NCBI RefSeq assembly: GCF_029433335.1
Contig: NZ_JAQTHX010000001.1
Span: 1,488,001-1,552,000, forward strand
Length of the DNA stretch: 64,000 nucleotides
Source: Bifidobacterium sp. ESL0745
GTDB taxonomy: Bacteria > Actinomycetota > Actinomycetes > Actinomycetales > Bifidobacteriaceae
Direction: 5' to 3'
Shown here: in pieces, positions 1-64,000 of the stretch
Layout: each line of letters opens with the position of its first letter
Numbering within the stretch: the stretch's first letter is position 1
Translations under genes and position numbers: made by a program
Notes under the pieces: model-generated
Told to the model about the DNA's origin: nothing
What the model saw: the letters and a program-made list of their open reading frames with translations, nothing else
Databases searched by the model: none

Positions 1-667
1 CGGCATTTGCGGCAGAATCATTGCCATTGCCGTCCCTGTCGCCTATATTTTCATTGCCGAGTTTGCCAAGAATATCAAGCATTTCCGGGCCAACGCCGGC
101 CGGCAGCAGCGGCACGCCGAACTTCTGGTCCTCGTGCGCGGTGGAGATGTATTCGTGGCCACCGGCGTGGATGCCGGAGGTGACGCGCAGCATCACGCGG
201 GCACGCTTGCCCAAGCGATGGGCGATGGCGGCGATGCGGGCGGGTTCATCGGGCGAATCCACGACGATTTTCGAGAAGCCTTCTTTGATGGCCAGTTCAA
301 TCTCTTCGTCGGATTTGTTGTTGCCATGCAGCACGAGTCTGCGGCCTGGAGCGCCGGCGGCGAGCGCGATCTTGATCTCCCCCATCGAACAGGTGTCGAC
401 GTGCATGCCGGCCTGAGTGACGATGCGCACAATCTCCTTGGAGAGGAACGCCTTGCCCGCGAAGCTGACATGGGTGGTGTTGGTATTGAAGGCTTTGGCA
501 GCCGCGGCAACGAACTTTCGCGCGCGATTGCGCACTTCGTCGGTGTCGATCAGGTAGAGCGGCGAACCGAACTCATCCAGCAGCGATGCGGCGCTGTGGC
601 CATGGAACATCAGTTCACCGTCTTTATTGAACGCCGTCGCTTCCGGCCAAATCGGAGTGATGCCCAT
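1..667 (-). CDS. lysA: Diaminopimelate decarboxylase, N-terminal part (cut by window edge)
   Basis: PLP-dependent decarboxylation of meso-diaminopimelate to L-lysine, the last step of lysine synthesis. About 222 codons are visible from the ATG; the C-terminal half lies outside the window. The fold-type III alanine-racemase-like barrel begins near residue 35, and the motif FAGKAF puts the predicted PLP lysine at residue 72. Other family hallmarks are the stretches around HVDTCSMGE and LHGNNKSDEE. An AG-rich stretch (GAAGAGGCGGA) precedes the start. The gene lies downstream of argS with a small GNAT gene between; argS-lysA adjacency is common in actinobacteria. Identity is confident; only the missing 3' end limits it. 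Confidence 0.93.
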   Translation of the reverse strand, partial: MGITPIWPEATAFNKDGELMFHGHSAASLLDEFGSPLYLIDTDEVRNRARKFVAAAAKAFNTNTTHVSFAGKAFLSKEIVRIVTQAGMHVDTCSMGEIKIALAAGAPGRRLVLHGNNKSDEEIELAIKEGFSKIVVDSPDEPARIAAIAHRLGKRARVMLRVTSGIHAGGHEYISTAHEDQKFGVPLLPAGVGPEMLDILGKLGNENIGDRDGNGNDSAANA

Positions 668-862
668 ATCTTCCGCCTCTTCTTTTCGTCTGTCACAATA
701 TTTTTAAGCTGTACATAACGATAGCGAATCGGCGTGAAAAATAGATTGTTCTCTCTGATTTTGACTTGGAATTTAAATCATTCTTCCAAAATCGACTTCG
801 TGGATTGGCCATATTCCATTAATCCAATCATCTCGAAACACACGGAATCAATACCAGACTAT

Positions 863-1273
863 TCACCCATTGCAAATCTGCATGGCAACGCCGTCCGGCA
901 TGATCTCGAACCCATGCTTTTGGTAAAACGTCGCGTTTTTGCTTTCTTCGGGCATGACTTCGATGTAGAAATAATCGGCGTAACGCTGTTTGACCATCTC
1001 GACCATATGGCCGGCAATTCCCCGTCCTTGGTATTCGGGGTCGACCAATACGTAATGCATATAGGCCATCATCGAAGTATCGTCAAGCACGCGAACCAGT
1101 CCGACAAGCCTGTCGCCGTCCCAAGCGGAAAAGACCGTCGAAGAACCCATCAGAGCCTTGTACAAGCGTTCCGGGTATTTTCCTGAGACCCAGTCGACGG
1201 AAAGAAAGAGATGCTCAACCTGATCGCGCGTGAAACATTTTTCGTCCGTGAATTTGATGCCTTCGTCGGCCAT
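863..1273 (-). CDS. GNAT family N-acetyltransferase
   Basis: Small (136 aa) acetyl-CoA-dependent N-acyltransferase of unknown substrate. The acetyl-CoA-binding motif A is clear near residues 77-90 (VDPEYQGRGIAGHMV), preceded by the beta strand with MHYVLV and followed by a C-terminal FYQKHGF element typical of GNATs. An upstream ATG adds ten residues, but the ATG at 1273 has a GGAGAG Shine-Dalgarno just before it, so I chose that. It sits between argS and lysA on the same strand, so it may be co-transcribed, but nothing ties it to lysine or arginine metabolism. Confidence 0.8.
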   Translation of the reverse strand: MADEGIKFTDEKCFTRDQVEHLFLSVDWVSGKYPERLYKALMGSSTVFSAWDGDRLVGLVRVLDDTSMMAYMHYVLVDPEYQGRGIAGHMVEMVKQRYADYFYIEVMPEESKNATFYQKHGFEIMPDGVAMQICNG

Positions 1274-1383
1274 GCTCTCTCCTTTGATTTGCTTTTTGCA
1301 CATTCAGTTTATCCGTCGCATACAAAAATCGGCCGCGCCGTTCCATAATGGAAAACGCGACCGATTCGCTACATATTTCAGCG

Positions 1384-3294
1384 TTACATCTTGTCGGGTG
1401 CAGTCACGCCAAGCATCGCAAGACCGGAGGCGATGACACGCTGCACGGCATCGTTCAACTGCAGACGGGCTGCGGCACGAGCCGGCTCCGGGTTCTTGGC
1501 GACGCGCACGGCCTCGAGTTTCGCGGCGTCTTTTTCGCGGGCCTCAAGGTCCGTCAGATCCATCGGGACAACGCGTTCGAGGTTGTACCACTTGTGGTAC
1601 GTGCCGGCCAGCGCCTCGAGATAATGCGCGATCTTGTGCGGAGCACGCAGGTCGCCAGCGTCCGAGACAACGGACGGCCACTGGGCCAGTGCGCCAAGTA
1701 CTTCGCCGTCGGCAGGAGTATCGAGCAGCGACAGATCGGCGGCATTCGCGTCAATCTTTGCGGCTTCGGCGTTACGGTCGACGTTGCAGCTGCGGGCATG
1801 CGCATACTGTACGTAATACACAGGGTTCTCGTTGGTGTGTGAAGCGAGCACGTCAAGGTCGATGTCGACGCTGGTGTTGTAGTCGGTGCGCGCGAGCGAA
1901 TAACGCGCGGCGTCCACGCCGACGGCCTCCACCAAATCATCAATGGTAACGACGTTGCCGGCGCGCTTGGACATGCGCACGGCCTTGCCGTCCTTCATCA
2001 CGTTGACCATCTGGCCGATGAGAATCTGCATGTTCTCGCCGGGCTTGTCGCCGAACGCGGCGCACATCGCCATCATGCGGCCGATGTAGCCGTGGTGGTC
2101 GGCGCCGAGCATGTAAATCGCGATGTCGGCAGGTGCGGAAGGCGAGCCCGCGCGGTGACGCTTGTTGTAGTAGTAGGCGATATCGGCGGCAAAGTAGGCA
2201 TACTCACCGTTGGACTTGATGATGACGCGGTCCTTGTCGTCGCCGTGCTTGGTGGAGGCGAACCAGGTGGCCCCGTCCTTCTCGTAGATGTCGCCCTGCT
2301 CGCGCAGCTTGGCGATGGCCTCTTTGACGGCACCGTCCTGATACAGGCTGTTCTCGTGGAACCACACGTCGAAGTTGACGCGGAAATCCTTCATGGACTG
2401 CTGGATTTCGGCGAACATCATCGGCACCGCGCGCTTGCGGAACTCTTCGCGCTGTTCGGAATCGCCCTCGCCGAGATCGTTCCCGTCCTTGTCTTTGCCG
2501 CCATCGACGCGCGGCAGGTTCAGCACGTCAATGCCGTCGGCCTTGGCTTCGGCAATCACACGATCGGCAATTTCGTTGATATACGTGCCTTTGTAGCCAT
2601 CGGATGGGGTTTCCTCGCCATGGGCAGCAGCGACAAGCGACTTGGCGAAACGGTTGATCTGCTCGCCATGGTCATTGAAGTAGTATTCGCGCACGACCTT
2701 GGCGCCGTTGGCTTCGAGCACGCGGGCCATGGAATCGCCGGTCGCCGCCCAACGCACGCCACCGATGTGGATGGGGCCAGTCGGGTTGGCCGAGACGAAT
2801 TCGAGGTTGAGGGTTTTGCCCCCCAAGTGATCGTTCAGGCCGAATTTCGTGGAATGAACGGTTTTCGCTTCAGTCTCAGTTCCAGCAACTTCAGTATCGC
2901 TGTCCTTGCCCTTCCAGACCTCGACACCCTTATCGACGGGTTCCATCTCAACGCTCTGCTCAAGAATCCGCGAAACCACGGCAGCCGCCGAAGCGGAATC
3001 AAGCGTGATATTGATGAACCCGGGACCCGCCACTTCCACGGCTGCAATACCATCGGCGTCCCGCAATTTCGCGGCAAATGCTTCAGCCAAATCGCGTGGC
3101 TTCATGCCTGCTTTTTTGGCCAGCTGCATCGCCACATTCGACGACCAGTCGCCGTGCGCGCGATCTTTCGGCCGCATCACCGCCAGTCTGTCAACCGACG
3201 GAATCAAATCAACGGTCAGCTCGCCGGCGTTCCCCGCCGAAACCAGCTCATGTGCAATATCAGAAATAAGTTCACTTAACGCTTCAGGATTCAT
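1384..3294 (-). CDS. argS: Arginyl-tRNA synthetase
   Basis: Class I synthetase charging tRNA-Arg in the cytoplasm. The N-terminal Add-1 domain contains the block MRPKDRAHGDW. The catalytic core has the signature NPTGPIHIGG (HIGH equivalent HIGG), later the segment GADHHGYIGR, and the KMSKS-like MSKRAGN. The C-terminal DALR anticodon-binding domain ends in the characteristic GLAMLGV..PDKM. I chose the ATG giving MNPEALSELI over one eight codons upstream, because this start matches what I recall of bifidobacterial ArgS proteins; neither start has a strong ribosome-binding site. Its tRNA-Arg(CCG) lies directly upstream on the same strand, so tRNA and synthetase are probably co-transcribed. Confidence 0.95.
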   Translation of the reverse strand: MNPEALSELISDIAHELVSAGNAGELTVDLIPSVDRLAVMRPKDRAHGDWSSNVAMQLAKKAGMKPRDLAEAFAAKLRDADGIAAVEVAGPGFINITLDSASAAAVVSRILEQSVEMEPVDKGVEVWKGKDSDTEVAGTETEAKTVHSTKFGLNDHLGGKTLNLEFVSANPTGPIHIGGVRWAATGDSMARVLEANGAKVVREYYFNDHGEQINRFAKSLVAAAHGEETPSDGYKGTYINEIADRVIAEAKADGIDVLNLPRVDGGKDKDGNDLGEGDSEQREEFRKRAVPMMFAEIQQSMKDFRVNFDVWFHENSLYQDGAVKEAIAKLREQGDIYEKDGATWFASTKHGDDKDRVIIKSNGEYAYFAADIAYYYNKRHRAGSPSAPADIAIYMLGADHHGYIGRMMAMCAAFGDKPGENMQILIGQMVNVMKDGKAVRMSKRAGNVVTIDDLVEAVGVDAARYSLARTDYNTSVDIDLDVLASHTNENPVYYVQYAHARSCNVDRNAEAAKIDANAADLSLLDTPADGEVLGALAQWPSVVSDAGDLRAPHKIAHYLEALAGTYHKWYNLERVVPMDLTDLEAREKDAAKLEAVRVAKNPEPARAAARLQLNDAVQRVIASGLAMLGVTAPDKM

Positions 3295-3329
3295 GTTCCA
3301 CAGTTTACTGTGCGTCATGAACCAATACG

Positions 3330-3403
3330 TGGGCCCAACGGGATTCGAACCCGCGACCTTTCGCTCCGGAGGCGAACGCTCTATCCAGCTGAGCTACGGA
3401 CCC
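3330..3403 (-). tRNA. tRNA-Arg (anticodon CCG)
   Basis: A full cloverleaf folds on the minus strand: acceptor GGGTCCG with TGGGCCC, D-arm GCTC/GAGC, anticodon stem TTCGC/GCGAA with loop CTCCGGA (anticodon CCG, reading CGG), and T-arm GCGGG-TTCGAAT-CCCGT. The discriminator is A and the 3' CCA is not encoded. It lies a few bases upstream of argS. Confidence 0.96.
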
Positions 3404-3441
3404 AAACAACATTCATCAGTCTACACGGCCATGTGACTTAT

Positions 3442-3529
3442 CTGTGCTCACACTAACCCATGGTTACCAAAAGAAACCATGGAAATACGTACAATATCTT
3501 TTGGTAACCATGGGTTAGTGTGTGCACAG
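3442..3529. repeat. 33-bp inverted repeat in a divergent intergenic region
   Basis: Two 33-nt arms (3442-3474 and 3497-3529) are reverse complements with a single mismatch, separated by 22 nt. The arms contain CTAACCCATGGTTACC, and the spacer carries another CCATGG. The element lies between the minus-strand tRNA-Arg/argS unit and the plus-strand CYTH gene. It could be a double operator, a cruciform or a relic miniature element. No T-run follows either arm, so a simple terminator is unlikely. Confidence 0.85.
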
Positions 3530-3548
3530 TTCCGTCTAAACTTGGAAT

Positions 3549-4199
3549 ATGTCTCCTGAAATGAACGACTTCGAATTCGACCGGCGGTTTTTCTGCCGGC
3601 ATATGCCCGAAGAACTGGACGACGGCAGCATACCGACGCTCATCGTGCAGAGTTATTACGTTCACGCCGACAACTACGCGCTGCGCGTACGGCTCACCAG
3701 CCGGAAAACGCGCGTGGCCATGAACGCTGATACCGACGCGATGGCGGTGCTCGACCAATACCGCGACGATTTCACCGATGCATCCGTCGCCATCAAAGGC
3801 CCGTCGGTGGGCGGCACCCGTTACGAGGCCAAGCGCGACATCGACGCCAACATCGCGGCGGAACTGATCAAGCGCGGCGGCGAGATCATCATCAAAAACC
3901 GTTTTTCGGCATGGATCGGCGAGGATGGCTGGGACATCGACGTTTTCGGCGGGTCCAACGCACCGCTCGTGGTGGCCGAGGCCAAGCGTTCGAGGCCGGT
4001 CACGAACCTCATCATTCCTGATTTCTGCGTCACTGAGATCACCGACCAGGCGCGCTTCTCCAACGATGGATTGGCCAGCAGGCCATTCGGCACCTGGAGC
4101 GAGGACTTTGAACACGAATTGGCCGAACAAGGTCCTCATTTCGAGCAGATCTACGGCCGAAATCGGCGCGAATCCTCGACCTCTGACGTCTCCTTCTGA
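3549..4199 (+). CDS. CYTH domain protein (triphosphate tunnel metalloenzyme family)
   Basis: The 216-residue protein has the layout of a CYTH/triphosphate tunnel enzyme, a family acting on inorganic triphosphate, thiamine triphosphate or nucleotides. The N-terminal ExExK signature appears in altered form as E9-F-D11-R-R13. Later charged strands line the expected tunnel: IKGP, YEAKRDID, IIIKNRFSAW, GWDIDVF, LVVAEAKRS, and the helix-rich VTEITDQARFSNDGLA. The actual substrate cannot be read from sequence. The gene stands alone, divergent from tRNA-Arg/argS across the large inverted repeat, and is followed by the 50-bp repeat array. Family assignment is good; function is open. Confidence 0.78.
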   Translation: MSPEMNDFEFDRRFFCRHMPEELDDGSIPTLIVQSYYVHADNYALRVRLTSRKTRVAMNADTDAMAVLDQYRDDFTDASVAIKGPSVGGTRYEAKRDIDANIAAELIKRGGEIIIKNRFSAWIGEDGWDIDVFGGSNAPLVVAEAKRSRPVTNLIIPDFCVTEITDQARFSNDGLASRPFGTWSEDFEHELAEQGPHFEQIYGRNRRESSTSDVSF

Positions 4200-4490
4200 C
4201 AACAGAGCCACAAAGGTGCGTTCCACCTAACCCTTAGAGCATATTGCTGAAGGCGGTGTCTGAAAAGTGAACGTCGCAAAATTCTAAGCGCATTTTCAGT
4301 CGCCGACTTTGAGACGGTGCATTTTATTGTATTCTCAATGCACTTTCCCAACAGAAGCATCAGAATGATGCATTCTACAGAGCCTTAATGTATTTCTTTG
4401 ACAGCAGTGTCAAAAGCGCGTTCTGCTGAACCAAAAATGTATGTTTTTTAACGATAGTGCTATAAAGTGCGATTTTTGTATGGGCCGCTG
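4199..4490. repeat. Array of six degenerate ~50-bp tandem repeats
   Basis: The non-coding stretch between the convergent ends of the CYTH gene and the thioredoxin-like gene consists of about six units of 47-53 bp. Each has a purine-rich first half with a core like AAAGGTGCGTTC, AAAAGTGAACGTC, GACGGTGCATTTT, GAATGATGCATTC, AAAAGCGCGTTCTG or TAAAGTGCGATTTT. An AT-rich second half follows (TTAGAGCATATT, CTTAATGTATTTC, AAAAATGTATGTT). Cores start near 4211, 4263, 4313, 4363, 4411 and 4463. Some units have a local hairpin in the first half, such as TTTGACAGCAGTGTCAAA near 4398. No protein-coding potential is seen. Confidence 0.7.
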
Positions 4491-4584
4491 AGCTCAAAAA
4501 CGGCACGATTCCAGTCACCGAATTTGATTCGAATGGGAATCATGCCGTTCGCTTTACAACACGAAAAGCGTAGAGGCCCCAACC

Positions 4585-5556
4585 TCAATACATCAGGGTC
4601 GAAAGGCGGCGACGGGCGGCTTTCAAACGCGGGTCGTCGGGTTCGGGGATGACGAAATACTCAAGCAGGCGCTTGCGAACCGGTTCCAGATCCGCCTTAT
4701 GGCCGGCGGCGAGGTAATCGAGCAGGCGTGAGCATGCATCCTCGATCTGCCCGCCGATCATATCGATATCGGCGACGGCAAGCTGCGCGTCCACATCATC
4801 GGGGTGGTCGGCCGCAGCAGCACGGACCTCGCGCACATCGGCGTTGCCGGAACGCGCCAGCAGCAAGGCCTTGGAACGTTCACGGGCGGCCAGCGTGTCA
4901 TTCGGATTCGCCTCGAGCACCTGGGCATAGGCCTCGGCAGCACCGGCATAGTCGCCGTCGGCGGCGAGCTGGTGGGCCTGCTGGTGTTCGGGTGGCACCT
5001 GATCGACCCCATCGGCGCCCTCACCGGAATCAGCGTCCGCATCAGGGTCTCCGGAATACGGGGCGGTGCCGGTGACGCCGGCCTGTTGGGCCAGCTGCAC
5101 GATCTGCGGCAGCAACGTGTCGGTGATCTGCGTCAATTCCTCACCGCTTGGCAGCCCTTCGAGAATCGGCATCGGACGCCCGCCGATAAGCGCGAACAAC
5201 GCCGGCGCGCCCTTGATCTGGAACGCCTGGGCAATGCCCGGTTCGGCGTTGATGTCAACGCGGGCGAGCTGTAACTGGCCCTTCATGCCATTGATGGCAT
5301 CGCCCAACTTCTTGGCCATGGCAAAAAGACGGTCGTCAGTCGGAATCCACAGCAGCAACACCACCGGATAAGTGGCGGAAGTCTGCAAAACCGCTTGGAA
5401 AGTGGACTCCGTGACGTCAATGACATAGCCACCGGCACTTGGAGCACCACCGGCCTGCCCAGGCTCGGCCTGCACCTGATGCTTGATCGAACTCAAATCG
5501 ACCGCACCCGCCAAAGAAATGCCCGGATTGTCCTGGGGCTTGTTCGCTGCTGCCAA
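4585..5556 (-). CDS. Thioredoxin-fold/TPR protein without active-site cysteines (YbbN/CnoX-like)
   Basis: The N-terminal part (about residues 40-145) has a thioredoxin fold: VIDVTESTFQAVL, a central strand VVLLLWIPTDDR, LARVDINAEPGIAQAF and a cis-Pro loop KGAPALFALIGG. The redox CXXC is replaced by IPTD, so it is not an oxidoreductase. The C-terminal half carries TPR-type helices (HQLAADGDYAGAAEAYAQVLEANP) and a last domain typical of the YbbN/CnoX co-chaperone family, proposed to hold unfolded proteins for transfer to GroEL or DnaK. I prefer the TTG at 5556, which has AGAAGG five bases upstream; an ATG at 5583 would add nine residues but lacks a ribosome-binding site. Confidence 0.78.
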   Translation of the reverse strand: MAAANKPQDNPGISLAGAVDLSSIKHQVQAEPGQAGGAPSAGGYVIDVTESTFQAVLQTSATYPVVLLLWIPTDDRLFAMAKKLGDAINGMKGQLQLARVDINAEPGIAQAFQIKGAPALFALIGGRPMPILEGLPSGEELTQITDTLLPQIVQLAQQAGVTGTAPYSGDPDADADSGEGADGVDQVPPEHQQAHQLAADGDYAGAAEAYAQVLEANPNDTLAARERSKALLLARSGNADVREVRAAAADHPDDVDAQLAVADIDMIGGQIEDACSRLLDYLAAGHKADLEPVRKRLLEYFVIPEPDDPRLKAARRRLSTLMY

Positions 5557-5689
5557 AAGTGCCTTCTTTCTTCCCCGCACCATTGCGGCGCAGGGCGACT
5601 ACCTACCCGATAACGTATGTGACAATGTCTAATCTACCTGCCGCCCGACCCCACAGAACGCGGCTTTGTCTGTTGGCGGACCAGGATTT

Positions 5690-6694
5690 CTACAGCGCTT
5701 CGACCTTGACCGGCTGACGCTCGGCGCCGACGGCCACGACTTTCTTGCCTGATTTGGCCGGCGGCACGTAGAAAGCCAAGACGTTGACATAGGTCACTTT
5801 CATGGTGGCGGTGGCCCTCCCCTGCCCGAAAAGCGCGCGTTCGGCGTCACTGGCTGGTTGCGATTCGCGGCCCTCCCCGGCGCTTCGTGTCCATTCGGAA
5901 TTGATCTGCGCAACGACCAGATCCCCGCCTTGGGTGGAACGCATCACCGAAATCTGGTCTTTGACCGGCGTGAACGTTTGGGTCTGGGTGCCGTGGTTGC
6001 GCTCCATGCCCTGCTGCACGGTTGCGGAAAGCTTGGCGAGATCGTCGCGGAAATAATCGCTGTCGAATTGCGAGGCGAATTTGCTCTGCTGGCCGTGCGT
6101 CAACACGTCCGCGTATTCGTCAACCGTCTGTTGCGGGGAAAGCGACAAACCGGAATCGTCCGGCGAGCCCATGGACGAGCCAATCGCGGGAATGGCGAAT
6201 TCCGGCAACTTAGCGCCCTGGAAAAGCCTCACCACGCCCCACAGCTTGTAATTGCTGCGAGGGTTTTCCTGATTCAGCACCAAAAGACGCTTGGACTGCT
6301 GATCCTGTGTGGTGGTGGTGATCGAGAAAATCGAACGCGGCCAGCCGGACTGGGTGGGGATGATCGTCTGTGCGATGTCCTTGGGGATGGTGGCTTTCGG
6401 GTCCATGACGCCGGTGGCCTGGGCAATCGCCAGTTCGCTGGTCCTGACTTCAAGTGCCGGACCGGTGACACGCGCCGCAAGCCCATCCGGAGATTTCGCA
6501 TTGTCTGAAGCATCGAGAACATCAAGGATCGATTTGCGCACCGCTTTTTCCTGCGCCTCTGTGATGTCCGGGATCTGGGTCGACGATTGCGATTGCGGCT
6601 GTGGGGGTTGGTCACCGCACGCGGCGACGCCAAGCATGGTGGCTGCGGCGAGCGTCATTACCGTCAATGTCTTCAGTATTTTCTTCGTGCTCAT
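5690..6694 (-). CDS. Putative lipoprotein, unknown function
   Basis: This 334-residue protein has a lipoprotein signal: basic MSTKKILK, a hydrophobic stretch, and the lipobox GVAAC with Cys26, followed by a Gln/Pro/Ser-rich linker. The mature part is soluble and probably extracellular, with no cofactor or catalytic motif that I recognise. Its ATG overlaps the stop of the upstream membrane protein by four bases (ATGA), so the two are translationally coupled and likely work together at the membrane. I cannot assign a function. Confidence 0.75.
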   Translation of the reverse strand: MSTKKILKTLTVMTLAAATMLGVAACGDQPPQPQSQSSTQIPDITEAQEKAVRKSILDVLDASDNAKSPDGLAARVTGPALEVRTSELAIAQATGVMDPKATIPKDIAQTIIPTQSGWPRSIFSITTTTQDQQSKRLLVLNQENPRSNYKLWGVVRLFQGAKLPEFAIPAIGSSMGSPDDSGLSLSPQQTVDEYADVLTHGQQSKFASQFDSDYFRDDLAKLSATVQQGMERNHGTQTQTFTPVKDQISVMRSTQGGDLVVAQINSEWTRSAGEGRESQPASDAERALFGQGRATATMKVTYVNVLAFYVPPAKSGKKVVAVGAERQPVKVEAL

Positions 6695-8541
6695 GCCGTT
6701 TCCCCGTCCTGGCCAGCAACCGATGGATTGCCGCTCATCTCTTGTGCCGCTTGTGCCGTTCTGGATCGATCATCCCCGTCTTTCTGGTCGATGCCAGCAC
6801 CTTTTGGCTGATCAGCCTGTCGCCGTGCTGATTTCTGTTCGTCTGTGTTACCTACGCTGGCATCTGCGCTATCGTCTTCGCCGGTACCTGCGTCTTGGCC
6901 CTGACCATCTGCCCGCGCCAAGGTCTCGGTCTTTCCGACCGTTTCCTGCGAGAAGCGGGCGAAATAATCGCGAAGATCATCCATGGAGATGACATCGGTT
7001 TCGTCGGTCGAATGACCCCTGTCGATCAGCTCATCGGCGCTCGATGCCCGGCGCGCCTCGCTGTTGCCATGTTCCGCGTGTTCACCGGTACCGGGCTGAG
7101 TGCCCGAATCCGGTACATTGAGTGAGACGGCCACGCTGGCGGCTGCGGGTTCGGCGTCTCGTCTGGATTGCCCGCTTTGTCCGAACGGTCCAGGCTGTTC
7201 AGACTCAACCGATATATGCCGCGAATGCCTGCCGGCAGGCGTGGGTTCCTCGGAATCGGACTGAAATTGTGTTTCCGGTTCTGGCTCCTGCTCCGCCTTG
7301 CCACGATGGCGGCCAAATTTCTTTTGAAGTTGCTCAGCTTCGCCGGTGCCAACGGTTCCGCCAACTTCAGCGTTTTCGCCGGTATCACTGGTGCCGCTAA
7401 CATCACCAGCATTGTCCGTGTTCTCGCCGTCCTCGTCCGTATCGTTCTGCATCTGCATATCGGCGACGAGATTACGTCTGGTCGGATCAATGATGCTGGG
7501 TACCGCCGTGGTTTCCTCATCGTCGGCATCACTGTCTGCCGTGAACAAAAGCGCGTCGTTCGACGGGCTGCCAATGGCAGTCTCGCCCACAGGCTCGGCT
7601 GACGTGCTATCGCCGACCGAACGGACTTTATGCGATGGCCGATGATTATGGCTCGTATGGACCAGACTCGTACGAAGTACGGCGATGCTTCCTGTCATGG
7701 CCTCCGAAATGGAGACCTCCTCGGCCTTTGCCTTCTCACGCAACTTACGACGTTGATCGCGCTTGCGCCTGAATGATTCGTTGGCCGTAATGGCAAAAAT
7801 GGAAGCCGACAAAATGGTCAGTAGTACGCAAATCCCGCCTGCAATGAAGAACGGCGTGGCGTGGTCGGGAACCTGGTCACGCACCCAATGCATGGTGATG
7901 GAGACGGACGGCTGTGTGGATTTCCTGTTGTCCGCAGACCCCGCGGCGGAAGCCCCCATATCGATGATCATTACCTGATCGCTTTTCGCGTCATTCAACG
8001 TCAATGCAATCGCGTTGTCTGCGCAACGAACGCTCGTCCACATATCCGAATCCTTGAAAGCGACTTCGTCCCCGCCGTTTTTCGCATTCGCAAGTTTGGG
8101 ACCTGTGGCGGTTTTGGTGGAAAAGGCCTTCCAGCCATCGAGCCCGGTGACACGTGTGTAGTTCTGACCTGCCAGCCATCCGGTGGCGTCTTTCGCACTA
8201 CCCAATGCCACACAGGTCTGTGGGTCGGCCTTCGGATCCCCAGTGTTATCGGATTGCGATGAAGCTTTTGCCGAACCTGCGTTAGTCTTGACCTTCAGAT
8301 TCACCGACTTGCTCAAAAGGTTCAGCATCCCCGGATCGGTGACCACATAGCGTGTGCCCGAAATCGCAGCATTCGCGTTCACTTCACGGGCAGACTTCCA
8401 GACGGTTGCGTTCAGCGCGCCCAGCACGATGAACAGCACCGCGAGCAAGCCGAAAATCGGCGCGACGACGCCACGCATGATGGTCGCATGCTTGGTCGGC
8501 TTTGCGTTGTGTTTGTGCTGTTTATCGTGTGTTAAAGTCAT
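6691..8541 (-). CDS. Two-pass membrane protein with long acidic disordered tail
   Basis: Residues about 24-46 and 229-253 are transmembrane segments. The loop between them (about 180 aa, two cysteines) is probably extracytoplasmic. The last 360 residues after a basic KRDQRRKLREK stop-transfer are low in hydrophobics and rich in Asp, Glu, Gly, Ser and Thr, so a cytoplasmic disordered tail is predicted. No family recognised. It overlaps the following lipoprotein gene by four bases, implying a two-gene operon. The promoter must lie in the 224-bp gap shared with the divergent FKBP gene. Confidence 0.72.
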   Translation of the reverse strand: MTLTHDKQHKHNAKPTKHATIMRGVVAPIFGLLAVLFIVLGALNATVWKSAREVNANAAISGTRYVVTDPGMLNLLSKSVNLKVKTNAGSAKASSQSDNTGDPKADPQTCVALGSAKDATGWLAGQNYTRVTGLDGWKAFSTKTATGPKLANAKNGGDEVAFKDSDMWTSVRCADNAIALTLNDAKSDQVMIIDMGASAAGSADNRKSTQPSVSITMHWVRDQVPDHATPFFIAGGICVLLTILSASIFAITANESFRRKRDQRRKLREKAKAEEVSISEAMTGSIAVLRTSLVHTSHNHRPSHKVRSVGDSTSAEPVGETAIGSPSNDALLFTADSDADDEETTAVPSIIDPTRRNLVADMQMQNDTDEDGENTDNAGDVSGTSDTGENAEVGGTVGTGEAEQLQKKFGRHRGKAEQEPEPETQFQSDSEEPTPAGRHSRHISVESEQPGPFGQSGQSRRDAEPAAASVAVSLNVPDSGTQPGTGEHAEHGNSEARRASSADELIDRGHSTDETDVISMDDLRDYFARFSQETVGKTETLARADGQGQDAGTGEDDSADASVGNTDEQKSARRQADQPKGAGIDQKDGDDRSRTAQAAQEMSGNPSVAGQDGETA

Positions 8542-8765
8542 ATTGAATTATATTCTACAAGGCCTATCCGATAGAATTCTGAGAAAACCTGCCCTATCGT
8601 GATTAAAGCAAAGTCAGCAATCCCGAATAATCGGCACAAATCCGTAAGGTTTGGATACAAATTTGACGACAACTCTTTTTATCGAAAGACGAAAGAAAAT
8701 AGCATTATCCTCACACGGTGATGACCTGGCTTCTAAATCAGGGTTCGGGGCTAATGTGGTGGGTT

Positions 8766-9740
8766 ATGAGCAACAATCACTCGCGAAAACTCGGTCGCGT
8801 CCTCGCCGCAGTCTGCGCCATCGCCCTGTCGTTCGGCATGGCCGCATGCGGATCGAACAACGGCAACAATTCGTCAAACAAGCCATCAAGTTCCTCGGAC
8901 GGCACACAGATGGCCGGGGTCAAAGCCACCGGCACACTTGGCCAGAAGCCGAAAATCACATTCCACACCCCGATGACGGTGGTCAATAATTCCTATGCGG
9001 TGCTGCAAAAGGGCAATGGTGCGGCGCTCGGCAAAGACAACCACATCTGCGTACAGGCCGTCGCGCTCAACGCCAAGGACGGCAGCGAGATGATGAGCAC
9101 CTGGGAAAAGAACACCCCGGATTGCTCGATGGTGATGAATGCAGAAGGCATCAACAAGACGTATTACGATGTGTTGAAGGACCAGAAGATCAATTCGACC
9201 GTGGCCTTCGGCATCAATGACCACAACAAGGCCAGCACCTCCTATATCATGGCGCTTACCCTCGTTTCGCAGTCCAAGCCGATTACGCGCGCCGAGGGCG
9301 ACAAGGTCACGGACGTCCCCGCGAATCTGCCCAAGGTGACCCTCGACGAAAAGGGTGCGCCGGCCATCGACTTCAACGGCTACAAGCCCGGCAATGACCT
9401 CGTCGTCCAGCCACTGATCAAAGGCAAGGGCAAGAAGCTGGCCGAAACCGACACCATCGATGCCCAATACACCGGCTGGGTAATGGGCGAGGACGGCAAG
9501 CCGTCGAAGTTCGATTCCTCATGGGATCGCGGCAAGCCCGCAAACTTCCCGCTGCAGGGTGTCGTCGCAGGCTGGAGGCAGGGCTTGGCCGGACAGACGG
9601 TGGGCTCGCAGGTGTTGCTGGTCATTCCTCCGGCCTTGGGATACGGCAACCAGGCGCAAGCCAAGATTCCCGCCAATTCAACGCTCTATTTTGTGGTCGA
9701 CATCCTCTACGATTACGGCCAGACGCAGTCCCAGCAGTGA
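8766..9740 (+). CDS. FKBP-type peptidyl-prolyl isomerase lipoprotein
   Basis: A predicted extracytoplasmic lipoprotein with lipobox GMAAC (Cys28), a Ser/Asn-rich linker, an unassigned middle domain and a C-terminal FKBP domain over roughly the last 100 residues. FKBP features include DTIDAQYTGWVMGEDGKP, FDSSWDRGKP, the GVVAGWRQGLAGQTVGSQ block and IPPALGYG. Such enzymes speed prolyl isomerisation during folding of exported proteins. The ATG at 8766 follows GGTGGG; an ATG sixteen codons upstream lacks a signal-peptide-like beginning and is not preferred. The gene is single, divergent from the two-pass membrane protein, and ends at a clear hairpin terminator. Confidence 0.87.
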   Translation: MSNNHSRKLGRVLAAVCAIALSFGMAACGSNNGNNSSNKPSSSSDGTQMAGVKATGTLGQKPKITFHTPMTVVNNSYAVLQKGNGAALGKDNHICVQAVALNAKDGSEMMSTWEKNTPDCSMVMNAEGINKTYYDVLKDQKINSTVAFGINDHNKASTSYIMALTLVSQSKPITRAEGDKVTDVPANLPKVTLDEKGAPAIDFNGYKPGNDLVVQPLIKGKGKKLAETDTIDAQYTGWVMGEDGKPSKFDSSWDRGKPANFPLQGVVAGWRQGLAGQTVGSQVLLVIPPALGYGNQAQAKIPANSTLYFVVDILYDYGQTQSQQ

Positions 9741-9780
9741 GTCGATTGATAGAATCCGATAAGTAAGTCAAAACAAGAAA

Positions 9781-9820
9781 ATTCCCGGACATTCCACGTT
9801 TCACGGTGTCCGGGAATTTT
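9781..9820 (+). terminator. Rho-independent terminator after the FKBP gene
   Basis: An 11-bp perfect stem (ATTCCCGGACA / TGTCCGGGAAT, 9781-9791 with 9807-9817) closes a 15-nt loop and runs into TTTT on the plus strand, 40 bases after the FKBP stop codon. Confidence 0.9.
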
Positions 9821-9900
9821 ATATCGCGACTTTTCCAAGAAAGCGACCCAGATGCCAAGCGGCTCAGGATTCTTGGCAAGTCCGGTCTTTGCACATCGAC

Positions 9901-10758
9901 CTATAGGATAAACACAATATAGAGGAACATCAAAACCATCAGAATCACAAAAATCACCTTGAGCGTTTTTCTGCGAGACCCGCTTTTCTGATAGGCCTGC
10001 AACTGAGGCTGAGGAACATACGACATAGCCTGCTGATATACGGAATAGGCTTTTTGCATAGCGCCTTTGTTGTTCTCATAATATTGAACATTTTGCCTGG
10101 CTTGCTCTATATCGTCCGTATCATTTTCAATGGCATCCAATTCTTTTTCCAACTTGGCGATCTCGTTGTCGTTGTCCTGCTTGACTTCATCCATATTCGA
10201 CGATGAGCGTATAACATGATCTGCAAATTTTCGGGCTTCGTCCTCATGGTCGGGGTCACATTGAATCGACATAGAATTATGTGACGTCTGCAACGTAATA
10301 AACAGGTTGCGTTTATCATGAACCGAATTTTTGGTCTCGACCTTGTTTTTCTTTCCTCCGGCCACGGCTCCGATCTTCCCCGCGACCACTCCACCGACTG
10401 CGGCGCCCAGGACGCTTACGCCAACCTTGCCTCGAGTCTCGGTTGTCACGTACACATTGCCCGAAGCATGAACCTCAGCGGTCATCCCTTCTTCCAAGGC
10501 CATCGACTGGCCCCTGTACTCGACATGGTCCCAGTAAAGCTCCGCATCGCCGATCGTTGAAACCGGTTTATGCAACTCTTCCCTCGCGTTGTCCAAGGCT
10601 TTATCGGTATGCTTGAGAGATTTGTTGTGTTTGTGCTGAGATGATATGAGTTTCAGGTTCGCATCCGTCAACGCCTTGTCGTACGCCTTTTTCTCATTGA
10701 GATACTGCTGCTCCGCAGCTTCCATATTCAGAATGGCCTGAGATTTTCGTTGCGACAT
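9901..10758 (-). CDS. Coiled-coil, C-tail-anchored membrane protein
   Basis: The 285-residue protein has an N-terminal heptad-rich helix (about 5-62), a central beta-rich domain (about 68-185) interrupted by a Gly/Val/Ala stretch (residues 113-136), and a second coiled coil (about 188-225). A transmembrane segment ends exactly at the C-terminus (265-285) after the basic SGSRRKTLK. It would therefore be a tail-anchored protein facing the cytoplasm. The glycine-rich run looks like a glycine-zipper membrane-contact segment. No family recognised. It lies downstream of the AAA+ ATPase on the same strand with a 169-bp gap, and its stop lies back to back with the FKBP terminator. Confidence 0.68.
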   Translation of the reverse strand: MSQRKSQAILNMEAAEQQYLNEKKAYDKALTDANLKLISSQHKHNKSLKHTDKALDNAREELHKPVSTIGDAELYWDHVEYRGQSMALEEGMTAEVHASGNVYVTTETRGKVGVSVLGAAVGGVVAGKIGAVAGGKKNKVETKNSVHDKRNLFITLQTSHNSMSIQCDPDHEDEARKFADHVIRSSSNMDEVKQDNDNEIAKLEKELDAIENDTDDIEQARQNVQYYENNKGAMQKAYSVYQQAMSYVPQPQLQAYQKSGSRRKTLKVIFVILMVLMFLYIVFIL

Positions 10759-10927
10759 TCCTCATCCCCCGTTGACTTGCTCTTCTTGCTATTACCCTAA
10801 CATACGTCAAAATCGTACAACGAAATCATAATCATATAATTCCAGGTATGATGCCCAACGTCTTTTATCAGACCTTTCGAAACCTACCGGTCATTGCCAA
10901 ACATTTTCCGTTCATGGCATCCCTGCG

Positions 10928-12790
10928 TTAAACTCCGAAATCTTCACTGATAAGCGTTGTGAGATCGCCGTCCTCGCCTTTTTCCATCTCACGCGCCGCC
11001 TTATTAGTAATGGCTACCTCGTAGATATTGCGCGCCGAACGAGCATTGCCGAAGTGTTCTTCGTTGCGGGCACTGGCGAAATAATCCTTGAGCTTGGCTC
11101 CGACACCATCCCCGAAGACATATCCTTCACGGTCGGCAAAGCTTTTAGTGATGGCCACCAGCTCATCGGGTGTGTAGTCCTCGAATGCCAGCCAGTGTGG
11201 GATACGGGACTTGAGACCGGCGTTAGCGTTGAGGAACTGCTCCATCTCGTCAGTATATCCGGCGAGGATGAAGACCATGTCATCGCGATAATCCTCCATC
11301 GCCTTCAACAGTGTCTCCACGGCTTCATGGCCGAAATCATCCCCGGAACCATCATTGTGCACCAGGGTATAGGCCTCATCGATGAACAGCACACCGCCGC
11401 GGGCGCTGTCGATCACCTCCTTGGTCTTCAAAGCCGTCTGTCCGGTGTACCCCGCGACGAAATCGGAACGACTGGCTTCTACGAACACGCTTTTCCCGAC
11501 GATGCCCAGACCATGGAGCAACTTGCCGTAGATACGGGCCACTGTGGTTTTTCCTGTCCCGGGATTGCCGGCGAAAATCATGTTGTGCGAAATCGAATTG
11601 TCCGAAAGACCCTGGGTTTTCCGCCGCTGCTGGAACTGGATGAGCTGTACCTGCTTGCGCACATAGTCTTTGACAGAACCCAAACCTGTCAGCGCGTCCA
11701 ATTCAGCGAGCAATTCCTCTACGCTCTTTTGGTCGGTCTGGTCTTCCGGGGAACCGGACAGATCGGCTTGTGCATAAAGATCCGAAGCGTCGAATGCCAG
11801 ACCATCAAATTCGATGGATTTAAACTCGGTCGGGAAATCCTTGGGCATGTACGTCAGGAAATCCGGTTCTGCCGCCTCTTTATCGATGATCATGGGAGTA
11901 CCGCCGTACGAGTTCGGGTCTCCGGTGACCTTGGAATGTCCCATTATCAGGAACGTCTTCTCAAGGAACATACCATCCCTGACTTCCGATTCCGAAATCA
12001 CCACCGCCATACAATACGAGGCCTGCACACCCCAGGACTCGGAAGTGCCGGAAACCAGAGAATGACCGAAAACACCAAGGAAACAAGGTGCTTCATCTTC
12101 ATCGGGCTTACAGACAACAATCCCCTTTTCGGCAGTGGAACCGGACATACGCAACCAACCGATATTCCTCAACTTCACAGATTCACGCAACCTCGAATTC
12201 ATGACGTAGAGAAAACCACCGGTGACCAGCACCGTGTCTTCCACGATACAGCTGTCAATAATGCCCGCGCCCTCAAACTGAATTTCAAATGTCAGATTCT
12301 TGTATATCGCATGTCCTTTGGCATGCATCTTCGTATCGCTTCCCTGCCCCAACATCCCGGCGATGTCAGTATCCCCACCATCATCGCCTTTGACAGCCGA
12401 CACGAAGCGGATATCTTGGTTGTCATCGATGTAATCGGCTTCGATGCCCACCTCATCCGGCGAACAACCCGGCGCACCCATAATGAGCACCGGGAATGTG
12501 ATTGTCAGGGTTTTTTGAACAGCATAAGCACCTGGATCGAGAACGATGACCGGCATAGGCCCATCCTTGTGGTCATCGTGATACTGCTTCGCCTGCTCCA
12601 CCGCATCAGGAAGATTCCGTAATGCATCATCCTCGGTGGGGGAAACATAAAATGTCGGGGTCTCTTCCTGCATAGGAATGTACTCCGCCTTGCGATAGAT
12701 GTCATCCCGCGTCAATAGTTCATCGCCACAATGCTCGCAAAAACGGAAATCCTCGCCATTCCAATGGCGGCAGTGCGTACACAATAACAT
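10928..12790 (-). CDS. Zinc-ribbon / beta-helix / AAA+ ATPase (CbbX-SpoVK-EccA clade)
   Basis: Three modules are visible in 620 residues. First, a zinc ribbon with C4xxC7 and C18xxC21. Second, about residues 80-300, short alternating strands with many buried Val, Ile and Gly and rungs such as IIDSCIVEDTVLV, consistent with a right-handed parallel beta-helix. Third, a C-terminal AAA+ module: Walker A GNPGTGKTT (408-416), pore-loop-like FVAGYTGQTALKT, Walker B GVLFIDEA (466-473) and sensor-2-like GNARSARN. The ATPase resembles the CbbX, SpoVK and EccA clade, enzymes that remodel protein assemblies. No ESX secretion gene or Rubisco is present nearby, so the target is unknown. It sits between two membrane proteins, one of which also has a zinc ribbon. 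Confidence 0.82.
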   Translation of the reverse strand: MLLCTHCRHWNGEDFRFCEHCGDELLTRDDIYRKAEYIPMQEETPTFYVSPTEDDALRNLPDAVEQAKQYHDDHKDGPMPVIVLDPGAYAVQKTLTITFPVLIMGAPGCSPDEVGIEADYIDDNQDIRFVSAVKGDDGGDTDIAGMLGQGSDTKMHAKGHAIYKNLTFEIQFEGAGIIDSCIVEDTVLVTGGFLYVMNSRLRESVKLRNIGWLRMSGSTAEKGIVVCKPDEDEAPCFLGVFGHSLVSGTSESWGVQASYCMAVVISESEVRDGMFLEKTFLIMGHSKVTGDPNSYGGTPMIIDKEAAEPDFLTYMPKDFPTEFKSIEFDGLAFDASDLYAQADLSGSPEDQTDQKSVEELLAELDALTGLGSVKDYVRKQVQLIQFQQRRKTQGLSDNSISHNMIFAGNPGTGKTTVARIYGKLLHGLGIVGKSVFVEASRSDFVAGYTGQTALKTKEVIDSARGGVLFIDEAYTLVHNDGSGDDFGHEAVETLLKAMEDYRDDMVFILAGYTDEMEQFLNANAGLKSRIPHWLAFEDYTPDELVAITKSFADREGYVFGDGVGAKLKDYFASARNEEHFGNARSARNIYEVAITNKAAREMEKGEDGDLTTLISEDFGV

Positions 12791-12945
12791 CGTTCTCTCC
12801 AGATACTTTTAATCCACAGACGCTTCGTCAAACTCAACTTTAGATTCATCGCAGAATGTCGGCGAGGCCGGCAAAACAGATACGGCCAATCGGAAGCTCA
12901 CTAGCCTCACCTTGGCTGCGCGGTTTCTCGGCGCATTCGCAGCAA

Positions 12946-13827
12946 TTAGTTCCCGGTATCGCACTGAACCAACTGCGCCTCTGTATCTCGGACTATTGTG
13001 CGACCTTGAATCTTCGTCCAACCCTGATATTTCCCTGAAGACGCGTAATACAAACGATATTCATCACTGCCGCAAACGACCTCGTAATTGTATACTTTCT
13101 TGTCGTTATTACCGACATACCAACTTCCGGCCTCTAAGCCCCTAAATCCTAGGGATTGCAAATCGTCCAAACCGTTGGAACTATTAGGGCTATACCCTCT
13201 GTTCTGAACATATGCTGCACCTTTTTCCACCGAATCAGGCGTACTGTCATGCGCTATGCGTATGCCGCGCAGCCAAAAAGCAAGAGCAAAAACCAGAAGT
13301 ACGGCCACAATATCCATAAGTATCTTAAGAAAACGGTTTTTCTTCTTAATCGGCGGAATAGCGGTCATCGTCGGTGCCTGCGCCGAACCCTGGGCGAGTT
13401 GAGGAGCCTGTTGATATGATGGCCGATTCTGCTGCGAATTTTGAGCATATTGCGGGGTTTGCCGGCGAGGCTGGGAAACGGGTTGAGCCCGAGACTGAGA
13501 CTGAGGCCGGTAGGGCTGAGAAGACGAAGCCGGCTGCTGAATCGGCTGAGCCGGTCGAGAAGGATTAGATCCGGTCTGAGGTTGGGAAGGCTGAGCTGGT
13601 TGTGCGGCAACGGGTTCAGGCGGCCTTTGGGCAGCAGGTTGATCCGCAACTGGCTGCGGATCAACCTGCTGAGTGCCAGAATGCAGCGGAGGCGCAGTCA
13701 AAGCAGACGGATCAGGTTCGGCAGGAGGGGCAGACGGAGTGGTCTTCGGACGTACCACCTTACTACCGCATTGCGGGCAGAAAACGGCTTGATCACTCAA
13801 ATCGAATCCACAATGACTGCACTTCAT
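12946..13827 (-). CDS. Zinc-ribbon membrane protein with Pro/Gln-rich linker
   Basis: A zinc ribbon opens the protein (CSHC and CPQC, four cysteines within about 20 residues). A linker of about 125 residues rich in Pro, Gln, Ser and Ala follows, then one transmembrane segment (about 171-190, around DIVAVLLVFALAFWL) and a small outer domain of about 95 residues containing two cysteines. The topology suggests a cytoplasmic metal-binding head and an external sensor or anchor. I chose the ATG at 13827, nine bases after GGGAGG; an ATG three codons upstream would have no spacing. A perfect 17-bp hairpin lies in the linker codons. Function unknown. Confidence 0.72.
   Translation of the reverse strand: MKCSHCGFDLSDQAVFCPQCGSKVVRPKTTPSAPPAEPDPSALTAPPLHSGTQQVDPQPVADQPAAQRPPEPVAAQPAQPSQPQTGSNPSRPAQPIQQPASSSQPYRPQSQSRAQPVSQPRRQTPQYAQNSQQNRPSYQQAPQLAQGSAQAPTMTAIPPIKKKNRFLKILMDIVAVLLVFALAFWLRGIRIAHDSTPDSVEKGAAYVQNRGYSPNSSNGLDDLQSLGFRGLEAGSWYVGNNDKKVYNYEVVCGSDEYRLYYASSGKYQGWTKIQGRTIVRDTEAQLVQCDTGN
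13632..13671. repeat. 17-bp perfect inverted repeat inside a coding region
   Basis: Arms 13632-13648 and 13655-13671 are exact reverse complements (core CAGCAGGTTGATCCGCA) around a 6-nt loop, ACTGGC. It lies within the Pro/Gln-rich linker of the zinc-ribbon membrane protein, where a strong hairpin in the message is not required by the amino-acid sequence. Confidence 0.9.
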
Positions 13828-13904
13828 ATCATCCATCCTCCCTGCACAATACCTTCGAGATTAACACTTCATCCATAAGAAATTTGTATCGCGTCTCACT
13901 TGCA

Positions 13905-14609
13905 TCAGAACAGACGAAGGCTGTCGTCGTCGGCGCCCTTCATGTCCTCGTAATCGAGGATAAGGCAATCGAAACCACGCTCCGTCGCCAGAACGCGAGC
14001 CTGCGGAGTGATGGTTTGGGCGGCAAACATGCCACGGACCGGAGCAAGCAGCGGGTCCTTATTCAAGAGCTTTACATAGCGGGTTAGCTGTTCGACGCCG
14101 TCGATGCCGCCGTGACGCTTGATCTCGATGGCGACGTGCTGGCCGTTGCCGTCGATGGCCATGATGTCGACCGGCCCTACAGCCGTCGGGTATTCGCGGC
14201 GCACAAGCTTCGCACCTTTGCCGATCCGTTCGATCTGCTGGGCCAGATAATACTGGAGGTGATCCTCTACGCCATCCTTGACGAGCCCGGGATCCTCTCC
14301 CAAATCGTAGGTTTCATCGGAATAGACATGCTGCACCGTCACTTCGAGCATGTCAGTCGACTTCTGCGCAGCTACGCGGAACACCTTCTCAGGAACTTCC
14401 TCCTCGGTCTCTTCGGCGTTGCTTTCCGGGATAACTTCCTTGATGGTGCAGGGTGCGGCCATCCAGTTGAGCGGTTTGTAGGAACCGAGTTCGGAGAAAA
14501 TCAACAGGCTTTGATCAGCTTTGATCATGAGTACTCGCTTGGCCACGGGCAACGAGGCATTGAGCCTTCCGGAGTATACGGCAGAGCAGTCAGCAACAAT
14601 AATTCGCAC
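13905..14609 (-). CDS. nucS: Mismatch endonuclease NucS/EndoMS
   Basis: A 234-residue homologue of NucS, the enzyme that cuts both strands at mismatches and substitutes for MutS/MutL in most actinobacteria. The N-terminal DNA-binding beta domain begins MRIIVADCSAVYSGRL. The C-terminal nuclease domain has a PD-(D/E)XK-like core: the aspartate in VGPVDIMAID and the E-x-K of VAIEIKRHGGIDGVEQL. The extreme C-terminus, DSLRLF, resembles the clamp-interacting peptide of the family. It lies downstream of the ATP synthase operon on the same strand, beyond that operon's terminator, and so has its own transcription signals. Confidence 0.93.
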   Translation of the reverse strand: MRIIVADCSAVYSGRLNASLPVAKRVLMIKADQSLLIFSELGSYKPLNWMAAPCTIKEVIPESNAEETEEEVPEKVFRVAAQKSTDMLEVTVQHVYSDETYDLGEDPGLVKDGVEDHLQYYLAQQIERIGKGAKLVRREYPTAVGPVDIMAIDGNGQHVAIEIKRHGGIDGVEQLTRYVKLLNKDPLLAPVRGMFAAQTITPQARVLATERGFDCLILDYEDMKGADDDSLRLF

Positions 14610-14748
14610 GCTGCCACCTTACCTGAGCCTCTGGGCGAAACAGAGAAGTCTGGCACATAACCATGTGTCGTAAGTACATGACGTAAGTCTCCACGGATGG
14701 CAATACTCGGACTACAAAAATAATAAAAGGAACAGCTAGAACATACAA

Positions 14749-14787
14749 AAAAGTGGAGACACCGAATGTATCGGCATCTCCACTTTT
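14749..14787 (-). terminator. Terminator of the ATP synthase operon
   Basis: An 11-bp stem (AAAAGTGGAGA / TCTCCACTTTT) extends inward after a 2-nt mismatch with CCGA/TCGG around the loop ATGTA. Read on the minus strand it is followed by a T-run, 31 bases after the atpC stop. Confidence 0.88.
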
Positions 14788-14818
14788 AACGACTGAGGAA
14801 TGTCAGCAGCCAGCCGGA

Positions 14819-15108
14819 CTAGTCGGTTGCCGCCGGATTCTTTTTGACGTCGTCGCCGGTTTCCGCGGCTACCGTCAGCGAGTTGGAATCGAACGACGCG
14901 AAGCCGTCACTTACCTCGAAGCTGTGACGGTTGCCATCGACGTCCACGGCCGAAACGATGCCCTTGTCGATGACGGTCATCATCGGCTCGTGGTCGGGGA
15001 GAATGCCCATGCCGCCCTCGCTGGCGGGGACGGTGACGGACTTCGCCTCGCCCACCCAAAGCGGGCGTTCAGCGCAGACGATATTCACCTTCATCGTGGA
15101 GTCAGACA

Positions 15109-15109
<1 letters not shown>
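14819..15109 (-). CDS. atpC: ATP synthase epsilon subunit
   Basis: Central-stalk subunit of F1, 96 aa, that couples rotation and can inhibit ATP hydrolysis. The beta-sandwich domain is visible (MKVNIVCAERPLWVGEAKSVTVPASEGGMGILPDHEPMM, given here as separate blocks: VPASEGGMGILPDHEP is the signature). The C-terminal helical hairpin is missing or very short, as in other short actinobacterial epsilon subunits, so regulation through that hairpin is unlikely. I chose the ATG at 15109, which shares one base with the atpD stop (TGATG), over a longer in-frame start inside atpD. Confidence 0.92.
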
Positions 15110-17585
<2,476 letters not shown>

Positions 17586-17588
17586 GGG

Positions 17589-19217
17589 TTACTTATCCCC
17601 CGCTACAATCTTTTCCTGCTCGATCTTCGTGGGCTTGGTCGCCACCGGCTTCTTGATGACCAACGGCTTGCCACCCTTGGTCACGTAGTTGCCACGGTAT
17701 TCATCGACGGCCGCATCCAAGGCCTTCTCGGTATCGGCGGTGAAGTCACCGGTTTCGCGGATGGTCTTCATGATGTCGGTATTGTGCTCCACATAATCCA
17801 ACAGGCCATGTTCGAAGGGCAGCACGTCGGCGATGTCCAGATCGTCGAGCTTGCCATGGGTGCCGGCCCACACGGAGACGACCTCCTGCTCCATCGTATA
17901 TGGAGAGAACTGGGGCTGCTTCAGAAGTTCGGTCAGGCGGGCGCCGCGGGTCAGCTGTGCCTTGGAAGCCGCATCCAAGTCGGAAGCGAACATCGCGAAG
18001 GACTGCAACGAGCGGTACTGCGCCAGCGAGATCTTCAAGGTGCCGGAAACCTTCTTCAACGCCTTGCTCTGAGCCGCGCCACCGACACGGGACACGGAGA
18101 TGCCGACGTCCACAGCGGGGCGCTGGTTGGCATTGAACAGGTCGGACTGCAGGAAGATCTGGCCATCGGTGATCGAAATGACGTTCGTCGGGATGTAGGC
18201 GGAAACATCGTTCGCCTTCGTCTCCACAATCGGCAGACCGGTCATCGAGCCGCCACCAAGATCATCGGAGAGCTTGGCGCAGCGTTCGAGCAGACGGGAG
18301 TGCAGATAGAACACATCTCCCGGGTAGGCCTCGCGCCCCGGCGGGCGACGCAGCAGCAGGGAAATCGAACGGTAGGCCTCGGCCTGCTTCGACAGATCGT
18401 CGAAGACGATGAGGACGTGCTTGCCGTGATACATCCAGTGCTGGCCGATGGCCGAACCGGTGTAGGGGGCGATGTATTTGAAACCAGCGGAATCGGAAGC
18501 CGGGCTGGCCACGATCGTGGTGTATTCCATCGCGCCGGCCTCTTCAAGGCTCTGACGCACGGAGGCGATGGTGGAGCCCTTCTGGCCGATGGCCACGTAG
18601 ATGCAGCGCACCTGCTTCTTCGGGTCGCCGCTCTCCCAGTTCTGCTTCTGGTTCAGGATCGCATCGATCGCGATGGCCGTTTTGCCGGTCTGACGATCGC
18701 CGATGATGAGCTGACGCTGACCACGGCCGATTGGTGTCATCGCGTCGATGGCCTTCAAACCCGTGGAAAGCGGCTCGTCGACGGGATGACGATGCATCAC
18801 ATCGGGGGCCTGCGCCTCAAGAATCCTTCGGCCTTCACTCTTGATTTCACCCAAGCCATCGATCGGTTTGCCCAGAGGGTCAACCGTACGCCCGAGATAG
18901 CCGTCGCCAACCGGTACGGAAAGCACTTCTCCAGTGCGCCGCACCTCCTGGCCTTCCTCGACACCTGCGAAGTCGCCGAGGATAACCACGCCGATCTCGC
19001 GGGGATCAAGGTTGAATGCCAGGCCGAGCGTGCCGTCCTCGAAGGTCAGCAGCTCGTTGGCCATGCAACCAGGCAGTCCCGTTACATGCGCGATGCCATC
19101 GCCGGCCGTCGCGACGTAACCCACCTCTTGGGTGGGAGTGTCGCTGGGCTTGTACGAATCGACGAAATCGTCGAGGGCCTTTCGCACATTCGCAGGATCA
19201 ATGGTAAGTTCTGCCAT
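17589..19217 (-). CDS. atpA: ATP synthase alpha subunit
   Basis: Non-catalytic nucleotide-binding F1 subunit, 542 aa. Features are the P-loop [13 protein letters not shown], the catalytic-site arginine context around [17 protein letters not shown], and [13 protein letters not shown]. The ATG giving MAELTIDP at 19217 has AAGGAG five bases upstream; a GTG two codons earlier is not needed. It is followed three bases later by atpG. Confidence 0.97.
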
Positions 19218-19304
19218 GATCACTCCTTATTGATTAATTGTTGACTGATAAGTCTTGTACAGGCACCTTTGCGGTGCCCTGGTCTGTTCGTTCCGGCGTT
19301 CCGG

Positions 19305-20132
19305 TCACATCTGGGTGCTGACCTTGCGCTTGAGCTGGGAAAGCTGGGCGGCGACGGTGTTGTCCATCACGTCCGCACCAATCTGCACACGCATGCCGCC
19401 GATGACGGTTGGATCGACAGACGAATTGATATGCACCGGGCGCCCGAGCTTGGCCGAGTAGATCGACGTCAGACGCTTGATCTGCGGCTTGTTCAACGGC
19501 GCGGCCGTGGTGACGGTGACCATCGATTCGCCCATGTGGCGGGTGAACTTGGCGATGAGCCACTCAAGCGTTTCCAGAAAACGACGATGACGCGGATTCA
19601 CGGCCGCATGCTCCACCAGCCGCATGGTCACCTTGTTGAGCTTGGTGCCGTCAAAAGCGGTGTGCAGCAAGTCAAGACGAGCCTGAGCCGGCACGAAGTC
19701 GTCGGAAAGCTTGGAACCCAAAACCGACATCTTGAGCAACGCGGAATGAATCTGCGCCAGCTCCACGGAAACCATGAGCGTGCTGTCGGTCGCATCGGCG
19801 TAATACATCATGGCGTCCACCGCGAAATCCTCGACGGCGTTGGCGATGTCCTTGACCTTGCTCCAAGTGCGGGAGACCAGATCGGTGAGGATATCGACCG
19901 TCAGAGGATCGGCCTGACCAGCGAGAATCTCGGTGATGAGCGCGACCTTGTCGGTCGCCGGACGGGACGGGTCGGTGAGTGAACGCTCCACTTGATCATT
20001 GTGGTCAAGCAGGTCGGTGACGGCGAACAGCTCGTCGCCGATGCGCCACGCGTCCGTTCCCTTCTCCCTCAATCTAGGGGCCAGGGAATCGCGCGATGTA
20101 CGATCAGCCTGCAGCGACGCTTCTCCTCGCAT
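19305..20132 (-). CDS. atpH: ATP synthase delta subunit
   Basis: Peripheral-stalk subunit linking F1 alpha to the b subunits, 275 aa. The conserved C-terminal block is seen in VTVTTAAPLNKPQIKRLTSIYSAKLGRP, with IGGMRVQIGADVMDNTVAAQLSQLKRKV closing the protein. It is much longer than the about 180 residues of E. coli delta, with a longer N-terminal helical domain as in other actinobacteria. GGAGGTGAG precedes the ATG. Confidence 0.94.
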   Translation of the reverse strand: MRGEASLQADRTSRDSLAPRLREKGTDAWRIGDELFAVTDLLDHNDQVERSLTDPSRPATDKVALITEILAGQADPLTVDILTDLVSRTWSKVKDIANAVEDFAVDAMMYYADATDSTLMVSVELAQIHSALLKMSVLGSKLSDDFVPAQARLDLLHTAFDGTKLNKVTMRLVEHAAVNPRHRRFLETLEWLIAKFTRHMGESMVTVTTAAPLNKPQIKRLTSIYSAKLGRPVHINSSVDPTVIGGMRVQIGADVMDNTVAAQLSQLKRKVSTQM

Positions 20133-20210
20133 TGCTCACCTCCATTCTTTTAATTAATACTGTCTTCGAATTCGTTGACGGCGACGTGCTCCGGATCAAC
20201 CGGAACCGTA

Positions 20211-20741
20211 TCATTGCCCGTCTTCCGTTTTCTTGTCGAGATCGTCGATCATGTTGTCGAGCATATCGTCCTGTACATCGGCATCTTGGAGCTTGGAGCC
20301 CAGAATCTTGCCGGCAAGTGCCGTGGCCAAAGTGCCGACCTGGCTTTTGAGGCTCACCATCGCCTGCTGTTGCTGAGAGGCGATCGAACGCTGGGCGTTC
20401 GCGGTGATCTGCTCCGCTTCCTTGTCTGCACGGGTGTGGGCGTCGGAGATGATCTTCGTCGCCTCGCTGCGTGCGCTGTCGGTGATTTTCGAGGCATCGA
20501 CACGGGCGTTGTTGAGCTGATCCTCATACTTCTTCTTGGCTGCATCCGCATCGCTCTTGGCCTTTTTGGCCTTGGCTATGTTTCCCTCGATCTTGGCCGA
20601 ACGTTCATCGAACACGGACTGGAACTTAGGGAGGATGAACTTGTAGAAGGCCACCGCGATCACTATGAGAATGACCAATGACCACACAATGTCATACGGC
20701 TCTGGAAGGAACAGATCAATCCCACCTGATGCTTGTGGCAT
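20211..20741 (-). CDS. atpF: ATP synthase b subunit
   Basis: Peripheral-stalk subunit of Fo, 176 aa. One N-terminal transmembrane helix (about 19-38, DIVWSLVILIVIAVAFYKF) is followed by the family's PKFQSVFDERSAKIEGNI region and then a long Ala/Lys/Asp-rich helix that forms the stator coiled coil. AAGGAGAAG lies before the ATG. Position in the operon between atpE and atpH is the usual one. Confidence 0.95.
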   Translation of the reverse strand: MPQASGGIDLFLPEPYDIVWSLVILIVIAVAFYKFILPKFQSVFDERSAKIEGNIAKAKKAKSDADAAKKKYEDQLNNARVDASKITDSARSEATKIISDAHTRADKEAEQITANAQRSIASQQQQAMVSLKSQVGTLATALAGKILGSKLQDADVQDDMLDNMIDDLDKKTEDGQ

Positions 20742-20818
20742 GGGCTTCTCCTTTCTTGCTTACGGTTTCCTCAAGCGTATCTATACGATTGAAACCAGTG
20801 TTTCAGCGTACTTAACGA

Positions 20819-21112
<294 letters not shown>

Positions 21113-21203
21113 TTATCAATTGCTATTAATTATTCAATTATAAAATTTTGAACGCCTTCACAAGCCGGTAGAGCTTGTGGATTCGCCACCAGATACCAGC
21201 CGA

Positions 21204-22019
21204 TCAATCCTCTTCGAGCGGATAGCTCTGGCTGATGTACACCGCCGAAAGCGTGGCGAAGACATAGGCCTGAAGCGCCGCGACGAAAATCTCGAAACAA
21301 ACGAACACCAAGCCACCGATCAGCCACATGACGCCGACCAGCGTCATCAGCTTGTTGGAGACCTCGATCAGGTAGAACTGGCTGAACGCCAAGCAAGTGC
21401 CCACCAGCAAATGACCAGCCAGCATATTGGCGAAAAGTCGCAGGGTAAGCGAGAACGGACGAACGATTGCGATTTCCAGCAGCTGGATGGGCGCCACGAG
21501 AATATAAAGCGGAGCGGGAACGCCTGTGGGGAAAAGCTCCCCTTTGAGGTACTTCCACAGACCCTGCTCGCGCGTCGCGGCGATCCAATATTGCACCCAC
21601 GTCCACAATGCGAAGACAAGAGGCGTGGCGATGGTGGCCGTGGCCGCCATGTTCATGCCGGGGATGATGCCGCACAGGTTGAACACGAGAATCGTCAGGA
21701 ACATGGTGGTGATCATCGGCACATAACGTTCGCCGCGAACCTTGCCAAGCACCTGATAGACGATGTTGTCTTTGATGAAATCGAGAAGCCATTCCACAGC
21801 ACCCTGCCAACGGCCGGGAACGACCTTGGCACGCGCCGCTGTGATACACATGATCGCCAACAGAACGATCGTAGCGACGATTCTAATGAGAATGATGCGA
21901 TTGATGGCAAATGGCGTGCCCTTGAACAACAGTTCCGGGGGCAGGAAGTCGCTGATGCCGGGCAATTTGGGGCCGGAAGCGGCCGCCAACAGCAGATTTG
22001 CGCCAACAGCTTTGATCAT
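21204..22019 (-). CDS. atpB: ATP synthase a subunit
   Basis: Proton-channel subunit of Fo, 271 aa, with five to six transmembrane helices. The critical arginine lies in RPFSLTLRLFANMLAGHLL, the hallmark of subunit a. A further helix ends AYVFATLSAVYISQSY. GGGAGGGAAC precedes the ATG. It is the first gene of the operon; no atpI-like gene is seen upstream in the 284-bp gap to metA. Confidence 0.95.
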   Translation of the reverse strand: MIKAVGANLLLAAASGPKLPGISDFLPPELLFKGTPFAINRIILIRIVATIVLLAIMCITAARAKVVPGRWQGAVEWLLDFIKDNIVYQVLGKVRGERYVPMITTMFLTILVFNLCGIIPGMNMAATATIATPLVFALWTWVQYWIAATREQGLWKYLKGELFPTGVPAPLYILVAPIQLLEIAIVRPFSLTLRLFANMLAGHLLVGTCLAFSQFYLIEVSNKLMTLVGVMWLIGGLVFVCFEIFVAALQAYVFATLSAVYISQSYPLEED

Positions 22020-22196
22020 GTTCCCTCCCGGATTGCCTCAAGGCTTATCAGTCTATTCCATTGCGCGGAAATGGAAACGTAACGTTCCACAAATCGATGC
22101 GGATGCCAACAATTCCACTTCCGAAGCCTTCCAGTAAAAGGAATCATGCGGAGCCTGGGCACCTGCATGACCCTCAACTCCGAACGGCCGGAGACG

Positions 22197-22225
22197 ATTG
22201 TACGTCACTTTGGCGAAAAACGTAA
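22197..22225 (-). promoter_or_regulatory. Possible promoter of the atp operon
   Basis: On the minus strand, TTACGT and TACAAT stand 17 bp apart, about 178 bp upstream of atpB. The match to sigma-70-like hexamers is moderate and based on inspection only. The leader between it and atpB would be long. Confidence 0.3.
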
Positions 22226-22303
22226 ATGTCATCACATTTGCTGGAACAGTTAGCATTTATAAATAAAAATCACCAACACTGAACTACTCAATGTCTAGAA
22301 ATT

Positions 22304-23350
22304 TTAATCTCGCAAATTGCTAGAAATCAGGCCATATCCGTCTGATTCAAGGGGTTTGAAGCAATCTTCGCGCGGCGCGCCCGGTTCGTGGCGAATCGAG
22401 CGATCCGTTCCCAATTTTTTCTCTGCGCGAAGTTTTGGAACTTTCTTGAGGTCGTACGGGGTGGTTTCGTAGACCCAATTGAGCCAGTTGCGCCACAGCA
22501 GGTTTGCGTGGGCGCGCCAAGAGAAAAGCGGTTCCATCGTGGGGTCGTCGTGCGGGAAATAGTTCGTCGGAAATGGAACGTTCGTCAGTCCTTTGGCCTT
22601 GTCCCGCTCGTATTCGTTACGCAAGGTGTACTTACCGTATTCCCAATGGCCAAGCACGAAGACCTCGGAAAAATCGCGGGCGGCGATGAGGCCGGAACCC
22701 GTTTGCGGCCCCCAAGTAAGCACCTGCAGATCCTTGTTGGCGGCGATGTCGTCCTCGTTCATACCGGCCACACGCGAATGCGGCTGCAGCGAGATCTCGT
22801 CGAAACCGTTGGTGATGAAGCAGTATTCGTCTTGCAGATATTGCGGGAACACGCCGAAAAGCTTTTCCTTGAAATTTTGCTTGCGGATGCCATAACGGTA
22901 ATTAAGCCCGGCCATCGCACCCCAACACAGGTACATCGTCGAGAAAACGTGGGTCTGCGCCCAATCGAGAATCTGCGTCAGCTCGTCCCAATAATCGACC
23001 TGCGCAAAATCAAGCTGCTCCACCGGCGCACCGGTGACCACCAGGCCGTCGTAGTAATTGTCCTTGAACGCGTCGAAATTCTCGTAGAACTTCAGGAGAT
23101 GGTCAGCACTGACATGCGTGGATTCGTGAGTCGAGGTCTTCATGAAATCGATGTCGACCTGCAGCGGGGACTTGGAAATCAGGCGCAACAGCTGCGTTTC
23201 GGTCTCGACCTTCTTGGGCATGAGATTCAGGATGACCAATTTGAGGGGACGAATCTTCTGTTGCTCCGCCTCCGGTTTCTCGATGGCAAAGATCCTCTCG
23301 GAGTCGAGTATTTCGCGCGCCGGCAATCCGCTGGCAATCTTGATAGGCAT
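22304..23350 (-). CDS. metA: Homoserine O-acyltransferase (MetA/HTS type), probably acetyl-specific
   Basis: Acylates homoserine in methionine synthesis. The active-site residues fall at the canonical numbers when counted from the ATG at 23350: Cys142 (YLCWGA), His235 and Glu237 (LGHWEY). Residue 111 is Glu, in TGAPVEQLDF. In this family Glu at 111 favours acetyl-CoA and Gly favours succinyl-CoA, so I infer that O-acetylhomoserine is the product despite the MetA fold. The protein has 348 aa, slightly longer than E. coli MetA, with a polar C-terminal tail. It is a single gene upstream of the tRNA-fMet, on the opposite strand. Confidence 0.94.
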   Translation of the reverse strand: MPIKIASGLPAREILDSERIFAIEKPEAEQQKIRPLKLVILNLMPKKVETETQLLRLISKSPLQVDIDFMKTSTHESTHVSADHLLKFYENFDAFKDNYYDGLVVTGAPVEQLDFAQVDYWDELTQILDWAQTHVFSTMYLCWGAMAGLNYRYGIRKQNFKEKLFGVFPQYLQDEYCFITNGFDEISLQPHSRVAGMNEDDIAANKDLQVLTWGPQTGSGLIAARDFSEVFVLGHWEYGKYTLRNEYERDKAKGLTNVPFPTNYFPHDDPTMEPLFSWRAHANLLWRNWLNWVYETTPYDLKKVPKLRAEKKLGTDRSIRHEPGAPREDCFKPLESDGYGLISSNLRD

Positions 23351-23456
23351 GGTTCCATTATGGCCGCACTTCTGCCCTGATAGCAAAAAACGCGCCGAAG
23401 ATTTGACTTTTGCGCCATTACCCGTAATCTAGATTATTGCTGTCTTAAACAGCCGT

Positions 23457-23533
23457 CGCGGGGTGGAGCAGTTCGGTAGCTCGCTGGGCTCATAACCCAG
23501 AGGTCTCAGGTTCAAATCCTGACCCCGCTACCA
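23457..23533 (+). tRNA. Initiator tRNA-fMet (CAT anticodon)
   Basis: Acceptor CGCGGGG pairs with CCCCGC while the first position (C1:T72) is unpaired, as expected of initiators. The anticodon stem has the GGG/CCC triplet (CTGGG CTCATAA CCCAG). T-arm is CAGG-TTCAAAT-CCTG, and CCA is encoded at 23531-23533. The last two points plus the unpaired first position distinguish it from elongator Met tRNA. Confidence 0.97.
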
Positions 23534-23537
23534 AAAG

Positions 23538-23571
23538 CCCGGAATCTCAACGATTTCGGGTTTTGTTTTTT
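23538..23571 (+). terminator. Terminator of tRNA-fMet
   Basis: Stem CCCGGAATC / GATTTCGGG (one G-T pair, 5-nt loop) followed by TTTTGTTTTTT, directly after the tRNA. Confidence 0.92.
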
Positions 23572-23730
23572 CGACGACGCAGTAGATTGCGACCAAAAAC
23601 TCAGCGATGATTGTGGAGTTTGTCAATGCCGCGCTTGTGATCGATTTCAGCCGTCTTCAGTTGCTGCACTGAAATCTCCTGACTGATTTCTAACAAAGAC
23701 GTTTTGGTCTATAACCCGGATATCGACAAA

Positions 23731-24696
23731 ATGGAATCTTCCGGAATCCGATTTGCCGGCCAGCAGCCATCACACGATTACGACGTGTCCGCAGAATACA
23801 ATTGGCTGCACAACGGCTTAAAGGGGCAGGCAGCTATGGGAATCTTCTGGATATTATTCATCGTCGTGTCCATCGCCGGCATCGCCATCTGCCAGATTTT
23901 CAAATTCATCGCGGAAATCGTTTTGTATGCAATCATCGTCCTGATTCTGCTTTTCGCCTTGTTCTTCTTTGGCCTCTCGCATGAGAATAAAAAGGACAAG
24001 GGAAACGAGCAGGCATCCGAGAAAAGTCCGGAAACCGATACTTCAGGAATCGCGGATCGCAAAGCAAAGAAAACAGCATTTGCGCTGTTCAGCGCCCCGG
24101 CGAACAAACGCAGGGCCGCACGAGTGAACGCCGAATACCAAAAAGAAAAAGAAGCGGCCGACAATGCCGGCAAGACCACCTGGCAAATGCCATATTACCG
24201 TTGCCCTCCGCTAGAAGCCATAAAACGTTTGTTCTCCAAATATCTTAGATTCTCGGGACGGTCGAGCCGAAGCGAATATTGGTGGGCCGACTTGCTCATC
24301 GCGGCGGTCGATCTTGCATTGCTCATCATCGATAAAACCATTCTTGGCAGGAACGGGAGCCTACTCGACGTCATCTGGATACTTGCAATATTCGTCCCCG
24401 CGCTCGCCGTCAGCGTCCGCCGGCTCCACGATTCCGACAAATCGGGATGGTGGATGCTGCTGCCGGTGGCGTTGACTGCCTTTAGTGCCGCTACTGTCGT
24501 TATCGCCTCCTTTACCACACGCATAAGCATCGGCACGCTCCTTCTGAATACCGGACATGTCGGTTCCGGCATTGCTATTGCCGTATATGTCGCAGGAATC
24601 ATCGATGTCATAGCCACTGTTTTCTGGATCGTGCTTATGACGCTTGCGCCGAATCCATACGGGGCACGTTTCGACAGCCCCGACCAATTGGCCTGA
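23731..24696 (+). CDS. DUF805 family membrane protein
   Basis: The N-terminal part has a hydrophobic pair of segments (about residues 39-80) and a basic cytoplasmic linker. The C-terminal part is a DUF805 domain with the signatures RFSGRSSRSEYWWADLL, AVSVRRLHDSDKSGWW and PNPYG across three or four transmembrane helices. DUF805 proteins have no established function. The start is uncertain: ATG at 23731 or an in-frame TTG at 23704, neither with a good ribosome-binding site. It is convergent with the large mannosyltransferase-like gene. Confidence 0.82.
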   Translation: MESSGIRFAGQQPSHDYDVSAEYNWLHNGLKGQAAMGIFWILFIVVSIAGIAICQIFKFIAEIVLYAIIVLILLFALFFFGLSHENKKDKGNEQASEKSPETDTSGIADRKAKKTAFALFSAPANKRRAARVNAEYQKEKEAADNAGKTTWQMPYYRCPPLEAIKRLFSKYLRFSGRSSRSEYWWADLLIAAVDLALLIIDKTILGRNGSLLDVIWILAIFVPALAVSVRRLHDSDKSGWWMLLPVALTAFSAATVVIASFTTRISIGTLLLNTGHVGSGIAIAVYVAGIIDVIATVFWIVLMTLAPNPYGARFDSPDQLA

Positions 24697-24892
24697 ACTG
24701 CAGGTGAAGAGATGCCAAAAAATTGAAAACGGTGAAGGCGAACCTGATTGTTCGTTGCAGGAGCATCAATCTTGGCCTTCCCTCATTGAAACGAAATCGG
24801 TTCAACACAATTGTTCGACAGCATCATTCAACGTAATTTTTAACTTGCGCATGATGCAGATATACCGAAAGAATGCATAAACCTCGCAACAA

Positions 24893-24935
24893 AATAGCCG
24901 GTTTGATTAATCTGAAAACCATCAAGCCGACTATT
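24893..24935. terminator. Bidirectional hairpin between convergent genes
   Basis: 15-nt arms (AATAGCCGGTTTGAT at 24893-24907 and its near-complement at 24921-24935, one mismatch and one G-T pair) lie between the DUF805 gene and the mannosyltransferase-like gene. T-rich sequence flanks it on both sides, so it could end transcription from either direction. Confidence 0.65.
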
Positions 24936-24985
24936 TATTATTACTTATTTATTACCTTATTACTGTAAAATTATTGTTTCCCTCC

Positions 24986-27640
24986 CTACTTGATGGTTTT
25001 TGAGGCGGTCAGGTCGTAGATCGTCACATCGTCAACCGTTTGGGACTTGAAATTGGCCTTGACCCATGTGGCAATCTGACCGGAGGCGTTCGACCCGCCC
25101 ATCTGGTTGCCGCCCATTTCGCTGCCGCCGATGTAGTAGTGGATCCTGCCTTCCTCGACGTAACGCTTGAACTGCGCGAGCGTGGGGCTTGGGTCGGAGC
25201 CGTTGAAACCGCCGATCGGCATGACCGGCTTCTGCGTGGCCAGCTGGTAGCCGGACGCGGTCTGCGAACCTGTGGCCGCGGCGACCCACGTGTACTTGTC
25301 GGCGTCCTTCATCAACAGACTCTTCAGCTTGCTACCGACCGAGCTCGCTCCCTCGCCGCCAAGCAGACCGCCTGCGCCGCCGCGGCCGCCACGTTGGCCG
25401 CGAGCGAACTTGCCGGTGGAACCGGCCTGGCCATTCACGTTGCTTTGACCGCCTTGCGCGTTGGCGCCGCCTTGACCGTTCATATTCGGGGCCGTGCCAG
25501 TACCATTGGAATTATTCGAATTGTTGGAATTATTCGAACCTGGCGTACCGTTACCGTTGCCTGTCGAACCTGGCGTACCGGGCATTCCTGACTTTCCGTT
25601 GGAACCGTTCATAGATGGGCCTCCGGCTTGGTTGGAACCGCCGTTGGCATTGTTCGATCCGTTGGTGTTGCCTTGGGCATTCTGGCCATTCTGACCGGGC
25701 ACACCGGCACCAAAGCCGCCTTGACCTTGCTGGCCTTGGCTACCGGGACCACCTTGGCCTTGACCTTGCTGGCCGCCACCGGGCATTCCGCCGCCGAAAC
25801 CTCCTTGGCCTCCACGGCCACCGTGGCCGCCGCCAGGACCGCCCATTGAACCAGAGACCTCGGGACCGGCGGTGACTATCGAACCGTGATGACCGGTTGC
25901 GACCGTGTATCCCGTCCACGCGGTCGGGCCCGCATAGAGCGCAACCGTCGCAAGGACGATACCGATCAAGCCGATTTTGCCCACGACCTTGCCGCCATTG
26001 CCGGAACGCAGGGTGTGCAGCGAACGTATCGGCAGCAGCGCGATGGCGGAGACCAGCAGCGCAAGCGTCGCCAAGGTGCCGAGAACGAGCACCGTCGGGC
26101 GCAGCCACGGCAGCCACGAGGAACGGGACAGCAATTGCGCGGCCCACAACGTGTTGACGAGCACCAAAACCGTTGCCAGCACTCGTGCCCACAAGGTGTC
26201 ACGCCGTTCCCAAAGGTTCTGCACCGCCACGGCGACCATCACAGCCACCGCGGGCGCAAGCGCCACAGTGTAATACTGATGGAAGATGCCGCCCATGAAA
26301 CTGAAGGTGAGCCACGTGACGGCAAGCCAGCCGCCCCACACCATCACGCCCGCGCGGCGCATATCGGTGCGGCGAACGCGAATCGAAACGGCAAGACCGA
26401 TGAGGATGCCGGCGAACGCGATGGGCGCAAGCCAGGAAATCTGGGTGCCGTAGACGCCGTCGAACAGACGGGTGATGCCGGTCTGGCCCCACATGCCGCC
26501 GCCCTGGCCACGACCGCCGTGGCTTCGGCCGCCACCTGCGCCAGGAACGCCGCCGGGTCCTCCGGCCGTGCCTGTCATCGCGTTGTAGGCGTTGCCAAGC
26601 GTTTCGGAAACCTTGCCGCCGAAACTTCCGGTTCCGGCGTGGCTGCCGGCGCGACTCCCGCCACCGCCGGGGACAACTGAACCCGTCTCATGGCCGGTCA
26701 AACGGCCGAAACCGTTGTAGCCGAAGGTGAGTTCGAGGAACGAATTGTTCTGCGAACCGCCGATATACGGGCGTGCGGAAGCGGGAACGACGACGGTGAG
26801 CAGAACCCACCAACCGGCGCTGGCCGCCATCGCCACCAGCGCCACAACGCTATCGACCAGGCGTCGCCAGAATTTCGTGGGCGAGGCGATCAGAATCGCG
26901 AGCGCAAAGCCCGGAAGGACGAGGAAGACCTGCATCTGCTTGGTGAGGAAGCCGAGGCCGATGCACACGCCGGCGAGCGCCAGCCACAACGTGCGTTTGC
27001 GATTGCCTTTGCGGTCGGGGTCGTATTCCAACGCGCGAAGCACCGAAGCCGAAGCGGCGACCATGAGCAGGACCAGCAACGCGTCGGGGTTATCGAAACG
27101 GAACATCAACGCGGCGACCGGGGTAAGCGCGAGGGTCGAACCGGCGATGATGCCGGCCCAATTGCCCCAATACCGGCGTACCGAAGCGTAGAGCAGCCAG
27201 ACGCTCAGCACCCCGCAGATCGCTTCAGGGAGCAGCAGGGCGAAAGAGCTAAGTCCGAAGGCCTTGATCGAAAGCGCCATAAGCCACAGGGAGGCCGGCG
27301 GCTTGTCGACCGTGATGGAGTTCGCGGCGTCCGACGAGCCGAAAAGGAACGCCTCCCAATTGGTCGATCCCGCCTGGGCGGCGGCCGCGTAGAACTCGTT
27401 GGCGAAGCCGTTGGCCGTCAGGTTGACGAACATGATCGCCACCGTGGCCGCCATCATGACGGCAAAGGCGAGCCAGTCGTACCACTTGCGTTTGCGGGCG
27501 ACGCAATGGCGGACGGTGTGTGTCGGATCGGCGGAGACGAAGCGGCCTCCGGGGATACCGGCGAAAGCTGATTTGATGCTGGCGAACGCGCCGTCGCCAC
27601 TCGTGTCTGAGCGGTCGAATCGGTTTGGTGTCTCATTCAT
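24986..27640 (-). CDS. GT-C membrane glycosyltransferase (YkcB/ArnT-PMT type) with giant low-complexity loops
   Basis: An 884-residue polytopic enzyme with about eleven transmembrane helices between residues 54 and 575. The N-terminal NEFYAAAAQAG loop, the TVDKPPASLWL motif (residues 110-120) and RFDNPDALLVLL are typical of the ArnT/YkcB mannosyltransferase-like GT-C group, which transfers sugars from a polyprenyl phosphate donor outside the membrane. Two low-complexity stretches are notable: residues about 322-386 (Gly-rich loop) and 597-765 (Gly/Gln, then Asn/Gly/Ser-rich). The C-terminal domain (about 766-880, KYTWVAAATGS, MPIGGFNGSDP) matches the YkcA/YkcB C-terminal module. The GT2 gene ends 33 bp upstream; together they form a likely donor-synthase/transferase pair. 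Confidence 0.83.
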   Translation of the reverse strand: MNETPNRFDRSDTSGDGAFASIKSAFAGIPGGRFVSADPTHTVRHCVARKRKWYDWLAFAVMMAATVAIMFVNLTANGFANEFYAAAAQAGSTNWEAFLFGSSDAANSITVDKPPASLWLMALSIKAFGLSSFALLLPEAICGVLSVWLLYASVRRYWGNWAGIIAGSTLALTPVAALMFRFDNPDALLVLLMVAASASVLRALEYDPDRKGNRKRTLWLALAGVCIGLGFLTKQMQVFLVLPGFALAILIASPTKFWRRLVDSVVALVAMAASAGWWVLLTVVVPASARPYIGGSQNNSFLELTFGYNGFGRLTGHETGSVVPGGGGSRAGSHAGTGSFGGKVSETLGNAYNAMTGTAGGPGGVPGAGGGRSHGGRGQGGGMWGQTGITRLFDGVYGTQISWLAPIAFAGILIGLAVSIRVRRTDMRRAGVMVWGGWLAVTWLTFSFMGGIFHQYYTVALAPAVAVMVAVAVQNLWERRDTLWARVLATVLVLVNTLWAAQLLSRSSWLPWLRPTVLVLGTLATLALLVSAIALLPIRSLHTLRSGNGGKVVGKIGLIGIVLATVALYAGPTAWTGYTVATGHHGSIVTAGPEVSGSMGGPGGGHGGRGGQGGFGGGMPGGGQQGQGQGGPGSQGQQGQGGFGAGVPGQNGQNAQGNTNGSNNANGGSNQAGGPSMNGSNGKSGMPGTPGSTGNGNGTPGSNNSNNSNNSNGTGTAPNMNGQGGANAQGGQSNVNGQAGSTGKFARGQRGGRGGAGGLLGGEGASSVGSKLKSLLMKDADKYTWVAAATGSQTASGYQLATQKPVMPIGGFNGSDPSPTLAQFKRYVEEGRIHYYIGGSEMGGNQMGGSNASGQIATWVKANFKSQTVDDVTIYDLTASKTIK

Positions 27641-27673
27641 GATTTGTCCTTTATACGCTTGTATACACTTGGG

Positions 27674-28723
27674 TTAGATGGCTGAAGCAGCAAGTTCATG
27701 CCGCATGCGCCTGATGCCCTTAAGGTCTTTGCGAACGGTATCGGGAATATTGACCGTCGTGCCCGCGTCCTCGACCCAGCGCACCGGGAATATGTAAGTG
27801 GGCAGGCCGTAAGTCTGCGCCAACGTCAACAGCTCGGTATCGAAGAACCACTCGTTGTCTTTGATTTGCGGAAGCAGGAAATCCGCGGCCTTGGCGCTGA
27901 TCGCCTTGAAACCGCACTGGGCATCTTCGAACGTAACACCCAGCGTCGCTCGCAGCAGGACGTTGTAGCTGCGGGAGATGAACTCGCGTTTGGGCGAGCG
28001 GGTGACCTGCGACTCGTCAAGCAGGCGACAGCCGCTCGCCACTTCGGCATGGCCGTTCAAAATCGAGCCGACCAGCACATCGGTCAGGCGGATGTCGGTG
28101 GAAAGGTCGACGTCCATATACGCACGGACTTTGGCATGCGACTGCCCCCATGCGAGTTTGAGTGCGCGGCCACGACCCTTTGCCGGGATGCGGACGGCCC
28201 GCACAAACTGCGGATACTGCCGCGCGAGGTCGACGGCGATGGACCAGGTATCGTCGGTGCTCGCGTTGTCCGCAATGACGATGTTCCAGCTATATTGCGG
28301 CGGATATGGCGATTGCCATTGTGCGGAAGCCGGAACGCTCCGGGGGCTGCCAAGGTATTGCATCAAAGTAAGCACGGAATCGGCAAGCTCCTCATGCTCG
28401 TTGTAGACGGGGATGACGATGTCGGCATCCACTTGCACTGGATTGCCTACTTGTTCGGCAATCAAGCCGACCGGATCGATAGCACCGGAAAGTCCGGGGA
28501 CATTTGACAAGTTGGACGCACCGGAAGGATCGGAATCATTCGATGAATCATGGACATCAAAAGTCTGGGGCGCATAAGGCGTTTTCGATTGATCGGATGA
28601 CCTTGGCGCATCGTAGAAAGCAGGCGGGTTTGACCGCTCACGTTTCGACTTGTCTGTGCCTGTTGCGCTGGTTGGGGTGAAAGAGCTTTGTGTTGCCGTT
28701 TGCGGCTGGTGTTGTGTGGTCAT
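27674..28723 (-). CDS. Glycosyltransferase family 2 (polyprenyl-phosphate sugar synthase type)
   Basis: After a disordered Ser/Asp-rich N-terminus of about 100 residues, a GT-A fold is clear: IVIPVYNEHEEL, IVIADNASTDDTW, the metal-binding YMDVDLSTDIRL (DxD) and DAQCGFKAI. This is the dolichol-phosphate-mannose-synthase-like branch that loads a sugar on a polyprenyl phosphate. I use the ATG at 28723; the frame is open upstream to a TTG that adds fourteen residues. The gene directly precedes the GT-C enzyme, which would use the lipid-linked sugar. Confidence 0.86.
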   Translation of the reverse strand: MTTQHQPQTATQSSFTPTSATGTDKSKRERSNPPAFYDAPRSSDQSKTPYAPQTFDVHDSSNDSDPSGASNLSNVPGLSGAIDPVGLIAEQVGNPVQVDADIVIPVYNEHEELADSVLTLMQYLGSPRSVPASAQWQSPYPPQYSWNIVIADNASTDDTWSIAVDLARQYPQFVRAVRIPAKGRGRALKLAWGQSHAKVRAYMDVDLSTDIRLTDVLVGSILNGHAEVASGCRLLDESQVTRSPKREFISRSYNVLLRATLGVTFEDAQCGFKAISAKAADFLLPQIKDNEWFFDTELLTLAQTYGLPTYIFPVRWVEDAGTTVNIPDTVRKDLKGIRRMRHELAASAI

Positions 28724-28882
28724 AAGAACAGTACACACGACGTTTTTGGATATACCCTCAGGCAATCGTGGGACATAGCCCGAAACCTGTCACCAAAACC
28801 ATGAAGGTTTGCTGAATGTTATCTAGATACGATGGCGCAAAAAATGATTGGCAGGGATATCCCCCTCCCAAAAAGCCCACAT

Positions 28883-28915
28883 AAAAAGATGGCCTCGGAC
28901 TAAACCGAGGCCATC
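28883..28915 (-). terminator. Terminator of the Ser/Gly-rich membrane protein gene
   Basis: An 11-bp perfect stem GATGGCCTCGG / CCGAGGCCATC with a 6-nt loop, followed by T5 when read on the minus strand, 41 bases after the gene's stop. Confidence 0.92.
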
Positions 28916-28955
28916 ATCAAATGGTGAACTTCTATTAGCTAACAACCCGCACACA

Positions 28956-30137
28956 TCAGGCTTCCCGCAACGTCATGTCGGTGATGGTCGACGAGGTGCC
29001 GGATCCCTCGGAGTCGGAACTGTCGGAACCGGCTGACGCAGAACCTCCGGACAAGCTCGACGTGCCCGTTGCGCCGGAACCCATTGACTGTGAACCGATG
29101 TCAGTACTGCTTCCGGATGAACCCGACGTGGCATCGTTCGAGTTACCGGAACGTCTGCGGTTACCGGAATTTTGGGAAACGGAGCCATCAGACGAACCGG
29201 AGTTATCAGAGGAACCTAATCCATTCGATTGGCTCGACCCATCAGATTGGCTCGACCCATCAGACGAACCGGACAATCCGGACCTGTCGGATTGCCCGGA
29301 ACCCGAAGACAAACCGGACCCGCTCTGACCGGATTGGCCGCTGCCACCCATGGATCCACCATCAGTGCCATTGGCACCTGGTATCTGTCCCATGCCCCGA
29401 CGCCCCTGGCCTCCCGTCATCTGTCGTTCCAACTGCTGGTTTTGCGAGGGCACAACCGATTTCGCCGTTGCGAATCCACCAATTGCGCCTCCGGCCAAAC
29501 CGCAGACCAGAGCGATACCGATTATCACACCCCACATCTTTCCGGAATGTTCTTTGGGCTTCTTCCCGAATCCACCGAATGGGTTTTTCGCGGCGAACAC
29601 TCCGCCAGTGGGTGGTTGACCGGTGGAAGCAAAGCCTTGACCCGAAACCGGCTGACCGTTGGCGGAAAAACGTCCGCCATTGGCCGGCCCACCATTTGCG
29701 GCAAAGCCTTCTGTATTCACCGGAACGCCGTTTGTGGCATAGTAATTACGTTCACCCTGTTGCCCATTCACGCCAAGATCTTCACCGCCGGCCGGACGAT
29801 GCTGCAAAAATTCGAAATTGCCCCCGAACTGCGAAGCAGGCGAATTGTCATAGGTGCCGCCGCCTTGGTTGAATGTCGTTCCGCCGTAACGATTTGCGCT
29901 CATATTCTGTTCGGTGGCCGCGTCTGCATTCCCCTTGGCATTCACGTTCACATTCCCTCCATTGCTGGCATGAATATTCTGGGTGGCCTCAGCGGAAGTG
30001 CCGGCATTCATTCGGGTTTCGTCATTCGTTCCGGCTTTCGCATGCACGCCGGCCTCACTACCTGATCGAGCCCCGCTATTTACATTCGGATCGTTCTTTG
30101 CGTTGCCATTCGTATTGTTGCTCATGTTCTTATCCAT
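28956..30137 (-). CDS. Single-pass Ser/Gly/Asn-rich surface protein
   Basis: A 393-residue, low-complexity protein. The first half is Asn/Gly-rich and polar. One transmembrane helix lies near residues 201-224 (MWGVIIGIALVCGLAGGAIGG). The last about 150 residues are dominated by Ser, Gly, Asp and Gln, including a tandem SDGSSQ repeat encoded by an 18-bp direct duplication near 29228-29265. With an N-in topology the Ser-rich tail would face outside. It is close to a PMT-type transferase system, so an O-glycosylated tail is a reasonable inference but not shown. AGGAG lies seven bases before the ATG at 30137. Confidence 0.68.
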   Translation of the reverse strand: MDKNMSNNTNGNAKNDPNVNSGARSGSEAGVHAKAGTNDETRMNAGTSAEATQNIHASNGGNVNVNAKGNADAATEQNMSANRYGGTTFNQGGGTYDNSPASQFGGNFEFLQHRPAGGEDLGVNGQQGERNYYATNGVPVNTEGFAANGGPANGGRFSANGQPVSGQGFASTGQPPTGGVFAAKNPFGGFGKKPKEHSGKMWGVIIGIALVCGLAGGAIGGFATAKSVVPSQNQQLERQMTGGQGRRGMGQIPGANGTDGGSMGGSGQSGQSGSGLSSGSGQSDRSGLSGSSDGSSQSDGSSQSNGLGSSDNSGSSDGSVSQNSGNRRRSGNSNDATSGSSGSSTDIGSQSMGSGATGTSSLSGGSASAGSDSSDSEGSGTSSTITDMTLREA

Positions 30138-30592
30138 GATGATGCTCCTGTTTGTTGTTGTCTGGCTGACGAATATCGGCACGGAATTGAGACGGTTCTT
30201 GTCGATGACAGAATCCCGTTAACTACATATCGTGGAATCCCATCGTCGCGACCGCAGAGGGCCGGCCATTCCCGGTGGCTGTTTCATGCCCCTTTCTGCG
30301 TGCATGATTACATTGAACAGCGTCATCATGGGCGGCTGCTGTGTCCAAACCCAAGGAACTCCTCGACTTTCAGCAGATATTCTTGAACATAAGCTGAATG
30401 ATTGCTGAATCGCCGACATCGCGATACCGCAGTCGTCTTTGCCGTCGACGATGTCGTTGACTTCCCAGACATCTACTCCATTGTCTGCGCCACCGGAATC
30501 GTCGCCATCATCGATATCCTCGGCATCGTCGCCAGGCTTGCTTCCGGCCTTTGAATCTTAAAAGACCGGAAGCCGCCGGCGAACAATCCGAA
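30138..30592 (-). other. Gene-poor stretch with a possible coding remnant
   Basis: On the minus strand 30219-30553 is open in one frame for about 110 codons with no plausible start. Its first part is acidic and codon-biased like real genes (GDDAEDIDDGDDSGGADNG); the rest looks random. It could be the decayed end of a surface protein gene following the adhesin, or chance. The promoter of the Ser/Gly-rich protein gene must lie in the lower part of this gap. Confidence 0.35.
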
Positions 30593-33500
30593 TCATCGAT
30601 GCCGTGGGCGATACCGGTTTTGCGCCAGCGCCATCAGCATAACGGCACCGAAGAGAGATGCACCGGCAAGGAGCAGCACCGCGGTGACCGACGCCCCGGT
30701 GACCACAAGAGGGGTGCCCACCATCGGAGGATCGACCGGGGCAGTCACAGCGTCCGCCACTGATTCAGGTTTAGGCTCAGAACCTGGTTCTGGTTCCGGC
30801 TCAGGCTGCGGGATTCGCTGACCGTTCCAGTCATCAAGATTGGAATCAACAGGCTCCATCATGGCCATAGACCGGCCTGCCACGTTGACAATCTTTGTAT
30901 TCTGAAAATCATCGGAACTCCACTGATTCGGGACCTCACCATGAGCTCCATGCATCGCAACACTGTCAGACAAGATAGGAGATTCAAAGCCGTTGTCGAC
31001 GTGAAGAGGCTGATCGGGAGCGGGAAGCACCGGAACATTGATTTCAATGCCATCGCTTGTCCCTTCATCGCCGGAGTCCGCACCCCACGGGTTCAGACTG
31101 GTTCGGGAAATTTCGACAAGCGGAGTGCCGGTGACCTTCGCACGGTCAGCGTGTTTGGCGGTGACATCTTTCAACGTACCGACCACATCCACATGCTCGC
31201 CGGGCTTGAGTATCAGGGACGACCAATCCTTTGGATATTTGAAATCGGTAACAATGCCGTCTCCGGCAAGGGTTGTGTCGGCGATCTTCAGATCACTGGC
31301 CTTGAACTGCGCACCGTGCCCGTCTTTCTCATCACTGGTGTTGGTGATTGTGAATACGATTTCCGTATCCCCCACGATATCCAGTGCTTCTTCGGGATGA
31401 TCACGGTCACCTTTTGCCCAACCGCTAGGCTTGTCCCACTTCTCGATATAGAGCGCGGGAACAAGCTCAGGCGTGCAGGTCCAGGCAACATTCGATTCGT
31501 AAGCATGTCCATTGAGCGTCTCGATGAACTTGTTCTCATGACGCTCTGTGGATTTAACTCGTTTGACCTGTATATAGATCTGCCAACCCTGCTCATGCAC
31601 GGTATCTGCGGAAACAAGCCGTCGATAGAGCTCAGTCGCCGCAACGGTTATTTTCATCTGTTTGCCCGCATTGCCGGAATCGCCGGGACTGCTTGAATCG
31701 GATTTAAAATCCCCTTTCTCGCCTGCACTGCGGGGAGAAACATTGCCATCGTCAGCCACCAAGGTGAACAGATCATCACCGAATTTGCCAATCGCGTCAA
31801 ATCCGCTGCCTGCGATCCTGTCTCCTTTATACGCCATCACTCCACCATCTGCAGCATGGAGGTCACGCGTCGCGTAAACGGCCCATTGACCGGTGTATTG
31901 GTCGTAGGCGGGATCGAGGTCGTCGACGATACTCCAGTCTTTTATATCCGGGTAAGCACGATCCGCCGGCAAAATGGTGCTGTCCAAGCGGTAAAGAAAT
32001 ACGCTGCCCTTATACACGCTGGAACCATTCACGCTTCCCCCACCTACCTTGACAACCACATCCTTCGCCGGGTTCATCGGTTTCAGAGGATTGGAGACCT
32101 CATTGCTCTCTTTACGCAGAGCGTTCTCGACCTGAACGGCCTTGTTCTTCACCACATATCCGTCGGCGACCTTCTGCACGGTGTAGGGAATCGTGATGTG
32201 ATAATGCTGACCGAGCAACGCCTGATCAATGGCCGGATCGGCCAAAGGATTGTGAACGTCCGAATCTGCATAATCCTTCAAGTTCTTTGGCTGCGGGTCA
32301 CCTTTAAGGGTCTCTCCGGAAGCCGTCACGAATGTATCGACCTGTTTGGCAAACGCATAAGCCACACCATCGAGCACTTGAATGTTGAATTTTGCAGTAT
32401 GGTCCCGGCCATCATCGCCAGTCACAGTGATTCCGGTCGGATCGACTTTCAGATATTCCTCGTCGAAGTCGTCGACAACCCCCAACCTCCACACGTTGTA
32501 GGCCTGACTGGTCTGGGTGGCATCCAAGTCAATGACGTAGTTGCCGGTGTCACCCATCAGAAGCGTCTTTCCGTCAATGGAAACGCTGGGATCGCCTTGC
32601 TCCTGGCTTTGGAAATCATGCTTGGCCGGCCGCAGACTTGGAGGGATGTTGAACACCTCATTGCTCGGCGTAAACGAGTTGTTCAGGATAAGCCCCCACT
32701 GATTGTTGACCTGATGATCAACGGGCGCATCAAGCGAGACAATACCCTCAAACCTCAATTGCAACCGAGGTGTTCCTCCGGAACGCCATTGTGCGATGAG
32801 CGCCGCATCGGTGAAGTTCACCGCAACCTGATGCGCATCCAAATCCCACGTGGTTGCATACTTCGATTTTGAAACCATACGTCCACTGTTGAGATCTATC
32901 AGCTCAAGGGTCTGTTTGTCGGGCTCAAGATATTGGTCATATTGGTCGGTCAACGTGACGGTTTTCACCTGATAAGCCAGGCCTGCGGGCAGATGCGGCT
33001 GGGTGTCGAGATTGTATTCGACTTTCTGCCCGGGGTAAACGACCTTGCCGTCGATAGAATCCTGTGAGCCACCTTCGGAAGCCTCACCTACGACATCCTT
33101 TTTCGCCGATGGCACGTAACCGGCAATCCTAGGCATGTTCGTATCCTTCTTTTGTCGGTTGATCTGAATCGAAGCCGCATTAAGGAGGTCGGCACCGCCC
33201 GCGTCGGTAGAGAAGGAAAGCTCCTCTCCAGGTTGCTTGCCGAAATCCTCACGCACCTGTTTTGCGCCCCTGCCATTGGCGTAATTGACTCTGAACGGTA
33301 CCAGCATCGTCACTTGCACCGGACCGGTATGCCGGGAAAGCTCGGCAAGCCAATCCTTCTTCGCACTGGCGGTAATCACCGTACCGTCCTGAGTGACGTC
33401 GAAATGCGAACTGACATCGGCCCCGGCCACATCATTGATGGCATCGACGCTCGATCGGGCACCGCTCGCGGCATCCGCCACATACATGCGCACATTCGAA

Positions 33501-36500
33501 AGCGCCTGCGGATCGACAAGATAATCCGCCTTCCCGTAGTCATCACTCAGTTTGAGTGTGTTGACCCCATATTCCAACGAAGAGGGGTCGGCAATCGGCA
33601 CATTCACCACGGCACCAATCTGGTCGCCATCAAGGAACGTCAGGTTATCGCCGCCGGTTGCATTCGTCCTGTTCGGGTCGATCACCAAGCGCCATTTTCC
33701 GTTATCGTCAAGCTTCACCCAACTCTTGTCGGGGTTCGGAGTCCAGACGTGTACTTGGGGTTCGTTGGTCGCAGCCGACTTCCCATTCCACTGCTCATAC
33801 CCTTTGTTGACAAGTGCGACCGACGTGTGCACGTCCAGATCCTGGTACATCCTTCCCGAAAGAACGAGTTTGACCTTACGATCGTTGATCCTTTTTCCGC
33901 TGCCACGGAGGATGGAGGATTTCGCGTTTGCTGTGGTCGTATGGCCGACGGTTGCAATCGAAAAATCAGATGTGCGATCGACACCATCCACATAGACTCT
34001 CGCTTTCGCATTTGGAAAATCGACATACTGAGCGGCACCGGTCCAATCGTCGGCAATCGAATACCGCGAAAGGTCCTTGGCAAGGTTCTTCGGCAACGCA
34101 CCGGTGACCACGACGGCTGCATCGTCGCCCGTCACATATGTTTTGCCATCGGCGGCCACATCGTTCGTATGGTTTACGTCGCTGACGGACAACGCCTCCT
34201 GCGTATCTTTCACCCACGCCTTGTTGGGATTCGGACTGCGAACCTGGACGATGGGCTCGTTGGCGGCAGCCGTCTTGCCGTTCCATTGCTCGGTTCCCTT
34301 GTTTGTGATCCTGTCAATAAGATTGTGCGCGTCAGTGGCAATGTTGAATGTGCCGTCCAATATCAGCTTGACCTTGCGGTCGCTGGCCCGATGGGCGCTA
34401 TCGGAGAGAATCGAAGGCTTGGCGCGGGCGGTGGTCACATGGCCGTTGGCGGAAATGACGAATTCACCGGTGCGATCAACGCCATCCACATACACTTTGG
34501 CCCTGCCACCCGGAAAATCCAAGTATTCTGCGGCTTGCGACCAGTCGTCTGCGATCGAATACCGGCTTAAATCCTTGGTAAGGTTTTTCGGCAAAGTCCC
34601 GTTGACCACGGTGGAGACCTGCTCGCCCGGAACGAACATACGATTGTCGCTGCCTTCTTGATTCGTATGATACGTGTCAACGACGCCCATGGCCTCAGCG
34701 GGATCCGTCGCCCATGCCTTGTTGGGGTTGGGGCTGCGTACCTGTACAGTGGGCTCGTTGGTGGCAGCCGTCTTGCCGTTCCATTGCTCGGCTCCCTTGT
34801 TTTTGATGCCATCGATAAGGTTATGTGCATCCGTCGCGATGTTGAAGGTGCCATCCAGTATCAGCTTGACCTTGCGGTCGTTGGCCCGATGACCGCTGCC
34901 GGACAGAATTGAGGGCCGAGCACTGGCGGTGGTCACATGGCCATCGGTGGAAATCAAGAAATCACCGGTGCGCTCGACGCCATCCACATACACTTTGGCG
35001 TTGTCATTCGGGAAATCCAGATAGTTCGCTGCCTGTGACCAGTCGTCCGTGATCGAATACCGGCTGAGGTCTTTGGCAAGGTTTTTCGGCAAAGTCCCGT
35101 TGACAACGGTGGAGATCCGCTCACCTGGAACGAACATACAATTATCACTGCCAGCCCGATTGGTTCGATGCGAGTCTGAGGCATCCATAGACATGGCAGG
35201 GTCTGCCGTCCATACCTTGTTGGGATTGGGACTGCGCATCAATACCGGTGGCGTATTGGTGGCCGCATCCTGCCCATTCCACTTTTCCCCGCCTGAGTTC
35301 GTCATCGACACCGCTTCAGTGGCGCTTGCCTCAGACTTGAACCGACCGTCCAGCACAAGCTTCACCTTGCGGTCATTCGTCTGATGGGCGGAACCAACAA
35401 GAATGGACGGCTTTGCGCTTGCAACGGTTTTCGATCCCACAGTTGTGACGATGAAATCGCCTGTGCGATCCACACCGTCGACATACACCTTCGTGTTTTC
35501 GTTTGGGAAGTCGACATATTGGGATGCGCCGGTCCAATCGTCGGTAAGCGAATACTGCGAGAGGTCCTGTACTAGATCCTTGGGCAGCACGCCGTTGACC
35601 ACGCTCGAGACACGGTCACCCGGCACAAAGGTCCTGCCGTCGGCTCCGGAATTATTGGCATGCCCGGGATCAGCCGTGGCAAGGGCTTCGTTCGGATCAG
35701 TAGTCCAAGTCTTGTCCGGATTCGGATCACGGGTCAGGAATTGATAGAGCGGCGTATCTACAAAACCGTTCTTGTTCCATGAAACCGAAGCGATGTCGGC
35801 TACAACGCTTGTATCAGGATCATGCACAATCACCTGAAACGTGAAGCTGAATTCATGGTCCAATGGCAGCTGCCCAATGCCCGCCACCGTATCCGCACTC
35901 ACCATATTCAAGCCACGATCCCAGACCATCACGAACTGATTGGATACATCGGTTTCGGCCGTCAGATCCATGACCTTCATCCCGGACACATCGTAATTGA
36001 CACCGTTCGCGCTGATGACATCCTTAAAATGCATCTCATAGCCGCCACGACCGGTGTAGGACTTGATCGCCGTCGTGTTTGCCATGCCGTTGACGCTGGT
36101 GCCTTCCTGTATCTGCTTTGTAGGAGCCGGAGGAGGCAAAGAAGTCACAAACCACTGCTCTGCCGGATCGTTGAAACCGACATGATTTACATCTGCCGAC
36201 ATCTTCCCCTGCTTCCTGACATTGACATCGAACCGATACGCACCTTCCTGCCAATGATTCATTCCAAGATCGGAAGGAACGAACGGCGGAGACAAAGAAT
36301 CACCGTTGTTATGAATCAAACCCGTTTTCGTCGACTCGTTGGCTGGAACATATCCGTCAGCCTGACCGTCATAATGCAACGTCACATCGGCATTCACATC
36401 CTCGATTATCGGCGAGCCGTTGCGACTTGCATGTATCTGGTCTCGCACCTCATCGCCGGCTCCGACGACAAGTCCGAATGGCGCCTGTTGGCTTGTCGAT

Positions 36501-37159
36501 ACCGACAAACTGTATTCCGCCGGCTTCGGCTCATACTGGTCAAGCACGATAACCCCCAACGTGCCCGCGGTCGCCGAACCCGAAGCAGCTTGTGCAAGAC
36601 TATTGACCGAAGTATCAGGCTGATCCCAAAAAGACTCATTCGTTCGGTATTCAGCACCTTGGTTGCTATACGTTTTCCCGGATGTCAGGGAAGTCCAGTT
36701 TTTAGCCCACATGTCGGCATTTGCCCTAGCATAGGCGTTGTAGACATCGCCTGCGCCGGTCACGAAGCCTACGCCGGCTAACCGGCACTTCGCATTGCCT
36801 ATTTGGTCGGGATGGTGCGCGTCGAAATTGAACCTGCACTTGGACAGCGCCCCAGATGTCACTGCGTCGATCGTATCGTTCGCACGCGTCGACCCATCAC
36901 TCGACTTGCCCACCGACCCCATCGCCGCCAGAACGTTTTTCCGATTCGGCTCGCCGAACGCCCCGTCCATATCGTCCTTATAAGCCCAATACTGGTGGAA
37001 TTCCCCACCGCCGCCACCATGGCTGTTATTGTCGTGATCCTCGGATCCGCCCGCCCAAGCCACACTGGGGACGAGCATCGCCACAGCTGTCAAAACGGCA
37101 GCCCAACAGGCCAGCAGATGCCTGATGCCGCCAGTCCTAAAGACTTTATGTCCCATCAT
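30593..37159 (-). CDS. Giant repetitive cell-wall adhesin with isopeptide-type domains
   Basis: A 2,188-residue exported protein. The ATG at 37159 has GGAGGAG upstream and starts a signal peptide with basic HKVFR and hydrophobic core LLACWAAVLTAVAMLV, then a VAWA cleavage-site region. An N-terminal globular region is followed by four near-identical domains of about 165 residues and a divergent fifth, then several antigen I/II-like isopeptide-domain modules (for example KDVVVKVGGGSVNGSSVYKG). It ends in a Pro/Glu linker, a hydrophobic helix and RPRHR. The expected LPXTG is LVVTG in PLVVTGASV. No sortase is nearby. Role in adhesion is inferred from architecture. Confidence 0.85.
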   Translation of the reverse strand: MMGHKVFRTGGIRHLLACWAAVLTAVAMLVPSVAWAGGSEDHDNNSHGGGGGEFHQYWAYKDDMDGAFGEPNRKNVLAAMGSVGKSSDGSTRANDTIDAVTSGALSKCRFNFDAHHPDQIGNAKCRLAGVGFVTGAGDVYNAYARANADMWAKNWTSLTSGKTYSNQGAEYRTNESFWDQPDTSVNSLAQAASGSATAGTLGVIVLDQYEPKPAEYSLSVSTSQQAPFGLVVGAGDEVRDQIHASRNGSPIIEDVNADVTLHYDGQADGYVPANESTKTGLIHNNGDSLSPPFVPSDLGMNHWQEGAYRFDVNVRKQGKMSADVNHVGFNDPAEQWFVTSLPPPAPTKQIQEGTSVNGMANTTAIKSYTGRGGYEMHFKDVISANGVNYDVSGMKVMDLTAETDVSNQFVMVWDRGLNMVSADTVAGIGQLPLDHEFSFTFQVIVHDPDTSVVADIASVSWNKNGFVDTPLYQFLTRDPNPDKTWTTDPNEALATADPGHANNSGADGRTFVPGDRVSSVVNGVLPKDLVQDLSQYSLTDDWTGASQYVDFPNENTKVYVDGVDRTGDFIVTTVGSKTVASAKPSILVGSAHQTNDRKVKLVLDGRFKSEASATEAVSMTNSGGEKWNGQDAATNTPPVLMRSPNPNKVWTADPAMSMDASDSHRTNRAGSDNCMFVPGERISTVVNGTLPKNLAKDLSRYSITDDWSQAANYLDFPNDNAKVYVDGVERTGDFLISTDGHVTTASARPSILSGSGHRANDRKVKLILDGTFNIATDAHNLIDGIKNKGAEQWNGKTAATNEPTVQVRSPNPNKAWATDPAEAMGVVDTYHTNQEGSDNRMFVPGEQVSTVVNGTLPKNLTKDLSRYSIADDWSQAAEYLDFPGGRAKVYVDGVDRTGEFVISANGHVTTARAKPSILSDSAHRASDRKVKLILDGTFNIATDAHNLIDRITNKGTEQWNGKTAAANEPIVQVRSPNPNKAWVKDTQEALSVSDVNHTNDVAADGKTYVTGDDAAVVVTGALPKNLAKDLSRYSIADDWTGAAQYVDFPNAKARVYVDGVDRTSDFSIATVGHTTTANAKSSILRGSGKRINDRKVKLVLSGRMYQDLDVHTSVALVNKGYEQWNGKSAATNEPQVHVWTPNPDKSWVKLDDNGKWRLVIDPNRTNATGGDNLTFLDGDQIGAVVNVPIADPSSLEYGVNTLKLSDDYGKADYLVDPQALSNVRMYVADAASGARSSVDAINDVAGADVSSHFDVTQDGTVITASAKKDWLAELSRHTGPVQVTMLVPFRVNYANGRGAKQVREDFGKQPGEELSFSTDAGGADLLNAASIQINRQKKDTNMPRIAGYVPSAKKDVVGEASEGGSQDSIDGKVVYPGQKVEYNLDTQPHLPAGLAYQVKTVTLTDQYDQYLEPDKQTLELIDLNSGRMVSKSKYATTWDLDAHQVAVNFTDAALIAQWRSGGTPRLQLRFEGIVSLDAPVDHQVNNQWGLILNNSFTPSNEVFNIPPSLRPAKHDFQSQEQGDPSVSIDGKTLLMGDTGNYVIDLDATQTSQAYNVWRLGVVDDFDEEYLKVDPTGITVTGDDGRDHTAKFNIQVLDGVAYAFAKQVDTFVTASGETLKGDPQPKNLKDYADSDVHNPLADPAIDQALLGQHYHITIPYTVQKVADGYVVKNKAVQVENALRKESNEVSNPLKPMNPAKDVVVKVGGGSVNGSSVYKGSVFLYRLDSTILPADRAYPDIKDWSIVDDLDPAYDQYTGQWAVYATRDLHAADGGVMAYKGDRIAGSGFDAIGKFGDDLFTLVADDGNVSPRSAGEKGDFKSDSSSPGDSGNAGKQMKITVAATELYRRLVSADTVHEQGWQIYIQVKRVKSTERHENKFIETLNGHAYESNVAWTCTPELVPALYIEKWDKPSGWAKGDRDHPEEALDIVGDTEIVFTITNTSDEKDGHGAQFKASDLKIADTTLAGDGIVTDFKYPKDWSSLILKPGEHVDVVGTLKDVTAKHADRAKVTGTPLVEISRTSLNPWGADSGDEGTSDGIEINVPVLPAPDQPLHVDNGFESPILSDSVAMHGAHGEVPNQWSSDDFQNTKIVNVAGRSMAMMEPVDSNLDDWNGQRIPQPEPEPEPGSEPKPESVADAVTAPVDPPMVGTPLVVTGASVTAVLLLAGASLFGAVMLMALAQNRYRPRHR
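33230..35735. repeat. Tandem ~495-bp coding repeats in the adhesin
   Basis: The phrase encoding PNPNK or PNPDK-W recurs near 35718, 35226, 34729, 34229 and 33733, a spacing of 492-500 bp. Units two to four are very similar at nucleotide level (shared VVNGTLPKNL, DLSRYSI, VYVDGV, WNGKTAATNEP). The last copy is divergent. Confidence 0.88.
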
Positions 37160-37762
37160 TACTTTCTCCTCCACTTTCCGATAGGATGGAGGAAGAGAGC
37201 CTGCAAAGGTCCTCTTCCAACCATTGGAGCCGTGGCCTCCGCCCGAATCCGCCAAGATCAACAACGGAGGGCACGGCAAACTTCTAAAACGGTCAGCCAA
37301 TCGGGCAAACCGAGTTGCTTAACCACACTTGAAGGTGCGACCAGTACGACCCGGATAACCCGACGAAACATTCATATTGTTTGGCTCGGCGTCATCTACG
37401 CTCACCATCAATGGTGTTGATCTGATCACTTCATCCATCTTTTCCGCCTTCCCGTTTATGCGATACTGCTCATCGTTGCATACCCGCAGAGATTTCCGCG
37501 TCGATTTTTGGTGGTGTGGTCGAATGATCGGAGTCTCGGCGTGTTGTGGATAACCTTGTTTTCACTGTCCACATTTCGGCGTTTTCATACAATCTTTGCC
37601 TCATTAATCCACATGATTATCAACAATTATGCATTACAATAAAATAGTTATCCACAAATTCTTCTGTAAACCTTGAAAATGCCAAAAGGCCTTCAAACCT
37701 GCCTTTACAATGAACCATACAGAACGATTCAGCAACATCGACAACGATGAGGCAGGTGCACA
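37160..37762. other. Divergent intergenic region upstream of the adhesin and glgE
   Basis: The 603 bases between the adhesin start and glgE contain no convincing gene. The half nearer glgE is AT-rich and holds three DnaA-box-like sequences. The adhesin's reading frame is open upstream of its chosen ATG to 37300, but that extension has no signal-peptide character. Promoters of both genes must lie here. Confidence 0.6.
37545..37656. promoter_or_regulatory. DnaA-box-like cluster upstream of glgE
   Basis: TTATCCACA occurs exactly on the plus strand at 37648-37656 and on the minus strand at 37545-37553 (seen as TGTGGATAA). A one-mismatch copy, TAATCCACA, lies at 37605-37613. The surrounding AT-rich DNA is about 100 bp upstream of glgE. 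No replication gene is near. Confidence 0.55.
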
Positions 37763-39976
37763 ATGCCAACCAAGACAACCAACCACGAATTCCGAGAACC
37801 GGCAACGCCGAGTATTCCCGTCAGCGCTCCGGGGCAGTTCGGACGGATAGTCATCCTGTCGATGACGCCTTGCAGCGAACGCGGGTCGTTCCCTGCCAAA
37901 GTCGAATTGGGCGAAATGTTCACCGTCACGGCCCAGATCTTCATCGAAGGCCGCAGCCACACGGGTGCCACCGCGGTTTTGCGCGACACGCACGGCGTAA
38001 TCAGCCGAAAAGTTGCGATGACCTGCATCAATCCCGGACTTGACTTATGGAAAGCCGATCTCAATGCCGGCAGCCCCAGCAATCTCAAGCCTTGGGATAA
38101 GGGTTTCGATGAAGTCAGGAACCGACTCGGCGAATGGACGGTCACACTGGAAGGCTGGGAGGATGTATATGCCTCTTGGCTGGCTGATGCCCGAATCAAG
38201 GTCGACGTGGATGACGATGCTGAAAACGCCTTGGTTTCAGGCTCTCAACTACTTGCACGCTGGGCCGAGAACGAAGACGCCAGGCTGAGCAACACCCAGC
38301 AAGACGTCCTGCGCAAGGCATCCCGGCAGCTGGCCGACGGTGCTTTGGACAACAAAACCAGGCTTTCCGCCGCCGACAACCCGGCCATCGAGGCATTACA
38401 TCATTCGAATCCGCTGCGCGACGGACTTACCGAAAGCGCCCCACAACGCTTCAAGGTCGAACGTCCCGAATCAAGCTTTACCGCTTGGTACCAGTTCTTC
38501 CCGCGCTCAGAAGGCGCGACACGAAATCCTGAAACCGGTGAAATCACTCAGGGAACGCTCAAAACCGCACTTGCAGGCCTTGATCGTGCAAAAGCCGAAG
38601 GATTCGACGTGGTCTATCTACCACCGATTTTCCCCATCGGCGTCACCAATCGCAAGGGACGAAACAACGCACTGGTCGCAGGCCCAACCGACCCCGGCTC
38701 CCCCTTCGGCATCGGTTCGACACTCGGCGGACACGATACCGTCGATCCACTGCTCGGCACTATGGACGATTTCAGAGCGTTCTGCGCCTATGCACACAAG
38801 CTGGGGCTGGAAATCGCGCTGGATTTCGCACTGCAATGCTCGCCTGACCATCCGTGGGTCAAGGAACATCCGAACTGGTTCCGTCACAAGCCTGACGGCA
38901 CCATCGCCTTCGCCGAGAACCCGCCGAAGAAGTATCAGGACATTTACCCCATCGATTTCAACATCGATATGCCCGGCATCGAAGCCGAGACCGAGCGCAT
39001 CATGGATCTTTGGATTGCCGCCGGTGTTACGATATTCCGCATCGACAACCCGCATACCAAGCCGGTCCGCTTCTGGCAGGATGTCATCGAAGCGGTGCAG
39101 CGTAAGCACCCGGAAATCCTCTTCCTGGCCGAAGCCTTCACACGCCCGGCTATCATGCGCGCGTTGAGCCTCGCGGGCTTCACCCAATCCCACAGTTACT
39201 TCCCCTGGCGCAACACCAAGGACGAGGTCGCCGAATACCTGCAAACCACCAACAGCGACGAAGCCTACTACCAGCGCAACACGTTCTGGCCTACCACGCC
39301 CGACATCCTCACCGATTACCTGCGCGACAACGGGCTTGAGGGGCACAAGGTCCGCGCGGTGCTGGCGGCCATGGGTTCGCCTTCATGGGGCATTTACAAC
39401 GGCTATGAACTCGTGGAGAACCGCCAGCAGGAAGGCCGCGAGGAGCAGGCCGACAACGAGAAGTACGAAATCAAGGTGCGCGACTGGGGCAAGGCCGATA
39501 AATATGGTATCGCCACGTTGCTCACCGAACTCAACCGCATTCGCAACGCCCACTCTGCCTGCCGCAGCTATCACGACCTGATGATGCTGTGGACCAGCGA
39601 TCCGGACATCGTCGCCTTCGCACGCCATATTCCGCCGATGCCAGCCGACGCAGCAGACGAACGAGACGACGCGAGCGCTATCAGCGCTAATAGCACAGGA
39701 GAACAAACCCCGAGCGATACGGCCAGCCCCGATACAGCAAACCCAACGCTCGGCGATACTCTCATCGTCGTGGTGAACCTTGATTGCAAGGCCGCGCACA
39801 CTTCGGAAGTGAACTTCGACCCGGCAACGCTCGGTCTGCCCCGCGACCACACCTTCGACGTCCACGATGAGCTCGGCGACGCAAGCTTCACTTGGTCGAG
39901 CAACAACAAGGTTACCCTCGACCCCGCCGAGCGTCCAGCTTATATTTTCAGTGTCAACAACACACAAGAAGCATGA
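37763..39976 (+). CDS. glgE: Alpha-1,4-glucan:maltose-1-phosphate maltosyltransferase
   Basis: GH13_3 enzyme that adds maltose from maltose-1-phosphate to alpha-glucan chains. N-terminal beta domains (residues 1-140) and a helical insert are followed by the barrel starting SSFTAWYQFFPRSEGA. The predicted nucleophile is Asp428 (TIFRIDNPHTKP) and the acid/base Glu457 (LFLAEAFTRP). The C-terminal domain has an Ala/Asp/Ser-rich insert of about 45 residues (near 630-675) that looks disordered. 737 aa is long against about 660-700 for the family, mainly because of that insert. AGGCAGG precedes the ATG. Neither treS nor mak is in the window. Confidence 0.94.
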   Translation: MPTKTTNHEFREPATPSIPVSAPGQFGRIVILSMTPCSERGSFPAKVELGEMFTVTAQIFIEGRSHTGATAVLRDTHGVISRKVAMTCINPGLDLWKADLNAGSPSNLKPWDKGFDEVRNRLGEWTVTLEGWEDVYASWLADARIKVDVDDDAENALVSGSQLLARWAENEDARLSNTQQDVLRKASRQLADGALDNKTRLSAADNPAIEALHHSNPLRDGLTESAPQRFKVERPESSFTAWYQFFPRSEGATRNPETGEITQGTLKTALAGLDRAKAEGFDVVYLPPIFPIGVTNRKGRNNALVAGPTDPGSPFGIGSTLGGHDTVDPLLGTMDDFRAFCAYAHKLGLEIALDFALQCSPDHPWVKEHPNWFRHKPDGTIAFAENPPKKYQDIYPIDFNIDMPGIEAETERIMDLWIAAGVTIFRIDNPHTKPVRFWQDVIEAVQRKHPEILFLAEAFTRPAIMRALSLAGFTQSHSYFPWRNTKDEVAEYLQTTNSDEAYYQRNTFWPTTPDILTDYLRDNGLEGHKVRAVLAAMGSPSWGIYNGYELVENRQQEGREEQADNEKYEIKVRDWGKADKYGIATLLTELNRIRNAHSACRSYHDLMMLWTSDPDIVAFARHIPPMPADAADERDDASAISANSTGEQTPSDTASPDTANPTLGDTLIVVVNLDCKAAHTSEVNFDPATLGLPRDHTFDVHDELGDASFTWSSNNKVTLDPAERPAYIFSVNNTQEA

Positions 39977-40226
39977 GATTCACAGATGATATAAAGGGTA
40001 TAAAGCCAACCGAATAAGGAACCAAAATCAATTCGCCACCTTTCGATTGCCATGAGAAAAGGAGGTTTCACAGAGCTGACCTCATCATTCGTAATCGATA
40101 AGCTGGGCATTTTGATAGACGCCAGGTTCCATAGCGGGTCACCCAACCTCCAACGGCGAGTATCTGCGCTAGACTTGGTTTCGGTAACAAAACCGTACAA
40201 ACAACGTACGTTCAAAAGGAGTAAAC

Positions 40227-40721
40227 ATGGCTGAAACGTTCAATGTCCTCGTTGAGATTCCGCGCGGATCGAAGAACAAGTATGAAGTGGATCAGGAAAC
40301 CGGCCGCATCGTGCTCGACCGCACCCTCTTCACCGCGATGGGCTATCCGGATGACTATGGCTACATCGAGGGCACGCTGGGCGAGGACGGCGATCCGCTT
40401 GACGCCTTGGTCATGATCCCGAATTCTGTGTTCCCTGGCTGCGTCATCAAGTGCCGCGCCGTGGGCCTTTACCATATGGAGGACGAAGAGGGCGGCGACG
40501 ACAAGGTCCTGTGCGTGCCTGCTGACGTGCGCTTCGACGACATCAAGGATGTCGACGACGTCAACGAATATCACAAGGCCGAAATCAAGCATTTCTTCGA
40601 GCAGTACAAGGCGCTGGAGCCTGGCAAGGAAGTCATGCCCGGCGATTACTGGACCGGCGTTGCCGAAGCCGAAAAGCAGATCAAGGCTTCCCGCGAGCGC
40701 CTCGCCGCTTCCAAGAAGTGA
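40227..40721 (+). CDS. ppa: Inorganic pyrophosphatase (family I)
   Basis: Hydrolyses pyrophosphate to phosphate in the cytoplasm and so drives biosynthetic reactions. 164 aa. The N-terminal VEIPRGSKNKYEVD, the catalytic-metal signature DGDPLDALVM, and the D-D-rich DVRFDDIKDVDDVNEYHKAEI are all present. AAAAGGAGTAAAC gives a strong ribosome-binding site. It is monocistronic with its own hairpin terminator. Confidence 0.97.
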   Translation: MAETFNVLVEIPRGSKNKYEVDQETGRIVLDRTLFTAMGYPDDYGYIEGTLGEDGDPLDALVMIPNSVFPGCVIKCRAVGLYHMEDEEGGDDKVLCVPADVRFDDIKDVDDVNEYHKAEIKHFFEQYKALEPGKEVMPGDYWTGVAEAEKQIKASRERLAASKK

Positions 40722-40800
40722 GCATCGGCTTATCTCAAACATCGGCTGGTTGCTGAATGATGACCATTAACTAGAAACCATTCGGCATTGATAGCTGCCT

Positions 40801-40840
40801 AAACCGGAACATGCACTATGCATCGTTCCGGTTTTGTTTT
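40801..40840 (+). terminator. Terminator of ppa
   Basis: 10-bp stem AAACCGGAAC / GTTCCGGTTT around a 14-nt loop, then TTTGTTTTG. Confidence 0.9.
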
Positions 40841-41191
40841 GCTTCGACCATCAATCATAACGATTAAAATAATAAAAATAATACAACCAGTGCAAAAGAG
40901 ATTCGACCAGCATCGTTTGCTACAGCAGATTTTCGCGAAACGATAGAATAATTCACTATCGCCAGTCAAGTACTATACTGGATTCAACAATTGTGGCATG
41001 CGAACGGTATTCATATCGGGAATTCAAAGCCGGAACAGTAAGGAGTTGCCGGCAGTTCTCAATGCCGAAACACAAGGCGTAGGCGGGCAACCGTCGAGGC
41101 CCATCCGCGTGCGACATGCGGCGATGACGAATCAACGTCACCGTTTCCGATATAGTGCTGCGGATGAACACGAAAGTGCAAACGCAAGCTT
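40841..41191 (+). promoter_or_regulatory. Structured leader candidate upstream of mntP
   Basis: The 5' gap of mntP contains CGATAG...CTATCG (40941-40961) directly followed by CCAGT...ACTGG (40962-40981), two adjacent inverted repeats. Further down, GTTGCC (41045-41050) can pair with GGCAAC (41086-41091), enclosing GGCA/TGCC. Manganese efflux genes are often controlled by the yybP-ykoY riboswitch, but I do not recognise its conserved core here, so this is only a structured-leader candidate. Confidence 0.35.
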
Positions 41192-41761
41192 ATGATCGTC
41201 GAAATCCTGCTTATCGCAGTGTCCGTCTCTATGGACGCCTTCGCCATCGCCATCGGCAAGGGGCTGGCCACCAAACACGTCAGGCCGGTCAACGCCGTCA
41301 AAACCGCACTCTGGTTCGGTGGATTCCAGGCGCTGTTCCCTATTCTGGGCTATTTCTTTGCTTCGTTATTTGGCAAATACGTCGAGGCCGTCGACCACTG
41401 GATCATCTTCGGTCTGCTTGCGCTCATCGGCGGCAACATGATCCGCGAGGCGTTTGGCGAACCCGAAGAAGACGCCAAGGAAACCGCGCAATTCGACTGG
41501 CGCCACATGGCCCCGCTCGCCGTCGCCTGCAGTATCGACGCTTTTGCAGTGGGTGTGAGTTTCCAGTTCATGCCGCTTAACATCTGGGTCGCGGCCACCA
41601 TCATCGGCGTCATCACCGGCGCTTTTTCCATCGCCGGCCTTTACCTGGGCCACATCATCGGCGTGCGTTGGCAGCAGACCGCCCAGATCATCGGCGGCAT
41701 CGTCCTCATCCTCATCGGTCTGAAAACCCTGCTGGAACACCTTGGCATCATCGCCTGGTGA
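41192..41761 (+). CDS. mntP: Manganese efflux pump MntP
   Basis: Six-helix exporter of Mn(II), 189 aa. The two inverted family repeats are marked by SMDAFAIAIGKGL near the N-terminus and SIDAFAVGVSFQF in the middle, with Asp residues inside membrane helices. The long acidic loop around GEPEEDAKETAQFDW lies between repeats. The final helix ends ILIGLKTLLEHLG. Its stop lies eight bases from the stop of the convergent membrane protein gene. Expression may be controlled by the long leader upstream. Confidence 0.92.
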   Translation: MIVEILLIAVSVSMDAFAIAIGKGLATKHVRPVNAVKTALWFGGFQALFPILGYFFASLFGKYVEAVDHWIIFGLLALIGGNMIREAFGEPEEDAKETAQFDWRHMAPLAVACSIDAFAVGVSFQFMPLNIWVAATIIGVITGAFSIAGLYLGHIIGVRWQQTAQIIGGIVLILIGLKTLLEHLGIIAW

Positions 41762-41769
41762 TTTACCAA

Positions 41770-42699
41770 TCATCCAAGGAAAACAAGCAACGCAACCAGC
41801 GCAAGGAACACAACAAAGCCACCGTACATGATCGGCGCGAAACCGATGCCAATCCATGCATAACGACGGCGTTCATCAACATCCCAATGCGGAACAACTT
41901 CGCTACGGTCTGGCTGCTGTGCGGCATTGTAATCCTTCCACCAACGCATCGAAACACACGCCAGCGCCGCCAGCAGCACGACAGCAGCAATGACAACAAC
42001 CGCTACAATACCGATCTGCGTAGTATCGGAAACCTTTGTATCTTTCAGATTTCCTGAGAAATAGCGCAGCAACACCGGGAGGAACACCCAACCGGAAGAG
42101 GCAACCACGGCGACATTGATCATGAGGCTTTGTGAAAGGGAGAGCACCATATTCGTCCGCTCACGGCGCAGCATCTGGTGAAGGAATCCCAAAATAACAA
42201 AAACGGCAAGCGCCACCAGCAAAGCACCCGCCCAAAGCGTGCAGGCATGAAGCAAGCTTCCGACAGAAACCTCATCGAATCGGCCGATTTGCGCCCGATG
42301 GATACCATGCGTCACACCAGTTCTAGGCAGTAAATTCAAGAGCACCGTCTGCGTGCCGTAAATCATAAGCTCGCCGCCGAGTATACCGATAAACCGATCT
42401 ACAATCGAACCACGCATAGGCCAGAAAATCAGGCCAAATACCAACATCTGCGCGATGAGTTCCGCAATGGTAAGCTGCACTTGGCCATCCACAAAGCAGG
42501 ACACCGCAATCATCACCGCGATAATGACATAGACCGTGATTTCAAGCCATACCACAGATTTCACCGAGCGTACGGATCCAGTGGCTTTTAGAGACGACGC
42601 AGATTGTGCAGAATCACTGTTTTTTGCACCAACGGAAGCACCTGCGGAACCCGTCACCCCAGCAGCACCATTGTCATCGCCATTCGCCGCAGCAGCCAT
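41770..42699 (-). CDS. Conserved multi-pass membrane protein, unknown function
   Basis: A 309-residue protein with a 45-residue Ala/Gly/Ser-rich N-terminus and six or seven predicted transmembrane segments, including YVIIAVMIAVSCFV, LLVALAVFVILGFL, IGIVAVVVIAAVVLLAAL and a final YGGFVVFLALVALLVFLG that ends the protein. Between helices six and seven lies a hydrophilic loop with VVPHWDVDERRRY. No transport or catalytic motif is recognised. Its gene lies back to back with mntP, separated by eight bases. Confidence 0.7.
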   Translation of the reverse strand: MAAAANGDDNGAAGVTGSAGASVGAKNSDSAQSASSLKATGSVRSVKSVVWLEITVYVIIAVMIAVSCFVDGQVQLTIAELIAQMLVFGLIFWPMRGSIVDRFIGILGGELMIYGTQTVLLNLLPRTGVTHGIHRAQIGRFDEVSVGSLLHACTLWAGALLVALAVFVILGFLHQMLRRERTNMVLSLSQSLMINVAVVASSGWVFLPVLLRYFSGNLKDTKVSDTTQIGIVAVVVIAAVVLLAALACVSMRWWKDYNAAQQPDRSEVVPHWDVDERRRYAWIGIGFAPIMYGGFVVFLALVALLVFLG

Positions 42700-43018
42700 A
42701 CGTAACTCCGTTCCGTCTCATATCACTCGCTTTTCATGCCATTCTAGCCATGAAAATTCCGTCATTCAAAGCCCTGCTGTCTAACTGCCCGCCAGCCCTC
42801 AAAACCGCAGAAACTCCGGCGTAACACGACCGACACAAACAGGGTTTTCTATAAGAAATATGGTAGCGGGCAGTGTCCACAACCAACAAGTACAATATAA
42901 ATCAATCGCATAAACCCCAATGACGTCGTACACATGGTGTCGAGCTATGCGTAGGGAAGCCGGAAACGACGCACCTGCAAAAGCCAACGGGGAACACAAT
43001 TGGGAGGGAAGGGGCTCA
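42700..43018. other. Intergenic region between a divergent membrane-protein gene and glnR
   Basis: 319 bases without a supportable gene. An open frame continues upstream of the glnR ATG to 42920 but lacks a ribosome-binding site. Promoters for both divergent genes are expected here; no clear hexamers were picked. Confidence 0.5.
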
Positions 43019-43777
43019 ATGACCGACTTGACATTGATGACGATGGCTCCAAACCCCGCGAGCGTGCTGCCGAGTCTCGCACTGCTTTCCTATCGCGTTC
43101 GCGTGCTGCCGATGGACGCCGCGAGCCTGGTGAAACTTCCCGAGAACACCATTCTTTTCCTTGACGCGCGCGATGACCTTGCAAACGCCAAGACGCTATG
43201 CAATCTGATTCATGCTTCCGGGCTTTCCATTCCAATCATTCCCATCATCACCGAAGGCGGCTTCACCGCCATCAACGTCCAATGGGGCGTGGCCGATGTC
43301 ATGGTCAGCAACGCTTCCCCCGCCGAGGTTGAGGGACGGTTGCGGCTGGTCTGCGAGCGTGGTCAGGCAGTGCCGACCACCACACGCGCGTCCGTGGAAC
43401 GCGACAATTATCGTGAGGACGGGCAGATTCGCTCCGGCGATCTGGTGGTGGACACGAAGGGCTATACGGCGACGCTCAACGGCGAACCGGTCAACTTGGC
43501 CTACAAGGAATTCGAACTGCTGAAGTATCTGGTCCAGCATCCGCACCGCGTCTTCACCCGCGCCCAGCTGTTGCAGGAAGTGTGGGGCTACGACTACTAC
43601 GGCGGCACGCGAACGGTCGACGTCCATGTGCGTCGCCTGCGTGCCAAACTCGGTGGCGAATACGAGCACATGATCGGCACCGTACGCAACGTCGGCTATC
43701 GCTTCGATCCTCCGGACGACGGAAGCGACGCCGATAGCGCTGAAATCGACGGCGAGGACAACGCAAATAACGTCTGA
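43019..43777 (+). CDS. glnR: GlnR-type global nitrogen regulator (OmpR family)
   Basis: 252-residue orphan response regulator. The receiver lacks the normal phosphorylation pocket, as known for GlnR; the equivalent strand reads ILFLDARDDL, followed by TEGGFTAINVQWGVADVMV and ASPAEVEGRLRL. The winged-helix domain is clear: LAYKEFELLKYLVQHPHRVFTRAQLLQEVWGYDYYGG is the helix region in sequence blocks, and VDVHVRRLRAKLG with GTVRNVGYRF ends it. No partner kinase is adjacent. In actinobacteria GlnR controls ammonium assimilation and transport. The ATG at 43019 has GGGAGGGAAGGGG upstream. A short acidic tail closes the protein. Confidence 0.86.
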   Translation: MTDLTLMTMAPNPASVLPSLALLSYRVRVLPMDAASLVKLPENTILFLDARDDLANAKTLCNLIHASGLSIPIIPIITEGGFTAINVQWGVADVMVSNASPAEVEGRLRLVCERGQAVPTTTRASVERDNYREDGQIRSGDLVVDTKGYTATLNGEPVNLAYKEFELLKYLVQHPHRVFTRAQLLQEVWGYDYYGGTRTVDVHVRRLRAKLGGEYEHMIGTVRNVGYRFDPPDDGSDADSAEIDGEDNANNV

Positions 43778-43792
43778 ATTCCGCAGAATAAA

Positions 43793-43811
43793 TAGAAATA
43801 TCATATTTCTA
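43793..43811. promoter_or_regulatory. 19-bp palindrome between glnR and nth
   Basis: TAGAAATAT-C-ATATTTCTA is a perfect 9-bp inverted repeat around one base, 15 bases after the glnR stop and about 90 bases before nth. It may be an operator. It is too AT-rich and lacks a T-run for a terminator. Confidence 0.55.
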
Positions 43812-43898
43812 TGCCTATAGTGACGAACAGAATAATGACCTTGTTATCCAACAATAATTCGATAGCAAAACATATCGATAGCCAAGGAACGGAAGCCG

Positions 43899-44567
43899 AT
43901 GCCCAGGGAGACCAAAGCGCAACGCAGTGAGCGTATCCACGCCGAATACGACGTGCTGTGCCGGATGTTTCCCGACGCGATGTGCACGCTCGATTACGAA
44001 ACGCCGTTCCACCTGCTGGTCGCCACCGTCTTGAGCGCGCAGACCACCGATGTGCGGGTCAACAGCGTTACGCCAGAGCTTTTTCGCGATTACGGCACGC
44101 CCGAAACGCTGGCGGTGGCCGACCCGGAACGCATTGAGGACATCATTCATCCACTTGGTTTCTATCACACGAAATCAGCCCACATCATCGAATTGGCTGC
44201 GCAGATCGTCCGTGATTTCGACGGCGTGGTGCCGCAGACGATGGAAGAACTCACCACGCTTTCCGGCGTCGGGCGCAAAACCGCCAACGTCGTCCTGGGC
44301 GACGCGTTCGGCGTGCCCGGTTTCCCCGTCGACACGCACGTCATCCGCGTGACCGGCCGTCTGCGCTGGCGCACGGACTGGCGCAACAAGCACCCGGACC
44401 CGGTCAAGGTCGAGAAGGAAATCACACAGTATTTCGAACCTGAGGAATGGTCGAACCTTTCCCATCGTCTTATCCTGTTCGGCCGCAGCGTCTGTTCCGC
44501 GCGCAACCCCGACTGCGAATCGTGCCTGTTGAACGACACCTGCCCCTCCGCCTTCCACCCGCTCTGA
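43899..44567 (+). CDS. nth: Endonuclease III (DNA glycosylase/AP lyase)
   Basis: Base-excision-repair enzyme that removes oxidised pyrimidines, 222 aa. The helix-hairpin-helix LSGVGRKTANVVLGDAFG, with catalytic Lys in GRKTA, and the catalytic Asp in VDTHVIRVTGRLRW are present. The C-terminal [4Fe-4S] loop has four cysteines with the expected spacing (C-x6-C-x2-C-x5-C in CSARNPDCESCLLNDTC). AAGGAACGGAAG provides the ribosome-binding site. It lies downstream of glnR on the same strand. Confidence 0.96.
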   Translation: MPRETKAQRSERIHAEYDVLCRMFPDAMCTLDYETPFHLLVATVLSAQTTDVRVNSVTPELFRDYGTPETLAVADPERIEDIIHPLGFYHTKSAHIIELAAQIVRDFDGVVPQTMEELTTLSGVGRKTANVVLGDAFGVPGFPVDTHVIRVTGRLRWRTDWRNKHPDPVKVEKEITQYFEPEEWSNLSHRLILFGRSVCSARNPDCESCLLNDTCPSAFHPL

Positions 44568-44793
44568 AATCGCAATATTCCGTGGGATCTGAGAGGTGTC
44601 GGAACCCGCAATGTTCCATCTTTGTCCACGCACACCAGCTAAGCGCGGAAGTCAGAACCATGTCCTTTTGATTTCATCAAGCCACACCTACATCACAGAG
44701 CCCACACCCAAACTATTATCAAAAACTGATATTATTAATACGTTTCGATGATTTTCAGGAATCGTTCAGCACCGGCTAGTAGACTTTTGACCC

Positions 44794-46323
44794 ATGTCAC
44801 GGCATAAGCAGCAAATGAACGGGCCAAAGAGAGGTCTGGCGTTCATCGGCGTTGCCGCGCTACTTTTTGCCCTCGTGGGCGTTGGCTGGGCCCATTTCGA
44901 TCACCGCCTGCCTTCCAACGCCACCCTGCTCCATTCCGGATCGGAAGTCACCGTCGGCCTCGACAGCCAAGCCCCGCAATCACTTGACATCCGTACGGTG
45001 AGGGGCAAGGAACTCGATCAGGCGCTGATCGGCAACGTCTACGAGACCCTTGTCGGCCGCGATCAGAACAACAAGCTCGTCCCGTCCATCGCCAAAAGCT
45101 GGGACGTCTCCAAAGACGGCCTCAACTATACGTTCACGCTCAATTCCGACATGCGTTTCGCCAATGGCGACGCGCTCGATTCCACCGACGTGGTCTATTC
45201 GCTGCAACAGATCCTCAACAAGAACTATGCCGGCGCCGAGGACCTTACCGGTCTGAAATCGGTGAAAAACCCCGACGTTTCAACGGTGCAGATCGCGCTT
45301 TCCGCCCCCAACCCAAGGCTTCTGCGCGCGCTTTCCTCACGCGCCGGCATCATCTACGATTCGACGTCGAGCGTCAACTACACCAGGCAATCCGGCGGCA
45401 GCGGCCCGTTCACGGTGCACAGCTTCAACCCCGGCAATTCCATCGTCCTGTCACGCAACCCTTTGTATTGGAAGCAGCAGTCCGCCACTTCGCAGATAAC
45501 CTTGCGTTATTTCGATTCCGTGGAAACGCTCAACAAGGCCATGCAGAGCGGGGAGATCCAGCTTGCGGTGCTGCGTCCCACCGATTCACCGAAATCCTTT
45601 GAAGACAACAAAAAATACACCGTTTCCAAAGGTCTGACCACTTCCAAGGTCACGCTGGCTCTCAACAGCAGCGCCGATGCCCTGTTCTCCGACGAACACA
45701 CGCGCTGGGCCGTGCGCTACATCCTCGACAACACCGCCATCACCCGCGACCAGCCCAACGCCGCAACCGTTTTGAACGGCCCGATCAGTCCGCTGGAACC
45801 CGGTTACGACGATCTTTCCGCCCTTTACCCGCACAATCTGAGCGAGGGCGAAAACGATATCAACTACTACAAACGCCAGTACGTCGGCGACAACACTTTC
45901 CTTGTGCCGCAGGAATACGAATCGCTTGGCCAAGAGGTCGTCAAGCAGTTCGCACCGACCAATTTCCATCTGGTGATGCAAGTCGTGGATGACAACACCC
46001 TGAACCAGCGGATCGCCAACGGCGACTACAGCATGGCCATCGTCACCATGCAGGGGCCTGACGACCTGGGCGCGTTCGCCAACGGCCGGTTCGGCTACCA
46101 GAACAGCCAGGCGCAACAGGATTACCGCAACGCACTCGCTTCGCCCAACGACATTGACTACCAGCGCAACCTGCGCGCCTATGCCAAAACAGTGAGTGCC
46201 GACGCCGGAAGCGCCTGGTTCTACACCGAAAGCAGCATGGTCGTCGCCGACACCAATGTCACCGGCTACCCCAAGAACATGACCGACGAATTCCTGCCGC
46301 TGCGCGATGTGAGGACGAAGTAA
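44794..46323 (+). CDS. ABC-type solute-binding protein, family 5, membrane-anchored
   Basis: 509-residue peptide/nickel-type binding protein. SBP_bac_5 hallmarks include LIGNVYETLVGRDQNNKLVPSIAKSWDVSKDGLNYTFTL in blocks (ETLVG, SIAKSWDVS, YTFTLNSDMRFANGD) and DVVYSLQQIL. Unlike most Gram-positive binding proteins there is no lipobox Cys; instead one hydrophobic segment (about 14-32) follows a basic start, so an uncleaved or Ala-x-Ala-cleaved anchor is expected. No permease or ATPase genes adjoin it, making it an orphan. Substrate unknown, probably an oligopeptide. It is 68 bases upstream of valS. Confidence 0.87.
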   Translation: MSRHKQQMNGPKRGLAFIGVAALLFALVGVGWAHFDHRLPSNATLLHSGSEVTVGLDSQAPQSLDIRTVRGKELDQALIGNVYETLVGRDQNNKLVPSIAKSWDVSKDGLNYTFTLNSDMRFANGDALDSTDVVYSLQQILNKNYAGAEDLTGLKSVKNPDVSTVQIALSAPNPRLLRALSSRAGIIYDSTSSVNYTRQSGGSGPFTVHSFNPGNSIVLSRNPLYWKQQSATSQITLRYFDSVETLNKAMQSGEIQLAVLRPTDSPKSFEDNKKYTVSKGLTTSKVTLALNSSADALFSDEHTRWAVRYILDNTAITRDQPNAATVLNGPISPLEPGYDDLSALYPHNLSEGENDINYYKRQYVGDNTFLVPQEYESLGQEVVKQFAPTNFHLVMQVVDDNTLNQRIANGDYSMAIVTMQGPDDLGAFANGRFGYQNSQAQQDYRNALASPNDIDYQRNLRAYAKTVSADAGSAWFYTESSMVVADTNVTGYPKNMTDEFLPLRDVRTK

Positions 46324-46391
46324 CTAAACCGGCGCCCACATGCCAACCGATATTGCGCCTATGTCACCATTGCTTTCTAAAATTGGACGTT

Positions 46392-49142
46392 ATGACTGAT
46401 CAGGACAATAGCATTATCAATGCAAACCTTTCGCCCCTTCCCGACAGGGTCGGTGTCGACGGCTTGGAAGACAAATGGCGTGCCGAATGGGATAATGACG
46501 GCACCTACGATTTCGACATTCCGCGCGATGGCAACGACCAGCCGGACCGCAAGGCCGTCTACTCCATCGACACCCCGCCGCCCACCGTTTCGGGCAGCCT
46601 GCACGTCGGCCACGTCTTCTCCTACACCCACACCGACGTCATCGCCCGCTACGAGCGCATGAAGGGCAAGCACGTCTTCTACCCGATGGGCTGGGACGAC
46701 AACGGCCTGCCCACCGAGCGCCGCGTGCAGAATTATTACGGCGTGCGCGTCGACACGTCGCTCAAATACGATCCCGATTTCAAGCCGCCGTTCGAGGGAA
46801 CCCAGGGCAAGAAGATCGAGGCCCGCGACCAGGTGCCGATCAGCCGCAAGAACTTCGTTCAGCTGTGCGAGCGGCTGACCGCGCAGGACGAAAAGCAGTT
46901 CGAGGCGCTGTGGCGTTCCTTGGGCACGTCCATCGATTGGCGTCAGACCTACCACACCATCGGCGAGCACCCGCAGCGCGTGGCACAGAAGGCGTTCCTG
47001 CGCAACCTTGCGCGCGGCGAGGCTTATCAGAAGGACGCGCCAAGCCTTTGGGACGTCACCTTCCAGACCGCAGTGGCACAGGCCGAGCTGGAAAGCCGCG
47101 AATATGACGGCTTCTACCACCGCGTCGCCTTCCGCTTCGAGGACGGCACGCCGATCTACATCGAGACCACCCGCCCGGAGCTCTTGGCCGCTTGCGGCGC
47201 GTTGATCGCTAATCCTGACGACGAACGCTACAAGAAGTATTTCGGCCAGTACGTCTACTCCCCGCTCTTCAAGGTGAAGGTGCCGATTCTGGCGCACCCC
47301 GCCGCCGAGATGGACAAGGGCGCCGGCATCGCGATGTGCTGCACCTTCGGCGATCAAACCGATATCGAGTGGTGGCGTGACCTGAACCTTCCGCTGCGTC
47401 CGATCATTCAGCGCAACGGCCGCATCATCATGAGCGTGCCGGACTGGATTGAAGACGAGGGCGGCAAGCAAATCTTCGAGGAGACTGAAGGCAAGACCAC
47501 CTTCACAGCCCGCAAGATCATCGTCGAGCATCTACGCGAATCCGGCGATCTCGACGGTGAGCCGAAACCCACCAAGCGTATGACAAACTTCTACGAGAAG
47601 GGCGACAAGCCGCTCGAAATCGTCACCTCGCGTCAGTGGTACCTGAAGAACGGCGGCACCGATATGAAGCTGCGCGCCGAACTGCTGGAGCGCGGCAAGG
47701 AACTGCAATTCCACCCTGACTTCATGCGCGTGCGCTATGAGAACTGGGTCAACGGCCTGAACGGCGACTGGCTCATCTCGCGCCAGCGCTTCTTCGGTGT
47801 CCCGTTCCCGCTGTGGTACCCCGTGAAGGCCGACGGCGAGCCGGATTACGATCACCCGATCACCCCGAGTGAAGATCAGCTGCCCATCGATCCGACCAAC
47901 GATGTGCCGGACGGATTCAGCGAGGACCAGCGCGACGTGCCCGGCGGCTTCACCGCCGAAAAGGACATCATGGACACCTGGGCCACCTCGTCGCTGACCC
48001 CGCAGATCGTGACGCATTGGGAGGAGCCAGATCAGGAAAGCAAGGACCTCTTCAAGGCCACCTTCCCGATGGATCTGCGCCCGCAAGGACAGGACATCAT
48101 CCGCACCTGGCTCTTCACCACGATGGATCGCGCACATCTTGAGAACCATTGCCTGCCGTGGGCACACACTGCGCTTTCCGGCTGGATCCTCGACCCAGAC
48201 CACAAGAAGATGTCGAAGTCGAAGGGCAACGTGGTTGTTCCCAAGGAGCCGATCGAGAAGTACGGCGCCGACGCAGTGCGTTATTGGGCTGCCTCCGCCA
48301 AGCTTGGTCTTGACGCCACCTACGACGAAGGACAGATGAAGATCGGCCGCCGCCTGGCCATCAAGCTCTTGAACGCCACCAAGTTCGCACTGGCCATCGG
48401 CCGCGAGGACGACAACCATCATGTCGGCGCCGCCGCCACCGCTGCTTGGAACCCGGCCGACGTTACCGAACCGCTTGACCGTGCGGTGATGGCGCGCTTG
48501 GCCGCCGTAATCCGCGAGGCGACCACCTCGATGGATGCCTATGAACATTCCAAGGCGCTGGAACTCATCGAGACGTTCTTCTGGCAGTTCTGCGACGACT
48601 ATATCGAGCTGGTGAAGAACCGCGCCTACGGCACGGCCGATTCCACCGGCAAAACGCCGTCACAGGCCGCCGTGAAGTCCGCCCGCACGACGCTGGGCTT
48701 GGGCCTTGAGGCGTTCGCGCGTCTTTTCGCACCATACATGCCGTTTGCCACCGAAGAGGTCTGGCATTGGATGCACGCGGGCGAAGGCTCCGTACACACC
48801 GCCGCCTGGCCAAAGGCCGAGCCTTACGAGGCCGCCGCCGGCGATGCCGATCCGGATATGCTCGTCTGGGCAGGTAAGGCGTTGGCGGAGCTTCGCGGTT
48901 TGAAGTCGCAGGCGAAGGTCTCGATGAAGACCCCGATCTTGAAGGCCACGCTTAATGTCCCGGAAGCCGGCAAGCAGGCCGTTAAGGCAAGCCTTACCGA
49001 CATCGCCGAAGCAGGAAAGGTCACCGGTCCGCTTACCGTCGCGGTGGATAATTCGGCCGAAACCCCGGACAACGAAATCGTGGTGAACGTCAGCGACGCC
49101 GAACTCGGCGAACCGCCGGCCAAGAAGCCGAAGAAGAAGTAG
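46392..49142 (+). CDS. valS: Valyl-tRNA synthetase
   Basis: Class I synthetase, 916 aa. The HIGH motif is HVGH at residues 71-74 (SGSLHVGHVFSYT), and KMSKS lies at 606-610 (HKKMSKSKGNVV). The CP1 editing domain is present with TTRPEL. The anticodon domain and a short C-terminal helical tail ending in a Lys-rich PPAKKPKKK complete it. The ATG at 46392 gives MTDQDN; a TTG thirteen codons upstream is not needed. It is followed by a strong hairpin terminator. Confidence 0.97.
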   Translation: MTDQDNSIINANLSPLPDRVGVDGLEDKWRAEWDNDGTYDFDIPRDGNDQPDRKAVYSIDTPPPTVSGSLHVGHVFSYTHTDVIARYERMKGKHVFYPMGWDDNGLPTERRVQNYYGVRVDTSLKYDPDFKPPFEGTQGKKIEARDQVPISRKNFVQLCERLTAQDEKQFEALWRSLGTSIDWRQTYHTIGEHPQRVAQKAFLRNLARGEAYQKDAPSLWDVTFQTAVAQAELESREYDGFYHRVAFRFEDGTPIYIETTRPELLAACGALIANPDDERYKKYFGQYVYSPLFKVKVPILAHPAAEMDKGAGIAMCCTFGDQTDIEWWRDLNLPLRPIIQRNGRIIMSVPDWIEDEGGKQIFEETEGKTTFTARKIIVEHLRESGDLDGEPKPTKRMTNFYEKGDKPLEIVTSRQWYLKNGGTDMKLRAELLERGKELQFHPDFMRVRYENWVNGLNGDWLISRQRFFGVPFPLWYPVKADGEPDYDHPITPSEDQLPIDPTNDVPDGFSEDQRDVPGGFTAEKDIMDTWATSSLTPQIVTHWEEPDQESKDLFKATFPMDLRPQGQDIIRTWLFTTMDRAHLENHCLPWAHTALSGWILDPDHKKMSKSKGNVVVPKEPIEKYGADAVRYWAASAKLGLDATYDEGQMKIGRRLAIKLLNATKFALAIGREDDNHHVGAAATAAWNPADVTEPLDRAVMARLAAVIREATTSMDAYEHSKALELIETFFWQFCDDYIELVKNRAYGTADSTGKTPSQAAVKSARTTLGLGLEAFARLFAPYMPFATEEVWHWMHAGEGSVHTAAWPKAEPYEAAAGDADPDMLVWAGKALAELRGLKSQAKVSMKTPILKATLNVPEAGKQAVKASLTDIAEAGKVTGPLTVAVDNSAETPDNEIVVNVSDAELGEPPAKKPKKK

Positions 49143-49186
49143 ACAAACGAGCGCCCGCCGCAAGGCTGATGACAAGAACATATATC

Positions 49187-49224
49187 AAGAGGGGTTGCAC
49201 TTATTGAAAAGTGCAACCCCTCTT
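49187..49224 (+). terminator. Strong terminator of valS
   Basis: A perfect 16-bp stem (AAGAGGGGTTGCACTT and its complement) with a 6-nt loop, 45 bases after valS. The right arm ends in TCTT, so the U-tract is short, but the stem is among the strongest in the window. Confidence 0.85.
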
Positions 49225-49248
49225 ACGTTGAGTCTCTTACGTTGAGTC
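49221..49248. repeat. 14-bp tandem duplication
   Basis: TCTTACGTTGAGTC occurs twice in a row. The first copy begins inside the valS terminator's right arm and the second ends two bases before the stop of the convergent acidic protein gene. Confidence 0.9.
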
Positions 49249-49249
49249 T

Positions 49250-50116
49250 TCAGCACCAGTTTAATCGGCTGTTTAATGCCACCGGTGCCCAGATCAAGCG
49301 TTTGAGCCTAGGGACATCGCCCAGCGGATCATTGTGAGAAAAATCTTTCCTGCTTCCGCCTTCCGTATCAATGGCGTCGTCGAAATCGTCATCGGGATCG
49401 ATACCGGTTTCCTCGGCCAAATCAGCCGCATCCTCCGCGACGGCATCGGCATTGCCCAATCCGTCCGATGCCTCGACGTCGATTTCACCGTCGATGTCAT
49501 CGGCTTCACCACCGTCGTCAACATCGTCGACGTCATCCAATGCGTCCGGATCGGCATATTCCTTGGCATCCTCAAACGCAACGGCTCCGGGGGAAATCGG
49601 GCTGTCCTTCCGATCGCTCTTCGCCTCACGCTCCTCTTCACGCGCGGCGATGTCCTGCAGCGTGCGGGCGAACCGCATCACCTGTTCGTCACTGATTGTC
49701 CTGAGTTTGTCTTTGGTCATCACCGAACGCATGACCATGCGAATGTGCTTGACGTCGAACGCCGGCCCCTTCTCACGCTTCGACTTGTCTTTCCTGGCGT
49801 ATATTTCCAGGCCGTGCTTGCCCTGATGGGCATGAACGAACGGTGTCCATTTGTGGCCGGTTTGCGAGGCATCAAGCAGCGTGGCGAGACGCGCGATCAG
49901 GACCGCGCTTTGGATGGTCGAAAGCCCATGCCACGAGCACATCAGATACCACGAAACCGAGCGATCCAACGTTCCTCCCAGCATTTCGTCGTATTCGTCC
50001 ATCGCCATCTGCATCAGGGACATTCGGTCTTCGAGCCGCTTCTGTGCGGTATCGATGTTGTCGACGATTTTAAAGCTCTTTCTGCTGACAATCTTCTTGC
50101 CGTGTTTCTTGCTCAT
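49250..50116 (-). CDS. Hypothetical protein with acidic C-terminal half
   Basis: 289 residues. The N-terminal half is basic to neutral and probably helical, with WYLMCSWHGLSTIQSAVLIARL, KWTPFVHAHQGKHGLEIYARKDKSKREKG and VKHIRMVMRSVMTKDKLRTI as landmark stretches. From about residue 180 it is a run of Asp, Glu, Ala and Gly (DDVDDVDDGGEADDIDGEIDV), likely disordered. GGGAGG with proper spacing supports the ATG at 50116 over one fourteen codons upstream. No family recognised. Its gene is convergent with valS and monocistronic. Confidence 0.66.
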   Translation of the reverse strand: MSKKHGKKIVSRKSFKIVDNIDTAQKRLEDRMSLMQMAMDEYDEMLGGTLDRSVSWYLMCSWHGLSTIQSAVLIARLATLLDASQTGHKWTPFVHAHQGKHGLEIYARKDKSKREKGPAFDVKHIRMVMRSVMTKDKLRTISDEQVMRFARTLQDIAAREEEREAKSDRKDSPISPGAVAFEDAKEYADPDALDDVDDVDDGGEADDIDGEIDVEASDGLGNADAVAEDAADLAEETGIDPDDDFDDAIDTEGGSRKDFSHNDPLGDVPRLKRLIWAPVALNSRLNWC

Positions 50117-50402
50117 ACCAGCCTCCCTGCCAACATTTTTAAACCTATTACGACGCATTCTATCATTTTTGGAAATTCATTTCCCAAGCATAACCAGAAT
50201 AAAAAACATCATCATTTGATGTATATTCACTCCATCAGAATCATATTGTCTATTATATGAAGGCGCCAAAACAAACGACCTACAACCGTTTCCAGGCAAC
50301 TAAGCTGTTATAAAACCATCATAACGATATTACAATTTTGCTTTTGTTCGGCCTCCCCATCGTCCACCGATAGCGTGATGTGCGGAAACCTTCAAAGCCC
50401 TC

Positions 50403-50834
50403 TCACGCGTAAATGTCGAGCACGCCGGGGTCGCCACCAGCGTCGGCAATGCGTTGATGGCGTTTTTTGGCTTCAGTCACCACAAATTCGCGATAGTTTT
50501 CCTCGATGTTCGGATCGAGGCCAGCGTTGACGGCGACTTCTTTAAGCCGTTTGGCCTGCCGATTCTCACGTTCCCGATCCTCTGGCGCGAATCCGGCCTG
50601 CGCTTTCAGAACGCCGACTTCAGCGGTGTATTTGAACCGTTCCGCAAGCAGCGAGACGATGGCCGTATCGACGTTGTCGATGGACTGGCGCAACTGCTTG
50701 ATGCGTTCGACGGCCTGCGCGGTCTGCGGGTTCGTCTGCTCTTGCGCGTCGTCGATGGTGGTGTCACGCCAGCCTGCAACTTGTGGGGCGTCCTTGGCCT
50801 CACCGGTGTCGTTGGATCCGGAAAAATCAGTCAT
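50403..50834 (-). CDS. Chorismate mutase (AroQ type, CM_2)
   Basis: 143 aa. Converts chorismate to prephenate for phenylalanine and tyrosine synthesis. A disordered N-terminus of about 50 residues precedes a three-helix AroQ domain: ERIKQLRQSIDNVDTAIVSLLAERFKYTAEVG (in blocks: LRQSIDNVD, IVSLLAERFKYT, VGVLKA) and a C-terminal helix with VVTEAKKRHQRIAD. Catalytic Arg and Lys positions are compatible with the AroQ fold. The ATG at 50834 is chosen; a longer frame would begin with an improbable hydrophobic peptide. It is monocistronic. Confidence 0.86.
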   Translation of the reverse strand: MTDFSGSNDTGEAKDAPQVAGWRDTTIDDAQEQTNPQTAQAVERIKQLRQSIDNVDTAIVSLLAERFKYTAEVGVLKAQAGFAPEDRERENRQAKRLKEVAVNAGLDPNIEENYREFVVTEAKKRHQRIADAGGDPGVLDIYA

Positions 50835-51020
50835 GTATTCACCATACGACAAGAGCCCCACCGATAACCACACGTGACGATAAATCAAATCAACGATCCA
50901 ACCCACCACAAATCATCACGCACAAATCATCACGACATAAAGATTGAAGCAGATCGGCAAACAAAACATATCCACATCGCCGATCGCCGATTCGGTACAC
51001 CACGAGCAGCCATATACACA

Positions 51021-51050
51021 AACAGCATCCAACCGAGGCCGGATGCTGTT
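51021..51050 (-). terminator. Hairpin after rho
   Basis: 10-bp perfect stem AACAGCATCC / GGATGCTGTT with a 10-nt loop, 30 bases after the rho stop. The U-run on the minus strand is short (TGTTTG), so it is a weak intrinsic terminator or a processing signal. Confidence 0.7.
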
Positions 51051-51079
51051 CATAGCGCAATGCTGATATTCAGCGCGAA

Positions 51080-53167
51080 TCAGGCGTTGCCGTTGTTCTG
51101 CTTGACGATGGCCTGCAGGAAGTCGCGGTTCGTCGCCGTCTTCTTCAGGCGCGGCACGATGGTCTGATAGGCCTGCTCAGGTTCAAGGCCGCCGAGAAGG
51201 CGACGCAGGCGGTAGATGACCGCCAGCTCGTCGCTCGGGGTGATGAGCTCCTCGCGGCGGGTGCCGGAGGCGTTGATGTCGATGGCCGGGAAGAGGCGCT
51301 TGTTGGCCAGGTCGCGCGAAAGGCGCAACTCCATGTTGCCGGTGCCCTTGAATTCCTCGAAGATGACCTCGTCCATCTTGGAGCCGGTTTCCACCAGTGC
51401 CGAGGAGATGATGGTGAGCGAGCCGCCGTTTTCGATGTTGCGGGCCGCACCGAAGAACTTCTTGGGCGGGTACAGCGCCTGGGCGTCGACACCGCCGGAA
51501 AGCACGCGGCCGGAAGCCGGAGCAGCGATGTTGTACGCACGGGCGAGGCGAGTCATGGAATCGAGCAGCACCACCACGTCCTGCCCAAGCTCAACCAAGC
51601 GCTTGGCACGTTCGATAGCCAGTTCGGCGACGGTGGTGTGGTCGGAGGCCGGGCGGTCGAAGGTCGAGGAGATGACCTCGCCCTGCACAGTGCGCTCCAT
51701 ATCGGTGACTTCCTCGGGGCGTTCGTCCACGAGCACCATCATCAGGTGCACTTCAGGGTTGTTGGCCGCGATGGAATTGGCGATGTTCTGCAGGGTGATG
51801 GTCTTGCCGGCCTTCGGCGGGGAGACGATCAGGCCGCGCTGGCCCTTGCCGATCGGCGCCACGAGGTCGATGAGCCTGCCGATGATCTTGTTCGGCGTGG
51901 TCTCCTGCTTCAAGCGTTCCTGCGGATAGAGCGGGGTGAGCTTGGAAAACTGCGGGCGGTTGGCCGCGTCCTCGACGCTCATGCCGTTGATGGTGTCGAT
52001 GGATTGCAGCGGCACGAACTTCTGGCGCTGGTTGCGGCGATCGCCTTCGCGCGGCTCGCGGATGGAACCCTGCACGGCATCGCCCTTGCGCAGGCCGTAC
52101 TTGCGGATCTGGCCCATGGAAACGTAGACGTCGTTCGGACCCGGCAGATAGCCGGAAGTGCGCACAAATGCGTAGGAATCAAGCACGTCGACAATGCCGG
52201 CGACGGGAACCATGCCCTCTTTGGAATCGGAGCCGCGGCGATCGCGTACTTCATCCTCATTCACGGTGTCATTGTTGTTGTAACGCTCAGCACGATCGAC
52301 ACGTTCCACCCGATTGTTGCGATCGTTACGATCCTTGTAGTCGTAATTGTTGCCACGATCGCGCCCGCGCATCCGACGCTGGCGACGGTCGTTGCCGCGA
52401 TCATCGCGGTTGTAGCGGTCGTTACGCCGGTTGTGGCGGGTGAACTCGCGACGCGGTTCTTCTTCTTTGACGTCGTTGGCATTGTCCTCGCCATTGTCGG
52501 GAACCGGCAGGGTGGCAAGAATATCATCCAAGTCACGGACCTGATTGGACTCGGTGTCATGGCGCGACTGCTGCTCGGCACGATAGTTCCGGCGATGGCT
52601 GCGGCTCTCGCCTTCCTCGTCCATCTCGTGTTCGCCGCGATGGCGGGAGACGAACGACCTGCTCCTGCGATGCAGAGGCTCCTCGTCATCGAACACACTG
52701 GGCTGGGACGCCCGGTTTTCGTCGCTCTGAACTTCGGAAGACCCTTCATCGGGGTTTTCGACCTGCAAGTTTTTGGTCTTCGAATGGGCACCATGTCGAC
52801 CTGCCGTCGCATCGGACGCACCGTTGTTGGAGTTATCGGCCGCAGTCTCGGCATGCGAGGTCTTGGTGGCCTTGGCTCCGGAAGCGGCATCATCCTCGGA
52901 CGCCGTTGCCTTGGACTCACCGGCACCTACAGAAGGCTTGCTCCCCTTGGTATCCTTCGCTTCGCTTTTTTCCGATGTTGTTTTCGGCGTGGTTTTGGGA
53001 GCACGGACCGTGACTCCACTCGGCGCCTGGCCGCCTGTCCTTGCGGCTTGTAGGGTGGCGAGCAACTCGGGCTTACGCATCGTTGACGTGCCACGAAGCC
53101 CCATCTGTCTGGCGAGCGTTTTCAGCTCTGGCAGCTTCATGTCCTCAATATTCTGGCTAGTTGCCAC
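51080..53167 (-). CDS. rho: Transcription termination factor Rho with long disordered insert
   Basis: Hexameric RNA-dependent ATPase that ends transcription. A Rho_N/SAP-like domain occupies residues 1-44. It is followed by an insert of about 270 residues (46-315) rich in Ser/Ala/Glu and then Arg/Asn/Asp. The RNA-binding OB fold is at 317-395 (EGMVPVAGIVDVLDSYAFVRTSGYLPGPNDVYVS region, key SGYLPGPNDVYVS). Walker A is SPPKAGKT (449-456) and Walker B VVVLLDS (531-537). I chose the GTG at 53167, with AAGGAAAGG upstream, giving 695 aa. A larger open frame upstream lacks start signals. The insert is unlike E. coli Rho but long inserts are known in actinobacteria. Confidence 0.95.
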   Translation of the reverse strand: MATSQNIEDMKLPELKTLARQMGLRGTSTMRKPELLATLQAARTGGQAPSGVTVRAPKTTPKTTSEKSEAKDTKGSKPSVGAGESKATASEDDAASGAKATKTSHAETAADNSNNGASDATAGRHGAHSKTKNLQVENPDEGSSEVQSDENRASQPSVFDDEEPLHRRSRSFVSRHRGEHEMDEEGESRSHRRNYRAEQQSRHDTESNQVRDLDDILATLPVPDNGEDNANDVKEEEPRREFTRHNRRNDRYNRDDRGNDRRQRRMRGRDRGNNYDYKDRNDRNNRVERVDRAERYNNNDTVNEDEVRDRRGSDSKEGMVPVAGIVDVLDSYAFVRTSGYLPGPNDVYVSMGQIRKYGLRKGDAVQGSIREPREGDRRNQRQKFVPLQSIDTINGMSVEDAANRPQFSKLTPLYPQERLKQETTPNKIIGRLIDLVAPIGKGQRGLIVSPPKAGKTITLQNIANSIAANNPEVHLMMVLVDERPEEVTDMERTVQGEVISSTFDRPASDHTTVAELAIERAKRLVELGQDVVVLLDSMTRLARAYNIAAPASGRVLSGGVDAQALYPPKKFFGAARNIENGGSLTIISSALVETGSKMDEVIFEEFKGTGNMELRLSRDLANKRLFPAIDINASGTRREELITPSDELAVIYRLRRLLGGLEPEQAYQTIVPRLKKTATNRDFLQAIVKQNNGNA

Positions 53168-53351
53168 TATAATGTTGCCTTTCCTTGACTTCCTACGGCA
53201 TTGCCCGGAAGCTTTATGAAAAAGATGCGGCATATTGTAAAACCGCTTGTGAAATATTCGATACCAGCATGTGGTTTTCGAACTTTTATTCAGCGTACAA
53301 CCGATACACGACCTTCGCCACGTACGAAGTCGTAGCGTGTCGAAAACATAA

Positions 53352-53383
53352 AAGGCGAATACTCGCTTTGGAGCATTCGCCTT
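53352..53383 (-). terminator. Terminator after the FAD oxidoreductase gene
   Basis: 9-bp stem AAGGCGAAT / ATTCGCCTT with a 14-nt loop, followed on the minus strand by TTTATGTTTTC, 20 bases after the stop. Confidence 0.85.
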
Positions 53384-53403
53384 ATCATGTGATTGCTTAC
53401 CGA

Positions 53404-55077
53404 CTACTTTTCTTCGTGGTAAGACTTTTCGGTGTTGACCGACCAGACGTTCTTCTTGTCGGCGCGACCGGACTTGATGTTGCCGACGGCTTCCATCGCA
53501 CTGGCCATGGAATGGTCCTGGTTGTTGTAGCGGTGCTGGCCGTTGCGGCCGACGCAATACAAATTACCGAACGAATCAAGATAATCGATGAGCTGTGGCA
53601 TCTCGTCATAGGTGTCGAAGTAGGCGGGATAGGCCTTCTTGACATGCTCGCGGTGGGAATCAAGGACGTCTTCAGGGCCGTTGATCACACGCATACGAGT
53701 GAGTTCCTTGATGGCGAACGCGGTGGCTTCCTCATCGGTCAGATTCCAGAAATCATCGCCTTCCTCGCAGAAGTACTCAAGGCCGACCCAGACAGTGTTG
53801 TCGACATCCTTGACCAGATACGGGCTCCAGTTGTTGAAGATCTGCACGCGGCCGACTTTATAACCCGGGTCTTGCACATAGATCCAGCAGTCCGGCACAA
53901 TCGGCGGATTGCCGAGCGTCTTCATGTCCGTCGTGTTCTTCAAACGCAAATGCTTGACCAAAAGGCCGACGGTGACAAAGTCTCGGTACGGCAGGCCGTT
54001 GGCGATGCGCTTCATATCGGCGGGCACGTCCTCGGAGGTCTTGGCGATTTCCTTCGATGTGGCGGAATCGGCAGAATCAGAAGCCTTGCCGGTTTTGTCT
54101 TCCTTGGCCGCGCGATCGATGGCATTGACCAGATCCTTGACCGGCATGGACGAGATGAAATCGTCCGCAGCGAGCTCGACGTGCTTGCCGTCGGCGTCTA
54201 CATACACCACGCTGGCGATGCTGCCATCGTCTTTCTGGCGCAGCTCGACCACGTTCGCATCGGTCAAAACCTTGCCACCATTGTCGACGACCTGACTTTC
54301 GACGATCTCCCAAAGCTGACCCGGACCAAGCTTCGGATACCAGAACTCCTCGATCAGCGAGGTCTCCACATCCTTGGAGTCACGCTTCTTCGGCATCATC
54401 TTCGCGATGGCGTTCTTGAGCACGCTGATGACATTCAGGCCGCGCACGCGCTGCGCGCCCCAATCCGCCGAGATCTGGGAGGGGGTACGCCCCCACACCT
54501 TGGTGGTGTAGCCTTCAAAGAACATCGAATAGAGCTGGCGGCCGAAACGGTTGATATAGAAGTTCTCCAGATTGTCCTCAGGAAGCTTGTGAATCATGCT
54601 CCACAGATAGCTGAACCCGGCCTTCAACGTCAGCTTGAGGCCCAGCGCCTTGAACAGCGCCGGCGAAAGCGAAATCGGATAATCGAGAAAATGCTGGTTC
54701 CAGAAGATGCGCGAGACGCGATGGCGCTTGAGCATCACGACGTCCGTCTTCTCCGGATCCGGGCCGCCGGGCTCGAGGTCGTGGTGACGGCCGAGCTTCT
54801 TGTCGTCATAGGAAGGTGCGCCCTGCAATGGCATGATGTTCTTCCACCAGTCCATCACGCGGTCGTCCTTGGAGAAGAAGCGATGGCCGCCGATATCCAT
54901 GCGGTTGCCGTTGTGCTTGACGGTGCGGGAAATGCCGCCGAACTCGCGCGTCGCCTCCAAAACGGTGACATCGTACTTGTCGGCGCCACCGTCCTTCAGC
55001 AGCTCCCAAGCAGCCGTCAGGCCCGCAGGCCCGCCGCCGATAATCACCACAGACTTCTTACCCGCATCCTCAGCCAC
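53404..55077 (-). CDS. FAD-dependent amine-oxidase/UDP-galactopyranose-mutase-like protein
   Basis: 557 aa. The N-terminal dinucleotide fold [18 protein letters not shown] binds FAD, followed by [17 protein letters not shown] and [11 protein letters not shown], typical of the protoporphyrinogen-oxidase, amine-oxidase and UDP-galactopyranose-mutase-like family. The C-terminal FAD-contact region is [19 protein letters not shown]. Actinobacteria often keep this gene near envelope sugar genes, but here it follows nothing of that kind, so the substrate is open. A GTG at 55077 with GGGAGG five bases upstream is the better start; a TTG sixteen codons upstream lacks that. Confidence 0.84.
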
Positions 55078-55468
55078 AACTGCCTCCCAAAAACCATACC
55101 TTGAAGCCAATGCCCCATAATTCAAATCATCACTAGCCTACACGCAAGCGCAAACGGCTATTATCAATGCCAAGAACGTACACGAAGCATCTGCAAGTTC
55201 ACTGGAAAAATACTGCCGATAAAGGGCTATTAACCATCACAATCATGGTGATATGCATCACAATCAATGTCTTGCCTCACAACCAAAATAAAATCATGAG
55301 TTTCACAATCATCGGCATTTTGCGCATTATTCGTAACTTCAATACATGATTCGCAAATCTCTGAAGCTGCAATCGTGTTGGTAACAGCATGATAGATATG
55401 ACGCCCCCACACCAAAAAATAACCAACAGCGCCGGATGGAATTTTGTCAAAGAACGGAAGTCTGAACC
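55078..55468. other. Gene-free divergent region
   Basis: 391 AT-rich bases between the FAD oxidoreductase start and a small membrane protein gene. I see no gene, no repeat and no strong hairpin; it presumably holds the two divergent promoters. Confidence 0.6.
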
Positions 55469-56344
55469 ATGCATGTCAACGATGACCAACAGATAATCGA
55501 AGTGCCGCCAATGGGCAAGCCGCAACGGTTCCGCGAGGCGCTGGGGCGCGCGGCTCCCTATCTCATCGCCATGGTGCCCTGTGTCGCGATACTGCTCGGG
55601 ACCTACTTCTACATCAGCAGCCACACGGGGTGGATGCGCGGAAAACAATACATTTTTCTGAAAACGCTGAATCTGGCGGCATTCGGCATTCTGGTCATCT
55701 GTCTGGCGATCAGTCTCATCATTCTCAGAAGAGCGTTTCAGATAACTTTCGACGCCAAGGATATCTGCGAGGCCTACGGGCTGACGCGTATCTGCACCAG
55801 GCCAGACGGATTTACCAAGCGTGGCATCAGGCGATCTTCGCCTTCCCGCGCCCGCAAGCGCGAAATCACCAGAATCTTTTTCCCCAAAGGTGTCAATCGC
55901 TTCTCGTTGGTCTGCCAACTCAAGGAACGCCCCGAGGAGGCGATTTTCGTGCCATACGGCAGCAGCAAAGAGAAGATACGCGCCCAATTGGAGCAGCTTC
56001 CGGAGCCGTTGAAACGCAATGCCATCGGCATGCAACGATGCATCGTCAGTTTATCCGGAAACGGCCTGATTCTGCAACTGACGGAAAGCCCGATCGGCAT
56101 GCTGCCTCGTGAGGCGGTCCCGCCGATAAAGGAATCCGTATGGCTTACCGGGCGAGGCTTCAGCGCCCATAGTGTCGACGAGATCCGGCAAGCACAATTC
56201 GAGATGGCCGAGGCGCAGCTCGACGACAACTTCAAATTCGCAAAAGAGAGAAGCAGCTGGTCCAGGAAAAAGCATCAACACCGATGGCAGGGAACCTTGG
56301 CGGAAGACATCACCTTATATACAAGCCGAAAAGTCATTCAATAA
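55469..56344 (+). CDS. Hypothetical two-pass membrane protein
   Basis: 291 aa. Two transmembrane segments (about 30-48, PYLIAMVPCVAILLGTYFYI, and 68-87, LAAFGILVICLAISLIIL) lie near the N-terminus. A basic patch with KRGIRRSSPSRARKRE and a C-terminal soluble domain with a repeating FFPKG, FVPYGSSKEK pattern follow, probably cytoplasmic. No family recognised. The next gene starts 48 bases after its stop and is also a small membrane protein, so the two may form an operon. Confidence 0.62.
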   Translation: MHVNDDQQIIEVPPMGKPQRFREALGRAAPYLIAMVPCVAILLGTYFYISSHTGWMRGKQYIFLKTLNLAAFGILVICLAISLIILRRAFQITFDAKDICEAYGLTRICTRPDGFTKRGIRRSSPSRARKREITRIFFPKGVNRFSLVCQLKERPEEAIFVPYGSSKEKIRAQLEQLPEPLKRNAIGMQRCIVSLSGNGLILQLTESPIGMLPREAVPPIKESVWLTGRGFSAHSVDEIRQAQFEMAEAQLDDNFKFAKERSSWSRKKHQHRWQGTLAEDITLYTSRKVIQ

Positions 56345-56392
56345 TCATTGAATCGTCAGATCGTCAGATCCGATAATCGAAAGAAGACATTC

Positions 56393-56785
56393 ATGCGTAC
56401 CTATGGAGTAGACGGAGCCCTGCTTACGATGCTCAACGCCCTGCTGCTGCTTTACATGATTCCGTTCATCCCGTGGACCATCTACAACACCGTTCGCGGC
56501 TGGTGGCAGTGGCGATATCAGACACCGGAGTCGGTCGAACACGACAGGGCCTTTCGTGACACACGAGAAGAATACAAAAGAATCAAAATCTGCTGGCAGT
56601 GGCGTTGGTTCGTCGCACATATCAAACCCACTCACACGCTGGCGGAAAGAAACTGGTGGGGCGCCGAGCACTTCGATGCCGATGAACAGGATTATCGTTC
56701 CCGGGCGGAAGCCTGCCTGCTTCAATTCGTCATTCTTGCAACCGTTATGCTGCTGATTTATTGGAAGTACGGCATACCTGTGTAA
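56393..56785 (+). CDS. Small two-helix membrane protein
   Basis: 130 aa. The N-terminal helix (LLTMLNALLLLYMIPFIPWTIY) and a C-terminal one (FVILATVMLLIYW) flank a soluble loop rich in Trp, Arg and Glu (WWQWRYQTPE, CWQWRWFVAHIKP). GAAAGAAGA precedes the ATG at 56393. No family recognised. It may work with the upstream two-pass protein. A large hairpin ends the unit. Confidence 0.6.
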   Translation: MRTYGVDGALLTMLNALLLLYMIPFIPWTIYNTVRGWWQWRYQTPESVEHDRAFRDTREEYKRIKICWQWRWFVAHIKPTHTLAERNWWGAEHFDADEQDYRSRAEACLLQFVILATVMLLIYWKYGIPV

Positions 56786-56796
56786 GTCCATACAGC

Positions 56797-56848
56797 AGAA
56801 TCCCCTGCCGATTGGGGTGTTTTAATCACCCTGGTGGCAAGGGATTCT
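56797..56848. terminator. Hairpin between convergent genes
   Basis: AGAATCCC / GGGATTCT with a TGCC/GGCA continuation and an inner GGGTG/CACCC stem makes a long imperfect hairpin around TTTTAAT between the small membrane protein and DUF2469 genes. Probably a bidirectional terminator. Confidence 0.75.
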
Positions 56849-56866
56849 TGTTTCCGGCCTTCCGGC

Positions 56867-57178
56867 TTACAGCGATTCAGGGATGTCGATGTCGGACTTC
56901 TGCACTTCCTCTACATTGACGTCCTTGAACGTGACAATCCGCACATTCTTGACGAACCGCGAGGAACGATACACATCCCAGACCCACGCGTCCGTAAGCT
57001 GCACGTCGAAATACACGTCCTGGCCGGCCGAACGCACGTTGAAATCGACCTTGTTGGCCAGGTAGAAACGGCGTTCCGTCTCCACGACGTAGGTAAACAG
57101 CTTGATGACGTCCCGGTACTCCTTGTAGAGTGCCAGCTCGGCGTTCGTCTCGTAATCGTCGAGATCTTCAGCGCTCAC
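56867..57178 (-). CDS. DUF2469 family protein
   Basis: 103 aa, a small soluble protein highly conserved in actinobacteria: MSAEDLDDYETNAELALYKEYRD, VVETERRFYLANKVDF, DVQLTDAWVWDVYRSSRFVKNVR and VTFKDVNVEEV are its blocks. No molecular function is established. Its ATG overlaps the stop of the GNAT gene by four bases, so the two are translationally coupled. Confidence 0.9.
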   Translation of the reverse strand: MSAEDLDDYETNAELALYKEYRDVIKLFTYVVETERRFYLANKVDFNVRSAGQDVYFDVQLTDAWVWDVYRSSRFVKNVRIVTFKDVNVEEVQKSDIDIPESL

Positions 57179-58410
57179 TGAACGCTCCCCCCTGCTTTAT
57201 CGTTTGACGTCTTCTTGCCGTCGTCATCGGCCTTGTTCTGGCTGCTGTGACCCAGATTGCGCCACCACGCCCTTTTGGATTTCTTGCTTTGCGTGGCCGA
57301 ATACGGCCATGAAGTTTCATCGACGTCGTCGCCATCACTTTTCTTGTCAGGTTTTGAAGGCGCCAGCTCCGCATCATCGGAAGCGGACGGTTTGATGTTC
57401 GCCTTCATGGTATTGGATTCAGTCTTCTTAACACCAGCCGAAGTTGCATCATGGGCAAATCGGCTACCGGCATCAGCCTTGCCGTTTTGTTGGACAGTCT
57501 CAGGCGACCTGCCACCAACGTGCCGTCCTCCGGCGTTGCGGCCGGAATCGTTTCCGTCCGTTTCACCGCAGCTGGCATCGACACCGGCAACGTCTGGCTT
57601 GTCTTTCCTGGCCTTGTGCTGCTTGATCTCGATGGAATGTTCGCGGGCGGCCATGGCCTCCTTGACACCGGGATTGCCCTCGATGACCCGCATACCAAAG
57701 GCGTCAAGCGAGCGAATCGGATCGTACTCGTCGGCGAGTGTATCGAGAACTATTAAATTCTGATATTTCCCGATAGAAGCGTCCCACAACGAATCGCGGG
57801 AGGTACCCGACTTGATAAAGCCCAAAGACTGATAGACCGAAAGCGTACGCGAGCTCTTCTCCGGCACCGCGACCCAGATGCGGTGCATGCCAAGACCCAC
57901 CGGCGGGGTGGCGAAACCGTAGGTCATCACACGCGGCATCGCGTCGCGCGAGTAGCCACGGCCGCGATAGTCCTTGCCCAGCATCACCTGGATACGGGCG
58001 GAACGCGCCCATCCATCGATATCGATCAGGAAAATCATGCCAATGACATTGTCGGTGGCCTCGGCATCGACCTTGCCGTCAATATCATGGTCGGCGTCGG
58101 TCAGAATGGCCCAGGCCATGGTGCGGCGGGCTTCGGGGTCGCCCACCCCCGAATCGGAAGAGGCGATGCCATGGGCCCACGCCACCGAACGTTTGACCCA
58201 GGCCTGAACGACGGCGCGCTCGGACTGCTTGTCCTTGCCGGTGTCACCGGAAGCGTTGAAATAGACTTCCAGCTGATCGAGCTTGGGAATATCGTCAAGG
58301 GTGGCGGGGCGCAGATGCACCATCTCGCCGCGAATCTCCGGTATTGTAATACGCTTGGGCAGCTGCCGCACATCCGCCTGAACAGTAGGGTTTTCGGAGT
58401 TTCCAGACAT
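57175..58410 (-). CDS. GNAT acetyltransferase with long disordered C-terminus
   Basis: 411 aa. The N-terminal about 230 residues are a RimJ/RimL-like GNAT: VHLRPATLDDIPKL, IQVMLGKDYRGRGYSRDAMPRVMTYGFA (acetyl-CoA motif RGRGYS) and VYQSLGFIKSG. The last 180 residues are Lys/Asp/Ser/Gly-rich and probably unfolded. The substrate is likely an N-terminal amine or small molecule, unassigned. It lies upstream of and overlapping the DUF2469 gene, an unusual pairing. Confidence 0.8.
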   Translation of the reverse strand: MSGNSENPTVQADVRQLPKRITIPEIRGEMVHLRPATLDDIPKLDQLEVYFNASGDTGKDKQSERAVVQAWVKRSVAWAHGIASSDSGVGDPEARRTMAWAILTDADHDIDGKVDAEATDNVIGMIFLIDIDGWARSARIQVMLGKDYRGRGYSRDAMPRVMTYGFATPPVGLGMHRIWVAVPEKSSRTLSVYQSLGFIKSGTSRDSLWDASIGKYQNLIVLDTLADEYDPIRSLDAFGMRVIEGNPGVKEAMAAREHSIEIKQHKARKDKPDVAGVDASCGETDGNDSGRNAGGRHVGGRSPETVQQNGKADAGSRFAHDATSAGVKKTESNTMKANIKPSASDDAELAPSKPDKKSDGDDVDETSWPYSATQSKKSKRAWWRNLGHSSQNKADDDGKKTSNDKAGGSVQ

Positions 58411-58507
58411 TTGCTTTCATTCCTCCAACACGCTTGGAACCTTTATTAAGGTTACTGTATTCGTCTGACTATTCGCTGAATGCTTTCATACACGCGCTCT
58501 ATAGAAA

Positions 58508-58539
58508 ATGGGACGAACGCATTTCTGCATTCGTCCCAT
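58508..58539 (-). terminator. Terminator of the gatCAB operon
   Basis: A 14-bp stem (ATGGGACGAACGCA and its near-complement, one G-T pair when transcribed) with a 4-nt loop, followed by TTTTCTAT on the minus strand, 24 bases after the gatB stop. Confidence 0.9.
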
Positions 58540-58562
58540 AAATTTTAGTTCCTATAAGGACT

Positions 58563-60062
58563 TTAGCCCTTCATTTTCTTGATGACCAGAGCGCTGACGG
58601 CCTTGGCATCGGCCTGGCCGTGGGTGGCGCGCATGACGGCACCGATGATGGCACCCATCGGCTTCATGTTGCCACTCTTGAGCTTTTCGGCCACATCCGG
58701 GTTGGCGGCGAGGGCCTCGTCAATCGCCTTGTCGAGCGCACCGTCGTCGGAAACGACCTGATAGCCGTGCTTCTTCACCACTTCGTCAGGAGTGCCTTCG
58801 CCGGCGAGCACGCCAGTGACGGTCTGCTTGGCCAGTTTGTCGTTCAACTTGCCGTCGGCGACGAGCTTCTCGACCTCGGCCACATCGGCCGGGGTGATCG
58901 GCAGCTCCTCAAGCGAAAGGCTGCGCTCGTTGGCCACGCGCGAAATCTCGCCGAGCCACCACTTGCGGGCACCGGCTGCGGTTGCGCCGTCCTTGACGGT
59001 CTCTTCGACCAGGTCAAGTGCGTCGGCATTGATGATGTCACGCATCTCAAGGTCGCTCAGATTCCATTCCTTCTGCAGACGGGCGCGGTGCTCGCGAGGC
59101 ATCTCCGGCATGGTCTTGGCGATTTCGTCGATGTGGTCCTGCGTGATGTGCAGCATCACGAGGTCGGGATCGGGGAAGTAACGGTAATCGTTCGCATCGG
59201 ACTTCACGCGGCCGCCGGCAGTGGTCTGCGTGGCCTCGTCCCAGTGACGGGTCTCCTGCAGGATCTCGCCGCCCTCGTCCAAGATGGCCGCCTGACGACG
59301 AATCTCGTACTGCAGCGTCTTCTTGATGCCGCGGAAGGTGTTGACGTTCTTGGTCTCACTGCGGGTACCGAGCTTGGTCTCGCCCTTCTTGCGCAACGAA
59401 ATGTTGACGTCGGCGCGCATATTGCCCTGCTCCATGCGGCCATGGGAAATGCCCAAGGCGCGCACGATGTCGCGGATGGCACGCATGTAGGCGTCCGCAA
59501 TCTCCGGAACGCGATCGCCCCCGCCTTCGACGGGCTTGGTGACGATCTCGATCAGCGGAACGCCGGCGCGGTTGTAGTCGACCAGCGAATGGTCGGCGCC
59601 TTCGATACGGCCGTCGGCACCGCCCACGTGGGTGTTCTTGCCGGCGTCGTCCTCGATGTGCGCGCGCTCGATCGGCACGCGGAAGGGGGTGCCGTCGTCA
59701 AGCTCGATATCGAGGTAACCATTGCCGTTGGTCGGCTTGTCGAACTGCGAGATCTGATAGTCGCGAGGCATATCCGGATAGAAATAGTTCTTACGTGCGA
59801 ACTGGCTCCACTCGTTGATCTGGCAATGCAGCGCCAGACCCAGCTTGATCGCGAAATCGACGGCGGTCTTGTTGACCACCGGCAGCGAGCCGGGCAGACC
59901 GAGGCTTACCGGGGTCAGCTCCGTGTTCGGTTCCGCGCCGAATTCTTCGTGCGCCGGGCAGAACAGCTTGGTCTGCGTGCACAGCTCGACGTGGGTTTCC
60001 AGACCGAATACCGGGTCAAATTCCTTGACGGCATCGGAATACTTCATCAATTTTTCAGCCAT
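58563..60062 (-). CDS. gatB: Aspartyl/glutamyl-tRNA amidotransferase subunit B
   Basis: 499 aa. Binds mischarged Glu-tRNA-Gln or Asp-tRNA-Asn and activates it for amidation. Signature blocks are [17 protein letters not shown], the RxYxYPD-like [28 protein letters not shown] and [10 protein letters not shown]. The helical YqeY-like C-terminus ends ALVIKKMKG. It lies last in the gatC-gatA-gatB order. Glutaminyl-tRNA in bifidobacteria is expected to be made by this route. Confidence 0.97.
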
Positions 60063-60086
60063 GATTTTATGCTCCTTGCCGTCCGA

Positions 60087-61625
60087 TTACTTTGCGTTCC
60101 CGAGCCACGGGGTCTTGAGGGACTGCCAGATCGGGCCGCCCCACTGCTCCTCGAGAGCCGCTTCGAGCGCGGCCGCAGGCTTGTACATCTGCTCGTCGTG
60201 CTTCTGCGGGGCCATGAACTGGAAGCCGACTGGCAGGCCGTCGTCCGAAAGCCCGGCGGGAATGCTCATCGCGGGAGTTCCGGCCATATTCGCCGGAATC
60301 GTGGCAACATCGCTCATGTACATGGTCAGCGGGTCATTCATCTTCTCGCCGAACTTGAACGCGGTGGTCGGAGAGGTCGGGGCGACCAGCACGTCGGCCT
60401 TTTCGAACGCCTTGTTGAAATCGTCGATAATCAGCGTGCGGACCTTCTGCGCCGAGCCGTACCACGCGTCGTAATAACCGGCGGAAAGCGCATAGATGCC
60501 GAGGATGATACGGCGCTTGACCTCGTCGCCGAACCCGGCTTCACGGGTGTAGGCCATCATGTTGGCGGCGGTCTGCGGCACACCTTCCGGGGGCATCACG
60601 CGCAGGCCGTAACGCATGCCATCGTAACGGGCCAGATTGGAGCTGACCTCGGAAGGCATGATGATGTAATACGCTGCAAGCGCATAATCGAAGTGCGGGC
60701 AATCGACCTCGACCACTTCGGCACCCATATCCTGCAAAAGCTTGACCGCTTCGTTGAAGCGGGCTTCGACGCCGGGCTGATAGCCGTCACCGCTCAGTTG
60801 CTTGACGAGACCTACGCGCACGCCCTTGAGGTCGCGCTTATAGCCTTCGCGGGCAGCCTTGGCAATCGGGGGCACGTCCATCGGGATGGACGTGGAATCA
60901 CGCACGTCGTGACCGCCGATGATTTCCTGCAGCAGTGCGGAATCGAGCACGTTACGGGAAACGGGGCCGATCTGGTCGAGCGAACTCGCCATGGCAATCG
61001 CGCCGAAACGGGAGACACCGCCGTAGGTGGGCTTGACGCCGACCGTACCGGTCAGCGAACCGGGCTGGCGAATCGAGCCGCCGGTATCGGTGCCGAGGGC
61101 AAGCGGGGCCTCGAACGCGGCGACCGCGGAAGCGGAGCCACCGCCGGAGCCACCGGGGACGCGAGAAGTGTCCCAAGGATTGTGGGTCGGGCCATACGCG
61201 GAATGTTCCGTGGAGGAACCCTGCGCGAACTCATCGAGGTTGGTCTTGCCGAGCAACGGCATGCCAGCGGCCTTGAGCTTCTTGATAACCGTGGCGTCGT
61301 ATGGCGGAATCCAACCTTCGAGAATCTTCGAGGCGGCCGTGGTTTCGATGCCCTTGGTGACAATCATGTCCTTGATGGCGATCGGCACACCGGCAAGTTC
61401 CGGCAGATCCTCGGTTTCACCTGCGGCGTTCTTCTTGTCGAATTCGTCGGCCTGGGCGCGAGCCTCGTCGGCGGAAACGTGAAGGAAGGCGTGCAAATCC
61501 GGCTCGGCGGCGTCGATGACGTTGAGTTCAGCGTCGACCAGCTCGCGGCTGGAGACTTCCTTGTTGCGAATCTTCTCCGCCATCTGCGCGGCGGTCAATT
61601 TGACCAGTTCGTTTGTTTCGGCCAT
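60087..61625 (-). CDS. gatA: Aspartyl/glutamyl-tRNA amidotransferase subunit A
   Basis: 512 aa. Glutaminase/amidase subunit supplying ammonia. The amidase-signature triad is visible: Lys in [10 protein letters not shown], cis-Ser in [11 protein letters not shown] and the catalytic Ser in [10 protein letters not shown]. The ATG at 61625 overlaps the gatC stop by one base (TGATG); an in-frame GTG just before is less likely. The protein ends 24 bases before gatB. Confidence 0.97.
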
Positions 61626-61924
61626 CACTCGTCACCTCCAAGGATTCGCGGTGCCACGAACATACCGTCTTCCGTGGCAGGGGCGCCGGAAAGCGCCTCT
61701 TCGCGGGTCAGCGGCTTTTCGGGAACATCGGGGCGCAGGTACGCCTCAAGCGGGACCGGGTTGGCAGTGGGTTCGACGTCGTCGGACGCGACTTCCTGCA
61801 CCTTGTTGATGGAATCGGCGATGACGTTCAACTCGCCTTGCATGCGGGTCGCTTCCTCGTCGGTGAGCGCGATCTGGGCGAGATGGCCCAGATGCTCGAC
61901 TGTTTCTCTTGTGAAAGTAGGCAT
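61625..61924 (-). CDS. gatC: Aspartyl/glutamyl-tRNA amidotransferase subunit C
   Basis: 99 aa. Small subunit that stabilises the GatA-GatB contact, with [27 protein letters not shown] and [20 protein letters not shown] as family blocks. It is first in the operon; AAGG precedes its ATG. Confidence 0.95.
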
Positions 61925-62077
61925 AGCCTTAACTATATGAGTCGTCTGTGACGTTCAGATGACATCTATTTATAAGTAATTCTGCCCATATCAAAAGTGT
62001 GTTGATAAAGAAGACAATCCGTATAAGTCAATCCGCCAATGGATTCGTTAATAAAAATCGATAAAACTTATCTTTAC

Positions 62078-62352
62078 TCACTCTAAGACGAAAATCATCG
62101 ATGATTTCTTGCAATGAATTTCAGAAGTCATTTTGTCATCGTCGCCGGCCCGTTCAGCTTTCGCAGAATCTTCAAGCTCATACATTCTGATAATACGATC
62201 CAGTTCTGCTTGCTCTTTCGCATTAAGCTCACGAATTTTGATTACAGGGCCCAGCCACCCTCCGGCCAATTGCCATTCTCAAACTCAGCCGCCATATCAT
62301 CAAGTTGCTGAGGCGTATAGCCGAATTCACGTTCAATCTCTTCGTTGTTCAT
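62078..62352 (-). pseudogene. Frameshifted antitoxin-like gene
   Basis: The ATG at 62352 overlaps the stop of the upstream gene (TGATG). The first frame reads MNNEEIEREFGYTPQQLDD... and after EFENGNWPEGGWAL stops at 62242. The next frame, from 62269 on, continues GGWLGPVIKIRELNAKEQAEL and stays open to 62078. The two overlap in a G-rich stretch (GGAGGGTGGCTGGGCCC) where a one-base indel would join them. The N-terminal part is paralogous to the preceding gene (FG-T-QQLDD, E-G-W). It is either a decayed antitoxin or a programmed-frameshift gene. Confidence 0.6.
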
Positions 62353-62576
62353 CATTGCGCAGCGATGGCTTCGCTCGAAGGCTTTTCAAAATGTTTCGCA
62401 CCGCCCGGGCCGTACTCAGCCATCATTCGCAACGCCGTGGCTTCATCCATGTTTCCAGAAACTGTCGGGCTCCAATAACCGTCATCCAGCCAACTGCCGT
62501 CTTCAGCTTCCTGAACCCAAGCATCAAGCTTCTGCTCGGTAATGCCAAGACGATCACAAATTGCTTTCTCGTCCAT
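62352..62576 (-). CDS. Small antitoxin-like protein
   Basis: 74 aa. Acidic, with an N-terminal helix block DRLGITEQKLDAWVQEAEDGSW reminiscent of antitoxins that precede a DNA-binding or neutralising tail. AGGAGG lies right before the ATG at 62576, and its ATG shares a base with the stop of the upstream gene. Its own stop overlaps the next start in the same way. I infer an antitoxin from the gene arrangement; the protein family is not certain. Confidence 0.55.
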   Translation of the reverse strand: MDEKAICDRLGITEQKLDAWVQEAEDGSWLDDGYWSPTVSGNMDEATALRMMAEYGPGGAKHFEKPSSEAIAAQ

Positions 62577-62860
62577 CAGAACCTCCTTTTCCGAAATCCG
62601 TGTCGTTTCAGTATACGCTTGGCAGGCGGCGTCAACGCATGGAAAATAGTCCATCCAGACCTCGTATTATAAGCAGCGGTCATCTCGAGAATTCTGCCCC
62701 TATCATCAACACCAAGCACAGACCAACGTTCAGAGCCGTCAGGTCTCAGCTTTGAATCTAACTTCGTGCGCCACGCATGTCTCACATCGTCATCACATAT
62801 ATCGGGATGACGCTGGTGGGTCCTCGGGTCGATCACCGGCTTTTCGTATGTTCCGTTCAT
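62576..62860 (-). CDS. Putative toxin of a type II toxin-antitoxin pair
   Basis: 94 aa. DDDVRHAWRTKL, the strand pair RWSVLGVDDRGRILEM and FHALTPPAKRIL recall small actinobacterial RNase-like toxins with a CopG-type antitoxin partner. The protein is strongly basic at its end (KRILKRHGFRKRRF). It is the first gene of a three-gene overlapping unit, toxin before antitoxin, which is less common than the reverse order. No known toxin name can be attached. Confidence 0.55.
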   Translation of the reverse strand: MNGTYEKPVIDPRTHQRHPDICDDDVRHAWRTKLDSKLRPDGSERWSVLGVDDRGRILEMTAAYNTRSGWTIFHALTPPAKRILKRHGFRKRRF

Positions 62861-63216
62861 GCATCAATTACACGCGCTTTGTCTACAGAAAGGCAAGCTA
62901 AAACGGGTGCTGTGGTCGGATGATAGAGGTTATCCACATTTGAGGCGTGTCGAGGGATAGGTGCTCAAATCATCCACAGACCTATACACAAATCGAAGAT
63001 AAGATTCACCATTATCCACAATCAGAAAAAGTCCGATTCGTTCGTGCGTAACGCTTGGAAACTGCTATACGAAAATCAGTCATATAAAACAGATAACAAT
63101 ATTTTGAGGGAATCGACGGTATTTATGTGTGTGTATGACCGATAAATCAGACAAATTAGTATACTGGTAAAAGCAAGAAGGATTCATACATTGGTGATAT
63201 GGGTGCGGAGGACATA
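62861..63216. other. Intergenic region between the toxin-antitoxin unit and the poly-C adhesin
   Basis: 356 bases, no gene seen. The middle is a cluster of DnaA-box-like sequences. The right part is AT-rich and should hold the adhesin promoter; a GGAGG ribosome-binding site lies just before 63217. Confidence 0.6.
62930..63020. promoter_or_regulatory. DnaA-box-like cluster at 40-42 bp spacing
   Basis: TTATCCACA occurs exactly at 62930-62938 and 63012-63020, with a one-mismatch copy TCATCCACA at 62970-62978. All three lie in the same direction, spaced 40 and 42 bp. A further weak copy (CTATACACA) is at 62982-62990. Confidence 0.6.
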
Positions 63217-64000
63217 ATGAAGGTCAAAGCTTGGGTGAGGGTAGTCTGCGGCTTGGTAGCCTGCGGACTTTCGCTTTCCTTATCGGGCACTGCACTGGCT
63301 TCCACCGACCCGACAGAATCCGGAAGAAGCCATAACTCCAGTACCCCCCCAGCACAATAACCTCAGGAAAACAGCAGCAAATAAGTCCTGAACAGTCACC
63401 GGCAGCATCGGAAAAGTCAGATACAACTGGCACAGAAACTCGACAAGTCAGTACACTAGAAGATTCAGAAGAACCATCAACGCAAAGCTACACGGTTCCA
63501 AATCTCATTGTCAATGGCGGCTTCGACTACCCGACTATCCCCGATTGGCTGGGCATGTCATGGGTGATAGTCGATCTGCTAAGTACAAAGTATGGCAACG
63601 ACACTGGGGGCTATTGGCACTACCTGTCTGAAATGAACAGATCAAAGTTCGGCTGGCATTCAACAGATACCGCGCATGGTTACGAAGAAATGGACTTAGC
63701 AAAATACGATAGTCCAGTATTCAACCAATACATAGATTCCATCGGCTCTGCACCGGGCTACATTGCTTATCAGGACGTTTCGGTAACCCCCGGGAAAACC
63801 TATCAGTGGCATCTACGCCAACTCAGTAACCATTTCGATGTCGACAATGTGGACAACATATTAATCGGTACACCCGCACAGGTAGGAACTGGAACCAGCG
63901 GAACAACTGTCCAGAACCACATTCGTAGAACCAGCATCAACGGAAAAGGGACCGATAGATCGGGAGATGTGGGATCAGCTATATCCACCGATAATGGAAC
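63217..64000 (+). pseudogene. Surface adhesin N-terminus, out of frame at a poly-C tract (runs off window)
   Basis: GGAGG precedes the ATG at 63217, which starts a signal peptide (MKVKAWVRVVCGLVACGL, then SLSGTALA). After 42 residues, seven C residues are met; the first frame stops at 63358-63360. One base shifted, the frame is open to the window end (about 216 codons), starting STITSGKQQQ, then VPNLIVNGGFDYP, FGWHSTDT, YIAYQDVSVTPGKTYQW and ILIGTPAQVG. This is the N-terminal carbohydrate-binding-like module of large bifidobacterial wall-anchored proteins. With eight (or five) C residues the gene would be in frame. Confidence 0.75.
63344..63350 (+). repeat. Poly-C tract (C7), candidate phase-variation switch
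   Basis: GTACCCCCCCAGC: seven C residues between the signal peptide and the mature domain of the adhesin. Length C7 is out of frame; C8 restores it. Confidence 0.85.

What the first reader, a model, noticed from the sequence alone, without database searches (positions are those of the whole stretch)
63217..64000. Poly-C tract places a surface adhesin in the OFF frame: candidate phase variation
A good ribosome-binding site and signal peptide lead into seven C residues, after which the frame stops within four codons. The frame one base over continues for more than 200 codons with an exported bifidobacterial adhesin module. Adding one C restores a single protein. Homopolymer slippage that switches bifidobacterial pilus genes on and off is known; here a C tract in a different type of adhesin may do the same. 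A sequencing error or a true pseudogene is also possible.
Basis: partly seen in the sequence, partly recalled or inferred. Interest (0 to 1): 0.82.

Follow-up and report, generated by a model that had tools for sequence, protein, structure and literature searches.

The report
Surface adhesin gene with slippery C-tract
A Bifidobacterium gene for an internalin-like cell-surface protein is interrupted only at a run of seven Cs, and four other surface genes in the same genome are interrupted in the same way at longer runs, so the bacterium probably switches a small set of surface proteins on and off by copying errors, a mechanism already known in its relatives.

Summary
A strong ribosome-binding site, ATG 63217 and a signal peptide lead into C7 (63344-63350), then TAA at 63358. 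The frame offset by -1 stays open for 918 codons, past the window end, and encodes an internalin-like LRR/Flg_new protein with an IPLTG anchor.

It is not isolated. The genome holds 17 C/G runs of 7 or more. Five lie between signal peptide and body of anchored LRR/DUF285 surface genes, all five out of frame. Of 19 genes of these families without such a run, 18 score a signal peptide in frame and the 19th probably has one. Orthologues of two companion genes carry runs of other lengths, one in frame. MutS was not found; NucS is present.

Replication-slippage phase variation is the best reading (0.6). Against it: C7 is the shortest run; the sister species' copy is a truncated remnant; 24 of 31 curated run-bearing genes share the -1 offset, which random switching does not predict but one-base under-calling or recoding would. 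No reads or sister isolates could be checked. It is a new member of a known kind.

The parts
63207..63211 (+). Shine-Dalgarno sequence GGAGG, 5 nt before the ATG
   Evidence: sequence
63217..63300 (+). start codon and 28-residue Sec-type signal peptide (ALA|S cleavage site by inspection)
   Evidence: crude hydropathy score 2.43
63217..63360 (+). short upstream ORF (47 aa) ending at TAA 63358-63360, just after the tract
63344..63350 (+). C7 homopolymer tract, the junction between the two frames
63351..63490 (+). Ser/Thr/Gln-rich linker in the body frame, directly after the tract (by inspection)
63336..64000 (+). first part of the body frame (-1 relative to the signal peptide); it continues outside the window to G000:C1:1554113 and encodes an N-terminal domain without a Pfam match, LRRs, LRR_adjacent, Flg_new and an IPLTG anchor

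Best explanation
This is a sortase-anchored, internalin-like LRR surface protein gene whose signal peptide is joined to its body through a C7 run. Errors in copying the run during replication shift the frame, so cells carry an OFF allele (signal peptide plus a few residues, then stop) or an ON allele (whole exported protein). The assembly shows an OFF allele. It is one of five such genes found in this genome. Shown here: the anatomy, the open body, the concentration of C/G runs at this position in this gene class, no MutS match with NucS present, and orthologues of two companion genes with other tract lengths, one in frame. Inferred: that the tract varies within a population, that the switch is reversible at C7, and that the protein is an adhesin.
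For: (1) The body is open for 918 codons with no second lesion. (2) Against the sister-species remnant dN/dS is 0.23 over 349 codons and 0.24 over 113 (gatA 0.05), so the protein was probably under purifying selection for most of its history. (3) Of 17 C/G runs of 7 or more in the genome, 5 sit between signal peptide and body of Flg_new/DUF285/LRR surface genes; the first 600 nt of the 24 such genes make up about 0.6% of the genome (binomial P about 5e-8). (4) 5 of 5 with a run have the signal peptide in another frame. Of 19 without, 18 have it in frame by the scorer, and the exception has an in-frame hydrophobic stretch further in. (5) Syntenic orthologues of companion genes keep the tract with other lengths: L077 G9 out of frame versus L230 G12 in frame; L076 G9 versus L125 G11, both out of frame. 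(6) No MutS_V match in the genome (11 of 14 control genomes ring); NucS is present, and NucS is reported unable to correct indels (passages of PMC8228993). (7) G-tract slippage was shown experimentally in B. breve pilus genes (PMC9187656), and length variation of one tract in a surface-protein gene by Sanger sequencing in Gardnerella (passages of PMC11287997).
Against: C7 is the shortest of the five tracts, and length-7 runs as a class are not concentrated at surface genes (1 of 7 in G000). The sister species' copy lacks everything between L002:3079 and 4702 (start region, signal peptide, tract, about half the body) and carries a frame break and a TAG. No orthologue of this gene with a tract was found, so no tract length can be compared for this gene itself; more distant homologues have the signal peptide in frame without a run of 7. 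Across 31 hand-curated tract genes in 8 genomes the states are 24 at -1, 5 in frame and 2 at +1; free switching predicts about a third each. Twelve of the 24 are one paralogous leader family and the genomes are related, but the skew remains.
Confidence: 0.6

Rival explanations
1. Assembly or base-calling error: the run is really in the in-frame length and was under-called, so the gene is simply intact.
For: 24 of 26 out-of-frame tract genes in the curated set show the same -1 offset, which is what a systematic one-base loss from an in-frame run would give. Penno et al. [quoted passage not shown]
Against: In G000 three length-7 runs inside other coding frames are read through in frame: C7 in the ribonucleotide reductase small chain, G7 in a C5-methyltransferase, and G7 close to the stop of a thioredoxin-like ORF; so is a C7 in a long ORF of G089. 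Two of the five G000 tract genes have the other offset (+1). An error would not explain why long runs sit at this position in this gene class.
Confidence: 0.17
2. A real but fixed frameshift: a pseudogene at an early stage, hit at the most indel-prone site, on the way to the loss already seen in the sister species.
For: The sister orthologue is a truncated, frame-broken remnant. C7 slips less often than C9-C11 (recalled general knowledge), so return to ON may be rare. Indels fall at homopolymers in any case.
Against: The 918-codon body has no other lesion. Four further genes in the genome have the same lesion at the same place, which is odd for unrelated decay, while genes of the class without a run are in frame.
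Confidence: 0.13
3. Recoding: the ribosome or RNA polymerase slips by -1 on the tract and makes some full-length protein from the sequence as it stands.
For: C_CCC_CCA fits the X_XXY_YYZ pattern of -1 slippery sites (recalled). The -1 offset is strongly over-represented, and in one paralogous leader family 12 of 12 genes examined in three genomes keep it although the run is C10 in two genomes and C9 in the third.
Against: No stimulatory structure stands out in the 90 nt after the tract (z -1.09). Two of five G000 tract genes need the other direction, and five genes elsewhere are in frame. In B. breve the productive change was shown at DNA level.
Confidence: 0.1

Closest known systems
B. breve UCC2003 sortase-dependent pilus G-tracts bbr_0113 and bbr_1889 (Penno et al. 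2022, PMC9187656; abstract and sections 12, 15, 21, 22 read)
   Same: Same genus; signal peptide and LPxTG body in two frames separated by a G/C run near the 5' end; translation start signals only on the upstream ORF.
   Different: There the run is G, 8-13 long in the survey table, in the first gene of a pilus cluster with its own sortase, and the main productive change is loss of a base. Here it is C7 in a single internalin-like gene without a neighbouring sortase, and the offset is of the other sign.
Homopolymer-tract surface genes of Gardnerella (mSphere 2024, PMC11287997; passages read)
   Same: Same family Bifidobacteriaceae (recalled); tracts at ORFs with InlB B-repeats and LPXTG sites; length variation of one tract shown by Sanger sequencing.
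   Different: Threshold of 8 bp or more; about 70% of G/C tracts there lie upstream of ORFs, while this one is inside the coding sequence after the signal peptide.
Neisseria meningitidis siaD poly-C phase variation (Hammerschmidt 1996; seen only as a citation and a passing mention in passages of PMC2686086; the C7 length is recalled)
   Same: Slippage in a coding sequence toggles expression; a short poly-C run (recalled).
   Different: A Gram-negative capsule enzyme, not an anchored adhesin; that species has MutS-type repair (a mutS mutant is mentioned in passages of PMC3447861).
Listeria class 1 internalins (InlA, InlB, InlH)
   Same: LRR of internalin type, LRR_adjacent, Flg_new repeat; sortase-type anchor.
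   Different: Far below the NCBIfam cut-offs (142.5 versus 1050 bits for InlH/InlC2); extra N-terminal domain; not known to be tract-controlled in Listeria (recalled).

Membership tests
Homopolymer phase-variable (contingency) locus | Homopolymer in the 5' coding region whose length sets the frame of an otherwise intact ORF | tested here: met
   C7 at 63344-63350; 918 open codons in the -1 frame
Homopolymer phase-variable (contingency) locus | Run long enough to be hypermutable (8 or more in the Gardnerella survey; 8-13 in Penno Table 1) | tested here: inconclusive
   C7 is one short; its four companions are C8, G9, G9, C10
Homopolymer phase-variable (contingency) locus | Tract-length variation among close relatives | tested here: inconclusive
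   No tract-bearing orthologue of this gene was found; met for companion genes L076/L125 and L077/L230
Homopolymer phase-variable (contingency) locus | Mixture of lengths in a clonal population and reversible expression | not testable with these tools
   No reads or cultures
Bifidobacterial pilus G-tract switch | First gene of a pilus cluster with a dedicated sortase | tested here: not met
   No sortase match falls in the 14 kb of L002; the six sortase matches of the genome lie elsewhere, the nearest about 150 kb away
Internalin-like surface protein | Internalin-type LRR plus LRR_adjacent | tested here: met
   LRR_4 66.7 bits (cut-off 27), LRR_adjacent 30.7 (21.8); internalin structures are the best PDB matches by sequence
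Internalin-like surface protein | Flg_new / B-repeat and sortase anchor | tested here: met
   Flg_new 55.4 bits, cut-off 27; IPLTG-TM-basic tail by inspection and hydropathy
Listeria class 1 internalin (NCBIfam NF033188/NF033189) | Score above the curated cut-off | tested here: not met
   142.5 of 1050 and 84.7 of 1600 bits

The most novel reading that the evidence does not exclude
In this group of bifidobacteria the leader and body of tract-bearing surface genes are held at a constant -1 offset (24 of 31 curated genes; 12 of 12 examined in one leader family despite C9 and C10 runs) because the run is a programmed recoding site. The 'OFF' genes would then make a low, steady level of full-length surface protein by ribosomal or transcriptional slippage, with DNA slippage as a second, heritable layer.
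Probability: 0.1. Interest if true: 0.75.

Novelty: new member of a known kind. Interest (0 to 1): 0.48.

Why it matters
If the tracts vary in living populations, a Bifidobacterium can present different combinations of at least five large LRR/DUF285 surface proteins. That would extend tract-controlled expression in this genus from pili to internalin-like surface proteins. A genome annotation would tend to list such genes as pseudogenes. It would also tie the absence of MutS-type repair to how easily such switches arise. The skew towards one offset makes a direct test between switching, recoding and under-calling possible.

Tried and rejected
Decayed gene: rejected as the default because the body has no second stop in 918 codons and dN/dS against the sister remnant is low; kept as a rival. 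A first dN/dS run on the larger remnant piece used a poor alignment (pN 0.51, ratio 0.50) and was replaced by one on the tblastn alignment. Internal restart: the first start codon of the body frame (63555) lies beyond the linker, and no good in-frame signal peptide follows it (score 0.98). Promoter/terminator scan of 62850-63500: none found. Pilus operon: no sortase nearby. Source of the sister MAG: no paper held 'JAGGHK' or 'B-bin1'.

How the 31 genes were chosen: by hand from classifier outputs. All runs of 8 or more listed were fetched for G000 (10), G082 (13), G085 (13), G090 (10), G093 (12), G083 (6), G084 (6), G087 (4) and G092 (2); only part for G088, G089 and G091. G086 and G025, which were also, and the short loci L086-L115 of that call were not examined, nor were runs in the rest of the genus. 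No curated gene came from G084, G087, G091 or G092. Kept although borderline: L116 (only 489 nt open downstream) and L231 (odd leader). Left out as weak, antisense or not surface-like: L117, L119, L121, L122 and L123, L236 and L242, L207 and others. L069 was left out because its leader is missing. The leaders of L134 and L135 were set by homology to L220; the automatic choice gave other starts and, the other sign. One search lists nine runs of 7 or more with long frames on both sides: L076, two in frame that look coding (L078 +, L203 C7), one offset methyltransferase-like case (L238, +1), and five others that I take as antisense or unclear (L078 -, L079 -, L202 +, L207 -, L232 -).

Full report
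WHAT IS THERE. The window is G000:C1:1488001-1552000, part of a 2.36-Mb genome in seven contigs. At the right end of the window a GGAGG box precedes ATG 63217. The ORF encodes a signal peptide, enters a C7 run at 63344-63350 and stops at 63358-63360 after 47 residues. The frame at -1 relative to it is open from 63336 to the window end and, in the continuation fetched as L002, to C1:1554113. After the tract it encodes 918 residues: a Ser/Thr/Gln-rich linker, an N-terminal domain without a Pfam match, LRRs, LRR_adjacent, one Flg_new domain and an IPLTG-TM-basic tail. The nearest solved structures by sequence are internalins, but the scores are far below the NCBIfam cut-offs for class 1 internalins. 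There is no second stop or frame break.

IS IT MORE THAN CHANCE. Runs of C or G of 7 or more are scarce: one match in the window against 9.3 in dinucleotide shuffles, and 17 runs in the genome, merged from 36 overlapping matches. I read 12 kb, or the available contig, around each. Five lie between a signal peptide and the off-frame body of an LPxTG-type surface gene: the window gene (C7), L070 (C10), L075 (C8), L076 (G9) and L077 (G9). The last four carry DUF285 domains (BspA-like, a recalled label) and an LPMTG motif; L076 and L077 also Flg_new at or just above the cut-off; the L075 DUF285 match is below the cut-off. A sixth run, L069 (G9), precedes a 1743-aa surface-like ORF whose 5' end appears displaced by an inserted element (my reading of the flanking sequence), and L084 (C8) is a possible signal-peptide gene fragment near a contig end. 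The others fall in or near other genes or between genes.

NATURAL CONTROL. Searches of the genome for Flg_new and DUF285, plus one LRR gene seen, give 24 distinct surface ORFs, two of them cut by a contig end. In the five with a C/G run of 7 or more at the 5' end, the signal peptide is in another frame. In 18 of the 19 without such a run the crude hydropathy scorer finds the signal peptide in frame. The exception, C2:69879, has an in-frame hydrophobic stretch after a longer N-terminus. Fisher's exact test on 5/0 versus 1/18 gives P = 1.4e-4. The first 600 nt of 24 genes are 0.6% of the genome, so 5 of 17 runs there has a binomial P of about 5e-8. Choosing the gene class after seeing the hits makes these values optimistic. 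Of the seven runs of exactly 7, only the window's is at such a gene.

IS THE CALL OF C7 CREDIBLE. Three length-7 runs inside other coding frames of G000 are read through in frame: in the ribonucleotide reductase small chain, in a C5 DNA methyltransferase, and close to the stop of a thioredoxin-like ORF. A C7 in a long ORF of G089 is also in frame. So length-7 runs are not generally miscalled, but four cases are few.

RELATIVES. The protein search matched 59 of 112 genomes of the genus, G000 included. The syntenic sister locus (L003 = L010, G082) keeps only the 3' part: similarity ends at L002:3079 and resumes at L002:4702, and the remnant has a frame break near residue 548 and one stop. dN/dS between the window gene and the remnant is 0.24 (113 codons) and 0.23 (349 codons), against 0.05 for gatA next door. 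The protein was therefore probably constrained for most of the time since the split, although the sister copy is now lost. More distant homologues, L012 over most of its length and L011 and L021 over parts, have a signal peptide in frame and no run of 7, so tract control is not general among them.

COMPANION TRACTS IN RELATIVES. L077 (G9, out of frame) and L230 of G093 (G12, in frame) lie in syntenic surroundings, with leader regions 79.5% identical over 239 nt. L076 (G9) and L125 of G082 (G11) are also syntenic, both out of frame, and their bodies have a dN/dS of 0.27, so a body out of frame in both genomes still looks constrained. In a third family the same position holds G10 in two G085 genes, out of frame, and G11 in a G090 gene, in frame. 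This is the best evidence that such tracts change length and frame in this group; it is between species, not within one.

RESULT AGAINST FREE SWITCHING. In 31 hand-curated tract genes from eight genomes the offset is -1 in 24, zero in 5 and +1 in 2. Twelve of the 24 are one leader family in G085, G089 and G090, with C10 in two genomes and C9 in the third, yet always -1. Random lengths would give about one third each. Shared ancestry, a bias towards contraction from an ON length, one-base under-calling by the assemblers, or recoding could all produce it; I cannot separate these. In G000 itself the offsets are mixed, three -1 and two +1, which fits neither uniform one-base under-calling nor a single recoding direction. 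No stimulatory RNA structure stands out after the C7 run (z -1.09).

REPAIR BACKGROUND. PF00488 (MutS_V) finds nothing in the genome while 11 of 14 control genomes ring. NucS is present, inside the window. A review states that NucS cannot correct indels (passages of PMC8228993; it does not mention Bifidobacterium). Slipped strands at such runs may therefore escape mismatch repair; whether bifidobacterial NucS behaves the same is inference.

WHAT IS KNOWN. In B. breve, G-tracts of the same layout control sortase-dependent pili, and a tract length that appears to allow pilus formation is enriched in mice (PMC9187656; abstract and four sections read). The survey table there lists runs of 8-13. 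In Gardnerella, runs of 8 or more accompany surface proteins with InlB B-repeats and LPXTG sites, and one tract was shown to vary (PMC11287997, passages). Four searches combining Bifidobacterium or Gardnerella with phase-variation, homopolymer and adhesin terms showed, in the rows listed (2 of 2, 15 of 91, 15 of 3,596, 10 of 36), no title or abstract start on tract-controlled internalin-like genes in Bifidobacterium; the library holds only openly licensed papers, so this is weak evidence of novelty.

VERDICT. The best reading is a phase-variable surface protein that belongs to a set of five in this genome. The C7 run may be at the low end of what slips usefully, and the switch itself is not shown. 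The kind of system is known; the set of LRR/DUF285 genes and the offset skew are the parts worth following.

Noticed in passing
window 13908-14270 (-): NucS (PF01939, 121 bits) lies in the window; no MutS_V match in the genome.
   Followed up: partly
L129-L133 (G085), L204, L205, L221, L222 (G090), L201-L203 (G089): Twelve large surface genes, several in rows about 6-8 kb apart, share a short leader (MSVI/MEVI...) that runs into C10 or C9 and then stops; the body frame is -1 in all twelve.
   Followed up: partly
L071:6001-6011 (G000:C1:172713-172723): G11 five bases before the apparent ATG of a Cys/Met-metabolism PLP enzyme, where it may act as or alter the ribosome-binding site.
   Followed up: no
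L238 (G084), G11 at about 4000: Methyltransferase-like sequence (by inspection) with long frames on both sides of a G11 run, offset +1; it may be a switchable methyltransferase.
   Followed up: no
L122 (G082), G12 at about 4000, - strand: A sequence resembling a beta-fructosidase (by inspection) changes frame at a G12 run in the sister MAG.
   Followed up: no
L069:5995-11241 and L084:5208-5215 (-): Two further tracts (G9, C8) lie close to what looks like the same inserted-element end (by inspection), one cutting a 1743-aa ORF with a weak SdrD_B match from its leader.
   Followed up: partly
L079:6001-6008: C8 just after the start of a small ORF; a 314-nt open frame follows in another frame. The neighbourhood looks phage-like by inspection only.
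   Followed up: no
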